DNA of 42,076 bases from Trueperaceae bacterium. GTDB lineage: Bacteria; Deinococcota; Deinococci; Deinococcales; Trueperaceae. The stretch is taken from positions 1 through 42,076 of the forward strand of contig JAABRX010000022.1 in assembly GCA_011390675.1 (NCBI GenBank), in the 5' to 3' direction. The translations under genes and the position numbers were made by a program. The notes under the pieces were generated by a model that did not search any database, was not told the origin of the DNA, and worked only from the letters and a program-made list of their open reading frames with translations. This document shows, one piece after another, positions 1 through 42,076 of this stretch (its first letter is position 1; every line of letters starts with the position of its first letter).

Positions 1-777
1 GCCGAGCACCTCGCGGTGCAGCTCCTGGAGGAACTCGTGGATGCGTGGGCCGGACTCGACGAAGGGGAAGCCGTTGCCCAGCCCGTCGGGGCCGATCTCG
101 GTGGCGTCGCGGAGCGGCAGCTGCTTGCTGACGAGGTTGATCACGTCCATCCGGAAGCCGTCGACGCCGCGCGCCAGCCACCAGCGGAGCATGGCGTACA
201 GCGCCTCGCGCACCGGCGGGTGCTCCCAGTTGAGGTCGGGCTGCGAGGTGTCGAACAGGTGCAGGTAGTACGCGTCGGTCGCCGCGTCGTACGTCCAGGC
301 CGGGTCGCCGAAGTACCCACGCCAGTTGGTCGGCTCGGCGCCGGGCTCGCCGCCGCGGTGGCTGGGGCGCGGCGGGCGCCACCAGTACCAGTCGCGCATC
401 GGGTCGTCCGCCGAACGGCGCGCCTCTTGGAACCACGGGTGCGCGTCGGACGTGTGGTTCAGGACGACGTCCAGGACCAGCTTCATGCCGCGCGCGTGCA
501 GCGCGGCGATCAGCGCGTCGAGGTCGTCGAGGGTGCCGAACAGGGGGTCCACGCCCTGGTAGTCGGCGACGTCGTAGCCGCCGTCGCGCATGGGTGAGGG
601 GTAGACGGGGGAGAGCCACACCGCCTCGACGCCGAGCGCCTCGAGGTGGTCGAGGTGCTCGAGGGCGCCGCGCAGGTCGCCGACGCCGTCGCCGTCGGCA
701 TCCGCGAAGCTGCGGGGGTAGACCTGGTAGACGGTGGCCCGGGTCCACCACGGCGCGGTCGCGGGGTCTTGGTTCAT
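1..777 (-). CDS. GH13 alpha-glucosidase, 5' part (runs off the window)
   Basis: The frame is open for all 259 codons from an ATG at 777 to the window edge, so the C-terminal part of the enzyme is missing. The N-terminus has the typical VYQVYPRSFAD start of the (beta/alpha)8 barrel. Conserved region I is DVVLNHTSD at about residues 103-111. Region II is GFRMDVIN at 207-214, where Asp211 is the expected catalytic nucleophile. QPDLNWEHP (179-187) and the region II context match the oligo-1,6-glucosidase/alpha-glucosidase branch that cleaves terminal glucose from malto- or isomalto-oligosaccharides; the exact substrate cannot be read. There is no signal peptide, so it is probably cytoplasmic. I see no strong ribosome binding site before the ATG. 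It diverges from the DUF3817 gene at 869. Confidence 0.93.
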   Translation of the reverse strand, partial: MNQDPATAPWWTRATVYQVYPRSFADADGDGVGDLRGALEHLDHLEALGVEAVWLSPVYPSPMRDGGYDVADYQGVDPLFGTLDDLDALIAALHARGMKLVLDVVLNHTSDAHPWFQEARRSADDPMRDWYWWRPPRPSHRGGEPGAEPTNWRGYFGDPAWTYDAATDAYYLHLFDTSQPDLNWEHPPVREALYAMLRWWLARGVDGFRMDVINLVSKQLPLRDATEIGPDGLGNGFPFVESGPRIHEFLQELHREVLG

Positions 778-852
778 GGGCCACGGTACCAGCGGAATCG
801 CGTTGCGGCCAGGACGGGGGGCGCGGCGACGAACCGGGTCCGGGGCGCGCGG

Positions 853-858
853 TAGCCT
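853..858 (+). promoter_or_regulatory. -10 box TAGCCT for the DUF3817 gene
   Basis: TAGCCT lies 10 nt before the ATG at 869, and no Shine-Dalgarno sequence intervenes. Transcription should start at or next to the start codon (leaderless mRNA). Boxes of the same TAnnnT form recur at this spacing before other genes of the window. Confidence 0.45.
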
Positions 859-868
859 GCGCGCCTAG

Positions 869-1210
869 ATGCGCGAACCCGCCGCCGACCTCCTGCCCAT
901 CTTCCGCTTCGTCGCCCACCTCGAGGCCGTCTCCTGGACCGGCCTGCTGCTCGGCATGCTCTTCGAGCGCGTACTCACCCAGTACGCGGAGCTGGGCGAC
1001 CGGCTCGTAGCCGGGTTCGGCTCCGTCCACGGGCTGCTGGTGCTGGCGTTCGCGGGCCTCGGGATCGCGCTCGCGGTGGCGCGCCGGTGGCCGCCGAGCA
1101 TGTACGCGTGGGGCTTCCTGGCCGCACTGGTGCCGTTCGCGACGATCGCGTTCGACCGCTGGGCGATGCGGCACGGCCGGTACGCCGTTCGCCCCTCCCG
1201 CGGGCAGTAG
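869..1210 (+). CDS. DUF3817 integral membrane protein
   Basis: This 113-residue membrane protein has about three hydrophobic segments (roughly residues 20-33, 50-68 and 80-96). The N-terminal FRFVAHLEAVSWTGLLLGM and the central GSVHGLLVLAF fit the DUF3817 family, whose members are about 90-120 residues and of unknown function. The ATG at 869 follows a -10 box by 10 nt and has no ribosome binding site, which fits leaderless translation. It stands alone, divergent from the GH13 gene and convergent with the SnoaL-like gene. Function is unknown. Confidence 0.8.
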   Translation: MREPAADLLPIFRFVAHLEAVSWTGLLLGMLFERVLTQYAELGDRLVAGFGSVHGLLVLAFAGLGIALAVARRWPPSMYAWGFLAALVPFATIAFDRWAMRHGRYAVRPSRGQ

Positions 1211-1299
1211 GGACCGGACTTACGCGTCCGCGCCGCGACTCGGCTCAGCCATCGGAGCATCGTCGAGCGCCCGCTCCATGAACACCAGGGGCGGACCAC

Positions 1300-1731
1300 C
1301 TAGCTGGCCTCGTCCGTCGGTCCCGCGCCCGTCTGGCGAGCGTAGTCCGCGGCGTCGAACCAGCCGCGGGACGCGGTCACCTGCAGGTCCGCATCGAGGT
1401 CCCACTCTTCCCAACCGACCACGTGCAGCGGCCGGCCGCTGCCGGCGTGCGTCCCCGTGAAGGTCCACAGGTAGACGACGTGGTCGCCCGCGGCGCGGAC
1501 GCCGTCGCACGCGAGCGTGAGGTCGGGCACGTCCGCGTAGAAGCCGGCCGCCATCGCCGCCACCCCGGCGCGGCCGTCCCAGAGCTGACCGCGGTTGATG
1601 ACGATGCCGCCGTCGGGCGCGTAGCACGCTGCGACGGCCTCCGGCGAGCCGCTGTTCCAAGCGGCCGTGTAGCGGGTCGCGAGCGCGTCGAGCGCGGACG
1701 CTGCGATGGGCTTGGGTGCTTCCTGGGCCAT
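1300..1731 (-). CDS. SnoaL-like / DUF4440 cone-fold protein
   Basis: This 143-residue cytoplasmic protein has the NTF2-like pattern: an N-terminal helix LATRYTAAWNSGSPEAVAACY, then GGIVINRG, FYADVPDLTLACDGV and a C-terminal WEEWDLDADLQV strand region. The family includes small-molecule isomerases, cyclases and proteins of unknown role, so no substrate can be assigned. The ATG at 1731 is supported by a GGAGG at 1744-1740, eight bases upstream. The open frame continues further upstream but that extension lies before the ribosome binding site and is not believed. It is transcribed alone. Confidence 0.8.
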   Translation of the reverse strand: MAQEAPKPIAASALDALATRYTAAWNSGSPEAVAACYAPDGGIVINRGQLWDGRAGVAAMAAGFYADVPDLTLACDGVRAAGDHVVYLWTFTGTHAGSGRPLHVVGWEEWDLDADLQVTASRGWFDAADYARQTGAGPTDEAS

Positions 1732-1842
1732 GGGGGTCGCCTCCACGGGGGCACGCCGCCCGTGGGGGGCGGGCGTTCGATTGTTAGGTCGGAGAAGGCT
1801 AGCACGCGGCCGATGCGGGCGGAGGGGACGGCCGCCGCCGGT

Positions 1843-1848
1843 TAGCAT
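1843..1848 (+). promoter_or_regulatory. -10 box TAGCAT, leaderless start of the M20D amidohydrolase
   Basis: TAGCAT ends five bases before the ATG at 1854, with only cytosines between. This is one of the clearest leaderless promoters here: the transcript should begin on the start codon. Confidence 0.55.
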
Positions 1849-1853
1849 CCCCC

Positions 1854-3041
1854 ATGCCGACGACCCCGTTCGACGCCGCCGCGCGCGCGCTGCACTCCGA
1901 CCTGGTGGCGTGGCGCCGCCACCTGCATCGCCACCCCGAGCTTGCCTTTCGCGAGGTCGCGACCGCCGACTTCGTCCGCGAGCGCCTGGCCGAGCTCGGC
2001 ATCGAGGCGAGCGCGCCTTTGGCTGGGGGCACCGGCTTGACCGCGCTCGTGCGCGGTCGCGGCGATGGCCCCACCGTCGCGCTGCGCGCCGACATGGACG
2101 CACTGCCGATCCCCGAGGACACCCGTGCGGACTACGCGTCGACGGTCCCCGGTGTCGCGCACCTGTGCGGCCACGACGCACACACCGCGATGCTCCTCGG
2201 CGCCGCGACGCTGCTCCGGCGGCTGCCGCCCGCCTACGGGCACGTGAAGCTGCTGTTCCAACCGGCCGAGGAGGACGGGGGCGGGGCCGAGAAGATGATC
2301 GCCGACGGCGCCCTCGAGCGCCCTGCCGTGGGCGCGGTCTTCGCGCTGCACGTCGACCCGCGCTTCCCGGCGGGGCGCACCGGCGTGGTGGTGGGTCCGG
2401 CGCACGCCGCCGCCGACGGGCTCGACATCGAGGTCGTCGGTGCCGGCGGGCACGCGGCGTACCCGCACCTCTCGGTCGACGCGGTGACCGTCGCGGCGCA
2501 GGTGGTCACGGCGCTGCAGCATGTGGTGAGCCGGCACAGCGACCCGCTCGCGCCGCTCGTCCTGACGATCGGCACCATCCAGGGCGGCTTCGCGCGCAAC
2601 GTGATCGCGCCGTCGGTCAATCTTTCCGGCACGGTGCGCAGCTTCGACGCGGAGTTGCGTCAGGGGCTCCCCGGGTTGGTGGAGCGGGTGGTGCAGGGCG
2701 TGGTCGCGGCGCATGGCGCCACCGCGCGCGTGACCTACACCATGGGCTACCCGGCCACGATCAACGACCCGGCGCTGGTGCCGACCTTCGACGCCGCCGC
2801 GGCGGCGGTGGTAGGCGCCGACGCGCACGCGCACCTGGCGCCCACCATGGGCGGCGAGGACTTCGCGTACTACGCCGAACGGGTCCCGGCCGTGATCGGC
2901 CGCTTGGGGGTGCGCGACGAGGCGCGGGGGTTCGTCCATCCGTTGCACCACCCGCGCTTCGACCTCGACGAGGCCGCGCTGCCGCTCGGTGCGGCGCTGC
3001 TGGCGGAGGCGGCGCGGGGCTGGTTGGACACGCAAGCGTGA
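1854..3041 (+). CDS. M20D family amidohydrolase (IAA-amino acid / hippurate hydrolase type)
   Basis: At 395 residues this has the usual length of M20D metallopeptidases, which hydrolyse N-acyl amino acids. Motifs in order: RRHLHRHPELAF (21-32), RADMDALPI (78-86), the metal-binding HLCGHDAHTAM (103-113, with Cys105 and His107 as expected ligands), FQPAEE (135-140, catalytic and metal glutamates) and MGGEDFAYYAE near residue 340. The lid domain lies between about 190 and 300. There is no signal peptide, so the protein is cytoplasmic. The ATG is fixed by the -10 box directly upstream. The natural acyl-amino acid is not predictable. It ends in a hairpin shared with the convergent barrel gene. Confidence 0.93.
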   Translation: MPTTPFDAAARALHSDLVAWRRHLHRHPELAFREVATADFVRERLAELGIEASAPLAGGTGLTALVRGRGDGPTVALRADMDALPIPEDTRADYASTVPGVAHLCGHDAHTAMLLGAATLLRRLPPAYGHVKLLFQPAEEDGGGAEKMIADGALERPAVGAVFALHVDPRFPAGRTGVVVGPAHAAADGLDIEVVGAGGHAAYPHLSVDAVTVAAQVVTALQHVVSRHSDPLAPLVLTIGTIQGGFARNVIAPSVNLSGTVRSFDAELRQGLPGLVERVVQGVVAAHGATARVTYTMGYPATINDPALVPTFDAAAAAVVGADAHAHLAPTMGGEDFAYYAERVPAVIGRLGVRDEARGFVHPLHHPRFDLDEAALPLGAALLAEAARGWLDTQA

Positions 3042-3064
3042 GGCGGGGCTCGGGGCCCCGCCTC
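3040..3064. terminator. Convergent hairpin between the M20D and barrel genes
   Basis: GAGGCGGGGC (3040-3049) pairs perfectly with GCCCCGCCTC (3055-3064) around a 5-nt loop. It starts on the stop codon of the M20D gene and sits nine bases from the stop of the convergent gene, so it can serve both. There is no T tract, as is common in GC-rich genomes. Confidence 0.6.
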
Positions 3065-3072
3065 GGTTCCCC

Positions 3073-4311
3073 TCAGAACGCGACGCGCAGCGACGCCGTA
3101 GCGCCGCTCCGGTTGCGCCAATCGCCGAAGCGGGTGCCGTCCGCGCCGTAGGCGACGACGGCCTCGAGGGTGCCGGTGACGCCGCTGGCGAAGTCGTAGG
3201 CGACGCTCGGGCGCACCAGACCGGTGCCATCGAAGTCCTGGACCCAGGCGGCTTGCAGATCCGTGCGCGCGTTCACCGCTTGGTTGAGGATCGCCATGGT
3301 GCGCCACCCGAGCTCGACGCCACCGGGGGTGCCGTCGGGCGCTGCGTCGCGGGTCGTACCGTCGAGCACCAGTTGCAGCACCACGCGCGGGCCGCCGGGG
3401 ATGGGGGTCTCGCCGCCCACGACCACCTGGAAGCTGGGGTTGCCGATGGTGGGGTCGGTGCCACCCGGGTCGCGGGTGAAGGTGTAGGCCGCCTCGCCGC
3501 GGAGCACCACGGAGCCCAGCGCCACGGAGCCGTCGAGGCCCACGACTTCGATGCGGTCGTAGCGCAGCACGGGCTGCAGAACCACCTGCCCGGGGGTGCC
3601 GGTCGGCACGACCTCGGCGGACGCGGTCGGGGTGTCGCGCACGAGGTGCAGGTAGCTGACCGCGAGGTCGAAGCCGGCGGGTCGCCACTGCGCGCGGGCG
3701 GCGAACTGGACGTTGGCGAGGGCCGCTTCCGGGCGCTCGTCGCGGGCGGGGCGGGTCTCGACGACGGTCACGCCGGGCGGGAGCGTCGGGACGGGATCGC
3801 TGCGCCACGCCGCTTCGGGCGGCAACGAGGGCGTGAAGACGGGGAGCAGCGCGGCCTCGAGGGCGACGTCGCCCTCGAGGTACGCGCGCACGTGGACCAT
3901 GGGGGTGGCGAGCTTGACCGCGTCGATCGGGACGCGCAGGTCGCGCGGGTTGAGGCGGTCGATCGGGTTGACGGCGTCGGTCGAGCCCCACGACAGCGTC
4001 TGGTTGCCGGCGGTGAGCTCGACGTCGCCGAGGAACAGGCGCGCCCAGGCTTCGCCCAGGCGGAACTCGGTTCGGTCGAGGGCGGCGTCGGCTTCCAGGT
4101 CGAGGGCGACGCGGAAGGCGGCGGTCGGATAGAACTCGCTCCCGAACGCGCCGTCGAGCGCGCCCTGCGCCCGCGCGCCGGCGGCGCTGAGGTCGCCATC
4201 GATGGCCACGCCGAAGCGTGCGGTGACCGAGCCGCTCCACTCGGTGCGCACCTGCGCGAGCGCCGAAGCGCTCAGGGCGACGAGCGCCAGGGTGAGGACG
4301 ATGCGGCGCAC
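3073..4311 (-). CDS. Outer-membrane beta-barrel protein of the RND export locus
   Basis: This 412-residue protein has a clear signal peptide (about 1-19, ending SASALAQ). The rest alternates polar and hydrophobic residues in strand-sized segments. It ends in Phe (SLRVAF), as expected for the last strand recognised by the barrel-assembly machinery. The internal segment TAGNQTLSWGSTDAVNPIDR resembles DUF1302/alginate-export-like barrels that accompany MMPL-type pumps. It is last in a locus with the LolA-like protein (1 nt apart) and the RND pump, so it probably provides the outer-membrane step. The cargo, perhaps lipid-like, is unknown. The family call is by feel and needs a profile search. Confidence 0.72.
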   Translation of the reverse strand: MRRIVLTLALVALSASALAQVRTEWSGSVTARFGVAIDGDLSAAGARAQGALDGAFGSEFYPTAAFRVALDLEADAALDRTEFRLGEAWARLFLGDVELTAGNQTLSWGSTDAVNPIDRLNPRDLRVPIDAVKLATPMVHVRAYLEGDVALEAALLPVFTPSLPPEAAWRSDPVPTLPPGVTVVETRPARDERPEAALANVQFAARAQWRPAGFDLAVSYLHLVRDTPTASAEVVPTGTPGQVVLQPVLRYDRIEVVGLDGSVALGSVVLRGEAAYTFTRDPGGTDPTIGNPSFQVVVGGETPIPGGPRVVLQLVLDGTTRDAAPDGTPGGVELGWRTMAILNQAVNARTDLQAAWVQDFDGTGLVRPSVAYDFASGVTGTLEAVVAYGADGTRFGDWRNRSGATASLRVAF

Positions 4312-4312
4312 G

Positions 4313-5116
4313 TCAGCGCCTCAGGAAGCGTTCGGTGAAGACCTCGTCGGGCAGCTCGGCGTCCAGGGTCACGTCGCGCTGTCGGATCACGGTGACGGAG
4401 CCGCGATCGAGCGTCTCCATGCGGCGCTCCATCCCGAGCAGGTAATCGCCGACCTGCTGGACGTCGTGCACGGTCAGCTCCTTGATCGCCACGTCGCCGC
4501 GGTAGTAGACGACGCGCTCGGGGATCAGGGTCGCCTCGGGCACTTCCAGCACCAGGCGGTCGTAGGTGGAGCCCGATGCCTCCGTGGGCGTCGCCTCGAT
4601 CACGTAGCGCGGGCCGTCGTCGATGCGCACCAGCACGTAGGTGTAGTCGTCGGGGTCGATGCCCTCGACGTCCTCGTAGGCGAAGTCGGAGCCGAAGAAG
4701 GACTCGCCGCGTTGGCCGCCCGCGACGCGGCGGACGCGGTCCAGCGCGGGCAGGAAGACGAGCGTCTCGTCGACGGTGCCGTCGTCGATGCGCAGGAAGC
4801 CGGAGCCGGCGATGTCGGCCGGGGCCGTGAACTTGAGCAGGCGGCGCTCGTCGCCGGTCGACCAGGAGCGCATCTCGCGCGTGAGCGATTGCCCGGCGGC
4901 GTTGGTGATGGTCATCTCGAGGGTGGCCTCGATGCTGGCCGGCTCGGGTCGGGCCTGGACGGCCGCCATCAGCTCGTCGGCGCTGGCGTACGTCTGCGCG
5001 GCCGCGGGGGCGCCGAGCAGGGCGAGCGCCGCGACGAGCAGGAGGACGGCCGCGAGCAGGGCCGTGGGGCGGTGGACGGTGGTGGCAGTGGGCGTGGGGT
5101 GATCGGTTCGGTTCAC
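4313..5116 (-). CDS. LolA-like periplasmic protein (COG2834 type)
   Basis: This 267-residue protein has a signal peptide (hydrophobic about 18-37, ending APAAAQ). A LolA/LppX-like half-barrel follows: MTITNAAGQSLTREMRSW, a KFTAPADIAGSGFL strand pair, FLPALDRVRRVAGGQRGESFFGSDFAYED (around 130-160) and PERVVYYRGDVAIKEL. The FLPALxRVRR...FxGSDFxYED pattern is characteristic of the outer-membrane lipoprotein-sorting group that is repeatedly encoded beside MMPL/RND exporters. It probably binds a hydrophobic cargo in the periplasm between pump and barrel. The start overlaps the pump's stop by 4 bp (ATGA), indicating translational coupling. Confidence 0.87.
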   Translation of the reverse strand: MNRTDHPTPTATTVHRPTALLAAVLLLVAALALLGAPAAAQTYASADELMAAVQARPEPASIEATLEMTITNAAGQSLTREMRSWSTGDERRLLKFTAPADIAGSGFLRIDDGTVDETLVFLPALDRVRRVAGGQRGESFFGSDFAYEDVEGIDPDDYTYVLVRIDDGPRYVIEATPTEASGSTYDRLVLEVPEATLIPERVVYYRGDVAIKELTVHDVQQVGDYLLGMERRMETLDRGSVTVIRQRDVTLDAELPDEVFTERFLRR

Positions 5117-7395
5117 GTGGGGGTACCTCCGGGGTTGGGGACCTGGGTGGTGGCGAGCGCGGCCCCGCGCCCGCCCGGGTCGCGGAAGGCGACCAGGGCG
5201 ACGGCGGGGAGCAGGGTCAGGGTGGCGATGCCGACGAGCGCGACGGTCAGGACCATCAACCAGCCGAGCGTGGCGACCGGAACGAAGTCGGCGAAGGTCA
5301 GCGCGAAGAAGCCGACGCCGAGGGTGGTGGCGGTGAACAGGATCTGGCGCCCGGAGGTGATCACGGCGTGCTCGACGGCGTCCTCGGGGCCGCGACCGCG
5401 GCTGCGTTCCTCCATGTAGCGCACGGTGAGGTGGATCGCGTAGTCGCCCACCCCGATCGCCAAGGCGCCCATGAGCATGGTCGCGAGGTTGAGCGGGATG
5501 CCGGCCCAGCCGAGCAGGCCGTACTGCAGCGCGATGGTGGCGACCAGCGCGAGGATCGTGACGGCCGCGGCGCGGAACGAGCGCACCAGGCTGTCGATGG
5601 CGAGCACCAGGACGATCGCGAGCGTCAGGCTGATCAGGAAGTCGTGGCGCATCGCGTCCTCGACGGCGAGCTCGAGCACGGCCTGGCCCGTGAACCCGTA
5701 GGTCGCGCGGCCGCCGAGCGTGTCCTCGGCCATGCGCTCGAGGTCGGCGAGCACTTCGCGCCCGCGGGTGGTCGAGCCCGACTGGACCACCAGGTTGACG
5801 ACCGCGCTCTGCTCGTCGAGGGTGAGGAGCTTGGCGAGCTCCGCCGCGTCGCCCGACGACGTGTAGAGCAGGAGCTCCTGCGCCGCGGCCTGACGCGTCG
5901 GCGGCAACCCGTCCTCACCAGTGAGCGTCTGGTGGAGGGCGCGCATCACCTGCGTGATCGATTGGGCGCCGCCGACCTCGGGAAGCGTCTTCGCTTGCGC
6001 CTGGAAGGCCTCGAGCGCGCCCAGCACCTCGGGGTCGAGGATGTCGCCGTCGACGCGGACCTGCACCACCGAGCTGCCCCCAAGCGTGGCCTCGACCGTG
6101 CGCACGCTCTGGCGGGTCGGGCCGTCGGCGGGGAAGAAGGCGAGGATCGAGGTGTCGGCCTGGATCCGCACGATGCCCAGGAGCGCGCCCGCGACGAGCA
6201 CGGCGGCGACGCCCATCACCGCCTTGGGCCGACGGGTGACCAGGGCGGCGAGCCCCGCCAGCAGCCCGCGGATGCGGCCGGGGGCCTCGGGGTCGGGGAC
6301 GCGCTTGGGATCGGGGAGGAGGCGCAGGAGCGCGGGCAGCAGCACCAGCGCGGCGAAGAGCGAGGAGAGGACGCCCAGCGCGGCGACCAGACCGAGGCCG
6401 CGCACCATCGCCAAGTCCGAGAGCAAGAAGGTGCTCATGGCGGCCGAGATCGCCAGCCCCGAGACGAGCACGCCCAGCCCGGTGCGCTCGAAGGTGCGCC
6501 GCAGCGCCTCGAGCTTCTCGGTGCCGCGCGCCAGCTCGTAGTCGTAGCGCCCCAGCAAGTGCATCGAGAACGAAGCCCCGACGGCCATGACCGCGATCGG
6601 GCCGATCACCGTCAACGCCATGAGCTCCTGGCCGAGGAGCTGGAAGATGCCCATCCCCCAGACCACGCCGAGGACGATCTGCACCAGCGCCAGCGCGACG
6701 CGCCGGCCGGTGCGGAAGTTGATCCAGAGCATGATCAGGATGAGCGCGAGCGCGGTCGCGCCCAGCACCGGCAGGTCGCGCGCGATGATCGCGCGCAGCT
6801 CCATGGTGGTGAAGGCCGCGCCGGCCAGGGCGTGCTCGCCGGGCCAGGCGGCGTCGGTCGCGTCGGCCACCGTGCGCGCGTACGCCGCGGCGTCGATCGA
6901 CCCCTCGTACTCGATGATCAGGCTGGCGCGGCGGCCGGCGGCGTCGACGAAGACGACGTCCTGGTACATCTCCGCGCCCTCGAGGTACCGGCGCGCGTCG
7001 GCGATCGCGGCGGCGTCGGCCAGGTCGGCCGGGATCAGGTCGCCGACGATCAGGAAGCCGTCGTCGTCCTCGAGGCGCTTGGCGGTCGCGAGGGAGGTGA
7101 CGTCGCGGGTGCCCTCGAGCTGGTCGATGGCGCGCGTGAGCGCGCGCAGCGCCGCGAGCCCCTCACTGCTCCAGACGTCGCCCTCGACGACGAGGAGCAG
7201 CCGGTCGCCCTGGGCGAAGTCGACGGCGAGCTCGTCGGCGAGGATGGCGGCCGCCGATTCGGGCGGGTAGAGCGCGTCGGTGCTGCCGTCGGTGGTCGTC
7301 TGGATCGCGCGGCTCACGAAGAAGGCGGTGGCGAGCGCGAAGGCGATCACGACCACGAGGGAGTGGCGGAGGGCGAAGGCGGTCAGGGCGCGCAC
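5113..7395 (-). CDS. MMPL/RND superfamily exporter (COG1033 type)
   Basis: This 760-residue inner-membrane pump has two repeats. Each is one N-terminal membrane helix, a large periplasmic loop (about 35-195 and 415-570) and a bundle of five or more helices. The helix bundle segments (e.g. LTVIGPIAVMAVGASFSMHL) are typical of MMPL-type RND transporters, which use proton flux to export lipids or other hydrophobic compounds. It starts at GTG 7395, with a GAGGT about seven bases upstream. It is coupled to the LolA-like gene by an ATGA overlap. A TetR gene lies upstream, and an inverted repeat like the one before tetR lies about 90 bp upstream of its start. The cargo is not determinable. Confidence 0.92.
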   Translation of the reverse strand: MRALTAFALRHSLVVVIAFALATAFFVSRAIQTTTDGSTDALYPPESAAAILADELAVDFAQGDRLLLVVEGDVWSSEGLAALRALTRAIDQLEGTRDVTSLATAKRLEDDDGFLIVGDLIPADLADAAAIADARRYLEGAEMYQDVVFVDAAGRRASLIIEYEGSIDAAAYARTVADATDAAWPGEHALAGAAFTTMELRAIIARDLPVLGATALALILIMLWINFRTGRRVALALVQIVLGVVWGMGIFQLLGQELMALTVIGPIAVMAVGASFSMHLLGRYDYELARGTEKLEALRRTFERTGLGVLVSGLAISAAMSTFLLSDLAMVRGLGLVAALGVLSSLFAALVLLPALLRLLPDPKRVPDPEAPGRIRGLLAGLAALVTRRPKAVMGVAAVLVAGALLGIVRIQADTSILAFFPADGPTRQSVRTVEATLGGSSVVQVRVDGDILDPEVLGALEAFQAQAKTLPEVGGAQSITQVMRALHQTLTGEDGLPPTRQAAAQELLLYTSSGDAAELAKLLTLDEQSAVVNLVVQSGSTTRGREVLADLERMAEDTLGGRATYGFTGQAVLELAVEDAMRHDFLISLTLAIVLVLAIDSLVRSFRAAAVTILALVATIALQYGLLGWAGIPLNLATMLMGALAIGVGDYAIHLTVRYMEERSRGRGPEDAVEHAVITSGRQILFTATTLGVGFFALTFADFVPVATLGWLMVLTVALVGIATLTLLPAVALVAFRDPGGRGAALATTQVPNPGGTPT

Positions 7396-7476
7396 GAGGC
7401 GACCTCGGTGGGACGTGCGGGGGCGGCGCGGTGGGGCACGGGGTTCTCCGATCGGCGGTGGGATGGGACGGTCGTG

Positions 7477-7496
7477 TTGAGTGGGTGTTTACTCAA
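7477..7496. promoter_or_regulatory. Candidate TetR operator upstream of the RND pump
   Basis: TTGAGT-N8-ACTCAA is an inverted repeat. Its right arm and flank (GTGTTTACTCAAT) closely resemble the right arm of the repeat at 8210-8227 before tetR (GCGTTCACTCAAT). This suggests the same regulator controls both transcription units. Confidence 0.6.
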
Positions 7497-7540
7497 TATC
7501 GGCGGCGGCGGTGCCCGGCTCGGCCGGGTGGGGCAGAGGG

Positions 7541-8197
7541 TCATGGCGTCGGGTTCTGGGTCGGGTTCTGGGTCGGGGCGAGCGCGCCGTGGAGCCAGAC
7601 GTCGAGCAGCGCGGCGGTGAAGCGGGACGCTTCGACCTGCCAGGCGGCCTCGTCGAGGTCGGCGCGGGTGTAGAAGAACATCAGCAACGAGGAGAGGAAC
7701 GAGGCGGCCGCCACCGAGACCGGGAGGTCGGCGCGCAGTTCGCCGGCCGCGACCCGGCGCTGGAGGTAGCCCTCGAGGCCGCCGCGGATCTCGTCGAGCA
7801 GCCCTTGGAAGGCCGCGCCGACCTCGGGGTGGGCGTGGGACTCGCTGACCATCGTGATCACCAAGTCGCCCTGGCGGCGCACGAGTTCGACCCAGCCGCG
7901 GGCGATGAGCGGCATGGTGCGCACCACCGGTGCGTCGCCCTCGTCGCGGAGCAGCGTGCGGACCTGGGTCAGCAGGGCGCTGCGCTGGTTGACGACCTCG
8001 ACGAGCAGGTCGGCCTTGCCGCCGAAGTAGTGGTAGATGAGGCCCTCGGTGATGCCCGCGGCGCTCGCGATCGCTTTGGTGGTGGTGCCGGCGTAGCCGT
8101 GGTGGGCGAAGAGCGTGCAGGCGACGTCGAGGATCTGGCGGCGCCGCTCGTCGGGGGTGGCGCGGGCGGTCGTGGTTCGTTCCGGCATGCTCGGCAC
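7541..8197 (-). CDS. TetR-family repressor of the RND export locus
   Basis: This 218-residue protein has the N-terminal TetR helix-turn-helix at about residues 18-65 (RRQILDVACTLFAHHGYAGT, then KAIASAAGITEGLIYHYFGGK). The rest is a ligand-binding helical domain. Its effector is unknown; given the neighbours it may sense the exported hydrophobic compound. The ATG at 8197 has an alternative at 8188. An inverted repeat lies 13 bp upstream, and a related one precedes the pump, so autoregulation and control of the pump are likely. The last residues contain a perfect in-frame duplication (TQNPTQNP) from a 12-bp tandem repeat. Confidence 0.92.
   Translation of the reverse strand: MPSMPERTTTARATPDERRRQILDVACTLFAHHGYAGTTTKAIASAAGITEGLIYHYFGGKADLLVEVVNQRSALLTQVRTLLRDEGDAPVVRTMPLIARGWVELVRRQGDLVITMVSESHAHPEVGAAFQGLLDEIRGGLEGYLQRRVAAGELRADLPVSVAAASFLSSLLMFFYTRADLDEAAWQVEASRFTAALLDVWLHGALAPTQNPTQNPTP
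7551..7574. repeat. 12-bp tandem repeat, two copies, in the tetR 3' end
   Basis: GGGTTCTGGGTC occurs twice without interruption. It encodes a repeated QNPT at the C-terminus of the TetR protein. Length variation here would keep the frame. Confidence 0.85.
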
Positions 8198-8209
8198 CCC
8201 TCTCCTTGG

Positions 8210-8227
8210 ATTGAGCGTTCACTCAAT
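8210..8227. promoter_or_regulatory. Candidate TetR operator in the tetR promoter
   Basis: ATTGAG-CGTTCA-CTCAAT is an 18-bp inverted repeat starting 13 bp before the tetR ATG. It is the better of the two sites of this locus. Position and symmetry fit autorepression. Confidence 0.68.
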
Positions 8228-8319
8228 AACGGCACGATAGCCCTCGCGGCCATCGCTGTCAACGGCCCGGCGAGCGGACCGCGGCGGCGCGCGGCCTCCA
8301 GCGTCCGCCGTAAGCCGCG

Positions 8320-8370
8320 TGCGACCGCTGCGCCCGCCGCCGGTATCGGCGACGGGCGCAGCGGCTCGCA
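8320..8370. terminator. Long imperfect stem-loop downstream of nirS
   Basis: An 11-bp perfect stem (8326-8336 with 8353-8363) encloses an inner 5-bp stem (8338-8342 with 8347-8351, loop GTAT). It is extended outward by TGCGA/TCGCA (8320-8324, 8366-8370). It lies between the nirS stop and the tetR promoter, so it probably helps end nirS transcription. Its length exceeds a simple terminator. Confidence 0.5.
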
Positions 8371-8374
8371 TGGG

Positions 8375-8390
8375 GGGCGCCTTCGCGCCC
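8375..8390 (-). terminator. Short hairpin downstream of nirS
   Basis: GGGCGC-CTTC-GCGCCC lies 18 bases past the nirS stop codon. It has no T tract. Together with the longer stem-loop next to it, it forms the nirS 3' end. Confidence 0.45.
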
Positions 8391-8407
8391 GTTCCCTCAG
8401 GTTGGGG

Positions 8408-10045
8408 TCAGTAGACGTCGTTCGCCGTGTTGTAGACGTTGAACTTGCCGGTGGGGGTGCGCACCCAGTCGCCCTCGATGCGGTCGATCTCTTCGAGCGT
8501 GACCGCGTCGTAGACGACGATGAACGAAGGGGTGTTCATGCTGCCCCACACGGACAGCCAGACCTCGGTGCCGCCGCGGGTGAACTCGGGGTGCACCACC
8601 CGCGCGCCCAGCTCCGCGGCCCCGGGGACCTCCCAGCAGCGCTCCGTCTCGAGCGCGACCTTGTCGATGGCGCAAACGGTGACGCTGCCGGCCGGACTCG
8701 GGCTCATGGGGCTGTCGTAGAACACCCAGGGGCTGTTCTCGTGGGTCTTGAGGAAGAGGTTGCCGGTGAAGGGGACCTCGACGCGCGCCACTACCTGCCA
8801 CGCGTGCTCCGGGTGCCCTTCGGGATCGGCCCCCATAACGGTCATCTCCTGGCTGCCGAGGTTGCCGGTCGCCCACACGGGGCCGAACTCGGGGTGCACC
8901 CAGTTGGCGCCGCGGCCCGGGTGCGGGATCTCGCCCGCAATGACCTCGGCGGCGAGGGTGCGCTCCTCGGCGTCGATGACCATGAGTTTGTTGAGCGAGT
9001 TGGCGGCGACGACGAAGTAGCGGTCGCCGGCCCAGCCTCCGTCGTGCAGGTAGAGGTCGGTGTCGAGCATCGTGATCGGCAGCGGTTGGCCGGGCTCGTT
9101 CAGGCGGCTGTAGTCGACGAACCAGGTCTGGCCCGCTTCCTTGATGTTGACGATCCACTCCGGGTAGAAGTGCGACGCGACGATCGCCGCGACGCGCGCC
9201 TCCTCGACGTAATCGCCGCCGCCGCGCTGGTAGCCGGCGGTGCCGATCATCTTGATCGGCTCGAGCGTCTGGCCGTCGAGGATCACGGCCAGCGCCGGCC
9301 AGTAGCAGCCGACGATCGTGTAGCGGTCTTCGTAGCCCTCGAACTTGCTCGATTCGATGCTGCGCGCGTCGTAGCAGGGCTTGACCTCGGCGACGACCTC
9401 GGGTGGGTTGCTCCACAGGTCGATGAGCGAGGCCTTGCCGTCGCGGCCGATGGCGTTGAAGTAGCGGCCGCTGGCCGAGGAGCGCAGGATGTGGATCGCG
9501 TATCCGGTGTCGACGAGGTTGACGAGTTCGTGGGTGGTGCCGTCCACGATCGCGACCTGACCCATGTCGCGCAGGATGACGCCGACGAAGTTCTCCCAGT
9601 CGAGGTCGTGCTGCGGCTCCGTCGGGCGGTCCTCGGGGGCGACGTGCACTTGCCAGGTCTCGAGGATCTGGTCGAGCGAGATCTGGGCGGGCGCCGGCGG
9701 GTCGTTGAGCAAGAAGCGCGCCATGACGTCGATCTCTTCCATCGTGAGGATGCCGTGCGCGCCCATGCTCGGCATGCCGCCGGGGAGGCCGCCGTAGATG
9801 ATCGCTTCGACGTAGCCTTCGCCCTTCTCGGCAAGGCGCTCGGGGAAGAGGTCGGGGCCCGTGGCCCCGGCGCGCAGCGCGCCGTGGCAGCCGGCGCAGC
9901 GGTCGAAGTAGAGCTGGGTGGCGGTCTCGTATTCCTCGTCCGTGATCGCCGGAGGATCGGTCTGGGCGTGGCTGACCCCAGCGACGATGGCGAAGAGGAG
10001 CGCGGCGATCACGACGAGTGGCTGTCGGTGGCGGTGGGTGTTCAT
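8408..10045 (-). CDS. nirS: Cytochrome cd1 nitrite reductase (NO-forming), NirS type
   Basis: This 545-residue periplasmic enzyme reduces nitrite to nitric oxide in denitrification. A signal peptide (about 1-28, ending GVSHAQ) precedes a cytochrome c domain with CAGCH at 50-54. Further on are GGMPSMG with a possible Met ligand and the NirS-typical WQVHVAPEDRP and LRDMGQVAIVDG. The rest is the d1-haem beta-propeller, with HPGRGANWVHPEFGPVWATG, KTHENS and the C-terminal TPTGKFNVYNT. His435 of KTH is present. The segment that I recall as T-S-H-L-G in characterised NirS reads TGNLG here, with Asn395. If that His is one of the two distal catalytic histidines, the protein may be atypical or a NirN-like d1 protein. 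No d1-haem biosynthesis gene is in the window. It is divergent from the regulator cluster. Confidence 0.9.
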   Translation of the reverse strand: MNTHRHRQPLVVIAALLFAIVAGVSHAQTDPPAITDEEYETATQLYFDRCAGCHGALRAGATGPDLFPERLAEKGEGYVEAIIYGGLPGGMPSMGAHGILTMEEIDVMARFLLNDPPAPAQISLDQILETWQVHVAPEDRPTEPQHDLDWENFVGVILRDMGQVAIVDGTTHELVNLVDTGYAIHILRSSASGRYFNAIGRDGKASLIDLWSNPPEVVAEVKPCYDARSIESSKFEGYEDRYTIVGCYWPALAVILDGQTLEPIKMIGTAGYQRGGGDYVEEARVAAIVASHFYPEWIVNIKEAGQTWFVDYSRLNEPGQPLPITMLDTDLYLHDGGWAGDRYFVVAANSLNKLMVIDAEERTLAAEVIAGEIPHPGRGANWVHPEFGPVWATGNLGSQEMTVMGADPEGHPEHAWQVVARVEVPFTGNLFLKTHENSPWVFYDSPMSPSPAGSVTVCAIDKVALETERCWEVPGAAELGARVVHPEFTRGGTEVWLSVWGSMNTPSFIVVYDAVTLEEIDRIEGDWVRTPTGKFNVYNTANDVY

Positions 10046-10076
10046 GGCTACCTGCCTTCCGCGAGCGCGAATTAAT

Positions 10077-10096
10077 CTCCGATAGGGATGTCGGAG
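10077..10096. promoter_or_regulatory. 20-bp palindrome upstream of nirS, probable activator site
   Basis: CTCCGA-N8-TCGGAG is centred between 10086 and 10087. Relative to the nirS ATG (A at 10045) that centre is at -41.5, the class II position for CRP/FNR-type activators if the mRNA is leaderless. If transcription instead begins near 10064 from the AT-rich ATTAAT at 10071-10076, the site would sit in the promoter spacer and act as an operator. The likely binder is the CRP/FNR-type protein encoded at 11452. Confidence 0.5.
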
Positions 10097-10209
10097 TTAG
10101 GACCGGTTTACCCAGGTCGGGCATCGCTCGGAAAGGGACACACGTCCCTGGACGCCGTGCGCCGTCCGTCGGTGGGCGTCCGTCCCGATGCCAACTGCCT
10201 GGCGGTGGG

Positions 10210-10215
10210 TACCGT
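10210..10215 (+). promoter_or_regulatory. -10 box TACCGT, leaderless start of the denitrification membrane gene
   Basis: TACCGT ends seven bases before the ATG at 10223 and decides that start over the in-frame upstream ATG at 10088. No ribosome binding site lies between. Confidence 0.5.
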
Positions 10216-10222
10216 GGCGGTC

Positions 10223-11404
10223 ATGCGCCGCGCCTTCCTCCTCGCCGCTGCTGCCTTTGTGGTCGCGGGCCTCGCTGGCGTCCAGATGCGCTTCGGCATG
10301 CAGTACGGGCTGCCGGGCGGGTGGCGGCTCGAGCATGTGCGCTTCGCGCACACGCACCTGATGTACTTCGGATGGGCGACGCCGGCGCTGTTCGCGCTGA
10401 TCTGCTCGCTCGTCGCCGAGCGCACCGGACGGCCGCCCTCGCGCTTGGCGCGCGCCGCGACGGGGCTGGCGCTGGCGTCGGCGGCGGCTTCGTTCGTCCC
10501 GTTCCTGCTCGACGGCTACGGCTTCACCCAGGTGGGCGCACTCCGGTTGCCGCTCTCGATGATCGCGTCGTCCGGCGCCCTCGTCGCGTGGGGGTCATGG
10601 GCCGTGGCCTACGCCGCGGCCACGTGGGACCTGCGGCGCGACCTGGCGCTCGTGGCGATCGACGCCGCGGTGCTCGCGCTCCTGATCGCGAGCGCCGGCG
10701 CGTGGGGCCTCGCGGCCGCCGCCTTCGCGCCGGTGGCGCCCGGGATGCTGATGGACCGGCTGGTGCCCTTCTACCTGGGGGTGTTCTCGAACGGGTGGTT
10801 CGCGCTGGCGGTGGTGGGGCTGCTGGCCGGGGCGCTGGCGCCCCGGGTCGACGAACGGCTCGGGCGCGTCGCGGTGGTGCTGCTGCTCGCCGGCACGCTG
10901 GTCGCAGCTTTCGCCGATCTTCTTGCGATCTGGCCCGCCTGGATAGCGGTCGCCGCGCGGCTGGCGGCGGCGTACGGCGCGGTGGTCCTGGGGCTGCAGG
11001 TGGCGCTCGCCGCGGGGCGCGCGCGGTGGTTCGGCGCGCTGTCGTTGGGCGCGATGCTCACGGCCAAGGGGCTCGTCGAGGGAGCGCTGGCGCTCGAGCG
11101 CGTCGCCCGCTGGAGCGAGCGCGCCGCGCTGCCGGTGTGGCTGGCGCACGGCTACCTGCTCGGCCTCGTCACGCTCGCGCTCGCCTGGCTGGCGCTGCGG
11201 CGCTGGCGGCCCGACGCGGGCGGGTGGTTCTGGGGTGTGGCGGCGACCGTGGCGGTGCTGCTGGTGGGGATCGCGCCGCTCACGCAGGCGTGGCCGTTCG
11301 CGCGCGGCGTGTGGGTGCTGCCCTTGGCGGCGTGGGCGTCGCTGGCGCCCGTCGTCGGGATCGCAGCGCTGGCGTGGGTGGTGGCGGGCGGGCGGCGCAG
11401 CTGA
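10223..11404 (+). CDS. Polytopic membrane protein of the nirS locus (NnrS-like or haem-copper-oxidase-like, unassigned)
   Basis: This 393-residue protein has about ten to twelve hydrophobic helices and no large soluble domain. The first loop and second helix carry three close histidines, EHVRFAHTHLMYFGW (His38, 43 and 45). This recalls the HAHEM motif of NnrS and the His-rich HxHSHxxxLGW stretches of subunit-I-like proteins near denitrification genes, where His ligates haem or metal. I cannot assign it firmly to either. Context argues for a role in NO or nitrite metabolism: nirS is divergent, and a CRP/FNR regulator and a ferredoxin follow on the same strand. The ATG at 10223 follows a -10 box by 7 nt; an ATG at 10088 would add a non-membrane extension and is less likely. 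Confidence 0.72.
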   Translation: MRRAFLLAAAAFVVAGLAGVQMRFGMQYGLPGGWRLEHVRFAHTHLMYFGWATPALFALICSLVAERTGRPPSRLARAATGLALASAAASFVPFLLDGYGFTQVGALRLPLSMIASSGALVAWGSWAVAYAAATWDLRRDLALVAIDAAVLALLIASAGAWGLAAAAFAPVAPGMLMDRLVPFYLGVFSNGWFALAVVGLLAGALAPRVDERLGRVAVVLLLAGTLVAAFADLLAIWPAWIAVAARLAAAYGAVVLGLQVALAAGRARWFGALSLGAMLTAKGLVEGALALERVARWSERAALPVWLAHGYLLGLVTLALAWLALRRWRPDAGGWFWGVAATVAVLLVGIAPLTQAWPFARGVWVLPLAAWASLAPVVGIAALAWVVAGGRRS

Positions 11405-11451
11405 CGTCGTCGACGTCGCGCTGCGGCAACGACCCGTACCATGGGCCCCAC

Positions 11452-12123
11452 GTGGCCCTCGAACCGACCGACGTCCTGGTGCGCTGCCCGCCCTTCGCGG
11501 CCCTGGCCGACGACGACGTGCGCGCCCTCGCATCCATCGCTCGCTGGCGGAGCTACGAGCGCGGCGCCACGATGTTCCTGGCGGGCGACCGGCCCGAGGG
11601 GTTGCACGTCATGGCGGCGGGGTCGTGCCGGATCTACGTGCTGGCGCCGCACACCGGCCGCGAGATCGACCTGGCGACCGAACACCCGTACCGCACCGTC
11701 GCCGAGCTGCCGAGTTTCGACGGCGGGCCGTACCCGGCGCACGCGCAAGCGCTCGAGAACACCACCACGCTGTTCCTCGAGCAAGCAGCCTTCGACCGGC
11801 TGCTGCTCGAGCGCCCGACCCTGGCGGTGCACCTGCTGCGCACGATGGGCGCGCGGTTGCGGCGGCTGGTCGGGCTCGTCGAGCGGCTCTCGTTCCAAGA
11901 GGTCGTGCAGCGGCTCGCCGCGCACCTGCTGGAGCGCGCGGCGCGCGGCGTCCCCTTCGCGCTCGAGGCCAACGCCGCCATCGCCGCCGAGATCGGCACC
12001 GTCCCCGAACTGGTCAGCCGCAACCTCGCGCGCCTGCACCAAGCGGGCGCCATCGAGCTCGACGGGCGCACGGTGGCGCGCGCCGACCTCGTGGCGTTGC
12101 GCGAACGCGTCGACGGGCGTTGA
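11452..12123 (+). CDS. CRP/FNR-family transcription regulator of the nirS locus (DNR-like)
   Basis: This 223-residue regulator has a cyclic-nucleotide-binding-type barrel at about residues 10-125 (GATMFLAGDRPEGLHVMAAGSC), a long dimer helix (about 125-150) and a winged HTH at about 165-215. The recognition helix region VPELVSRNLARL carries the E-x-x-S-R pattern of FNR/DNR proteins. The four FNR iron-sulfur cysteines are absent, so it is not an oxygen-sensing FNR. By family and context a haem/NO-sensing DNR-type activator of nirS is likely. GTG at 11452 is chosen because TACCAT at 11437-11442 lies nine bases upstream. It sits between the membrane gene and the ferredoxin gene. Confidence 0.87.
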   Translation: MALEPTDVLVRCPPFAALADDDVRALASIARWRSYERGATMFLAGDRPEGLHVMAAGSCRIYVLAPHTGREIDLATEHPYRTVAELPSFDGGPYPAHAQALENTTTLFLEQAAFDRLLLERPTLAVHLLRTMGARLRRLVGLVERLSFQEVVQRLAAHLLERAARGVPFALEANAAIAAEIGTVPELVSRNLARLHQAGAIELDGRTVARADLVALRERVDGR

Positions 12124-12168
12124 CCTGGGTCATGGCGCCGCCCGAGCGCCGTCGGCGACCCTGAGCTC

Positions 12169-12384
12169 GTGACTGCGACACCGTTGGACCGCCCCATCGC
12201 CATGCGCGTCGACTTCACGCAATGCGTGCGTTGCGAACTGTGCGACGCGCTGTTGCCGGGCGTGCTGCTGAGTCCCGATCGCATCCCCGTGTCGCCGGCC
12301 GCGCTCGAGGCGATGGCCGTGTGCCCGACCGGGGCGATCGTGTGGTGCGAGGACGCCGCCGCTCCGGACGACGGTCACGGGTGA
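12169..12384 (+). CDS. Small single-cluster ferredoxin
   Basis: This 71-residue protein has C-x2-C-x2-C in QCVRCELCDALLPG and a distal C-P in AVCPTGAIVWC, the arrangement of ferredoxins with one 4Fe-4S (or 3Fe-4S) cluster. There is a further Cys after the CPTGAIVW segment. It may carry electrons for nitrite/NO metabolism or d1-haem maturation, but that is inferred from position only. GTG at 12169 is preceded by GACCCT six bases upstream, a weak version of the local -10 box. An in-frame ATG at 12202 (MRVDFTQ) is an alternative start. Its stop overlaps the next start (GTGA). Confidence 0.85.
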   Translation: MTATPLDRPIAMRVDFTQCVRCELCDALLPGVLLSPDRIPVSPAALEAMAVCPTGAIVWCEDAAAPDDGHG

Positions 12385-12506
12385 GCGAACGGCTTGACCC
12401 CCTGCTCGCTCGTGCGACCGGTCTTCGGCTCGACGCCGACGATCCGCTCCGCTTCGCGGCGCCGCCGCAGGGTGGGTTCGAGCGGGTGCAGGTCCGCGTC
12501 GGCTGA
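12381..12506 (+). CDS. 41-residue protein coupled to the ferredoxin
   Basis: A GTG at 12381 overlaps the ferredoxin stop codon by 4 bp (GTGA). It opens a 41-codon frame beginning MSERLDPLLARATGLRLDA and ending at 12506, just before the hairpin at 12530. It has no Cys, no membrane helix and no family I recognise. The coupling, and the hairpin directly after the stop, argue for a real small gene. The same frame is open further upstream inside the ferredoxin gene, so a longer antiparallel-free ORF cannot be excluded. Conservation would decide. Confidence 0.42.
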   Translation: MSERLDPLLARATGLRLDADDPLRFAAPPQGGFERVQVRVG

Positions 12507-12519
12507 TCGGGGCGCGCCC

Positions 12520-12566
12520 AAACGAAACCGGCGCCCATCTGGGCACCGCGCTTGCTCTGGCTTGAT
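12520..12566 (-). ncRNA. Candidate small RNA, copy 1
   Basis: The transcript is predicted from a TTGACG-N17-TACGTT promoter (12601-12573). It would start near 12566 and end after an 8-bp hairpin (12547-12530, loop GA) followed by GGTTTCGTTT. All eight pairs form in the minus-strand RNA, one as G-U; in plus-strand RNA that pair would be a C-A mismatch. An outer AAGCC/GGTTT stem (12563-12559 with 12529-12525) also forms, again with one G-U. It contains no ATG. Length is about 45-50 nt. It points toward the 3' end of the ferredoxin unit. Confidence 0.4.
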
Positions 12567-12650
12567 TTCTACAACGTACCCCGGTATGCGCGATTCGTCA
12601 AGACCTTGCGGCCGTATGGGGTCTCGAGGGTGGGCGAACGCCGAAAACCG
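12521..12650. repeat. 130-bp intergenic repeat, copy 1
   Basis: It aligns without gaps to 13132-13261. By hand 78 of the first 90 positions match, and the last ten (CCGAAAACCG) are identical; the stretch between is weakly conserved. It holds the candidate small RNA, its promoter and a conserved upstream block. The two copies flank the VOC gene. Confidence 0.85.
12573..12601 (-). promoter_or_regulatory. Sigma-70 promoter of small RNA copy 1
   Basis: Minus strand: -35 TTGACG (12601-12596), 17-bp spacer containing the GCATACCGGGG block, -10 TACGTT (12578-12573). Spacer length and both boxes are kept in the second copy. Confidence 0.6.
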
Positions 12651-12721
12651 TCCTCGAACCCGCACGAATCGGGCCGCGAACGAGCTTCGAGCGCGCCGTT
12701 CGTGGCGCAGGGCCGGTCGCG

Positions 12722-12727
12722 TACCCT
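12722..12727 (+). promoter_or_regulatory. -10 box TACCCT, leaderless start of the VOC gene
   Basis: TACCCT ends six bases before the ATG at 12734, with no ribosome binding site. Between the two small-RNA repeats the gene thus has its own promoter. Confidence 0.55.
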
Positions 12728-12733
12728 GGTCCC

Positions 12734-13108
12734 ATGACCCAAGGCATCCACCACGTCGCCGTCCGCGTCACCGACCTCGAGCGCTCCGTCGCCTTCTACG
12801 AGCGGCACTTCGACCTGCACGTCGCCAGCCGCATGACGCTCGCGAGCGGCGCCGACATCGCCTTCCTCGCGCACCCCGCGGGCGGCGCGCAGCTCGAGTT
12901 GATCGCCGGCCTCACCGACCACCACCCGGGCGACGGCCTGGTGCACCACGTGGCGTTCGGCGCCGACGACGTGCCGGCGCTGTTCGCGCGACTACGGGCC
13001 GCCGGGGTGCCCACGCTCGAGGACGCCCCCCAGAGGCTCGCGAACGGGCGGCAGCTGTTCTCGTGCCGAGGACCGGACGGGGAGCGGCTGCAGGTCAGCG
13101 GGGGGTGA
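12734..13108 (+). CDS. Glyoxalase/VOC superfamily protein
   Basis: This 124-residue protein is one VOC module: the first half has GIHHVAVRVTDLERSVAFYER (metal-type His6/7) and LAHPAGGAQLELIAG, the second half GLVHHVAFGADDV, LFSCRGPDGERLQVSGG. The pattern of His, Glu, His, Glu at equivalent strands fits a metal-dependent lyase or isomerase such as methylmalonyl-CoA epimerase or lactoylglutathione lyase-like proteins. The substrate is not predictable. It is a leaderless gene standing alone between two copies of the 130-bp repeat, with a hairpin 1 nt after its stop. Confidence 0.88.
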   Translation: MTQGIHHVAVRVTDLERSVAFYERHFDLHVASRMTLASGADIAFLAHPAGGAQLELIAGLTDHHPGDGLVHHVAFGADDVPALFARLRAAGVPTLEDAPQRLANGRQLFSCRGPDGERLQVSGG

Positions 13109-13109
13109 C

Positions 13110-13130
13110 GGGTCCCCGCCTCGGGGACCC
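13110..13130 (+). terminator. Hairpin after the VOC gene
   Basis: GGGTCCCCG-CCT-CGGGGACCC is a perfect 9-bp stem starting two bases after the VOC stop codon. On the other strand it follows the candidate small RNA (copy 2) and could terminate it as well. Confidence 0.65.
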
Positions 13131-13177
13131 CAACGAAACCGGCGCCCCTCGGGGCGCCGCGCGTGCTTTGGTTTGAT
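13131..13177 (-). ncRNA. Candidate small RNA, copy 2
   Basis: Predicted from TTGACG-N17-TATCTT (13212-13184), starting near 13177. It has a perfect 8-bp hairpin (13158-13141, loop GA) followed by GGTTTCGTT. The closing pair is C-G here and A-U in copy 1, a compensatory change. An outer AAACC/GGTTT stem can form. There is no start codon in the transcript. Readthrough would end at the 13110-13130 hairpin, antisense to the VOC 3' end. Confidence 0.42.
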
Positions 13178-13261
13178 TCCTAGAAGATACCCCGGTATGC
13201 ACGATTCGTCAAGGCCTTGCGCGCCGACGGCCTCGCGGTGGCTCCGAACCGCCGAAAACCG
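13132..13261. repeat. 130-bp intergenic repeat, copy 2
   Basis: Gapless counterpart of 12521-12650. Hairpin, -10 and -35 elements sit at identical offsets (9, 52 and 75) from the start of each copy. Confidence 0.85.
13184..13212 (-). promoter_or_regulatory. Sigma-70 promoter of small RNA copy 2
   Basis: Minus strand: -35 TTGACG (13212-13207), 17-bp spacer, -10 TATCTT (13189-13184). It is among the best sigma-70-type promoters in the window and no protein gene follows it. Confidence 0.65.
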
Positions 13262-13354
13262 CTTCACGACCGGTCGTTCGAGGGGCCCAACCCAGGTCCG
13301 GTGGGACGAGAACCCTCCTGGGCGTGTTCTCACGGAAGCTTGCCAAGCTGGGGT

Positions 13355-14410
13355 ATGGACCCGCAAGCCCCCACCACGACGACCGCCACCACCACCGCGT
13401 TGAGCGAGCGCGACGCCGTCGCCGCCCTTGCCCTGATGGCCGCGCAAGCGGACGGGCTCCGCTCAGAGGAGCGCGCCCGCCTGGGCGAGGTGTTCGAGGC
13501 CCTCGGCGGCGTCGACTCGGCGCGCCTGTTCAAGGACGTGCTCCTGGGCGACGTCGGCATGGACGAGGCCGTCGCCGCCCTCACCAGCCCAGGCATGCGC
13601 GCGTACGCCTTCGAGATGGCGGTGGGCGCCTGCGACGCCGACGGCCACACGTCGGGCGCCGAGCGCGCCTTCCTCGACCAGCTCGAGCGCGCGCTCGGGC
13701 TCGAGCACGCCGAGGCGGTGGCGATGCTCGAGCAGGCCGAGGCGCTGGCGGACGCGCCGTTGGCGCTCGTGCCGATCGGCAAATCCGCCGACGACACGGG
13801 GACGGCCGGCGCGCTCCTGCCGGGCCCCCTCGGCGCCCCCGCCACGCCGGAGGCTGGGTCCGTGGCCGACGCCCGCCCCGACCTCGACCGCCTGATCCTG
13901 AACCGCGCGATCATGGCCGGCGCGCTCGAGCTGTTGCCGCAGTCGCTCGCGACCATGGCGATCGTGCCGGTGCAGCTCAAGACGGTGGCCGACGTCGGCA
14001 AGGCCCACGGTTTCGCCCTCGACCAGGGGAGCGTGCGCGAGCTGCTCGCGATCGCCGGCGTCGGCCTGACCGGCCAGGTGCTCGAGGGGTACGCCCGCAA
14101 GCTCTTCGGTGGCGCACTGCGCGGCATCGCTGGTAGGGCGGCCGGCGCGCTCGGCACGACGGCCACCGGTGCCGTCACGACCTTCGCGACCACCTACGCC
14201 ATCGGCAAGGTGGCCGACGCCTACTACGGCGGCGGTCGCACGCTGGAGGCCGTGCGCATCAAGGAGCTGTTCGCGCGCGAGCTCGAGCGCGGCCGGACGC
14301 TCTTCGCGCGCTACCAGGGCGACGTGCAGCAGCAGGCGGCGACGACGGATCTCGGGGAGTTGACGCGGCAGCTTCAGGGGCAAGGCGCTGGGCGCTCGGG
14401 GTTCCAGTAA
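13355..14410 (+). CDS. TerB-like plus DUF697/YcjF-like domain protein
   Basis: This 351-residue protein has an acidic helical N-terminal region (about 15-125) resembling TerB/TIM44-like tellurite-resistance helices: LALMAAQADGLRSEERARL, then MAVGACDADGHTSGAERAFL with a D-x-D/E metal-type motif. After a linker (about 130-170) comes a hydrophobic DUF697-like domain (about 175-300) with repeated glycine-rich helices (GVGLTGQVLEGYARKLFGG). Such proteins are thought to be membrane-associated stress proteins; the role here is unknown. ATG 13355 gives the natural N-terminus; the frame is open upstream but that part overlaps the repeat region. It stands alone. Confidence 0.72.
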   Translation: MDPQAPTTTTATTTALSERDAVAALALMAAQADGLRSEERARLGEVFEALGGVDSARLFKDVLLGDVGMDEAVAALTSPGMRAYAFEMAVGACDADGHTSGAERAFLDQLERALGLEHAEAVAMLEQAEALADAPLALVPIGKSADDTGTAGALLPGPLGAPATPEAGSVADARPDLDRLILNRAIMAGALELLPQSLATMAIVPVQLKTVADVGKAHGFALDQGSVRELLAIAGVGLTGQVLEGYARKLFGGALRGIAGRAAGALGTTATGAVTTFATTYAIGKVADAYYGGGRTLEAVRIKELFARELERGRTLFARYQGDVQQQAATTDLGELTRQLQGQGAGRSGFQ

Positions 14411-14486
14411 GGCGGCAGGCACGACCGGGATGCCGTCTCGGCGGCCGTAAGTGGGCGACGCGGGCTTCAGCCGAGACCCATCCATG

Positions 14487-14521
14487 CAAAACGCCGACCT
14501 GGAGTCATTCAAAACGCCGAC
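14487..14521. repeat. Direct repeat CAAAACGCCGAC, two copies 23 bp apart
   Basis: Identical 12-mers lie at 14487-14498 and 14510-14521 in the 233-bp gap between the TerB-like gene and vapC. I see no gene or promoter in this gap. The spacing of about two helical turns would suit a protein-binding site, but chance is not excluded. Confidence 0.35.
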
Positions 14522-14643
14522 GTCGTGCAAGGCAACACTCCGCCTGCGCGTCAGGCAAGCTGCCGATGCTGGCGTCGTTGGCAACACCGCCAGCGTGCGC
14601 GATGCGAGGCATCGGACGCCCGGATGCCTCCGCGCCGAACGGG

Positions 14644-15093
14644 TCAGCCGGCCGGCGACCCGCGCAGCGGATCGACGACGTCGAGGAACGGGAAGCGGTG
14701 GAAGTCGCGATCGCGCGTGATGATGCGGCTGATCCCATGCTCGCGCATCAGGACGGCGGTGTGCAGGTCGTGGATCAGGTTCCCACGCGCTTCGGGCACG
14801 TCGGCGAGGCATGCGGTGAGCATCTCGCCGTGCCGATCGGTAGGGGTGAGCACGCGCGCACTCGCCGAGTCCAGCAATGCGCGGAGGAAGCCGTGTGCCT
14901 CGGACGCTGAACGTGGATGGGCGTACACGCGAGGGTGGGTGGCGACGCGAAGGAATTCGTACGCGATCCCCCACGTGACGAACCATGGCGTCGGCCCGGC
15001 ACGCGACGCCTCGAGGAGGCTCCGGCACGGTCGGTGGAACTCGCTGGTCTCGTCCGCCGCGTAGAGCAAGACGTTGGTGTCGACGACGAACAC
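14644..15093 (-). CDS. vapC: VapC-type PIN-domain toxin
   Basis: This 149-residue PIN ribonuclease has the acidic residues expected for Mg-dependent cleavage of RNA: Asp5 (VVDTNVLLYA), Glu46 (AYEFLRVATHP), Asp109 (NLIHDLHTA) and Asp128/130 (TRDRDFHRF). GTG at 15093 is chosen because it gives the canonical N-terminus and lies 1 nt after the antitoxin stop. In the family the toxin inhibits translation and is neutralised by VapB. It forms a two-gene module; all key residues are present, so it looks intact. Confidence 0.9.
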   Translation of the reverse strand: MFVVDTNVLLYAADETSEFHRPCRSLLEASRAGPTPWFVTWGIAYEFLRVATHPRVYAHPRSASEAHGFLRALLDSASARVLTPTDRHGEMLTACLADVPEARGNLIHDLHTAVLMREHGISRIITRDRDFHRFPFLDVVDPLRGSPAG

Positions 15094-15094
15094 G

Positions 15095-15325
15095 TCAATC
15101 CCGGTCGAGCAGCGCGTACAGGGCGTCCCGGTCGGCAATGTCGACGCGCGCGCCCCCGCTATCCCAATGGGGAAGCGGTGGCAGGGCCGCCGGCCTTGGC
15201 TCCGGCTCATCGAGGATGCGACGCAGGCCCGCCTCGACGAGCGTGGACATCGTGACACCCCGCTTCGCGGACTCCTCGCGGAGTCGCTTCATTACGGTGT
15301 CGTCGATCACGAGGGTCGTCTTCAT
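15095..15325 (-). CDS. vapB: VapB-type antitoxin
   Basis: This 76-residue protein has the ribbon-helix-helix start MKTTLVIDDTVMKRLREESAKRGVTMSTLVEAGLRRIL (DNA-binding dimer). The C-terminal tail contains LPHWDSGGARVDIADRDALYALLD and should wrap the toxin. ATG 15325 is preferred over the in-frame ATG 15337: the -10 box TATGGT covers 15338-15333 and would overlap the upstream codon, so the mRNA should start at 15325 (leaderless). It is coupled to vapC with a 1-nt gap. Confidence 0.9.
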   Translation of the reverse strand: MKTTLVIDDTVMKRLREESAKRGVTMSTLVEAGLRRILDEPEPRPAALPPLPHWDSGGARVDIADRDALYALLDRD

Positions 15326-15361
15326 ATGGTTCACCATACGAGGTGTATGGCGATATGGCAA
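15323..15361 (-). promoter_or_regulatory. vapBC promoter with overlapping autoregulatory operator
   Basis: Minus strand: -35 TTGCCA (15361-15356), 17-bp spacer, -10 TATGGT (15338-15333). A perfect inverted repeat CCATAC-N5-GTATGG (15334-15350) covers the -10, and two further TATGG half-sites flank it (15325-15329, 15354-15358). Binding of the VapBC complex here would block its own transcription, as in known TA modules. Confidence 0.7.
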
Positions 15362-15503
15362 GCCTAGACGGCGAGCGCCATCGGGGTTCGACGGGTTCAC
15401 GCCTCGAGCGTAGGGGTCGCGTCGGCATTGGCCTTCGAGGACCCGGCAGGAGCCGACCAAGCCGCGGCGAGCGCACGTGAGTGCGTAGGCAGCGAGCCCG
15501 CTG

Positions 15504-16196
15504 TCAGTCGCCTAGCAACGCCGCCAACGCCTCGTCCCCCACGACCGGATCCACCGCGAACTCGACGGTGAGCGCGAGCGTCCGCTCTGGGTCGAAGGTC
15601 ACCATGAAGCCGCCCTCCCGCCACACGAGCGTCGCCTCGATGCGTCCGGTCGCGCGCAGCGTGGTGTCGGAGGCGCGTTCGACCTGCAACTCGATCAGCG
15701 TCAGGTCCTGGAGCTGGTAGTAGGCGGAGCCGCTCCAGCGCTCGGGGTGGAAGGCGACGCTGACGTGGTCCGGGTCGCCGGTCCAGGCGAGCGTCTCGGG
15801 GTCGAGTCGGATGCCGAGCACCAGCTCGCGCCGGTCGTCGCGGCCCCGTTCGGGGGCGCCGACGCTGCCGCGCAGGTCGAGCGTGAGCGTGGCCGCCATC
15901 GCGACCACGCCGTTCACGACGAGCGGGTCGGTGGCGATCGTGGTGGCGGTCGCGACCTCGCGGCCGACGAGTCGCCCGGCCAGCGCGCGGGCGCGCGCGT
16001 CGTCGATGGACTCGCTCGGTTCGGGGACCACGGTCACGTACGTGCCGAACGCCACCGGGACGCCGTCGATGGTGGCGTCGAGGGTGCCGGTCGGGGTGTA
16101 GGTGGGCTCCTGGGCGAGGGCGCTGCCGAGAGCGACGAGGGCGACCGTGATCCCGAGGACCAGGGACGCGGCGCGCAGACGGCGGATGGGGTGCAT
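15504..16196 (-). CDS. Secreted protein of unknown function
   Basis: This 230-residue protein has a clear signal peptide (about 6-29, ending LGSALAQE). The mature part is rich in beta-type segments and acidic residues (TGTLDATIDGVPVAFGTYVTVVPEP, TLTLDLRGSVGAPERGRDD, ATLVWREGGFMVTFDP). I do not recognise the family. ATG 16196 is fixed by a perfect AGGAGG at 16209-16204, seven bases upstream. It is monocistronic, divergent from the ABC transporter operon. Periplasmic or surface location is expected. Confidence 0.75.
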   Translation of the reverse strand: MHPIRRLRAASLVLGITVALVALGSALAQEPTYTPTGTLDATIDGVPVAFGTYVTVVPEPSESIDDARARALAGRLVGREVATATTIATDPLVVNGVVAMAATLTLDLRGSVGAPERGRDDRRELVLGIRLDPETLAWTGDPDHVSVAFHPERWSGSAYYQLQDLTLIELQVERASDTTLRATGRIEATLVWREGGFMVTFDPERTLALTVEFAVDPVVGDEALAALLGD

Positions 16197-16298
16197 GATC
16201 GGGCCTCCTCGAGGGGCGGGTGGGGCCCGCACGGCCATCATGCCCCGGGGCCGTTTGCCGGGCGTTATGGGTGCGGCCCCGTACCCGGCATGACGGAC

Positions 16299-16317
16299 GT
16301 CACCCCGCACGGGTGAC
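16299..16317. promoter_or_regulatory. Inverted repeat upstream of the ABC/two-component operon
   Basis: GTCACCC-N5-GGGTGAC is a perfect 7-bp inverted repeat centred 56 bp before the ATPase start codon. An overlapping TGACGGACGTCA lies at 16291-16302. It is a candidate site for the response regulator encoded at 19291. Confidence 0.42.
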
Positions 16318-16363
16318 CCGGCGCGCTACCGGGGCACCCGCCGCCCGCGCCACCCTGAGCTCC

Positions 16364-17317
16364 ATGGAACCCTCCTCAGCGCGCACCCGTTCCGCCCTCC
16401 ACCCGACCCCACCGGCCGTGACCTTCGAGGGCGTCGGCCACGACTACGGCCGCACCGTGGCGCTCGAGGGCTTCGACCTGAGCGTGGCGCCCGGCGAGGT
16501 CGTCGCCGTCCTCGGCCCCAACGGTGCGGGCAAGACCACGGCGATGCACGCGCTGATGGGTCTGCTGTCGCCCAAGCGCGGGCGCGTGCGACTCATGGGT
16601 CGCGACCCGCGCGAACGCGCGGCCCGCGAACACCTCGGAGCGATGCTGCAGATCTCGGGCGTGCCCGAGACGCTGACCGTGCGCGAGCACCTGCGCTGCT
16701 TCGCCGCCACCTACCCGGCGCCGCTCCCGCTCGACGAGCTCCTCGAGCGCGTCGGCCTCACCGAGGTGGCACGGCGCCCGTACGGCAAGCTGTCCGGAGG
16801 CCAGAAGCAGCGGCTGCACCTCGCGATCGCGCTGGTGGGCGACCCGCGCGTGCTGGTGCTCGACGAGCCGACCTCCGGCCTCGACGCCGGCTCACGACGC
16901 TCGCTCTGGGCGATCGTGCGGGCCCTGCTCGGCCGCGGCCGCGCGGTGCTGCTGACCACCCACGACCTCGCGGAGGCCGACGCATTGGCCGACCGGGTGG
17001 TGCTGCTGCACCACGGCCGGATCCTCGCCGAGGGGACGCCGGCCGAGGTGAAGGCCGGCACCGCCTCGCGGCGGGTGCGGGTGGTGAGCCGCCTCGACGA
17101 GGCCTGGTTCCGGGCCCGCCCCGGCGTCGCCGACGTGCGCCGCGACGGTCAGGCGGTCGAGGTGCTGTGCGCCGCCGCCGAGCCGCTGGTGCTCGACGTG
17201 CTCCGCACCGACCCGGCCGCCAGCGACCTGGAGGTCAGCGGCGCCAGCCTGGAGGACGCCTTCCTCGCGATCACGCAGGCAGCCACGGCGGCCGTGCGTC
17301 CGGCGGTGGCCGCATGA
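16364..17317 (+). CDS. ABC-2 type exporter, ATP-binding subunit
   Basis: This 317-residue ATPase has Walker A GPNGAGKTT (51-59), signature LSGGQKQ (143-149) and Walker B LVLDEPTSGLD (164-174). The C-terminal extension beyond about 225 is typical of drug/lantibiotic-type ABC-2 exporters. It pairs with the permease gene by a 4-bp ATGA overlap. The downstream histidine kinase and response regulator make this an ABC-exporter/two-component set of the kind (DesKR, LiaRS-like) that responds to membrane stress or antimicrobials. ATG 16364 is preceded seven bases upstream by CACCCT, a weak -10; the frame is open upstream but without a conserved extension. Confidence 0.93.
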   Translation: MEPSSARTRSALHPTPPAVTFEGVGHDYGRTVALEGFDLSVAPGEVVAVLGPNGAGKTTAMHALMGLLSPKRGRVRLMGRDPRERAAREHLGAMLQISGVPETLTVREHLRCFAATYPAPLPLDELLERVGLTEVARRPYGKLSGGQKQRLHLAIALVGDPRVLVLDEPTSGLDAGSRRSLWAIVRALLGRGRAVLLTTHDLAEADALADRVVLLHHGRILAEGTPAEVKAGTASRRVRVVSRLDEAWFRARPGVADVRRDGQAVEVLCAAAEPLVLDVLRTDPAASDLEVSGASLEDAFLAITQAATAAVRPAVAA

Positions 17318-18135
17318 CCCGCGCCGCCGTCGGGACCGGAGCCGCCGCGGCCCGCCCGGTCGCCTCCTCGCTCACCTTCGCGCGCGCGCTGCGCATGCTG
17401 CGCGTCGAGATCGGTGCGGAACTGCTCAAGCATCTGCGGCTGCCGATCTACGCCGTCTCGACGATCGCCTTCCCGGTGATGTTCTACGTGCTCTTCGCCA
17501 CCATGCAGAACGGCGAGGGACCCGTGCACGTGCCCACGTACATGCTCGCCACGTACGGCGCCTTCGGCGTCATCGGCGCCTCGCTGTTCTCGTTCGGCGT
17601 GTCGGTGGCGGTCGAGCGCGCCCAAGGCTGGATGCGCCTCAAGCGCGCCTCGCCGCTCCCCGGCGCCGTGACGGTGGTCGCGCGCCTCGCCAACGCGCTC
17701 GTGTTCTCGGCCGCCATCGTCGCGGTGCTGCTCGTCGTCGGCACGCTCGTCGCCGGTGTGCGCCTGACGAGCGGCGAGGTCCTCGCGCTGTTCGGCGTCC
17801 ACCTCCTCGCCGCGCTGCCCTTCTGCGTGATCGGGCAGGCGCTCGGCTACGCCCTCGGACCCAACTCCGCCCCCGTCGTCATCAACCTCGCCTACCTGCC
17901 GATGGCGTTCGCGTCGGGCTTGTGGATGCCGATCGACGTCCTCCCGCCGTTCGTGCAGGCGATCGCCCCCTGGCTCCCCGCCTACCACCACGGTCAGCTC
18001 GCGCTCGCGAGCCTCGGTTTCGCCCCCGCCGATGCGGTGCCCGGCCACGTGGCGGCGCTGCTGATCACGGCGGCGATCGCCGGCGTGGCCGCGGTGATCG
18101 CCTACCGCCGTGCGTCGCTCGCCACGTACGGCTAG
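17314..18135 (+). CDS. ABC-2 type exporter, permease subunit
   Basis: This 273-residue membrane protein has six hydrophobic helices. MLRVEIGAELLKHLRLPIY leads into the first, and the conserved YLPMAFASGLWMPIDVLPPFVQAIAPWLPAYH segment (about 196-227) precedes the last. This is the ABC2_membrane pattern. The start ATG overlaps the ATPase stop (ATGA), which fixes it. The exported substrate is unknown. The kinase gene starts 34 bp downstream from its own promoter. Confidence 0.92.
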   Translation: MTRAAVGTGAAAARPVASSLTFARALRMLRVEIGAELLKHLRLPIYAVSTIAFPVMFYVLFATMQNGEGPVHVPTYMLATYGAFGVIGASLFSFGVSVAVERAQGWMRLKRASPLPGAVTVVARLANALVFSAAIVAVLLVVGTLVAGVRLTSGEVLALFGVHLLAALPFCVIGQALGYALGPNSAPVVINLAYLPMAFASGLWMPIDVLPPFVQAIAPWLPAYHHGQLALASLGFAPADAVPGHVAALLITAAIAGVAAVIAYRRASLATYG

Positions 18136-18156
18136 CCCTCCGGCGACCCGTGGCGC

Positions 18157-18162
18157 TACGGT
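18157..18162 (+). promoter_or_regulatory. -10 box TACGGT, leaderless start of the histidine kinase
   Basis: TACGGT ends seven bases before the ATG at 18170. The two-component genes can thus be transcribed separately from the exporter genes. Confidence 0.5.
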
Positions 18163-18169
18163 GAACCCG

Positions 18170-19294
18170 ATGACGGCCCAAACCCATTCCGCGCCCGCCG
18201 CCGCGCCCCCCACGGGGCGCCGGCGGCGGCGCGTGCCGCTCGAAACCTACGTGCACCTGGTCTGGCTCGTCTTCCTCGGCTTCCAACCGGTGTTCGACCC
18301 GGGGGCGGGCCTCCGGGACGCCCTGATCATCGTCGCGATCCTGGTCGTGTTCCTCCCGGTCTACTTCTGGACCTGGTCGCGCTCGGGGCGCGCCGCGCTG
18401 CCCGGCATCGTCGTGCTCGGCCTGATGGGCGCCCTCCTGCCCGGGGTCAACTCCGGCGCGACCACCTTCCTCGTGTACGCCGCCGCGGCGGCGGGTCGCA
18501 AGCTCGAGCCGCGCCCCGCCGTGGTGGTCCTCGCCGTGCTCGTCGCGGCTGCGGTCCTCGGCGCCGCGACCTCGTCCATCCCATGGCCGATCGTGGTCGC
18601 CGTCTACACACCGGCGCTCCTGCTGACGCCCATGATCGGCGCCGTCAGCGTGGTCGACCGCGTGCGCTCGCGCGCCAACGAGCGTCTGCACCGCGCCCAC
18701 GACGAGATCGAGCGGCTCGCCGCCATCGCCGAGCGCGAGCGCATCGCGCGCGACCTGCACGACCTGCTCGGCCACACCCTCTCCGTGATCGTCCTCAAGA
18801 GCGAGCTCGCGGCCAAGCTCGCCGACCACGACGCGGCGCGCGCGGCGACCGAGATCCGCGACGTCGAGCGGATCTCGCGGCGTGCGTTGGGCGAGGTGCG
18901 CGAAGCGGTCGTGCGCTACCGCCAGCGTGGACTGGCGGCCGAGCTCGAGGGCGCGCGCGCCGCCTTCGACGCCGCCGCGGTCCAGCTCGGCGTCGAGCTC
19001 CCGGACGGGGCGCCGCCGCCGCGCGTCGAGGGCATGCTCGCGATGGTGGTGCGTGAGGCGCTCACGAACGTGCTGCGTCACGCCCGCGCCACGCGCTGCG
19101 ACGTGCAGGTGGTGCGCGACGGCGACGCCTGGGTGCTCGAGGTGCGCGACGACGGCCACGGCCGCCTCGGCCCCGTGGGGAACGGCCTCACCGGTGTCCG
19201 CGAGCGGGTCGAGGCCCTTGGCGGCCAGGTCGACGTGCAGGGGGGCGCGGGTGTGCGCCTGACCGTGCGCCTGCCGACGATGGCGGCCGCGTGA
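18170..19294 (+). CDS. NarL/DesK-type sensor histidine kinase
   Basis: This 374-residue membrane kinase has about five hydrophobic helices in the first 165 residues and a short coiled region. The HisKA_3 box is RERIARDLHDLLGHTLS, with phospho-acceptor His197. HATPase motifs follow: REALTNVLRHA (N box), EVRDDGHG and GNGLTGVRERVEALGG. With no large extracellular domain it probably senses the membrane itself or the transporter, as DesK-type kinases do. Its stop overlaps the regulator start (GTGA). It follows the ABC exporter genes. Confidence 0.93.
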   Translation: MTAQTHSAPAAAPPTGRRRRRVPLETYVHLVWLVFLGFQPVFDPGAGLRDALIIVAILVVFLPVYFWTWSRSGRAALPGIVVLGLMGALLPGVNSGATTFLVYAAAAAGRKLEPRPAVVVLAVLVAAAVLGAATSSIPWPIVVAVYTPALLLTPMIGAVSVVDRVRSRANERLHRAHDEIERLAAIAERERIARDLHDLLGHTLSVIVLKSELAAKLADHDAARAATEIRDVERISRRALGEVREAVVRYRQRGLAAELEGARAAFDAAAVQLGVELPDGAPPPRVEGMLAMVVREALTNVLRHARATRCDVQVVRDGDAWVLEVRDDGHGRLGPVGNGLTGVRERVEALGGQVDVQGGAGVRLTVRLPTMAAA

Positions 19295-19893
19295 TCCGCC
19301 TCGTCCTCGCCGAGGACCAGGCGATGGTGCGCGGCGCCCTCGCGGCGCTGTTGTCGCTCGAGCCCGACCTGGAGGTGGTCGGTGAGGCGGGCGACGGCGC
19401 CGAGGCCGAGGCGCTCGTGCGCGAGTTGAGCCCCGACGTGCTGGTCACCGACATCGAGATGCCGCGCGGCACGGGGCTCGAGGTCGCGGCCGCGCTGCGC
19501 GACGCACGGCTACCGACCCGCGTGGTCATCCTCACCACCTTCGCCCGTGCCGGCTACCTGCGCCGCGCGCTCGACGCCGGGGCGCTCGGCTACCTGCTCA
19601 AGGACGCCCCCGCGGCGGTGCTCGCCGACGCCGTGCGGCGCGTGCACGCCGGGTTGCGCGCGATCGACCCCGACCTGGCCGCGCAGGCCTGGGGCGAGGC
19701 CGACCCGCTGAGCGACCGCGAGCGGCAGGTGTTGCGGCTCGCGGGGGACGGGCGCAGCAGCGTCGAGATCGCCCAGGCCCTCGGGCTCGCCGACGGCACG
19801 GTGCGCAACTACCTCTCCGAGGCGATCGGCAAGCTGGGCGCGAGCAACCGGGTGGAGGCGGCGCGGATCGCGCGGGAGCAGGGGTGGTTGTAG
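19291..19893 (+). CDS. NarL-family response regulator
   Basis: This 200-residue regulator has a receiver domain (1-120) with Asp9, phospho-acceptor Asp54 (LVTDIEMPRG) and the conserved Lys of GYLLKD. Its LuxR-type HTH is LSDRERQVLRLAGDGRSSVEIAQALGLADGTVRNYLSEAI (about 138-180). The GTG start overlaps the kinase stop. It probably controls the exporter operon; the GTCACCC inverted repeat at 16299 is a candidate target. Its last 85 bp are overlapped by the convergent gene ending at 19809. Confidence 0.93.
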   Translation: MIRLVLAEDQAMVRGALAALLSLEPDLEVVGEAGDGAEAEALVRELSPDVLVTDIEMPRGTGLEVAAALRDARLPTRVVILTTFARAGYLRRALDAGALGYLLKDAPAAVLADAVRRVHAGLRAIDPDLAAQAWGEADPLSDRERQVLRLAGDGRSSVEIAQALGLADGTVRNYLSEAIGKLGASNRVEAARIAREQGWL

Positions 19894-20435
19894 GGGTGGG
19901 GGATGGTCGCATCCGCATGCACCCCTCTCGTCTCGCTCGACCGCGCCGCCAGACGCGCTCTGAGCTCGCGCACCGCGAGCGCGCGCTCGCGCGGGCCGCC
20001 ATCGCGCAGCGCATCGACCAGGGCCAGTACCTCGTGGACGTCCTGATCGCGCATCGCTGCGTCGGGCGCGGTCCGGTAGAGCGGCGTCAGCGCGTAGCCA
20101 CGGGCGCTTCCCGTCGCCGATGGCCACACGGGTCCCTCCGATGCCGACATCAACCGATCGAGGGGCGGCGCCAGGACGCCGGTTGGGACTCCGCGCGTGG
20201 GTGCGCCGCGAACGGGGAAGAACGCGTACCGAACCCCGTGCTCGAGGAACTCGAAGAGGGCGCGCCGGTCCACGGAACGTCCGCGCACGAGACCAGCGAG
20301 CCCTGCGCGCTTCACGGCGGCGTGGGTCTCCGAAGCGCTCAACTCCAGCCGAACCGCGAGCGATGCGTAGGTCCATGCGCCCATGTCGGGCAAGGCCAGG
20401 ACGACCGCGACGGCGAGGTCTTGGGGCTTGAGCAT
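19809..20435 (-). CDS. MarR-like HTH protein
   Basis: This 208-residue protein has an N-terminal winged-HTH-like region (about 5-60: LKPQDLAVAVVLALPDMGAWTY, then SLAVRLELSASETHAAVKRA). A conserved-looking middle follows: FEFLEHGVRYAFFPVRGAPTRGVPTGVLAPPL, then PVWPSATGSARGYALTPLYR. I recall this as a widespread uncharacterised 'MarR family' group, often next to nucleotidyltransferase-type toxin genes; no such partner is adjacent here. ATG 20435 begins the conserved part; the frame is open upstream but would run through the palindrome. The 3' end overlaps the convergent response regulator gene by 85 bp, an unusual but open arrangement; the extra C-terminus is probably dispensable. Confidence 0.72.
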   Translation of the reverse strand: MLKPQDLAVAVVLALPDMGAWTYASLAVRLELSASETHAAVKRAGLAGLVRGRSVDRRALFEFLEHGVRYAFFPVRGAPTRGVPTGVLAPPLDRLMSASEGPVWPSATGSARGYALTPLYRTAPDAAMRDQDVHEVLALVDALRDGGPRERALAVRELRARLAARSSETRGVHADATIPHPYNHPCSRAIRAASTRLLAPSLPIASER

Positions 20436-20457
20436 GGTGCGACTCGAGCATTCGGGA

Positions 20458-20479
20458 TTCGCGAATCGCGATTCGCGAA
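20458..20479. promoter_or_regulatory. 22-bp perfect palindrome before the MarR-like gene
   Basis: The sequence reads identically on both strands over 22 bp and is built from TTCGCGAA and ATTCG units. It starts 23 bp upstream of the MarR-like ATG. It is a strong candidate operator for autoregulation. It lies in the divergent space shared with the tetR promoter at 20507. Confidence 0.65.
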
Positions 20480-20506
20480 CACCACGCGTGCGTTCGGCTA
20501 CACCCC

Positions 20507-20535
20507 TTGACGAGATGAACACCGTTCAGTATCCT
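20507..20535 (+). promoter_or_regulatory. Promoter of the second tetR with embedded operator
   Basis: -35 TTGACG (20507-20512), 17-bp spacer and -10 TATCCT (20530-20535), ending seven bases before the ATG (leaderless). The spacer contains TGAAC-ACC-GTTCA (20516-20528), repeated almost exactly at 21234. This is a textbook autorepression layout. Confidence 0.75.
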
Positions 20536-20542
20536 CCGGCGC

Positions 20543-21193
20543 ATGAGCCCTAGCCGTCGCCCCGGACCCGACGACGCGAAGCCGCGCGCGAAGCGCCGGA
20601 GCGCCCGCGCCGCTGGCGCCGACACGCGCGCCGAGCTCCTCGCCGCCGCCGTCCGGCTGCTCGCCGAGCACGACGTCGACGGCTTCTCGCTCCGTCAGGT
20701 GGCCGAGGCGGCCGGTTACGCGCCGCCGACCGTCTATCTGCACTTCGCCGACAAGGACGACCTGCTGTTCCAGGCGGCCCTCGAGGGCTTCGCCACCTTC
20801 GGTCAGGCGCTGACGAGGGCGGCGGCGGGGGAGAGCGACCCCATCGTGTGCATCGAGGCGATCGGGCGCGCGTACGTCGCCTTCGGTCTGAGCCACCCCG
20901 TGCAGTACCGACTGATGTTCCTGCGCCGCGGCGACATGATCCTGCGCGCGGGCCCCGACGGCCCCGCCGTGGTCGACGGCTTCGGCGTGCTGCTCGACGC
21001 CGTCGAGGCGGCGATGGCGACCGGGCAACTGGAGCGCGCGCCCGTCCCCGACGTCGCCAACTGGCTGTGGGCCTGGACCCACGGCGTCGTGGCGCTGCAC
21101 CTGACGATGCCGCACGTCGACGCCGGCCAGGCGCTTGCGCTGCTCGAGCAAGGCCTGCGCGTCATGCGCCACGGCCTGTACCGAACCCCCTGA
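20543..21193 (+). CDS. TetR-family regulator (WHG-type C-terminal domain)
   Basis: This 216-residue protein has a basic N-terminal tail, then the HTH at about 30-75 (RAELLAAAVRLLAEHDVDGF, LRQVAEAAGYAPPTVYLHFADKDDLL). The helical C-terminal domain contains YVAFGLSHPVQYRLMF and VANWLWAWTHGVVALHL; the W-THG segment is typical of the WHG group. The ligand is unknown. Matching TGAAC-N3-GTTCA operators lie in its own promoter and before the membrane-protein gene 71 bp downstream, so it should repress both. Confidence 0.93.
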   Translation: MSPSRRPGPDDAKPRAKRRSARAAGADTRAELLAAAVRLLAEHDVDGFSLRQVAEAAGYAPPTVYLHFADKDDLLFQAALEGFATFGQALTRAAAGESDPIVCIEAIGRAYVAFGLSHPVQYRLMFLRRGDMILRAGPDGPAVVDGFGVLLDAVEAAMATGQLERAPVPDVANWLWAWTHGVVALHLTMPHVDAGQALALLEQGLRVMRHGLYRTP

Positions 21194-21233
21194 ACCCGAT
21201 GCCGCCCCGTCAAGTCCTCGCCACGCGTTGAGA

Positions 21234-21246
21234 TGAACACTGTTCA
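21234..21246. promoter_or_regulatory. Second operator of the TetR regulator
   Basis: TGAAC-ACT-GTTCA, with the same GAGA flank as the site at 20516-20528. It lies just upstream of the ribosome binding site (GAGGAG, 21253-21258) of the membrane-protein gene, placing that gene and its partner under the same regulator. Confidence 0.7.
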
Positions 21247-21264
21247 GAATGTGAGGAGCCTCCG

Positions 21265-22299
21265 ATGACCCACCCCGCGCTCGCCCTCGACCCCGTCGCC
21301 GTCTGGCGCCGCCTCGCCGTCCAGCACCGGCCGCTGGCGTTGTCGGGCCTCGCCACCCTCGGCCTACTCGCGCTCTTCGTGGTGGGGCTCCTCCTCGACC
21401 CGCGGACGATCGGCGGGGCGCCCGCCTGGCTCAAGCCGACCAAGTTCGCCGTGTCGATCACCGTCTACACCTTCGCCTTGCTGTGGCTGCTGGGGCACGT
21501 CCGCCAGGACGTCCGCTGGCGGGCTCGACTGGTGCGTGCGGCCGGATGGGTCGTGCTGGCGGTCTTCGTCGTCGAGTGGGTCGCGATCCTCGCGCAGGTG
21601 CTCCGGGGGACGACGAGCCACTTCAACTTCGCGACCCCGTTCGACGCTGCGCTCTACTCGACGATGGGCGTGGCGATCAACGTGCTGATGGGGGCGAACG
21701 TGGTCGTCGTCGTCCTGCTCCTGACGCAACGCTTCGCCTCGCCGGCGTTCGGCTGGTCGCTGCGGTGGGGGATGGCGATCACCGTGCTGGGGATGGCGCA
21801 GGCCATCCTGATGACGGTCCCCACCGCCCAACAACTCGCTGGTTGGCAAGCTGGCGGGCCGGTCACGCTCGTGGGCGCCCACAGCGTCGGCGCGCCCGAT
21901 GGCGTGGGTGCGGGCGGCGCCGGACGCGCGACCGGTATGCCCGCCACCGGCTGGCGCAGCGACGTCGGCGACCTGCGCGTCGGCCATTTCGTCGGCCTGC
22001 ACGCCCTGCAGGTACTTCCGCTGGTGGGCGCCCTGCTCCAGCGCCGGCGCCTGAGCGAGCGGCAGCGGGCCGGGCTGGTGCACGTGGCCGCCGCCGGCTA
22101 CCTCGGCCTGACGCTGCTCGTGACCTGGCAGGCGCTGCGAGCGCAGCCCCTGCTGAGCCCGGACGGCTGGACGTGGGCGGCGCTCGGGGCGCTCGTGGTC
22201 GCGTGCGCGGTGGTGGCATCGATGGTGGTGTGGCTCGGTCGCGGCGTGGTCGACGAGGCGCACGACGCGGCGCCCGCCGGTGCGAGCATGGGCGCATGA
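21265..22299 (+). CDS. Polytopic membrane protein under TetR control
   Basis: This 344-residue protein has about eight to nine hydrophobic helices. Notable are WLKPTKFAVSITVYTFALLWLL (about 54-75), RGTTSHFNFATPFDAALYSTMG (about 113-134) and VGHFVGLHALQVLPL (about 243-257, with two histidines). I recognise the pattern as a conserved uncharacterised membrane family found in many bacteria, without a known activity. GAGGAG six bases before ATG 21265 supports the start. The stop overlaps the next gene by 4 bp (ATGA), so the two are coupled. Confidence 0.82.
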   Translation: MTHPALALDPVAVWRRLAVQHRPLALSGLATLGLLALFVVGLLLDPRTIGGAPAWLKPTKFAVSITVYTFALLWLLGHVRQDVRWRARLVRAAGWVVLAVFVVEWVAILAQVLRGTTSHFNFATPFDAALYSTMGVAINVLMGANVVVVVLLLTQRFASPAFGWSLRWGMAITVLGMAQAILMTVPTAQQLAGWQAGGPVTLVGAHSVGAPDGVGAGGAGRATGMPATGWRSDVGDLRVGHFVGLHALQVLPLVGALLQRRRLSERQRAGLVHVAAAGYLGLTLLVTWQALRAQPLLSPDGWTWAALGALVVACAVVASMVVWLGRGVVDEAHDAAPAGASMGA

Positions 22300-22739
22300 C
22301 CATGGCCACCCTGTTCGACGCCAGCTTCCTGCTCGTCGCCCCGTTCTGGCTGCTGATGATCGCGCTCCCTGGGTGGCGCGTCACCCAGCGGGTGATCGCC
22401 TCGCCCTGGATCGCGGCGCCCGCCGCGGCGCTCTACCTGGCGCTCGTGGTGCCTGGGCTGCCGGGCGTGCTCGCGGCCGTGGCCAGCCCGTCGCTCGAGG
22501 CGATCGCGCCGATGCTCGGCACGCCCGAGGGGGCGACCGTGGCATGGGTGCACTTCCTGGCGTTCGACCTGTTCGTGGGGCGGTGGGTGTACCTCGACGC
22601 GCGGGGGCGGGGCGTGCCTTGGTGGACGACGTCGCCGCTGCTGTTCGCGACGCTGATGGTGGGGCCGGTGGGGTTGCTCGGGTACCTCGTCGTGCGGGGG
22701 TGGGCGTCGCGGGGGCGCGCTGGTGTCGCGGCTGGTTGA
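22296..22739 (+). CDS. ABA4-like (DUF4281) membrane protein
   Basis: This 147-residue protein has four hydrophobic helices. LFDASFLLVAPFWLLMIALPGW at the start and AWVHFLAFDLFVGRWVYLDARGRGVPWW (about 84-111) match the ABA4-like family. Plant ABA4 is required for neoxanthin synthesis; bacterial members have unknown roles, sometimes guessed to be in carotenoid or lipid metabolism. Its ATG overlaps the stop of the preceding membrane gene, giving a two-gene operon under the TetR regulator. Confidence 0.88.
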   Translation: MTMATLFDASFLLVAPFWLLMIALPGWRVTQRVIASPWIAAPAAALYLALVVPGLPGVLAAVASPSLEAIAPMLGTPEGATVAWVHFLAFDLFVGRWVYLDARGRGVPWWTTSPLLFATLMVGPVGLLGYLVVRGWASRGRAGVAAG

Positions 22740-22877
22740 CGAGATCGGAGGCGTCGACGGCGCATTGGGTACCATCCGGCACGACCCAGCGTCGTACCGC
22801 CGACCCGCGCGGCCCAGCGTTCGAAGGGCGCACGCGGTGCGGGGCCGCGTGGCCCAGACGGCGGTCAGGAGGACGGT

Positions 22878-23621
22878 ATGCCCAACCGACCGACCCACCG
22901 GAGCCCGCTCGCCCTCGCCCGTACGTTCGCCGCGTCGCTGCTCGTGGCGCTCGTCGGCGCCTCCAGCGTCGCATTCGCCGATGTGGGCACCGGCCTGCGC
23001 GCGATCGACCAGGGCGACTTCGAGGGCGCCATCGGCGCCTTCGAGGCCGCGATCGCAGTCGACGGCGACGACGCCCGCGCCCACCTGTTGCTCGCGCGCG
23101 CCGCCGTCTACGCCGCCGCGGAACTCGCCGAGGACGCCGACGCCGAGCGCGAGGCGCTCTTCGCGCGCGCCGCGGACATGGCCGAACGCGCCGCCGACCT
23201 CGCACCGGAGGATCCCGACGCCCACTTCGAGGTCGCCCGCGCGCTCGGGCGGCTCGCTCAGTACCGGGGCGTGTTCCAGTCGCTCAACCTCGCCGCCCAG
23301 GTGGAGCGCGCGCTCGAGCGCACGCTGGAGCTCGACCCCGACCACGCCGCGGCGTGGCACGCGCGGGGCCTCTTCCACCACGACGTTCCGTGGATCGCCG
23401 GCGGACGCCGCGGGTCGGTGGCGCCGTCCTTCGAACGGGCGATCGCGATCGAACCCGACGAGATCACCCATCGCCTGGCCTTCGCGCAGGTGCTCGTCGA
23501 TCGGGACGACGCCGCGGCCGCGATCGTGCAGCTCGAGGTGGCGGTGGGGCTGCGCGCGGCGACGTATCTCGATCGCCAGGACTTCGAGGCGGCGCAGGCG
23601 TTGCTGGCCGAGCTGCGGTAG
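22878..23621 (+). CDS. Secreted TPR-repeat protein
   Basis: This 247-residue protein has a signal peptide (about 12-34, ending VAFAD). TPR-like helical repeats follow: GLRAIDQGDFEGAIGAFEAA, ARAHLLLARAAVYAA, DPDAHFEVARALGRLAQYRG and LELDPDHAAAWHARGLFHHD. The C-terminal half (VPWIAGGRRGSVAPSFERAI) resembles a conserved TPR family with a Gly-rich hairpin between repeats. A role in periplasmic protein interaction is likely, with unknown partner. AGGAGG at 22867-22872 supports ATG 22878. It stands alone. Confidence 0.82.
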   Translation: MPNRPTHRSPLALARTFAASLLVALVGASSVAFADVGTGLRAIDQGDFEGAIGAFEAAIAVDGDDARAHLLLARAAVYAAAELAEDADAEREALFARAADMAERAADLAPEDPDAHFEVARALGRLAQYRGVFQSLNLAAQVERALERTLELDPDHAAAWHARGLFHHDVPWIAGGRRGSVAPSFERAIAIEPDEITHRLAFAQVLVDRDDAAAAIVQLEVAVGLRAATYLDRQDFEAAQALLAELR

Positions 23622-23656
23622 GGAACGGCGTGGAGCGCCGCGTGTGGGGGCCACGG

Positions 23657-23675
23657 TAGCCTCGAACGCGGAGGT
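23657..23675 (+). promoter_or_regulatory. Promoter and ribosome binding site of the racemase gene
   Basis: -10 TAGCCT (23657-23662) is followed by GGAGGT (23670-23675), six bases before GTG 23682. Unlike the leaderless genes, this one has a short leader with a ribosome binding site that fixes the GTG start. Confidence 0.5.
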
Positions 23676-23681
23676 GCTCCG

Positions 23682-24395
23682 GTGCGCACGATCGGCCTGC
23701 TCGGCGGCATGAGTTGGGAATCGACGGTGCCGTACTACCGCACCGTCAACGAGGTGGTGAAGGCGCGGCTCGGAGGGCTGCACTCGGCCAAGGTCGTGCT
23801 GGTGAGCGTCGACTTCGCCGAGGTCGAGCGGCTCCAGCACGCGGGCGAGTGGGACGCGGCGGGTGAGCTGCTGGCTGGCGCCGCCCGCTCGCTCGAGGCG
23901 GCCGGCGCCGACTGCGTCGTCCTCTGCACCAACACCATGCACAAGGTGGCGGACGCGATCGAGGCGGCGGTCGGCATCCCGCTGCTGCACATCGCCGACC
24001 CGACCGCGGCGGCCATCGGCGCCGCCGGTCTGCACACCGTCGGGCTCTTGGGCACGCGCTTCACGATGGAGCAGGACTTCTACGTCGGCCGCCTCGAGGG
24101 GCGGCACGGGCTTACGGTCCTGACGCCGCCGGCCGAGGACCGGGCGCTGGTCCACCGGGTCATCTACGAGGAACTGGTGCTCGGGCGCGTCCTCGAGCCC
24201 TCGCGCGCTGCGTACCGACGCGTCATCGAGGACCTGGTCGCGCGCGGCGCGGAGGGTGTGATCCTCGGCTGCACCGAGATCTCGATGCTGGTGGGGCCGG
24301 CGGACGCGCGGGTGCCGCTGTTCGACACGACGGAGCTGCATGCGACGGCGGCGGGGGCGTGGGCGGTCGAGGAAGGCAGCCAGCTCGGTGAGTGA
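23682..24395 (+). CDS. Aspartate/glutamate racemase family enzyme
   Basis: This 237-residue enzyme is of the PLP-independent Asp/Glu racemase superfamily. GLLGGMSWESTVPYYR (5-20) is the N-terminal signature. The two catalytic cysteines lie in VVLCTNTMHK (about Cys83) and VILGCTEISML (about Cys195). The Thr/Asn next to the first Cys fits RacX/YgeA-type broad-specificity amino-acid racemases. It converts L- to D-amino acids in the cytoplasm, for the cell wall or signalling. GTG start with GGAGGT upstream. It is monocistronic; the P450 gene follows 129 bp downstream. Confidence 0.92.
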   Translation: MRTIGLLGGMSWESTVPYYRTVNEVVKARLGGLHSAKVVLVSVDFAEVERLQHAGEWDAAGELLAGAARSLEAAGADCVVLCTNTMHKVADAIEAAVGIPLLHIADPTAAAIGAAGLHTVGLLGTRFTMEQDFYVGRLEGRHGLTVLTPPAEDRALVHRVIYEELVLGRVLEPSRAAYRRVIEDLVARGAEGVILGCTEISMLVGPADARVPLFDTTELHATAAGAWAVEEGSQLGE

Positions 24396-24524
24396 AGGTG
24401 CGCGGGGCGCGTAGCCGCCGAGGCCGCGCGCACGCAAGCCGGCGTCATGAATCGCTCGGGCGGGGCGTGAACGCCGCGCCTGATCGTGTTACCTTGCACC
24501 CACTTGCATCACTGGAGGCACCTT

Positions 24525-25787
<1,263 letters not shown>

Positions 25788-25819
25788 CCGGCGGCACGGC
25801 GGTGGCCATCGTTCCCGAT

Positions 25820-25992
25820 GGGATGATGCGGCCACCACGCCCAGCGAGCTGGACCTTCCTGGTTACGGACTCCATCAGCTCAAGGGCCGCATGAAGGGCC
25901 ACGGGTCGATCACCGTGAACGGCAACTGGAGGGGCACCTTCGCGTTCGCTGGAACCGGCGTCGATCAAGTCGATTATGTCGATGACCACTAA
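25820..25992 (+). pseudogene. HigB toxin remnant, N-terminus deleted
   Basis: The frame ending at 25992 reads WDDAATTPSELDLPGYGLHQLKG and continues with SITVNGNWRGTFAF to a C-terminal DDH. This is the C-terminal two-thirds of a HigB/RelE-type mRNA interferase (family pattern P-G-x-x-L-x-x-L-K-G, S-I-x-V-N-x-x-W-R-x-x-F, D-Y-H end). About 35 N-terminal residues and the start codon are missing; the frame continues upstream into the P450 3' end. The toxin is therefore presumed dead. A HigA-like start follows directly. Confidence 0.75.
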
Positions 25993-26005
25993 GGAGTTGA
26001 CGCGA

Positions 26006-26206
26006 ATGCACGACCACCCGCACCCCGGCGGACTGGCGGGAATCATGGCGTTGGATCGACGAACTGAACTCTGGCCGAGGCCGGACCCCGAAGTGCCTTT
26101 GGTCGCTGTGTACTCCGAGGGTGGAGGATGCCTCCGCGGCGCGGCGCCGTTGCAGCCTGGACGTCGTGAGACTGGTGGCTCTGCAGAAGAGAGCAGCACG
26201 CCTTAG
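26006..26206 (+). pseudogene. HigA antitoxin remnant
   Basis: AAGGAG (25991-25996) precedes ATG 26006, which opens MHDHPHPGGLAG, close to the HigA N-terminal MHNPPHPGE. The HTH that should follow is absent. MALDRRTELW comes immediately and may be a remnant of the family's later MAL...TPELW segment, which would imply an internal deletion of about 45 residues. The open frame then runs on without recognisable sequence to 26206. Together with the truncated HigB it is a decayed module. The rest of this gene-poor stretch (to 26340) shows nothing I recognise. Confidence 0.55.
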
Positions 26207-26340
26207 GAACCGGACCCAGCCTTTGCGCTGGCCGAGGTACGAGGTTGGACCCCCCCTCAGCCGTTCTCGCGGGCAAACGCCGCCCTGCCAATAGTGCCGG
26301 CTCCCCGCCACCGCGCCGCGGCGTGTAAGCATGACGAGCC

Positions 26341-26365
26341 CATAACGGTCTTGCTGGCTTATGAT
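26341..26365 (+). promoter_or_regulatory. hipBA promoter with candidate operator
   Basis: -10 TATGAT (26360-26365) ends nine bases before the ATG at 26375. The inverted repeat CATAA-N13-TTATG (26341-26345, 26359-26363) overlaps it, which fits autorepression by the HTH protein. Confidence 0.5.
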
Positions 26366-26374
26366 GTTCACACC

Positions 26375-26698
26375 ATGCCGACACCCCACCTCCCCACCAT
26401 GGCGGTCGTCCGCGCGTTGCGCCGCCTGGGCGCAGACCTGCGCGTCGCGCGCCTGAAGCGCCGCCTGCCGATGCGCGTGATCGCCGAGCGCGCCGGCATC
26501 AGCCGCGCCACGCTGCAGCGCGTCGAGCGCGGAGACGCGGGCGTGGGCGCGGGTATCTACGCCTCGGTGCTCCATGCGCTGGGGCTGCTGGACGACCTCG
26601 ACGTGGTCGCGAATCCCCTGCGCGACGAGGTGGGTCAGGCCCGGTCCGACGCCGCGATCCCGCGGCGCGCGCGACTGCCGCGGGAGGGGCCGTCGTGA
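26375..26698 (+). CDS. hipB: HipB-type HTH antitoxin
   Basis: This 107-residue protein has a Cro/CI-type helix-turn-helix at about 17-70: LGADLRVARLKRRLPMRVIAERAGISRATLQRVERGD. A short C-terminal tail follows. As partner of the HipA kinase it should neutralise the toxin and bind its own promoter. The in-frame open region upstream of ATG 26375 lies before the -10 box. Its stop overlaps the HipA start by 4 bp (GTGA). Confidence 0.88.
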   Translation: MPTPHLPTMAVVRALRRLGADLRVARLKRRLPMRVIAERAGISRATLQRVERGDAGVGAGIYASVLHALGLLDDLDVVANPLRDEVGQARSDAAIPRRARLPREGPS

Positions 26699-27954
26699 GG
26701 GACGACCGATCGGCCGTCGAGGTCCTCGTGGCGCTCGATGGGCGCGACGTGCTCGTGGGGCGGCTCACACGCGAGCCACGGCGCGGCTTCGAAGCCATCG
26801 GGTTCGGCTACGCCGCCGCGTGGCTCGAGCACCCGGACCGGTTCGCGCTGCAGCCGGGGCTCACGTTGGTCCCCGGGACGTACTCGCCAACGGCCGGTCG
26901 CGCGGTCTTGGGGGCGATCGGCGATTCGGCGCCGGACACGTGGGGGCGCACGCTGCTGCGGCGCGCCGAGCGGCTCGCGGCGCGGCGTGAGGGGCGGTCC
27001 GTCCGGACGCTCCAGGAGCTGGACTTCCTGCTCGGTGTGGCGGACGTGGCGCGGGTGGGCGCCCTGCGGTTGCGGTGGGCGGGTGGCGAGCGCTTCGAAG
27101 CGCCCGCGCCCGACGGGGTCCCCAGCGTCCTCCACGTACGCCGGCTACTCGACGCCAGCGACCGGACGCTCCGGATGGCCGAGTCGGAGGAAGACCTTCG
27201 GCTCCTGCTGGCGCCCGGGTCGTCGTTGGGCGGGGCGCGCCCCAAGGCGTCGGTCGTCGAGGCCGATGGTGCGCTCTCGATCGCGAAGTTCCCGAAGGAG
27301 ACCGACGAGTACCCCCTGGAACGTTGGGAGGCGGTCGCGCTGCGGCTCGCGTCGCGCTCGGGCATCGAGGCCGCGGGCGCGCGGGTCCTCGAGGTCGACG
27401 GGCGCGTTGCGCTCATCGTTCGGCGCTTCGATCGCGCGGGCGAGCGCCGAGTCCCCTACCTCTCGGCCATGGCCATGCTCGACCGCGCCGACGGCGAGCA
27501 GGCCAGTTACCTGGAGATCGCCGACGCGATCGCTCGGCACGGCACGCGCGCCGACGCCGATCGACGCGAGCTCTACCGGCGGCTGGCGTTCAACGTCCTC
27601 GTGTCGAACGTCGACGACCACCTCCGCAACCACGGCTTCCTGTGGGACGGGCGCGAAGGCTGGCGGTTGTCGCCCGCCTTCGATCTCAACCCCACGCCGG
27701 ACGACGTCCGCGAGCGCCGGTTGACCACGTCGATCGATCTCGAGGACGGCACCTGCGATCTGGACCTCGTCCTCGCGGTCGCGCCGTTCTTCGGCTTGGG
27801 CGCGCGCGAGGCTCGGGCGCTGATCCGCGGCGTCGCGGAGGGCGTCGGCGCGTGGCGGACGGTCGCCGGCGACCTCGGTGCAGGTCGTGCGGAGGTCGAC
27901 CGGATGGCCAGCGCCTTCGAGCACGACGATGCGCATGCCGCGGCGCGGCTCTGA
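26695..27954 (+). CDS. hipA: HipA-type serine/threonine kinase toxin
   Basis: This 419-residue protein has the HipA layout. The N-terminal subdomain includes LVPGTYSPTAGRAVLGAIGDSAPDTWGRTLL. The Gly-rich loop SSLGGARPKASV (177-187) is followed by the ATP-anchoring Lys of IAKFPKE (198), RRFDR (243-247), the catalytic NVDDHLRNHGF (305-315) and the metal Asp of LSPAFDLNP (330). HipA kinases phosphorylate glutamyl-tRNA synthetase or related synthetases, causing growth arrest. All key residues are present, so it looks active. It is coupled to hipB. Length is usual for full-length HipA. Confidence 0.94.
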   Translation: MRDDRSAVEVLVALDGRDVLVGRLTREPRRGFEAIGFGYAAAWLEHPDRFALQPGLTLVPGTYSPTAGRAVLGAIGDSAPDTWGRTLLRRAERLAARREGRSVRTLQELDFLLGVADVARVGALRLRWAGGERFEAPAPDGVPSVLHVRRLLDASDRTLRMAESEEDLRLLLAPGSSLGGARPKASVVEADGALSIAKFPKETDEYPLERWEAVALRLASRSGIEAAGARVLEVDGRVALIVRRFDRAGERRVPYLSAMAMLDRADGEQASYLEIADAIARHGTRADADRRELYRRLAFNVLVSNVDDHLRNHGFLWDGREGWRLSPAFDLNPTPDDVRERRLTTSIDLEDGTCDLDLVLAVAPFFGLGAREARALIRGVAEGVGAWRTVAGDLGAGRAEVDRMASAFEHDDAHAAARL

Positions 27955-28026
27955 CGTCCCCTTCTCGATACGCGTCTCGGGGTCCACCCCCGACAGGCTT
28001 CGCTCGCGCCCCTCGAGTCCCTCGGG

Positions 28027-29676
28027 TTACCCAAGCTGCCCGAACACCACCTCGCCGCCAATGATCGTCGCCTCCACCGGCACGTCCCGGATCTGGTCGT
28101 GCGGCACCTCCAGCGGGTTCGCCCCCAAGACCACCAGGTCGGCGAGCTTGCCCGGCGTGATCGAGCCCTTCCGATCCTCGTCGAAGCTCGCGTACGCGGC
28201 GTCGAGCGTGAAGGCGCGCAGCGCCTGGGCGGGCGTGAGCGCCTCTTCGGGCCAGAAGGGTTCGCCCGCATCGGTGCGCTGGTTCACCGCGTCGTGGAAG
28301 CCGAGCAGCGGCGCGCCGCGGACCACGTAGCGGTCGGAGCTGCCGGGCAGCCGCACCCCCCGGTCGACGAAGCTGCGCTGGCGGTAGAGGCCGGTGCGCA
28401 CCCGGTCGCGCCCCAGCACCCGCAAGAAGCCGTCGCCCAGCTCGCCGATGAAGCGCTGCTGCGGCACCGGGACGACCCCCAACCGCACGATGCGCTCGAG
28501 CGTCGCGTCCGACACCAGCCCGCAGTGCTCGATGCGGTGGCGGTGGTCGGGGCGGGGGTGTTCCTCGAGCGCCTCCTCGTAGCAGTCGAGGATGAACTCG
28601 ACCGCCAGGTCGCCGATGGCGTGCACGGCGCACTGCCAGCCGCTGCGGTGGGCGCGCAGGATCCAGTCGCGCAGCGTCGTCTTGGGGGTCGCGAACATCC
28701 CGTGGTTGTCGGGATCGTCGACGTAGCCACCCCGCATCGCGGCGGTCTGGCCGATCAGCGAGCCATCCGAGAACATCTTGGCGGCACCCAGGCGCAGCCG
28801 GTCGTCGCCCCAGCCGGTGGCCATCCCGAGCGACAGCGCGAAGCCGGCCTCGCCGGCCGCCCCGGTGAGCGCCGCGAGCGCCTCCGCCTTGACCATCAGC
28901 GTCGAGCGCACGCGCAACCGACCCGTGTCGACGGCGCGCCGGTACGCGAGCGCCTCGAGGTCGCTCAGGTAGCCGATGCCGGCCTCGGTGTGGCTGGTGA
29001 TGCCCTCGGACACGTACACCCGGTCGGCGGCCTCGAGCGCGTCGATCAACTCGTCTTGCGGGTGCGGGTGGAAGGCGCGGGTCGCCAGGCCCATCGCGGT
29101 CTCGAGCAGCAGGCCGGTCGGCTCGCCGGCGGCGTCGCGCACGGCCCGGCCCCCGTCCGGGTCGGGCGTGGTGCGGTCGATGCCCAGCAGCTCGAGGGCG
29201 CGGGTGTTGACGACCGCCATGTGGCCGGACGTGTGGCGCAGGTAGATGGGGTGGTCGCGGCTGGCGCGGTCGAGGTCGTGGCGGTCGGGGTGGCGGGCCG
29301 GGCGCAGCTTGTTGTCGTCGTAGCCGGCACCCCTCACCCACGTGCCCGCGGGCAGGGTGGCGGCGCGCGCCGCCAGAGCGGCGACGAGGGCCTCGAGGTC
29401 GGGGGTGCTCGCGGCGTCGGTGGCCACCATCTGAAGCTGCATCCCGAAGCCGATCATGTGGTCGTGGGCGTCGTGGAAGCCCGGCACCAGCGTGCGCCCA
29501 TGCAGGTCGACGACCTGGGTCCGTGGTCCACGCAGGTCCTCCAAAGCGCCGTCGCCGCCTACAGCGAGCACGCGCCCGTGGGCCAGCGCGACCTCGCGGG
29601 CGCGCGGGCGGGCGACGTCGACGGTGAGGACGTCCGCGTTCGTCAGGATCAGGTCGGCGGTCACGGGGTGGGGCAT
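28027..29676 (-). CDS. YtcJ-like metal-dependent amidohydrolase (COG1574 type)
   Basis: This 549-residue enzyme starts TADLILTNADVLTVD, with the metal motif VPGFHDAHDHMIG (H-x-H) at about residues 60-72. Further motifs are LRHTSGHMAVVNTRAL, CAVHAIGDLAVEFIL, HRIEHCGLV and a C-terminal GSITPGKLADLVVLG. These fit the urease-superfamily branch that hydrolyses amides or imides. It is the last gene of a nine-gene operon with an aminotransferase and a peptide-type importer, so it probably acts on the imported compound or an intermediate. ATG 29676 has GAGGAG five bases upstream; the frame extends upstream to 29718, into the preceding gene, without support. Confidence 0.92.
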   Translation of the reverse strand: MPHPVTADLILTNADVLTVDVARPRAREVALAHGRVLAVGGDGALEDLRGPRTQVVDLHGRTLVPGFHDAHDHMIGFGMQLQMVATDAASTPDLEALVAALAARAATLPAGTWVRGAGYDDNKLRPARHPDRHDLDRASRDHPIYLRHTSGHMAVVNTRALELLGIDRTTPDPDGGRAVRDAAGEPTGLLLETAMGLATRAFHPHPQDELIDALEAADRVYVSEGITSHTEAGIGYLSDLEALAYRRAVDTGRLRVRSTLMVKAEALAALTGAAGEAGFALSLGMATGWGDDRLRLGAAKMFSDGSLIGQTAAMRGGYVDDPDNHGMFATPKTTLRDWILRAHRSGWQCAVHAIGDLAVEFILDCYEEALEEHPRPDHRHRIEHCGLVSDATLERIVRLGVVPVPQQRFIGELGDGFLRVLGRDRVRTGLYRQRSFVDRGVRLPGSSDRYVVRGAPLLGFHDAVNQRTDAGEPFWPEEALTPAQALRAFTLDAAYASFDEDRKGSITPGKLADLVVLGANPLEVPHDQIRDVPVEATIIGGEVVFGQLG

Positions 29677-29701
29677 CGGAACTCCTCGGGGTGCGGCGCG
29701 G

Positions 29702-30430
29702 TCACATCGCCGCGCCACCGTTCAGGTGCAGCACCTGACCGGTCATGAACTCGGCCTCCGGCGAGACCAGGTAGGCGACGGCGCCCGCGACGTCGTCGGG
29801 GCGGCCGATGCGGTGCCAGGGGATGAGCGCACGCTGGTGGTCGAGGCCGCGGCGGCGCGCCATGTCGGTGTCGATCACGCCCGGCGCCACCACGTTGACG
29901 GTGACCCGGTGCGGCGCCCACTCGCGCGCCAAGCTGCGGCTGAAGGCTTCCACGCCCCCCTTGGCGGCGGTGTACGCGGCGCTGCCCGCCACCCCGGTGC
30001 GTGCGCTGATCGACCCGAGGTTGACGACGCGCCCAGCCCCGTCGGCCTTGAGGTCGGGGGCGAAGGCGCGGCACACCAAGAAGAGCGACGTGAGGTCGAC
30101 GCGGAGCATCTCGTTCCAGGCGTCCAGCGTCAGCTCCTCGAGCGGCGTGCCGGTGCCGCCGATGCCGGCGTTGTTCACGAGCGCCCGAACGCCGCCGAAG
30201 GTCGCGCGCACGGCGTCGGCGAGGCGCGCTACGGACGCTTCGTCGCCGACGTCCGCGACGAAGGCGGCGACGTCGGCCGAGCCGTCCGCGAGCCGGCGCA
30301 CCTCGTCCAGCGCCGCCCCGTCGCGGTCGACGAGCGCCACCCGCCAACCGTCCCGAACCAGGCGCTCGGCGATCGCGCGGCCGATGCCGCGGCCTGCGCC
30401 GGTGACGACGGCGACGGGCGCATCGCTCAC
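29702..30430 (-). CDS. Short-chain dehydrogenase/reductase (second of the operon)
   Basis: This 242-residue SDR has the NAD(P) motif VTGAGRGIGRAIA (TGxxxGxG) near the N-terminus, NNAG, the catalytic Ser of GSISARTG and Y-x-x-x-K in AAYTAAKGG. The C-terminal VAYLVSPEAEFMTGQVLHLNGG is typical of classical FabG-like SDRs. The exact alcohol or ketone is unknown. GTG 30430 overlaps the stop of the deacetylase gene (GTGA), fixing the start. It belongs to the same coupled operon as the other SDR at 31230, which hints at two successive oxidation steps. Confidence 0.93.
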   Translation of the reverse strand: MSDAPVAVVTGAGRGIGRAIAERLVRDGWRVALVDRDGAALDEVRRLADGSADVAAFVADVGDEASVARLADAVRATFGGVRALVNNAGIGGTGTPLEELTLDAWNEMLRVDLTSLFLVCRAFAPDLKADGAGRVVNLGSISARTGVAGSAAYTAAKGGVEAFSRSLAREWAPHRVTVNVVAPGVIDTDMARRRGLDHQRALIPWHRIGRPDDVAGAVAYLVSPEAEFMTGQVLHLNGGAAM

Positions 30431-31233
30431 TCGTGCGCTTCCTTCCAGTACCGGGCGACGTCGCGCAGCGGCGCGACCCACACGTCCGGGTACGACAGCA
30501 CCGTCGACAGGACGCGCTCGAGCATGCGCAGGCGCCCGGGGCGGCCGATGAACTGCGGGTGCACGGTGAGGTTGAAGTGACCGCCGAGGCCGTAGAGGCC
30601 GTGGAACTCCTCGAGCCAGGCCTTCTCGACCAGCTCCGCGGGCCAGATCGGGCGCGAGGGCGGACGCGTCTGGAACATGAAGTAGGGCGCGTCGTCGAGC
30701 AGCCATTGCACCGGCAGCTCCACCAGGCCCTCGGGGTGGACGTAGGGCGCTAGGTCGTCCATCAGGTTCGACGAGTAGGCGAAGCCGTGCTCGCGCAGGA
30801 GCGGCAGCGTGCGCGGCGTCAGCTCCCACGCCGGGGAGCGGAAGCCGATGGGGCGTTCGCCGGTGACGCGCTCGAGCGCCGCCATCCCCTTGAGGAAGTT
30901 GGCTTCCTCCTCGTCGGGGCGGTCGGGGTCGGGCCACTCGTGCTGGTAGCCGTGGTGGCCCACCTCGTGGCCCATGCGGTGGATCCGCTCCACCACGTCC
31001 GGGTACTGCTCGGCGACCCAGCCGGGCACGAAGAAGGTCGCGCGCATGGCGAAGCGCTCGAGCAGATCGAGCAGCAGCGGCACGCCCACCTTGGGGCCGT
31101 ACGCGCCCTGCGACAGCACCCCGGGTCGGCGGGCGTTCTCGGGGTCGCGCGACAGCCACAGGCTCTCGCCGTCGACGTCGATGCCGAGCGAGACGGCGCA
31201 GCGCGCGCCGCCCTTCCAGGTGATCGTCTTCAT
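30427..31233 (-). CDS. Polysaccharide-deacetylase-family hydrolase (PgdA/PuuE-like)
   Basis: This 268-residue protein has the NodB fold of the PuuE/HpPgdA group: VSLGIDVDGES with the catalytic Asp region, ATFFVPGWVAEQYPDVV, the metal-binding GHEVGHHGYQHEW, GFRSPAWELTP and a C-terminal HFNLTVHPQFIGRPGRL. This group includes allantoinases and cyclic imidases besides deacetylases, so in this operon a cyclic amide hydrolase is plausible. There is no signal peptide, arguing for a small cytoplasmic substrate rather than cell wall. It overlaps both neighbours by 4 bp. Confidence 0.92.
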   Translation of the reverse strand: MKTITWKGGARCAVSLGIDVDGESLWLSRDPENARRPGVLSQGAYGPKVGVPLLLDLLERFAMRATFFVPGWVAEQYPDVVERIHRMGHEVGHHGYQHEWPDPDRPDEEEANFLKGMAALERVTGERPIGFRSPAWELTPRTLPLLREHGFAYSSNLMDDLAPYVHPEGLVELPVQWLLDDAPYFMFQTRPPSRPIWPAELVEKAWLEEFHGLYGLGGHFNLTVHPQFIGRPGRLRMLERVLSTVLSYPDVWVAPLRDVARYWKEAHE

Positions 31234-32036
31234 GCCTTCGCGCCTCCTTGGCGGTCGTCCTCGGTCGCGACCGGTCCGCTGACCGGGATGCCGTAGCGGC
31301 CGGCCGCGAGGCCGCCGTCGACCCGGAGCTCCTCGCCCGTCAGGTAGTCGAGCGCCGGGTCGGCGACCAGCAGCACCGCCGCGGCCACGTCCTCCGGCGT
31401 GCCCATGCGCCCCCAGGGCACCTGCGCGGTCATGGCCGCGCGGTACTCGGGCGCCAACGGCGGCCCGTCGGGCACGTCGACGATGCCCGGCGAGACCGCG
31501 TTCACCCGGATGCGGTGTGGGGCCAGCTCCAGCGCCATCGTGCGCGTGAGCGCCAGCAACCCCGCCTTGGACGCGCCGTAGTGGGCGGCGCCGACCCGCG
31601 CGAAGCGCGCAGACCCCGAGGCGATCGTGACGATCGCGCCTCCCTCACCGCGCGCCGCCATGGCGCGCGCGAAGCGCTGGCACACCAGGAAGGCGCCGCG
31701 TAGGTTCACGTCGAGCACGGCATCCCAGCGCTCGACGGGCATGTCGAGGAAGGCGTCCGCCGGGTAGACCCCGGCGTTGCACACCAGCACGTCGACGCCG
31801 CCCCAAGCCGCCTCGAGCCCGTCCGCCCAGCGCGCCACCGAAGCGGGATCGCGCACGTCCAGCGCCTCGCCCCGCGCGTCCGAGCCGAGCGCGCGCGCTT
31901 CCTCCTCGGCGCGCGCGCCGTCGAGGTCGCCGAGCGCGACGCTCGCGCCCGCAGCGTGGAAGGCGCGCGCGATCGCGAGCCCGATGCCGCGCGCGGCGCC
32001 CGTGACCGCGACGCGCCTTCGCGCGTGCCCGGTCAT
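31230..32036 (-). CDS. Short-chain dehydrogenase/reductase (first of the operon)
   Basis: This 268-residue classical SDR has VAVTGAARGIGLAIARAF (9-26), VCNAGVYPADAF (the usual NNAG reads CNAG), the catalytic Ser of IASGSARFA and Y-x-x-x-K in AHYGASKAGLL. The C-terminal LTGEELRVDGGLAAGRYG is the usual end of FabG-like enzymes. The substrate is unknown. ATG 32036 overlaps the stop of the BPL_N-like gene (ATGA). It lies in the coupled core of the operon. Confidence 0.93.
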   Translation of the reverse strand: MTGHARRRVAVTGAARGIGLAIARAFHAAGASVALGDLDGARAEEEARALGSDARGEALDVRDPASVARWADGLEAAWGGVDVLVCNAGVYPADAFLDMPVERWDAVLDVNLRGAFLVCQRFARAMAARGEGGAIVTIASGSARFARVGAAHYGASKAGLLALTRTMALELAPHRIRVNAVSPGIVDVPDGPPLAPEYRAAMTAQVPWGRMGTPEDVAAAVLLVADPALDYLTGEELRVDGGLAAGRYGIPVSGPVATEDDRQGGAKA

Positions 32037-32728
32037 CGGGCCGGTCCCTGGTCGAGCGTCCAGCGCACCGCCCGTTCGAGCCACGGCCACTGCGCGCCGT
32101 GCCCGCCTTCCAAGTCCCAGCGGCGCGCCTCCGCATCCCAGCCGAGCTCCAGGTGGCAGCCCATCAGGAGCACCTGGCCGCGCTCGAAGGCGAAGGTCAC
32201 CGCCGCCGGGTCGCCGGTCGTCGCGTAGCTCGCGAGCACGGTGGTCGGTTGCTTGGGATGCGGGTGCAGCGCCGGGCCGCCCCAGTAGATGGCTCCGTGG
32301 CGCTCCTCTCCGGCGTGGACGGGGTGGTCGTGCAGCACCAGTTGGGTTTCGCGCCAGCCCTTCCAAGGCTCGATGTCGTCGATCGGTCCTACGGCCACGC
32401 CCTTGAACAGGTCGAGGTCGTACTCGGTGAAGCGCCCCTGCCATTTGATGAGGTCGGCGGCGTGGTACGCCCCCGCGCACACGCCCACGTAGGCGCCGCC
32501 GCGCGCCACCAGGTCGCGCACCGCGCGCTTGCCTCCGGGGGGGACATCGCGGACGTAGGGCCACGCCCAGCCGCCGGGCCAGTAGACGGCGGTCGCGTCG
32601 GCCAGCCCCTCCTCGGTGAGGTCCGCGGGCCCGACGCCGCGCCATGGCAGACCGGCCGCGGTGAGGAAGGCCTGGATGCCCTCGCGGGTGGGGTCGCCGG
32701 TTCCGGCCCCTTGGTAGACGACGATCAT
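32033..32728 (-). CDS. BPL_N / class I glutamine-amidotransferase-like protein
   Basis: This 231-residue protein starts MIVVYQGAGTGDPTREGIQAF and has YWPGGWAWPYV, then a nucleophile-elbow motif YVGVCAGAYHAAD with Cys84. GCHLELGWD probably carries the His. These match the domain named after the N-terminal part of biotin-protein ligases, a class I GATase fold. No synthetase partner is adjacent; it may be a stand-alone amidase or glutaminase-like enzyme in the pathway. It lies 10 bp after the permease gene and overlaps the next SDR by 4 bp. Confidence 0.85.
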   Translation of the reverse strand: MIVVYQGAGTGDPTREGIQAFLTAAGLPWRGVGPADLTEEGLADATAVYWPGGWAWPYVRDVPPGGKRAVRDLVARGGAYVGVCAGAYHAADLIKWQGRFTEYDLDLFKGVAVGPIDDIEPWKGWRETQLVLHDHPVHAGEERHGAIYWGGPALHPHPKQPTTVLASYATTGDPAAVTFAFERGQVLLMGCHLELGWDAEARRWDLEGGHGAQWPWLERAVRWTLDQGPAR

Positions 32729-32738
32729 CGCGTCCTCC

Positions 32739-33626
32739 TCATACGCCCCGTTGCGTCGGGTCGAGCGCGTCGCGCAGGGCGTTCCCCAGCAGGTTGAAAC
32801 CGAGCACGGTCAGCACGATGGCGATGCCGGGGGCGTTGACGAGCCACGGCGCCCGCCGCAGGTAGTCGCGCGCCGAGACGAGCATCGCCCCCCACTCGGG
32901 ATCGGGCGGCTGGGCGCCGAGCCCGACGAAGCCGAGCGCCGCGCTGCTCAGGAGCGCGATCGGGAACTGCAGCGTGACGAGCACGATCAGTGGCGACATG
33001 ATGTTGCTCCCGACGTGGCGGAACATGACGTGGGCCGCGGAGCCGCCGAGCGCCCGGGCCGCCTCGACGAAGACGCGCTCCTTCACCTCGAGGGTGGCGG
33101 CCCGCACCACCCGCGCGAAGCCCGGGATCGACGCGATGCCCACCGCGATCATGGTGTTCGTCAAGCCCGGCCCGAGCACCGCGATGATCGCCAGTGCGAG
33201 CAGGATCGCCGGGAAGGCGAGCAAGACGTCGACCAGGCCCATCATCGCCACGTCGAACCAGCCACCGATGAAGCCGGACACCACCCCCAGCAGGCCGCCG
33301 ACGACGAGCGCGATCCCGACGGAGACGATGCCGATCTGCAGGGTGAGCCGGCTACCGTGCACGAGGCGCGCGAGCACGTCGCGACCGAACTCGTCGGTGC
33401 CGAGCAGGTGTGCCTGGGACGGCGGTTGCAGGCGCTCGCGGATGCTCATTTCGTAGGGGTCGCCCGGCACGAAGAAGGGGCCGATCGCGGCGATCAGCAG
33501 GAGCGCCGCCACGATGCCGCCGCCCAGCCAGAACGAGGGGGAACGGCCCAGGTGGGTCATCTGCCAGGAGCGCCGCCGGGGCTCGGCCGTGGTCGCGGTC
33601 ACGGGCGCGGTCGCGGGCGCGCTCAC
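32739..33626 (-). CDS. dppC: Dipeptide/oligopeptide ABC importer permease, DppC type
   Basis: This 295-residue permease starts with a variable cytoplasmic tail, then PSFWLGGGIVAALLLIAAIGPFFVPGDPYE. The DppC-type segment PPSQAHLLGTDEFGRDVLARLVHGSRLTL follows, and a standard ABC-coupling loop EAARALGGSAAHVMFRHV (about 190-207). About six helices. GTG 33626 overlaps the DppB stop (GTGA). No DppD/DppF ATPase gene is nearby, so the ATPases must come from elsewhere. The substrate may be a peptide or another small compound of this SBP5 family. Confidence 0.94.
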   Translation of the reverse strand: MSAPATAPVTATTAEPRRRSWQMTHLGRSPSFWLGGGIVAALLLIAAIGPFFVPGDPYEMSIRERLQPPSQAHLLGTDEFGRDVLARLVHGSRLTLQIGIVSVGIALVVGGLLGVVSGFIGGWFDVAMMGLVDVLLAFPAILLALAIIAVLGPGLTNTMIAVGIASIPGFARVVRAATLEVKERVFVEAARALGGSAAHVMFRHVGSNIMSPLIVLVTLQFPIALLSSAALGFVGLGAQPPDPEWGAMLVSARDYLRRAPWLVNAPGIAIVLTVLGFNLLGNALRDALDPTQRGV

Positions 33627-34603
33627 CGGAACTGCACCTGGGGGTTCACGACGCCGTAGAGCACGTCGATGACGAGGTTGAGCAGGACCGTCGTCACCGC
33701 GACCACGAGCGTTACGCCCTGGATGAGGGGGAAGTCGCGGAACTGGATCGCCTTGATCGCCAGCTCCCCGATGCCGGGGAAGGCGAACACGACCTCGATG
33801 ATGAAGGCGCCACCCAACAGTCCGCCGATCTGCAGACCGATCACGGTCAGTACCGGCAGCATCGCGTTGGCCATCGCGTGCCGCCACAGCACCCGGGTGG
33901 CGGCGAGCCCTTTGGCGTGCGCCGTCCGGATGTAGTCGAGGCGCAAGACGTCGAGCAGCGACGAGCGCACCATGCGCGCGATCGCCGCCGAGAGGATCAG
34001 GCCGAGCGTCACCCCCGGAAGGACCAGGTGCCGCCACGACTCGTAGCCGAGGACGGGAAGCCAGGGGCGCTCCACGCCGAACTCGAAGATCAGGACCAAC
34101 CCCAGCCAGAACGCCGGGATCGACAGCCCCAGCGTCGCCAACAGCGACACCGCCAAGTCCACGAAGGTGTCGCGGAAGACGGCGGCGATCACGCCGGCCA
34201 GGACGCCGAGCACGACCGCGACGAACATGCCGGCGCCGGCGAGCTTGAGGGTGTTGGGGTAGCGCTGCACGATCTCCTCCGACACCGGGCGGCGCGTACG
34301 CACCGACGTGCCGAGGTCGCCCCGGACCAACCCGCCGAGGAAGCCGAGGTACTGCTCGTGCACGGGCCGGTCGAGGCCCAGCTGGCGGCGCAGCGCGTCC
34401 TTCTGATCCGCATCGATCGATTGGCCGAGGGTCATCATGTCGACGGGGTCCCCGGGCAAGAGAAGTTGCATGGAGAACACCAACGCCGTGATCGTGAGCA
34501 ACACGGGGATGGTGATGAGCAGACGGCGGGCAAGATAGGTCGCGATGGGGGTCCGCCTCCCGATAAGGCGTGGTGGGCGGCGGTTTCCACCGCCACCCAC
34601 CAC
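33623..34603 (-). CDS. dppB: Dipeptide/oligopeptide ABC importer permease, DppB type (start uncertain)
   Basis: This permease begins in the family with a cytoplasmic start reading YLARRLLITIPVLLTITALVF, then the LLPGDP motif and six helices; EAA-type loop residues are HAKGLAATRVLWRHA. The only standard start in reach is GTG 34603. It gives 326 residues but puts 19 codons, MVGGGGNRRPPRLIGRR, inside an intercistronic hairpin. The family's usual start coincides with an ATC at 34546, which follows GGGAGG (34561-34556) by nine bases. A non-standard ATC start, or a sequencing error, is therefore possible, giving 307 residues. Confidence 0.9.
   Translation of the reverse strand: MVGGGGNRRPPRLIGRRTPIATYLARRLLITIPVLLTITALVFSMQLLLPGDPVDMMTLGQSIDADQKDALRRQLGLDRPVHEQYLGFLGGLVRGDLGTSVRTRRPVSEEIVQRYPNTLKLAGAGMFVAVVLGVLAGVIAAVFRDTFVDLAVSLLATLGLSIPAFWLGLVLIFEFGVERPWLPVLGYESWRHLVLPGVTLGLILSAAIARMVRSSLLDVLRLDYIRTAHAKGLAATRVLWRHAMANAMLPVLTVIGLQIGGLLGGAFIIEVVFAFPGIGELAIKAIQFRDFPLIQGVTLVVAVTTVLLNLVIDVLYGVVNPQVQFR
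34570..34603 (-). terminator. Intercistronic stem-loop between dppA and dppB
   Basis: On the minus-strand RNA, GUGGUGGG-U-GGCGG pairs with CCGCC-G-CCCACCAC through a U-G wobble, forming a 14-bp stem with a 6-nt loop. The other strand would have a C-A mismatch. It starts seven bases after the dppA stop. Such stems after binding-protein genes commonly attenuate or stabilise, giving more dppA than permease. Confidence 0.7.
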
Positions 34604-34610
34604 GAGGAAC

Positions 34611-36164
34611 TCAGTTCGTCAGTCGGGCGTCGTTGAGCAGCACGAAGCCGAGGGCGTCGAGCTTGAGCCCCTCGAGCAGGTCGGCGCGCGTGAGGAACAC
34701 GCTCCAGTCGGTGCCGATCGGGATGACGCCGACGTCCTCGAGCAGGAAGATCTGCGCCTCTTCGGCGATGGCCTGGCGCGCGACCGGGTCGAGCTCCGTC
34801 GCAGCGCGGTCGAGGATGGCGTCGAGCTCGGGGTTCTGGTAGCCGCCGGCCCAGCCGGGGGTGCGGAACACGTAGGTGAGGAAGATCGGATCCCAACCGG
34901 ACCACCACATGAAGTTGAGGTGGTGCTTGCGCTCGGCCAACTGCCCGATCATCGACGCGACCTCGAAGGTCTGGAAGTCGACCGCGAAACCGGCGTCGAG
35001 CAGCTGCTGCTGGATCAGCTGACCGCCCTTCATGCCGTTGGGGAGGGTGTAGGTCCAGAAGATCAGCTCGAGCGGCTCGCCGTCCTTGGCCCACACGCCG
35101 TCCGCGTTCTTCTCGTACCCGGCCTCGCGCAGGAGCGCCGCGCTGCGTTCGAGATCCTGGCGGTATCCGTGCTCCTCGCCGATCGCCTCGCGGTATGCGG
35201 TGTTGCCGAGCGGCACGGGGGTGTAGTTCGCCGTGGCGTAGCCCTCGTAGGCGATGAAGGCGATGTCCTCGATGTTCAGGGCGTGCGCGACGGCTTGCCG
35301 CACGCGCACGTCGTCCATCGGCGCGAGGAACGGGTTGACCTCGAGCATCGTGTACGAGTTGTTGCCCTCGTTGATGACGACCGAGTAGCGCGGGTCTTCG
35401 CGCAAGCGGTCGATGTCGCCGCGGGGGGCGTCGCCGTAGTGGATGAGCCCGGTCTCGAGCGCCGCGACGCGGGTCCCTTCCTCGGGGAGGATGAGGATGT
35501 TGAGGCGGTCGATCATCATCTCGCCCTGGTTGTCGACGTCGATGCGCGGCGAGGTGTAGCCGTCGACCTTGACCAGGCTGAACCCGGTCGCGGGCGTCCA
35601 GCTCTCGAGCTCGAACGGGCCCGAGCCGACGACGTTCCGGCCGAAGTCCTCGCCGAGCGCCGCGACGGCGGTGGGGGAGACCACGCCGTAGAACGGGCTC
35701 GCGAGGGAGGTCCAGACCGGAGCGTACGGCGCGCTGTACGTGAAGCGCACCGTGTCCGGACCGGTGACTTCGACCGTTTCGAGGGTGCCCAGGCCGGTGC
35801 GGTTCGCCGACGGCGACTCCGGGTCCAGGTGGCGCTGGAACGAGAAGGCGACGGCTTCGGCGTCGATCGGCGTCCCGTCGTGGAAGAGTCGCCCTTCACG
35901 GATGGCGAAGTCGATCACGGTGCCGTCGTCGTTGATCGTCCAGGACTCGGCGACCCAGCCGTGCGGGTTGCTGTCGGGCCCGATGTAGACCAAGGGCTCC
36001 ATCAGGTAGTTGAGGACCTGATACGCGGTGAGCTGGATCGTCTCGACCGGGTCGAGGCTCGACGGCTCGTCCTGGATGGCGATGCCGACGGTGGACTGGG
36101 CGGACGCCAAGGTCAGCGTCAGTGCGGTGGCGAGGGCGAGGATTAGGCGTTGGGGTGTTCGCAT
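34611..36164 (-). CDS. dppA: ABC importer substrate-binding protein, SBP family 5
   Basis: This 517-residue periplasmic protein has a signal peptide (about 5-22, cleavage near ASAQ) and no lipobox cysteine. The mature part has SBP_bac_5 features: IAIQDEPSSLDPVET, EPLVYIGPD, WVAESWTINDDGTVIDFAIREG, FHDGTPIDAEAVAFSFQRHL and, further on, AVAHALNIEDIAF. The family binds peptides, nickel, opines and similar compounds; the ligand here is unknown. ATG 36164 has AGGAGGT seven bases upstream. It precedes dppB and dppC and follows gabT. Confidence 0.94.
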   Translation of the reverse strand: MRTPQRLILALATALTLTLASAQSTVGIAIQDEPSSLDPVETIQLTAYQVLNYLMEPLVYIGPDSNPHGWVAESWTINDDGTVIDFAIREGRLFHDGTPIDAEAVAFSFQRHLDPESPSANRTGLGTLETVEVTGPDTVRFTYSAPYAPVWTSLASPFYGVVSPTAVAALGEDFGRNVVGSGPFELESWTPATGFSLVKVDGYTSPRIDVDNQGEMMIDRLNILILPEEGTRVAALETGLIHYGDAPRGDIDRLREDPRYSVVINEGNNSYTMLEVNPFLAPMDDVRVRQAVAHALNIEDIAFIAYEGYATANYTPVPLGNTAYREAIGEEHGYRQDLERSAALLREAGYEKNADGVWAKDGEPLELIFWTYTLPNGMKGGQLIQQQLLDAGFAVDFQTFEVASMIGQLAERKHHLNFMWWSGWDPIFLTYVFRTPGWAGGYQNPELDAILDRAATELDPVARQAIAEEAQIFLLEDVGVIPIGTDWSVFLTRADLLEGLKLDALGFVLLNDARLTN

Positions 36165-36238
36165 TGGGACCTCCTGAGTAGGGGTGAGGGTCGGTGGCGG
36201 TCGGAGTAGGGATCGCGCCGGGCGCGCTGGGGGACGCA

Positions 36239-37552
36239 TCACACGGCGGGCTCCTCGGCTGGGACGAGGGCGGCGGCGAGCGCCCCGCGGAGCGCGGTCA
36301 GGCCCTGCTCGAGCTCTGCGTCGTCGATGAGCAGCGGGGCGAGGAAGCGCACCACGTTCCCGTGCATGCCGGCGGTGAGCAGCAGCAGACCGCGGTCGCG
36401 CGCCTCGTCGAGGACGGCACGGGCGAGTTCGGGTGCGGGACGTCGGGTGGCGCGATCGAGGACGAGCTCGATCGCCAGCATGGGCCCGAGGCCTCGGACC
36501 TCGCCGATCTGCGGGTACCGCGCCGCGGCTTCGTCGAGCTCCGCGCGCAGCCGCTCGCCCAGGGCGACGGCGCGCTCCAACACCGCCTCACGTTCGAAGA
36601 CGTCGAGCACGGCGAGGGCGGCGGCGCACGCCAAGGGGTTGCCGCCGTACGTCCCCCCCAGGCCACCCACGTCGGGCGCGTCCATGACGCTCGCGGTGCC
36701 GATGACGCCCGCGAGCGGCAACCCGCCGGCGAGGCTCTTGGCCACCGTGACCAGGTCGGCCTCGACGTCCGTGTGCTCGAGCGCGAACAGGCGCCCGGTG
36801 CGCCCGAAGCCGGACTGGATCTCGTCCGCGATGAGCAGGAAGCCGTGCGCGTCCGCGCGCTCGCGGAGACCGGCGACGAACTCGGGCGGCGTCGGCACGA
36901 AGCCGCCTTCACCGAGGACGGGTTCGAAGATCACGGCCGCCACCCGGTTCGGAGCCACCTCCGCGAGCAGCAGCTCGTCGAACGCCTCCAGGGCGCGTTC
37001 GGTGTCCCAGCCTCGGTAGGCGTAGGGGAAGGGGCTCTGGTAGACCTCGGGGGCGAAGGGCCCGAACGACTGGCGGTAGGGCTTCGCCTTGCCGGTGAGC
37101 GTCATCCCGAGCAGCGTGCGTCCGTGGAAGCCGTGGTGGAAGGCGACGATGCCTGGCCTGCCGGTGGCGGCGCGCGCGATCTTGACCGCGTTCTCCACGG
37201 CCTCGGCGCCGGTGGTCACGAGCAGCGTCTTGGCTGGACCGCGCACGGGCGCGACCGCGTTGAGGCGCTCGGCCAACGCCACGTATGGCTCGTACGTGGC
37301 GACCTGGAACGCCATGTGGCTGAGGCGCTCGAGCTGCGCGCGCACCGCCTGCGCCACCTTGGGGTGGTTGTGGCCGACGTTGAGGACCCCGATGCCCCCG
37401 ACGAAGTCGATGAACGGGCGGCCGTCGACGTCCCAGACCGTGGCGCCCGAGGCGCTGCCGACCACGATGGGATGGGCGACGCCCACGCCGCGCGGAACGT
37501 GCGTGTGCCGCGAAGCCAACAATTGCTCTGAGCGTGGGACGACGGTCGCCAT
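36239..37552 (-). CDS. gabT: Class III aminotransferase, GABA aminotransferase type
   Basis: This 437-residue PLP enzyme has VTTGAEAVENAVKIARAATGR, HHGFHGRTLLGMTLTGKA (His-Gly-Arg loop), EPVLGEGGFV and DEIQSGFGRTG (Asp-Glu-x-Q). The Schiff-base lysine is Lys272 in TVAKSLAGGLP. These fit 4-aminobutyrate transaminase and close omega-aminotransferases, which move an amino group to 2-oxoglutarate. It is the first gene of the operon, just downstream of PucR; GGGAGG precedes the ATG. The reaction probably ends degradation of the imported amine or amide, but the substrate may be another omega-amino acid. Confidence 0.92.
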   Translation of the reverse strand: MATVVPRSEQLLASRHTHVPRGVGVAHPIVVGSASGATVWDVDGRPFIDFVGGIGVLNVGHNHPKVAQAVRAQLERLSHMAFQVATYEPYVALAERLNAVAPVRGPAKTLLVTTGAEAVENAVKIARAATGRPGIVAFHHGFHGRTLLGMTLTGKAKPYRQSFGPFAPEVYQSPFPYAYRGWDTERALEAFDELLLAEVAPNRVAAVIFEPVLGEGGFVPTPPEFVAGLRERADAHGFLLIADEIQSGFGRTGRLFALEHTDVEADLVTVAKSLAGGLPLAGVIGTASVMDAPDVGGLGGTYGGNPLACAAALAVLDVFEREAVLERAVALGERLRAELDEAAARYPQIGEVRGLGPMLAIELVLDRATRRPAPELARAVLDEARDRGLLLLTAGMHGNVVRFLAPLLIDDAELEQGLTALRGALAAALVPAEEPAV

Positions 37553-37668
37553 CGAACCTCCCGGATCTGGACGCCCGGGACGTATGCCCCGGGTCGCTTG
37601 GATTGGATGGCGAGAGGTTACCCGACGTGCGACCGTTCCGTAAGGACGATGAAGTAGGATGAAGGCCC

Positions 37669-37685
37669 GATCAATCCTAGATCAA
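37669..37685. promoter_or_regulatory. Twin GATCAA repeats upstream of gabT
   Basis: GATCAA at 37669-37674 and 37680-37685 are 11 bp apart, one helical turn, in the 129-bp space between pucR and gabT. The second copy overlaps the pucR stop codon. They are a candidate regulator site for the operon promoter. Confidence 0.35.
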
Positions 37686-39235
37686 GTAGGAAGTACGTGG
37701 GCGAGCCCGCGCACGTAGCCCGCGACGCGCAGGCGCAAGCGCACGTCGGGGTCGTGCAAATCGAGGCCGAGCCGGTCTTCGATCCGCTCGAGCCGGTGGC
37801 GCAGCGTGGAGATGTGAATGCCGAGCGCTTCCGCCGTCGCGTTCAAGACGAACTCGTGGCTGGCCAGCACGAACAGGGTTTCCGTCCAGAGCGCGCCGCC
37901 GCGCCCGGCGCGCAGCGGCGCCTCGAAACCCTCGACCAGGTCGCGCTGCGCCTCGCGGTCCCCCTGGACCGCTCGGGGGAGCACCAGGTCGTCGAAGCAC
38001 GCCCACGAGCCCGGTGCCACGTGCGGCAGGCTCGCGCGCGCCTCGGCGAAGCCGCGGCGCACGCCGTCGAGGCCGACGTACGGCCGGGCCACCGCCATCC
38101 GAGCCTTGGCGTCGTTCAGCGCGGTCCATACGGTCTCGATCGCCACCGTTCCTGGGAGGAGCACGATGAGCCGGTTGGAACTGGTCGTGAGCAAGTCCGA
38201 CGCCCCGGAGCGCAGCAGCGTGTCGCGCACGCGTTCGAGCGCCGCCTCGCGCCGCGCGAAATCCTCGTGGACGAGCGGCACGTCGAGCCCGAGCTCGACG
38301 ATGGCCACCTGATGGGGCTCACGGGCCGAGAAGCCGGCCGCATGGGCACGCTCGGCGACCAAGCCGACGGCGTCGAGGCGCCCCTCGATCAGGTCGTCCA
38401 CGAAGCTCCGGCGCAACCGCGATTCGATCGTGCCGAGCTCGCGCTGGTGGGCGAGCCGCAGCGCCGTGACCAGTGCGGCGTGCTCCACGGCGCGACGCTC
38501 CAGCGGCCCGGGACGGCCGTTCCGGCCGAGCAGCCACACCGTCGCCACCGTCTCCGTCTGGACCTGGACGGCGGCGCGCACGGCCCAGCCGGCCGGTGCG
38601 GCGTCGCTCGGAACCGTTCGTTCTTCGGCCGTGGTGTTCGACGTCGCCGGCCGCGTCGCCTCCGACGCGATGGCGGCCACCGCCGCGGCCCCGACGGTGA
38701 CCGCCAGCGGGTCGCCGTTGGCGCCGACGATGGCGACGTCGTGCCCGGTCTCGGCCGCGAGCGTGCGCGCGAGGACCTCGAGGCTCGCCCCGCTGGCCGC
38801 GGCCCGCGTGAGCGCGCGATGGATCGCTTCACTGCGCTCGATCACGCGCGTCTGCTCACCCAGGAGCGCCGTATGCACCTCCTCGGTGACCTGCGCGAAC
38901 GGTACCTCCCACGGCACCTCGAGCAGGACCAGGTCGTGCGCCGGCGCGTCGGCCCGCACCTCGTCCGGGAAGGTCTCGAAGAACTGGGGGACGGCCAGGC
39001 CGACGCCGGCCACGCCGGCCTCGGCCAGGTCCCGGAACAGCCTCCGCAGTCGCGGCGCCTCTCGAGGCCAGGCGTACCCGGTGGTCAGGACGAACTGGCC
39101 GGGGCGCGCCCAGGCGACCGCATCCGGGTTGTCGAGCACGTGCACCCAACGGACGTCTCGATCGAGGTGGGCGTCGCCCGCGATCACGCGGGCGTTCGCG
39201 AGGCAGGGGAGCGCTAGGACGTCGCGGAAGCGCAT
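37682..39235 (-). CDS. PucR-family transcription regulator
   Basis: This 517-residue regulator has an N-terminal PucR domain (about 1-125: LPCLANARVIAGDAHLDRDVRWVHV, then WARPGQFVLTTGYAWP). A middle GGDEF/CdaR-like part and a C-terminal HTH_30 follow; the HTH reads FVLNATAEALGIHISTLRHRLERIEDRLGLDL. PucR-type regulators activate purine, GABA or amino-acid catabolic genes in response to a small ligand. It is encoded directly upstream of the gabT/dpp operon on the same strand, so it probably controls that operon. ATG 39235 is leaderless, six bases from TATCAT. Confidence 0.92.
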   Translation of the reverse strand: MRFRDVLALPCLANARVIAGDAHLDRDVRWVHVLDNPDAVAWARPGQFVLTTGYAWPREAPRLRRLFRDLAEAGVAGVGLAVPQFFETFPDEVRADAPAHDLVLLEVPWEVPFAQVTEEVHTALLGEQTRVIERSEAIHRALTRAAASGASLEVLARTLAAETGHDVAIVGANGDPLAVTVGAAAVAAIASEATRPATSNTTAEERTVPSDAAPAGWAVRAAVQVQTETVATVWLLGRNGRPGPLERRAVEHAALVTALRLAHQRELGTIESRLRRSFVDDLIEGRLDAVGLVAERAHAAGFSAREPHQVAIVELGLDVPLVHEDFARREAALERVRDTLLRSGASDLLTTSSNRLIVLLPGTVAIETVWTALNDAKARMAVARPYVGLDGVRRGFAEARASLPHVAPGSWACFDDLVLPRAVQGDREAQRDLVEGFEAPLRAGRGGALWTETLFVLASHEFVLNATAEALGIHISTLRHRLERIEDRLGLDLHDPDVRLRLRVAGYVRGLAHVLPT

Positions 39236-39241
39236 GGGGCC

Positions 39242-39247
39242 ATGATA
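39242..39247 (-). promoter_or_regulatory. -10 box TATCAT, leaderless start of pucR
   Basis: Minus strand TATCAT (39247-39242) ends six bases before the ATG at 39235. No ribosome binding site intervenes, and the start would be wrong for any longer in-frame reading upstream. Confidence 0.55.
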
Positions 39248-39372
39248 GGACCGGTGTCGGGTTTCCCGCGCTGAGGACGCCGAGCCGATCCTGGCGTGAC
39301 GTCTGCACTCGCGAGCAGATGCAACGTCGAGCCGTATTCGACACGATGAGTTTCCTGGAGGTGACCGACGCC

Positions 39373-39852
39373 ATGAACCACGACCTGGCGACCCTGTACC
39401 GGCTCGTCCGACGCACCCGCGCCGGCGTGTTCGATTGGCTCGACACCGTACCGCCCGACACGTTGACCCAAGTGCACGGCGACTTCGCCTTCGGCAGCCT
39501 CGACCGGATCTACACCCACGTCGCGGAGTGCTACCACTGGTGGGTCGGCACCGTAGGCCTTCGGCACGCGGAGCAGGACGACGTCGAAGGCGGCAGCGTT
39601 CGTGCGCTTCGCGACGCGTTCGCGGCGGTGGACGACGTCGTCGAAGAGGCGCTCTCGACGTTCGACGACCTCGACGCCCCTCTGCCATGGACATCCCCGG
39701 AAGGGAACCAGCAGACCCTCAGCCGTCGTTGGTTGCTGCTGCACCCCATCACGCACGAGTTCCACCACAAGGGGCAAGCGCTCGCTCTGGCGCGCGTGCT
39801 CGGGCACGCCCATCCCGGCGTACCCGATACCGACCTCATCGCGCCAGGCTGA
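39373..39852 (+). CDS. DinB-family metal-binding protein
   Basis: This 159-residue four-helix protein fits the DinB/YfiT fold, with candidate metal histidines in DRIYTHVAECYHWW (about 37-50) and the C-terminal HPITHEFHHKGQ (about 117-128). Such proteins are often thiol transferases or stress-induced proteins; the substrate is unknown. GGAGGT (39357-39362) lies ten bases before ATG 39373; an in-frame ATG at 39346 is an alternative that would add nine residues. It is divergent from pucR and convergent with the MFS gene. Confidence 0.88.
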   Translation: MNHDLATLYRLVRRTRAGVFDWLDTVPPDTLTQVHGDFAFGSLDRIYTHVAECYHWWVGTVGLRHAEQDDVEGGSVRALRDAFAAVDDVVEEALSTFDDLDAPLPWTSPEGNQQTLSRRWLLLHPITHEFHHKGQALALARVLGHAHPGVPDTDLIAPG

Positions 39853-39905
39853 TCTCGTGCGCGCGTCCGGTCGTGAGGGCGGCTGCACCGCAGGCGCGCG
39901 AGCGC

Positions 39906-41087
39906 TCAACCGGACCGCGCTGCCTCGACCCTTCGTCCGCGCCACACGAGCGCCAAATAGAGCCCCAGCAGCGCGACCGTCAGCACGACGACGGACGCCC
40001 CGATCGTCTGCAGCCCCGCCGCATCGGCCACGAACCCGACCGAGGCCGTGAGCGTCGCCCCGCCCAGGCCGGCGGCGGCGATCTGGAAGCCGATGGCGTT
40101 GTCGGCGTGCGCCTGGCCGACCCAGCGCGGCGTGAGGATGACGAGGGAGGCGAAGACGGGGGCGAACGAAGCGCCGATCAGCATCAGTCCGAGGAACGAG
40201 AGCGACCGGGTCGGTTCGAGCCAGAAGAGCAGGGCGCCGACGACGCTGGCGGCGATGCAGTAGGCGATCGTCCGGACGAGCGGCACGCGGTCGGCGACGA
40301 TGCCGAAGAGGACGCGACCGACCATGAGGCTCCCCCAGTAGAGGCTGACGAGCAGGCCGCCGGTGCCGACGCTCTCGCCGCGGTGGAGCGTCAGGAGCGT
40401 GAAGCTCCACTGCGCCACCACGAACTCCGATCCCGCGTAGACGAAGAACGTCGCCATCCCGAGCCAGACGATCGGTCGCCGGAGGGTGTCGCGGTTGCGC
40501 GCGGCCGCCGGCGGGGGCGCAGCCTCGCCGGTTCCGACGTCGGCCCAACGTCCGCGGGTCGCGAAGAACGTCCAGGCGAGCAACAGCTGCGCGCTGCCGA
40601 CGATCACGTAGCTCCAGCGCCACACAGAGCCCGAGGTCAGAACGGCCGTGACGATGAGCGGCCCCAGCGTGGTCCCCACGCCGAAGAAGGCGTGCAACCA
40701 GTTGAGGATGCGGGCGCTGAAGTGGCGGGCGCCGTACGCGTTCAGCCCCGCATCGACGGCGCCGCCGGCCAGACCGGCCACGAACCCGAAGGCGAGCAGC
40801 AGCGGCCAGTAGGCGGTGAGCGAGAAGCCGAGCAGCGCGAGCGCCGCTGCGAGCGTCGAGAGCGCGAGGACGCTGCCGATCGGGAGGACCCGGAGGATCC
40901 GTCCGCTGAGCGAGCTCGAGGCGAGGTAGCCGAGCGTCTGGAAGGCGACGAGCGTGCCCAGAGCGTCCAGGGGCACGCCGAACGCCACGCGCATCGAGGG
41001 CCACGACACCCCGAGGAGACCATCGGGCAAGCCGAGGCTGACGAACGCCAGGAAGGCGAGGAGCGCGAGGAGGGTGCTGCGGGGCAT
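39906..41087 (-). CDS. MFS transporter
   Basis: This 393-residue protein has twelve hydrophobic helices. The first reads LLALLAFLAFVSLGLPDGLLGVSWPSM; the loop between helices 2 and 3 carries YLASSSLSGRILR. The second half repeats the layout (TLRRPIVWLGMATFFVYAGSEF). It resembles sugar/fucose-permease-like MFS proteins, but the substrate is not predictable. AGGAG eight bases before ATG 41087 favours it over the in-frame ATG 41108. It is encoded alone, convergent with DinB. Confidence 0.9.
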   Translation of the reverse strand: MPRSTLLALLAFLAFVSLGLPDGLLGVSWPSMRVAFGVPLDALGTLVAFQTLGYLASSSLSGRILRVLPIGSVLALSTLAAALALLGFSLTAYWPLLLAFGFVAGLAGGAVDAGLNAYGARHFSARILNWLHAFFGVGTTLGPLIVTAVLTSGSVWRWSYVIVGSAQLLLAWTFFATRGRWADVGTGEAAPPPAAARNRDTLRRPIVWLGMATFFVYAGSEFVVAQWSFTLLTLHRGESVGTGGLLVSLYWGSLMVGRVLFGIVADRVPLVRTIAYCIAASVVGALLFWLEPTRSLSFLGLMLIGASFAPVFASLVILTPRWVGQAHADNAIGFQIAAAGLGGATLTASVGFVADAAGLQTIGASVVVLTVALLGLYLALVWRGRRVEAARSG

Positions 41088-41195
41088 CGAGTGGGCTCCT
41101 GTTCCCATTCGAACGCACGATGGCCGCGTCGCGCAAGGCGGAGCCCGGTCGCGTGGGCGCAGCGGGGCGGGGCGCCCGCCCCGGCCGCCCCGGTC

Positions 41196-41220
41196 TACGG
41201 TAAGGGGATCGAACGGAGGT
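41196..41220 (+). promoter_or_regulatory. Promoter and ribosome binding site of the flavoredoxin-like gene
   Basis: -10 TACGGT (41196-41201) and GGAGGT (41215-41220), seven bases before the ATG at 41228. This is a leadered gene, contrasting with the leaderless genes that use the same -10 form. Confidence 0.5.
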
Positions 41221-41227
41221 ACGGACC

Positions 41228-41761
41228 ATGAAGGAACACGACGTTTCGGCGGTCTGGCGGTTCCTGCGGCCCGAGGTGATCGCCTGGGCGGTCGCCGAGC
41301 ACGAGGGGCGGCGAAGCATCTGCCCGGTGGGTTGGACCATGCGGACCTCGGCCACGCCGCCGATGATGGCGGTCAGCGTCGCGCCGTCGCGCTTCACCCA
41401 CGGGCTGATCGAAGGCTCGGGCGCGTTCGTGCTGGCGTACCCGGGCCGCGACCTGGCTCGGGCGACGCACTACTGCGGCACCCAGAGCGGTCGCGACGTC
41501 GACAAGTTCGCCGAGGCCGGCGTGACGGCGCTTCCCGGGCAGCGGGTGGCGGCGCCCATGATCGCCGGGGCCGAGGTGAACCTCGAGTGCCGGGTGGTCG
41601 ACCGCTTCTCCACCGGCGACCACTCGATCTTCGTGGGCGAGGTGGTCGCGGCGTCGGCGCAGGACGAGCCGGGTCCGCTGCTGTGCGTGGTCGACGAGTC
41701 GGCCGGGTACGAGATGATCCTGCAGGACGCCCGGTTCTGTTTCGGGGTGGTTCGGGGGTAA
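41228..41761 (+). CDS. Flavin reductase-like FMN-binding protein (flavoredoxin type)
   Basis: This 177-residue protein is of the flavin reductase-like split-barrel family: ICPVGWTMRTSATPPMMAVSVAPSRFTHGLI (about 31-61) and FVLAYPGRDLARATHYCGTQSGRDVDKFAEAG (about 67-98) are the FMN-binding half. The second half is AGAEVNLECRVVDRFSTGDHSIFVGEV. It probably transfers electrons using FMN or reduces flavin; partner unknown. Cys81 in HYCGTQSG is conserved in many flavoredoxins. It stands alone, with its own promoter and GGAGGT. Confidence 0.9.
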   Translation: MKEHDVSAVWRFLRPEVIAWAVAEHEGRRSICPVGWTMRTSATPPMMAVSVAPSRFTHGLIEGSGAFVLAYPGRDLARATHYCGTQSGRDVDKFAEAGVTALPGQRVAAPMIAGAEVNLECRVVDRFSTGDHSIFVGEVVAASAQDEPGPLLCVVDESAGYEMILQDARFCFGVVRG

Positions 41762-41836
41762 GGGGTCGTCCGACGCGGCGGCAGCAGCGCCGGGTCCGGC
41801 CGCGGTTCCCCGAGGGCGAGTCTCCGGCCGGCCAAT

Positions 41837-41870
41837 GAGCCGGGACCCGGCGGACACCGGGTCCCGGCTC
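41837..41870. terminator. Perfect 14-bp hairpin between convergent genes
   Basis: GAGCCGGGACCCGG (41837-41850) and CCGGGTCCCGGCTC (41857-41870) form a perfect stem around a 6-nt loop. It lies between the flavoredoxin-like gene and the convergent hydrolase-like gene, 20 bp from the latter's stop. It should serve both directions. Confidence 0.75.
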
Positions 41871-41889
41871 GTGGGCGTCGACGCCGGAC

Positions 41890-42076
41890 TCAGGGCGCCG
41901 TCGGCCAAGTCGGCCGAACGCCTGTTTCAGCCCATGCCACGAGGTCGAGGAGGGCGGTGGCGAACTCCTGGGCGCTGACGTAGTGCCCGTAGCGGGGGAT
42001 GACCCACGTGCTGTAGTGCGCACTCGATCCCGTGCGGGCGACGTTCTGCGCGTACGCCCACTCATGGACGATCGGC
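41890..42076 (-). CDS. Alpha/beta-hydrolase-like protein, 3' end (runs off the window)
   Basis: The frame ending at 41890 is open for 61 codons to the window edge. It reads YAQNVARTGSSAHYSTWVI, then PRYGHYVSAQEFATALLDL and VAWAETGVRPTWP. The GHY near a C-terminal helix, followed by a G-V-R-P-T tail, resembles the last part of alpha/beta hydrolases, where the His completes the triad. Only the C-terminus is visible, so family and function are tentative. Confidence 0.55.
   Translation of the reverse strand, partial: PIVHEWAYAQNVARTGSSAHYSTWVIPRYGHYVSAQEFATALLDLVAWAETGVRPTWPTAP

What the first reader, a model, noticed from the sequence alone, without database searches (positions are those of the whole stretch)
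12520..13261. Twin minus-strand small RNA genes in a gapless 130-bp repeat
Two intergenic copies (12521-12650, 13132-13261) align without gaps. Each has a minus-strand TTGACG-N17-TAnnTT promoter about 25 bp before a hairpin ending in GGTTTCGTT. Differences between the copies keep RNA pairing on the minus strand. One closing pair is A-U versus C-G. One pair is G-U, which would be C-A on the plus strand. The outer AAACC/GGTTT stem also changes A-U to G-U. The RNA has no start codon. I know no named family that fits. The pair flanks a VOC gene and lies just after the nirS-linked cluster.
Basis: partly seen in the sequence, partly recalled or inferred. Interest (0 to 1): 0.72.

Follow-up and report, generated by a model that had tools for sequence, protein, structure and literature searches.

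The report
Tiny RNA genes across Deinococcota
The two repeats are copies of a very small, unannotated transcription unit: a distinctive promoter followed almost at once by a terminator hairpin, predicted to make an RNA of only about 28-50 nucleotides, and found in nearly every sequenced relative across a whole bacterial phylum, so it probably does something important that nobody has described.

Summary
Both copies carry TTGACG-N17-TAnnTT on the minus strand, about 45 nt of predicted RNA, and a GC-rich hairpin with a one-sided U-tract, i.e. an intrinsic terminator. A covariance model built without Thermus or Deinococcus finds the unit in 107 of 111 Deinococcota genomes (30 of 31 genera). There is exactly one per Thermus genome and 1-14 elsewhere. 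It is also on Deinococcus megaplasmids. An exact-pattern scan of 84,980 species hit only Deinococcota; there is no match in viral contigs or Rfam. The conserved part is the promoter: direct repeats of (T)GCAWA at a fixed spacing around TTGACG, and TAnnnT. The RNA sequence is not conserved; only the hairpin (with compensatory changes), the U-tract and an AUCA-like start are. Best reading: a phylum-wide family of minimal, probably regulator-controlled sRNA genes, stand-alone in Trueperaceae and used as attenuated leaders in Thermaceae (rtcB, rluB-like). Transcription, regulator and target are all unproven. It is new, nearly universal and easily tested.

The parts
12517..12650 (-). Copy 1 of the repeat (whole)
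   Evidence: gapless, 78%; 81%, E=3e-27; CM R1 E=7.9e-10 at 12520-12611
12606..12610 (-). Copy 1: upstream half-site (C/T)GCAA of the GCAWA repeat
   Evidence: position conserved in relatives though not in the search pattern: G 91/96, A 87/96
12596..12601 (-). Copy 1: -35 TTGACG
12585..12589 (-). Copy 1: GCATA half-site within the spacer (20 bp from the upstream one)
12573..12578 (-). Copy 1: -10 TACGTT
   Evidence: last T of TAnnnT 96/96 in relatives
12520..12566 (-). Copy 1: predicted RNA, about 42-47 nt, 5' AUCAAG...
   Evidence: inference from -10 spacing and conserved AUCA start
12529..12548 (-). Copy 1: terminator hairpin CGGTGCCC-agat-GGGCGCCG (one G.U pair), U-tract 12528-12520
13128..13261 (-). 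Copy 2 of the repeat (whole)
   Evidence: CM R1 E=3.9e-9 at 13131-13222
13217..13221 (-). Copy 2: upstream half-site CGCAA
13207..13212 (-). Copy 2: -35 TTGACG
13196..13200 (-). Copy 2: GCATA half-site in the spacer
13184..13189 (-). Copy 2: -10 TATCTT
13132..13177 (-). Copy 2: predicted RNA, about 42-46 nt, 5' AUCAAA...
   Evidence: inference
13140..13159 (-). Copy 2: terminator hairpin CGGCGCCC-cgag-GGGCGCCG, U-tract 13139-13132
12734..13108 (+). VOC/glyoxalase gene between the copies, convergent with copy 2
   Evidence: PF00903 E=7e-20; not a constant partner in relatives

Best explanation
Each repeat is one copy of a phylum-wide family of minimal small-RNA genes. Housekeeping RNA polymerase starts at 12566/13177, makes 28-50 nt, and stops at the built-in intrinsic terminator. 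The promoter carries direct repeats of (T)GCAWA two helical turns apart that flank the -35 and lie in the spacer; I infer a dedicated, still unknown DNA-binding regulator that uses them to set output. The product is a terminator-hairpin RNA with an AUCA-type 5' end; in Trueperaceae it often has a 15-20 nt single-stranded linker that could pair with targets. Most copies in Trueperaceae and families f2-f3 are stand-alone genes. In Thermaceae the same unit has become the leader of a downstream gene (rtcB in Thermus, rluB-like in Meiothermus/Calidithermus), which would be expressed only by read-through. Shown: anatomy, conservation, terminator structure, distribution. Inferred: transcription, regulator, RNA function.
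For: Promoter-only pattern finds sites in 34/39 Trueperaceae genomes and 93/111 phylum genomes, with almost no reversed-pattern control hits. Although only the promoter was searched, 129/137 distinct sites are followed at the right distance by a stem plus U-tract, against 5.3% of dinucleotide shuffles and 2.6% of random genomic windows. Promoter positions not in the pattern are conserved: TGCAW before the -35, C just before it, last T of -10 96/96. Stem covariation: 30 double-change cells vs 11.8+-2.7 shuffled, covariation score 0.379 vs 0.160, 0/500. CM R1: 107/111 genomes, one per Thermus genome although Thermus was not in the model; true hits E<=2e-6, next best 9.1 in 201 kb. Deinococcus plasmid copies, E 6e-13 to 2e-8. 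D. ficus copies have CTGGGC in place of TTGACG yet keep TGCAT repeats 20 bp apart, -10, AUCA and hairpin, as expected if the repeats bind a regulator. In families f1-f3 the downstream gene is convergent in 42/62, so no downstream gene is served there. In f4, gatB after the terminator has its own TATAAT-N7-ATG promoter.
Against: No RNA data. The RNA sequence is not conserved across genera, unusual for a trans-acting sRNA; a seed-complement search gave no conserved target. In Thermaceae the unit is upstream of a co-directional gene in nearly all cases, which suits a cis role. No regulator was identified. Alignment positions fixed by the search pattern inflate part of the apparent promoter conservation.
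Confidence: 0.52

Rival explanations
1. A promoter-proximal attenuator: default termination after about 30-50 nt, relieved by a factor that loads on RNA polymerase at the GCATA repeats in the promoter, as phage Q proteins do at late promoters; read-through then expresses the downstream gene (rtcB, rluB-like) or antisense RNA.
For: In Thermus the rtcB ribosome site follows the U-tract directly, leaving no obvious room for another promoter; 46/47 Thermaceae/f4 units precede a co-directional gene, median 23 nt from hairpin end in Thermaceae. In G071 the hairpin is gone and the promoter is fused to the gene.
Against: 42/62 units in f1-f3 face a convergent gene; in f4 gatB has its own leaderless promoter after the terminator; the downstream gene differs by lineage.
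Confidence: 0.23
2. The DNA is what matters: a protein-binding site (GCATA repeats, near-palindrome GCATACCGCGGTATGC) used for titration or chromosome organisation, with the terminator only insulating an unavoidable promoter.
For: The promoter DNA is the conserved part, the RNA sequence is not; in eight genomes searched with up to 3 mismatches every match is one of these units as far as examined; D. ficus copies lost the -35 but kept the repeats.
Against: TAnnnT at exact spacing, the A/T start and an intact terminator are maintained in nearly all copies, which a pure binding site does not need.
Confidence: 0.14
3. A dispersed non-autonomous repeat (MITE/REP-like) with no host function.
For: Intergenic, 1-14 copies, position differs between lineages, local duplicates 0.6-16 kb apart, expanded on D. 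ficus pDFI1.
Against: No terminal inverted repeats seen; single copy at a fixed locus across Thermus; near-universal retention over a phylum; only promoter and terminator conserved, flanks not.
Confidence: 0.05
4. Ordinary (bidirectional) terminators of the neighbouring genes, or chance.
For: In f1-f3 the hairpin often lies near the 3' end of a convergent gene.
Against: U-tract on one side only (119/137 vs 16/137); a conserved promoter always lies on the same strand; chance excluded by controls.
Confidence: 0.02

Closest known systems
Yfr1-type phylum-wide short sRNAs of cyanobacteria (from memory)
   Same: Very short, own promoter, intrinsic terminator, found across a phylum at varying loci
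   Different: Yfr1 has a conserved unpaired core; here the RNA sequence is not conserved and the promoter is. No Rfam match
Lambdoid late promoter pR'/tR' with Q-dependent antitermination (from memory)
   Same: Promoter with embedded protein-binding repeats and a terminator a short way downstream
   Different: No late operon downstream, no phage genes, zero viral-contig matches, often a convergent gene
Known D. radiodurans sRNAs (PprS/Dsr2, OsiA, OsiR, DnrH, Dsr11; PMC8217566, PMC6843392, PMC7247583, PMC6798082, PMC7022480)
   Same: Regulatory RNAs in the same phylum
   Different: Described individually in D. radiodurans; sequences could not be compared here, and the passages read in PMC8217566 describe no such phylum-wide family
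D. radiodurans small noncoding repeats, SNRs (PMC1978522)
   Same: Dispersed noncoding repeats in a Deinococcus
   Different: SNRs are mosaic, 295 copies in D. radiodurans and absent from D. geothermalis; this unit is low-copy and phylum-wide.

Membership tests
Intrinsic (rho-independent) transcription terminator | GC-rich hairpin followed directly by a U-tract on the same strand | tested here: met
   129/137 sites vs 5.3% of shuffles; one-sided U-tract
Sigma-70-type promoter | TTGACn - 17 bp - TAnnnT with a start 6-8 nt downstream | tested here: met
   sequence features; activity itself not testable here
Small regulatory RNA gene | A discrete short transcript is made | not testable with these tools
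Small regulatory RNA gene | RNA structure maintained by compensatory changes | tested here: met
   A2: 30 double-change cells vs 11.8+-2.7 shuffled, 0/500; within the Trueperaceae long type the stem is too invariant to show covariation
Base-pairing sRNA | Conserved unpaired seed with conserved mRNA targets | tested here: inconclusive
   no conserved target for the linker complement; seed not conserved outside part of Trueperaceae
Any Rfam 15 family | Score at or above gathering threshold | tested here: not met
Q-type antitermination locus | Downstream operon in the same direction expressed by read-through | tested here: inconclusive
   orientation fits in Thermaceae/f4 (46/47), not in f1-f3 (42/62 convergent)
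MITE | Terminal inverted repeats | tested here: not met
   no inverted-repeat ends on either copy; flanks not conserved
Phage element | Present in viral genomes | tested here: not met
   0 exact-pattern matches in IMG/VR; only short chance matches in phages

The most novel reading that the evidence does not exclude
A phylum-wide 'start-stop' gene: a dedicated regulator controls a promoter whose only targets are these units, and the function lies in making (or titrating) a sequence-free terminator-hairpin RNA, or in the act of short transcription itself, rather than in base pairing or coding; Thermaceae have converted it into an attenuated leader for RNA-repair/modification genes.
Probability: 0.25. 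Interest if true: 0.85.

Novelty: new variant of a known kind. Interest (0 to 1): 0.68.

Why it matters
An unannotated transcription unit retained in 107 of 111 genomes of a phylum is as widespread there as many housekeeping RNAs, yet it is in neither Rfam nor the literature I could search. It reverses the usual pattern of sRNA families, since the promoter is conserved and the RNA sequence is free, so it asks what a sequence-free hairpin RNA or very short transcription can do. It is single-copy in Thermus and upstream of the RNA ligase gene rtcB, so one promoter/terminator mutant in a tractable species can decide the question.

Tried and rejected
Rfam, gathering and E-value modes: nothing. Two-copy outer stem: rejected on relatives. 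Bidirectional terminator: rejected by one-sided U-tract. Phage origin: no exact match in viral contigs, only short chance hits in phages. Seed targets: no conserved target. Common neighbour gene in Trueperaceae (VOC, GNAT, DUF2249, TetR, aldehyde dehydrogenase, YciI, CAAX, NamZ ...): no constant partner, though YciI-unit and ilvA-like-unit-pfkB-like synteny recur in several genera. Literature searches for Thermus/Meiothermus/Truepera sRNAs or start-site maps: nothing relevant found. First plasmid search with a Thermus query: no match. An E. coli negative control for the model could not be run because that genome is not held for searching.

Full report
WHAT IS IN THE WINDOW. The two copies (12517-12650 and 13128-13261) align without gaps at 78%. 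On the minus strand each has TTGACG, 17 bp, TACGTT/TATCTT, then 6 nt to a predicted start at 12566 and 13177. The predicted RNAs are AUCAAGCCAGAGCAAGCG-[CGGUGCCC agau GGGCGCCG]-GUUUCGUUU and AUCAAACCAAAGCACGCG-[CGGCGCCC cgag GGGCGCCG]-GUUUCGUU. Folding gives the inner 8-bp hairpin in both. Copy 1 has an ATG in the loop, which starts a chance ORF. Neighbours are a cytochrome cd1-type nirS gene (PF02239), a ferredoxin-like gene, the VOC gene and a DUF533 gene.

A FAMILY, NOT A PAIR. In the window's own genome (79% complete) only these two full copies exist. BLAST in the same GTDB family found relatives in 21 of 39 genomes. In those, the matching part is the promoter and the hairpin-plus-U end. 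A promoter-only pattern then found sites in 34/39 family genomes with no match to the reversed pattern, and in 93/111 genomes of the phylum, again with almost no control matches. A stricter exact pattern against 84,980 species gave 38 stretches, every one in Deinococcota (Trueperaceae, Thermaceae, Meiothermus, Calidithermus, Thermus). One genome (G036) is a single contig of 3,260,398 bp; from memory of its size this is Truepera radiovictrix, which has four units.

ANATOMY. From 137 distinct sites (96 after redundancy removal), the consensus is TGCAWAnnC-TTGACG-MATRNYGCATACCGgG-GTATnnT-n6-(T)AUCA-hairpin-U4-8. Positions that were in the search pattern are biased towards conservation. Those outside it are not, and they are still conserved: TGCAW upstream of the -35, the C before the -35, and the last T of the -10 (96/96). 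The (T)GCAWA repeats lie at a fixed 20-bp spacing, about two helical turns, with a third GCATA between them in many lineages; the promoter half GCATAC-N4-GTATGC is a near-palindrome. Downstream of the promoter, 129/137 sites have a stem plus U-tract by a fixed rule, versus 5.3% of shuffled downstream sequences and 2.6% of random genomic windows. The U-tract is one-sided (119/137 vs 16/137). Estimated RNA length is 28 nt at the median, range 23-51. The stem covaries in the A2 alignment: 77% of cells paired vs 60% shuffled, 30 double changes vs 11.8, 0/500. The RNA sequence is otherwise free.

DISTRIBUTION. A covariance model R1 built from 34 elements with no Thermus and no Deinococcus finds 107/111 phylum genomes (83/85 of good quality, 30/31 genera), one copy in each Thermus genome and up to 14 elsewhere. 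Specificity is high: in 201 kb the true units score E<=2e-6 and the next match is E=9.1. Deinococcus genomes do not appear in the phylum set searched, but Deinococcus megaplasmids carry the unit: D7000, AJ005, and eight matches at E<1e-3 on D. ficus pDFI1. In D. ficus the -35 has become CTGGGC while TGCAT repeats 20 bp apart, -10, AUCA and hairpin remain. That is what one expects if the repeats bind an activator-like protein rather than being part of the -35 itself (inference).

CONTEXT. In families f1-f3 (Trueperaceae and two others) the next gene downstream within 600 bp is convergent in 42 of 62 cases (p=0.007); in Thermaceae and f4 it is co-directional in 46 of 47 (lineages are not independent). 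In Thermus it is rtcB (identified from sequence), with a GGGAGGG-type ribosome site directly after the U-tract. In Meiothermus/Calidithermus it is an RluB-like pseudouridine synthase. In f4 it is gatB, which has its own TATAAT leaderless promoter after the terminator. In one Meiothermus-like genome (G071) the hairpin is lost and the promoter is fused to the gene. No constant neighbour occurs in Trueperaceae. Zero viral-contig matches.

MECHANISM. Best supported: a minimal sRNA gene. Polymerase starts, makes 28-50 nt and stops at the intrinsic terminator; a dedicated DNA-binding regulator acting at the GCATA repeats sets output (inferred); the RNA acts through its hairpin/U-tail or, in long types, its linker (inferred). 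The main rival is conditional attenuation in cis, strong for Thermaceae, weak elsewhere. A DNA-site role is a third possibility. Transcription itself is not shown.

NOVELTY. No Rfam family, and no paper found in the library searches. D. radiodurans sRNAs (PMC8217566 and others) and SNR repeats (PMC1978522) are the nearest described items, but their sequences could not be compared here. It is a new family of a known broad kind (short RNA gene/terminator unit) with unusual properties: promoter-conserved, RNA-sequence-free, phylum-wide.

Noticed in passing
L161, L165, L167, L183, L186, L314 (family f4): gatB starts as an apparently leaderless gene with TATAAT a few nt before ATG, directly after the small unit's terminator.
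   Followed up: partly
L130:1501 and L150:4255 (G071): The unit has lost its hairpin and the promoter drives an outer-membrane-like gene directly; in other Meiothermus the same gene family keeps the terminator between promoter and gene: a natural terminator deletion.
   Followed up: partly
L139, L140, L141, L142, L143, L146 (Thermus): RtcB is encoded as a protein of about 870-970 aa with an intein-like insertion after GFDIN in several species, but is about 476 aa without it in L144 and L145.
   Followed up: no
L334, L339, L341-L345 (D. ficus pDFI1): Eight copies of a variant unit with CTGGGC-like sequence in place of the TTGACG -35 but intact TGCAT repeats and hairpin.
   Followed up: partly
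window 13109-13129: A second strong hairpin (GGGTCCCCGCCTCGGGGACCC) without U-tract lies between the VOC stop codon and the terminator of copy 2.
   Followed up: no
801,888 bases of loci searched: Strong perfect-stem plus U-tract terminators are rare in these genomes; the units account for 43 of the 72 found in the stretches searched, though those stretches were chosen around the units.
   Followed up: no
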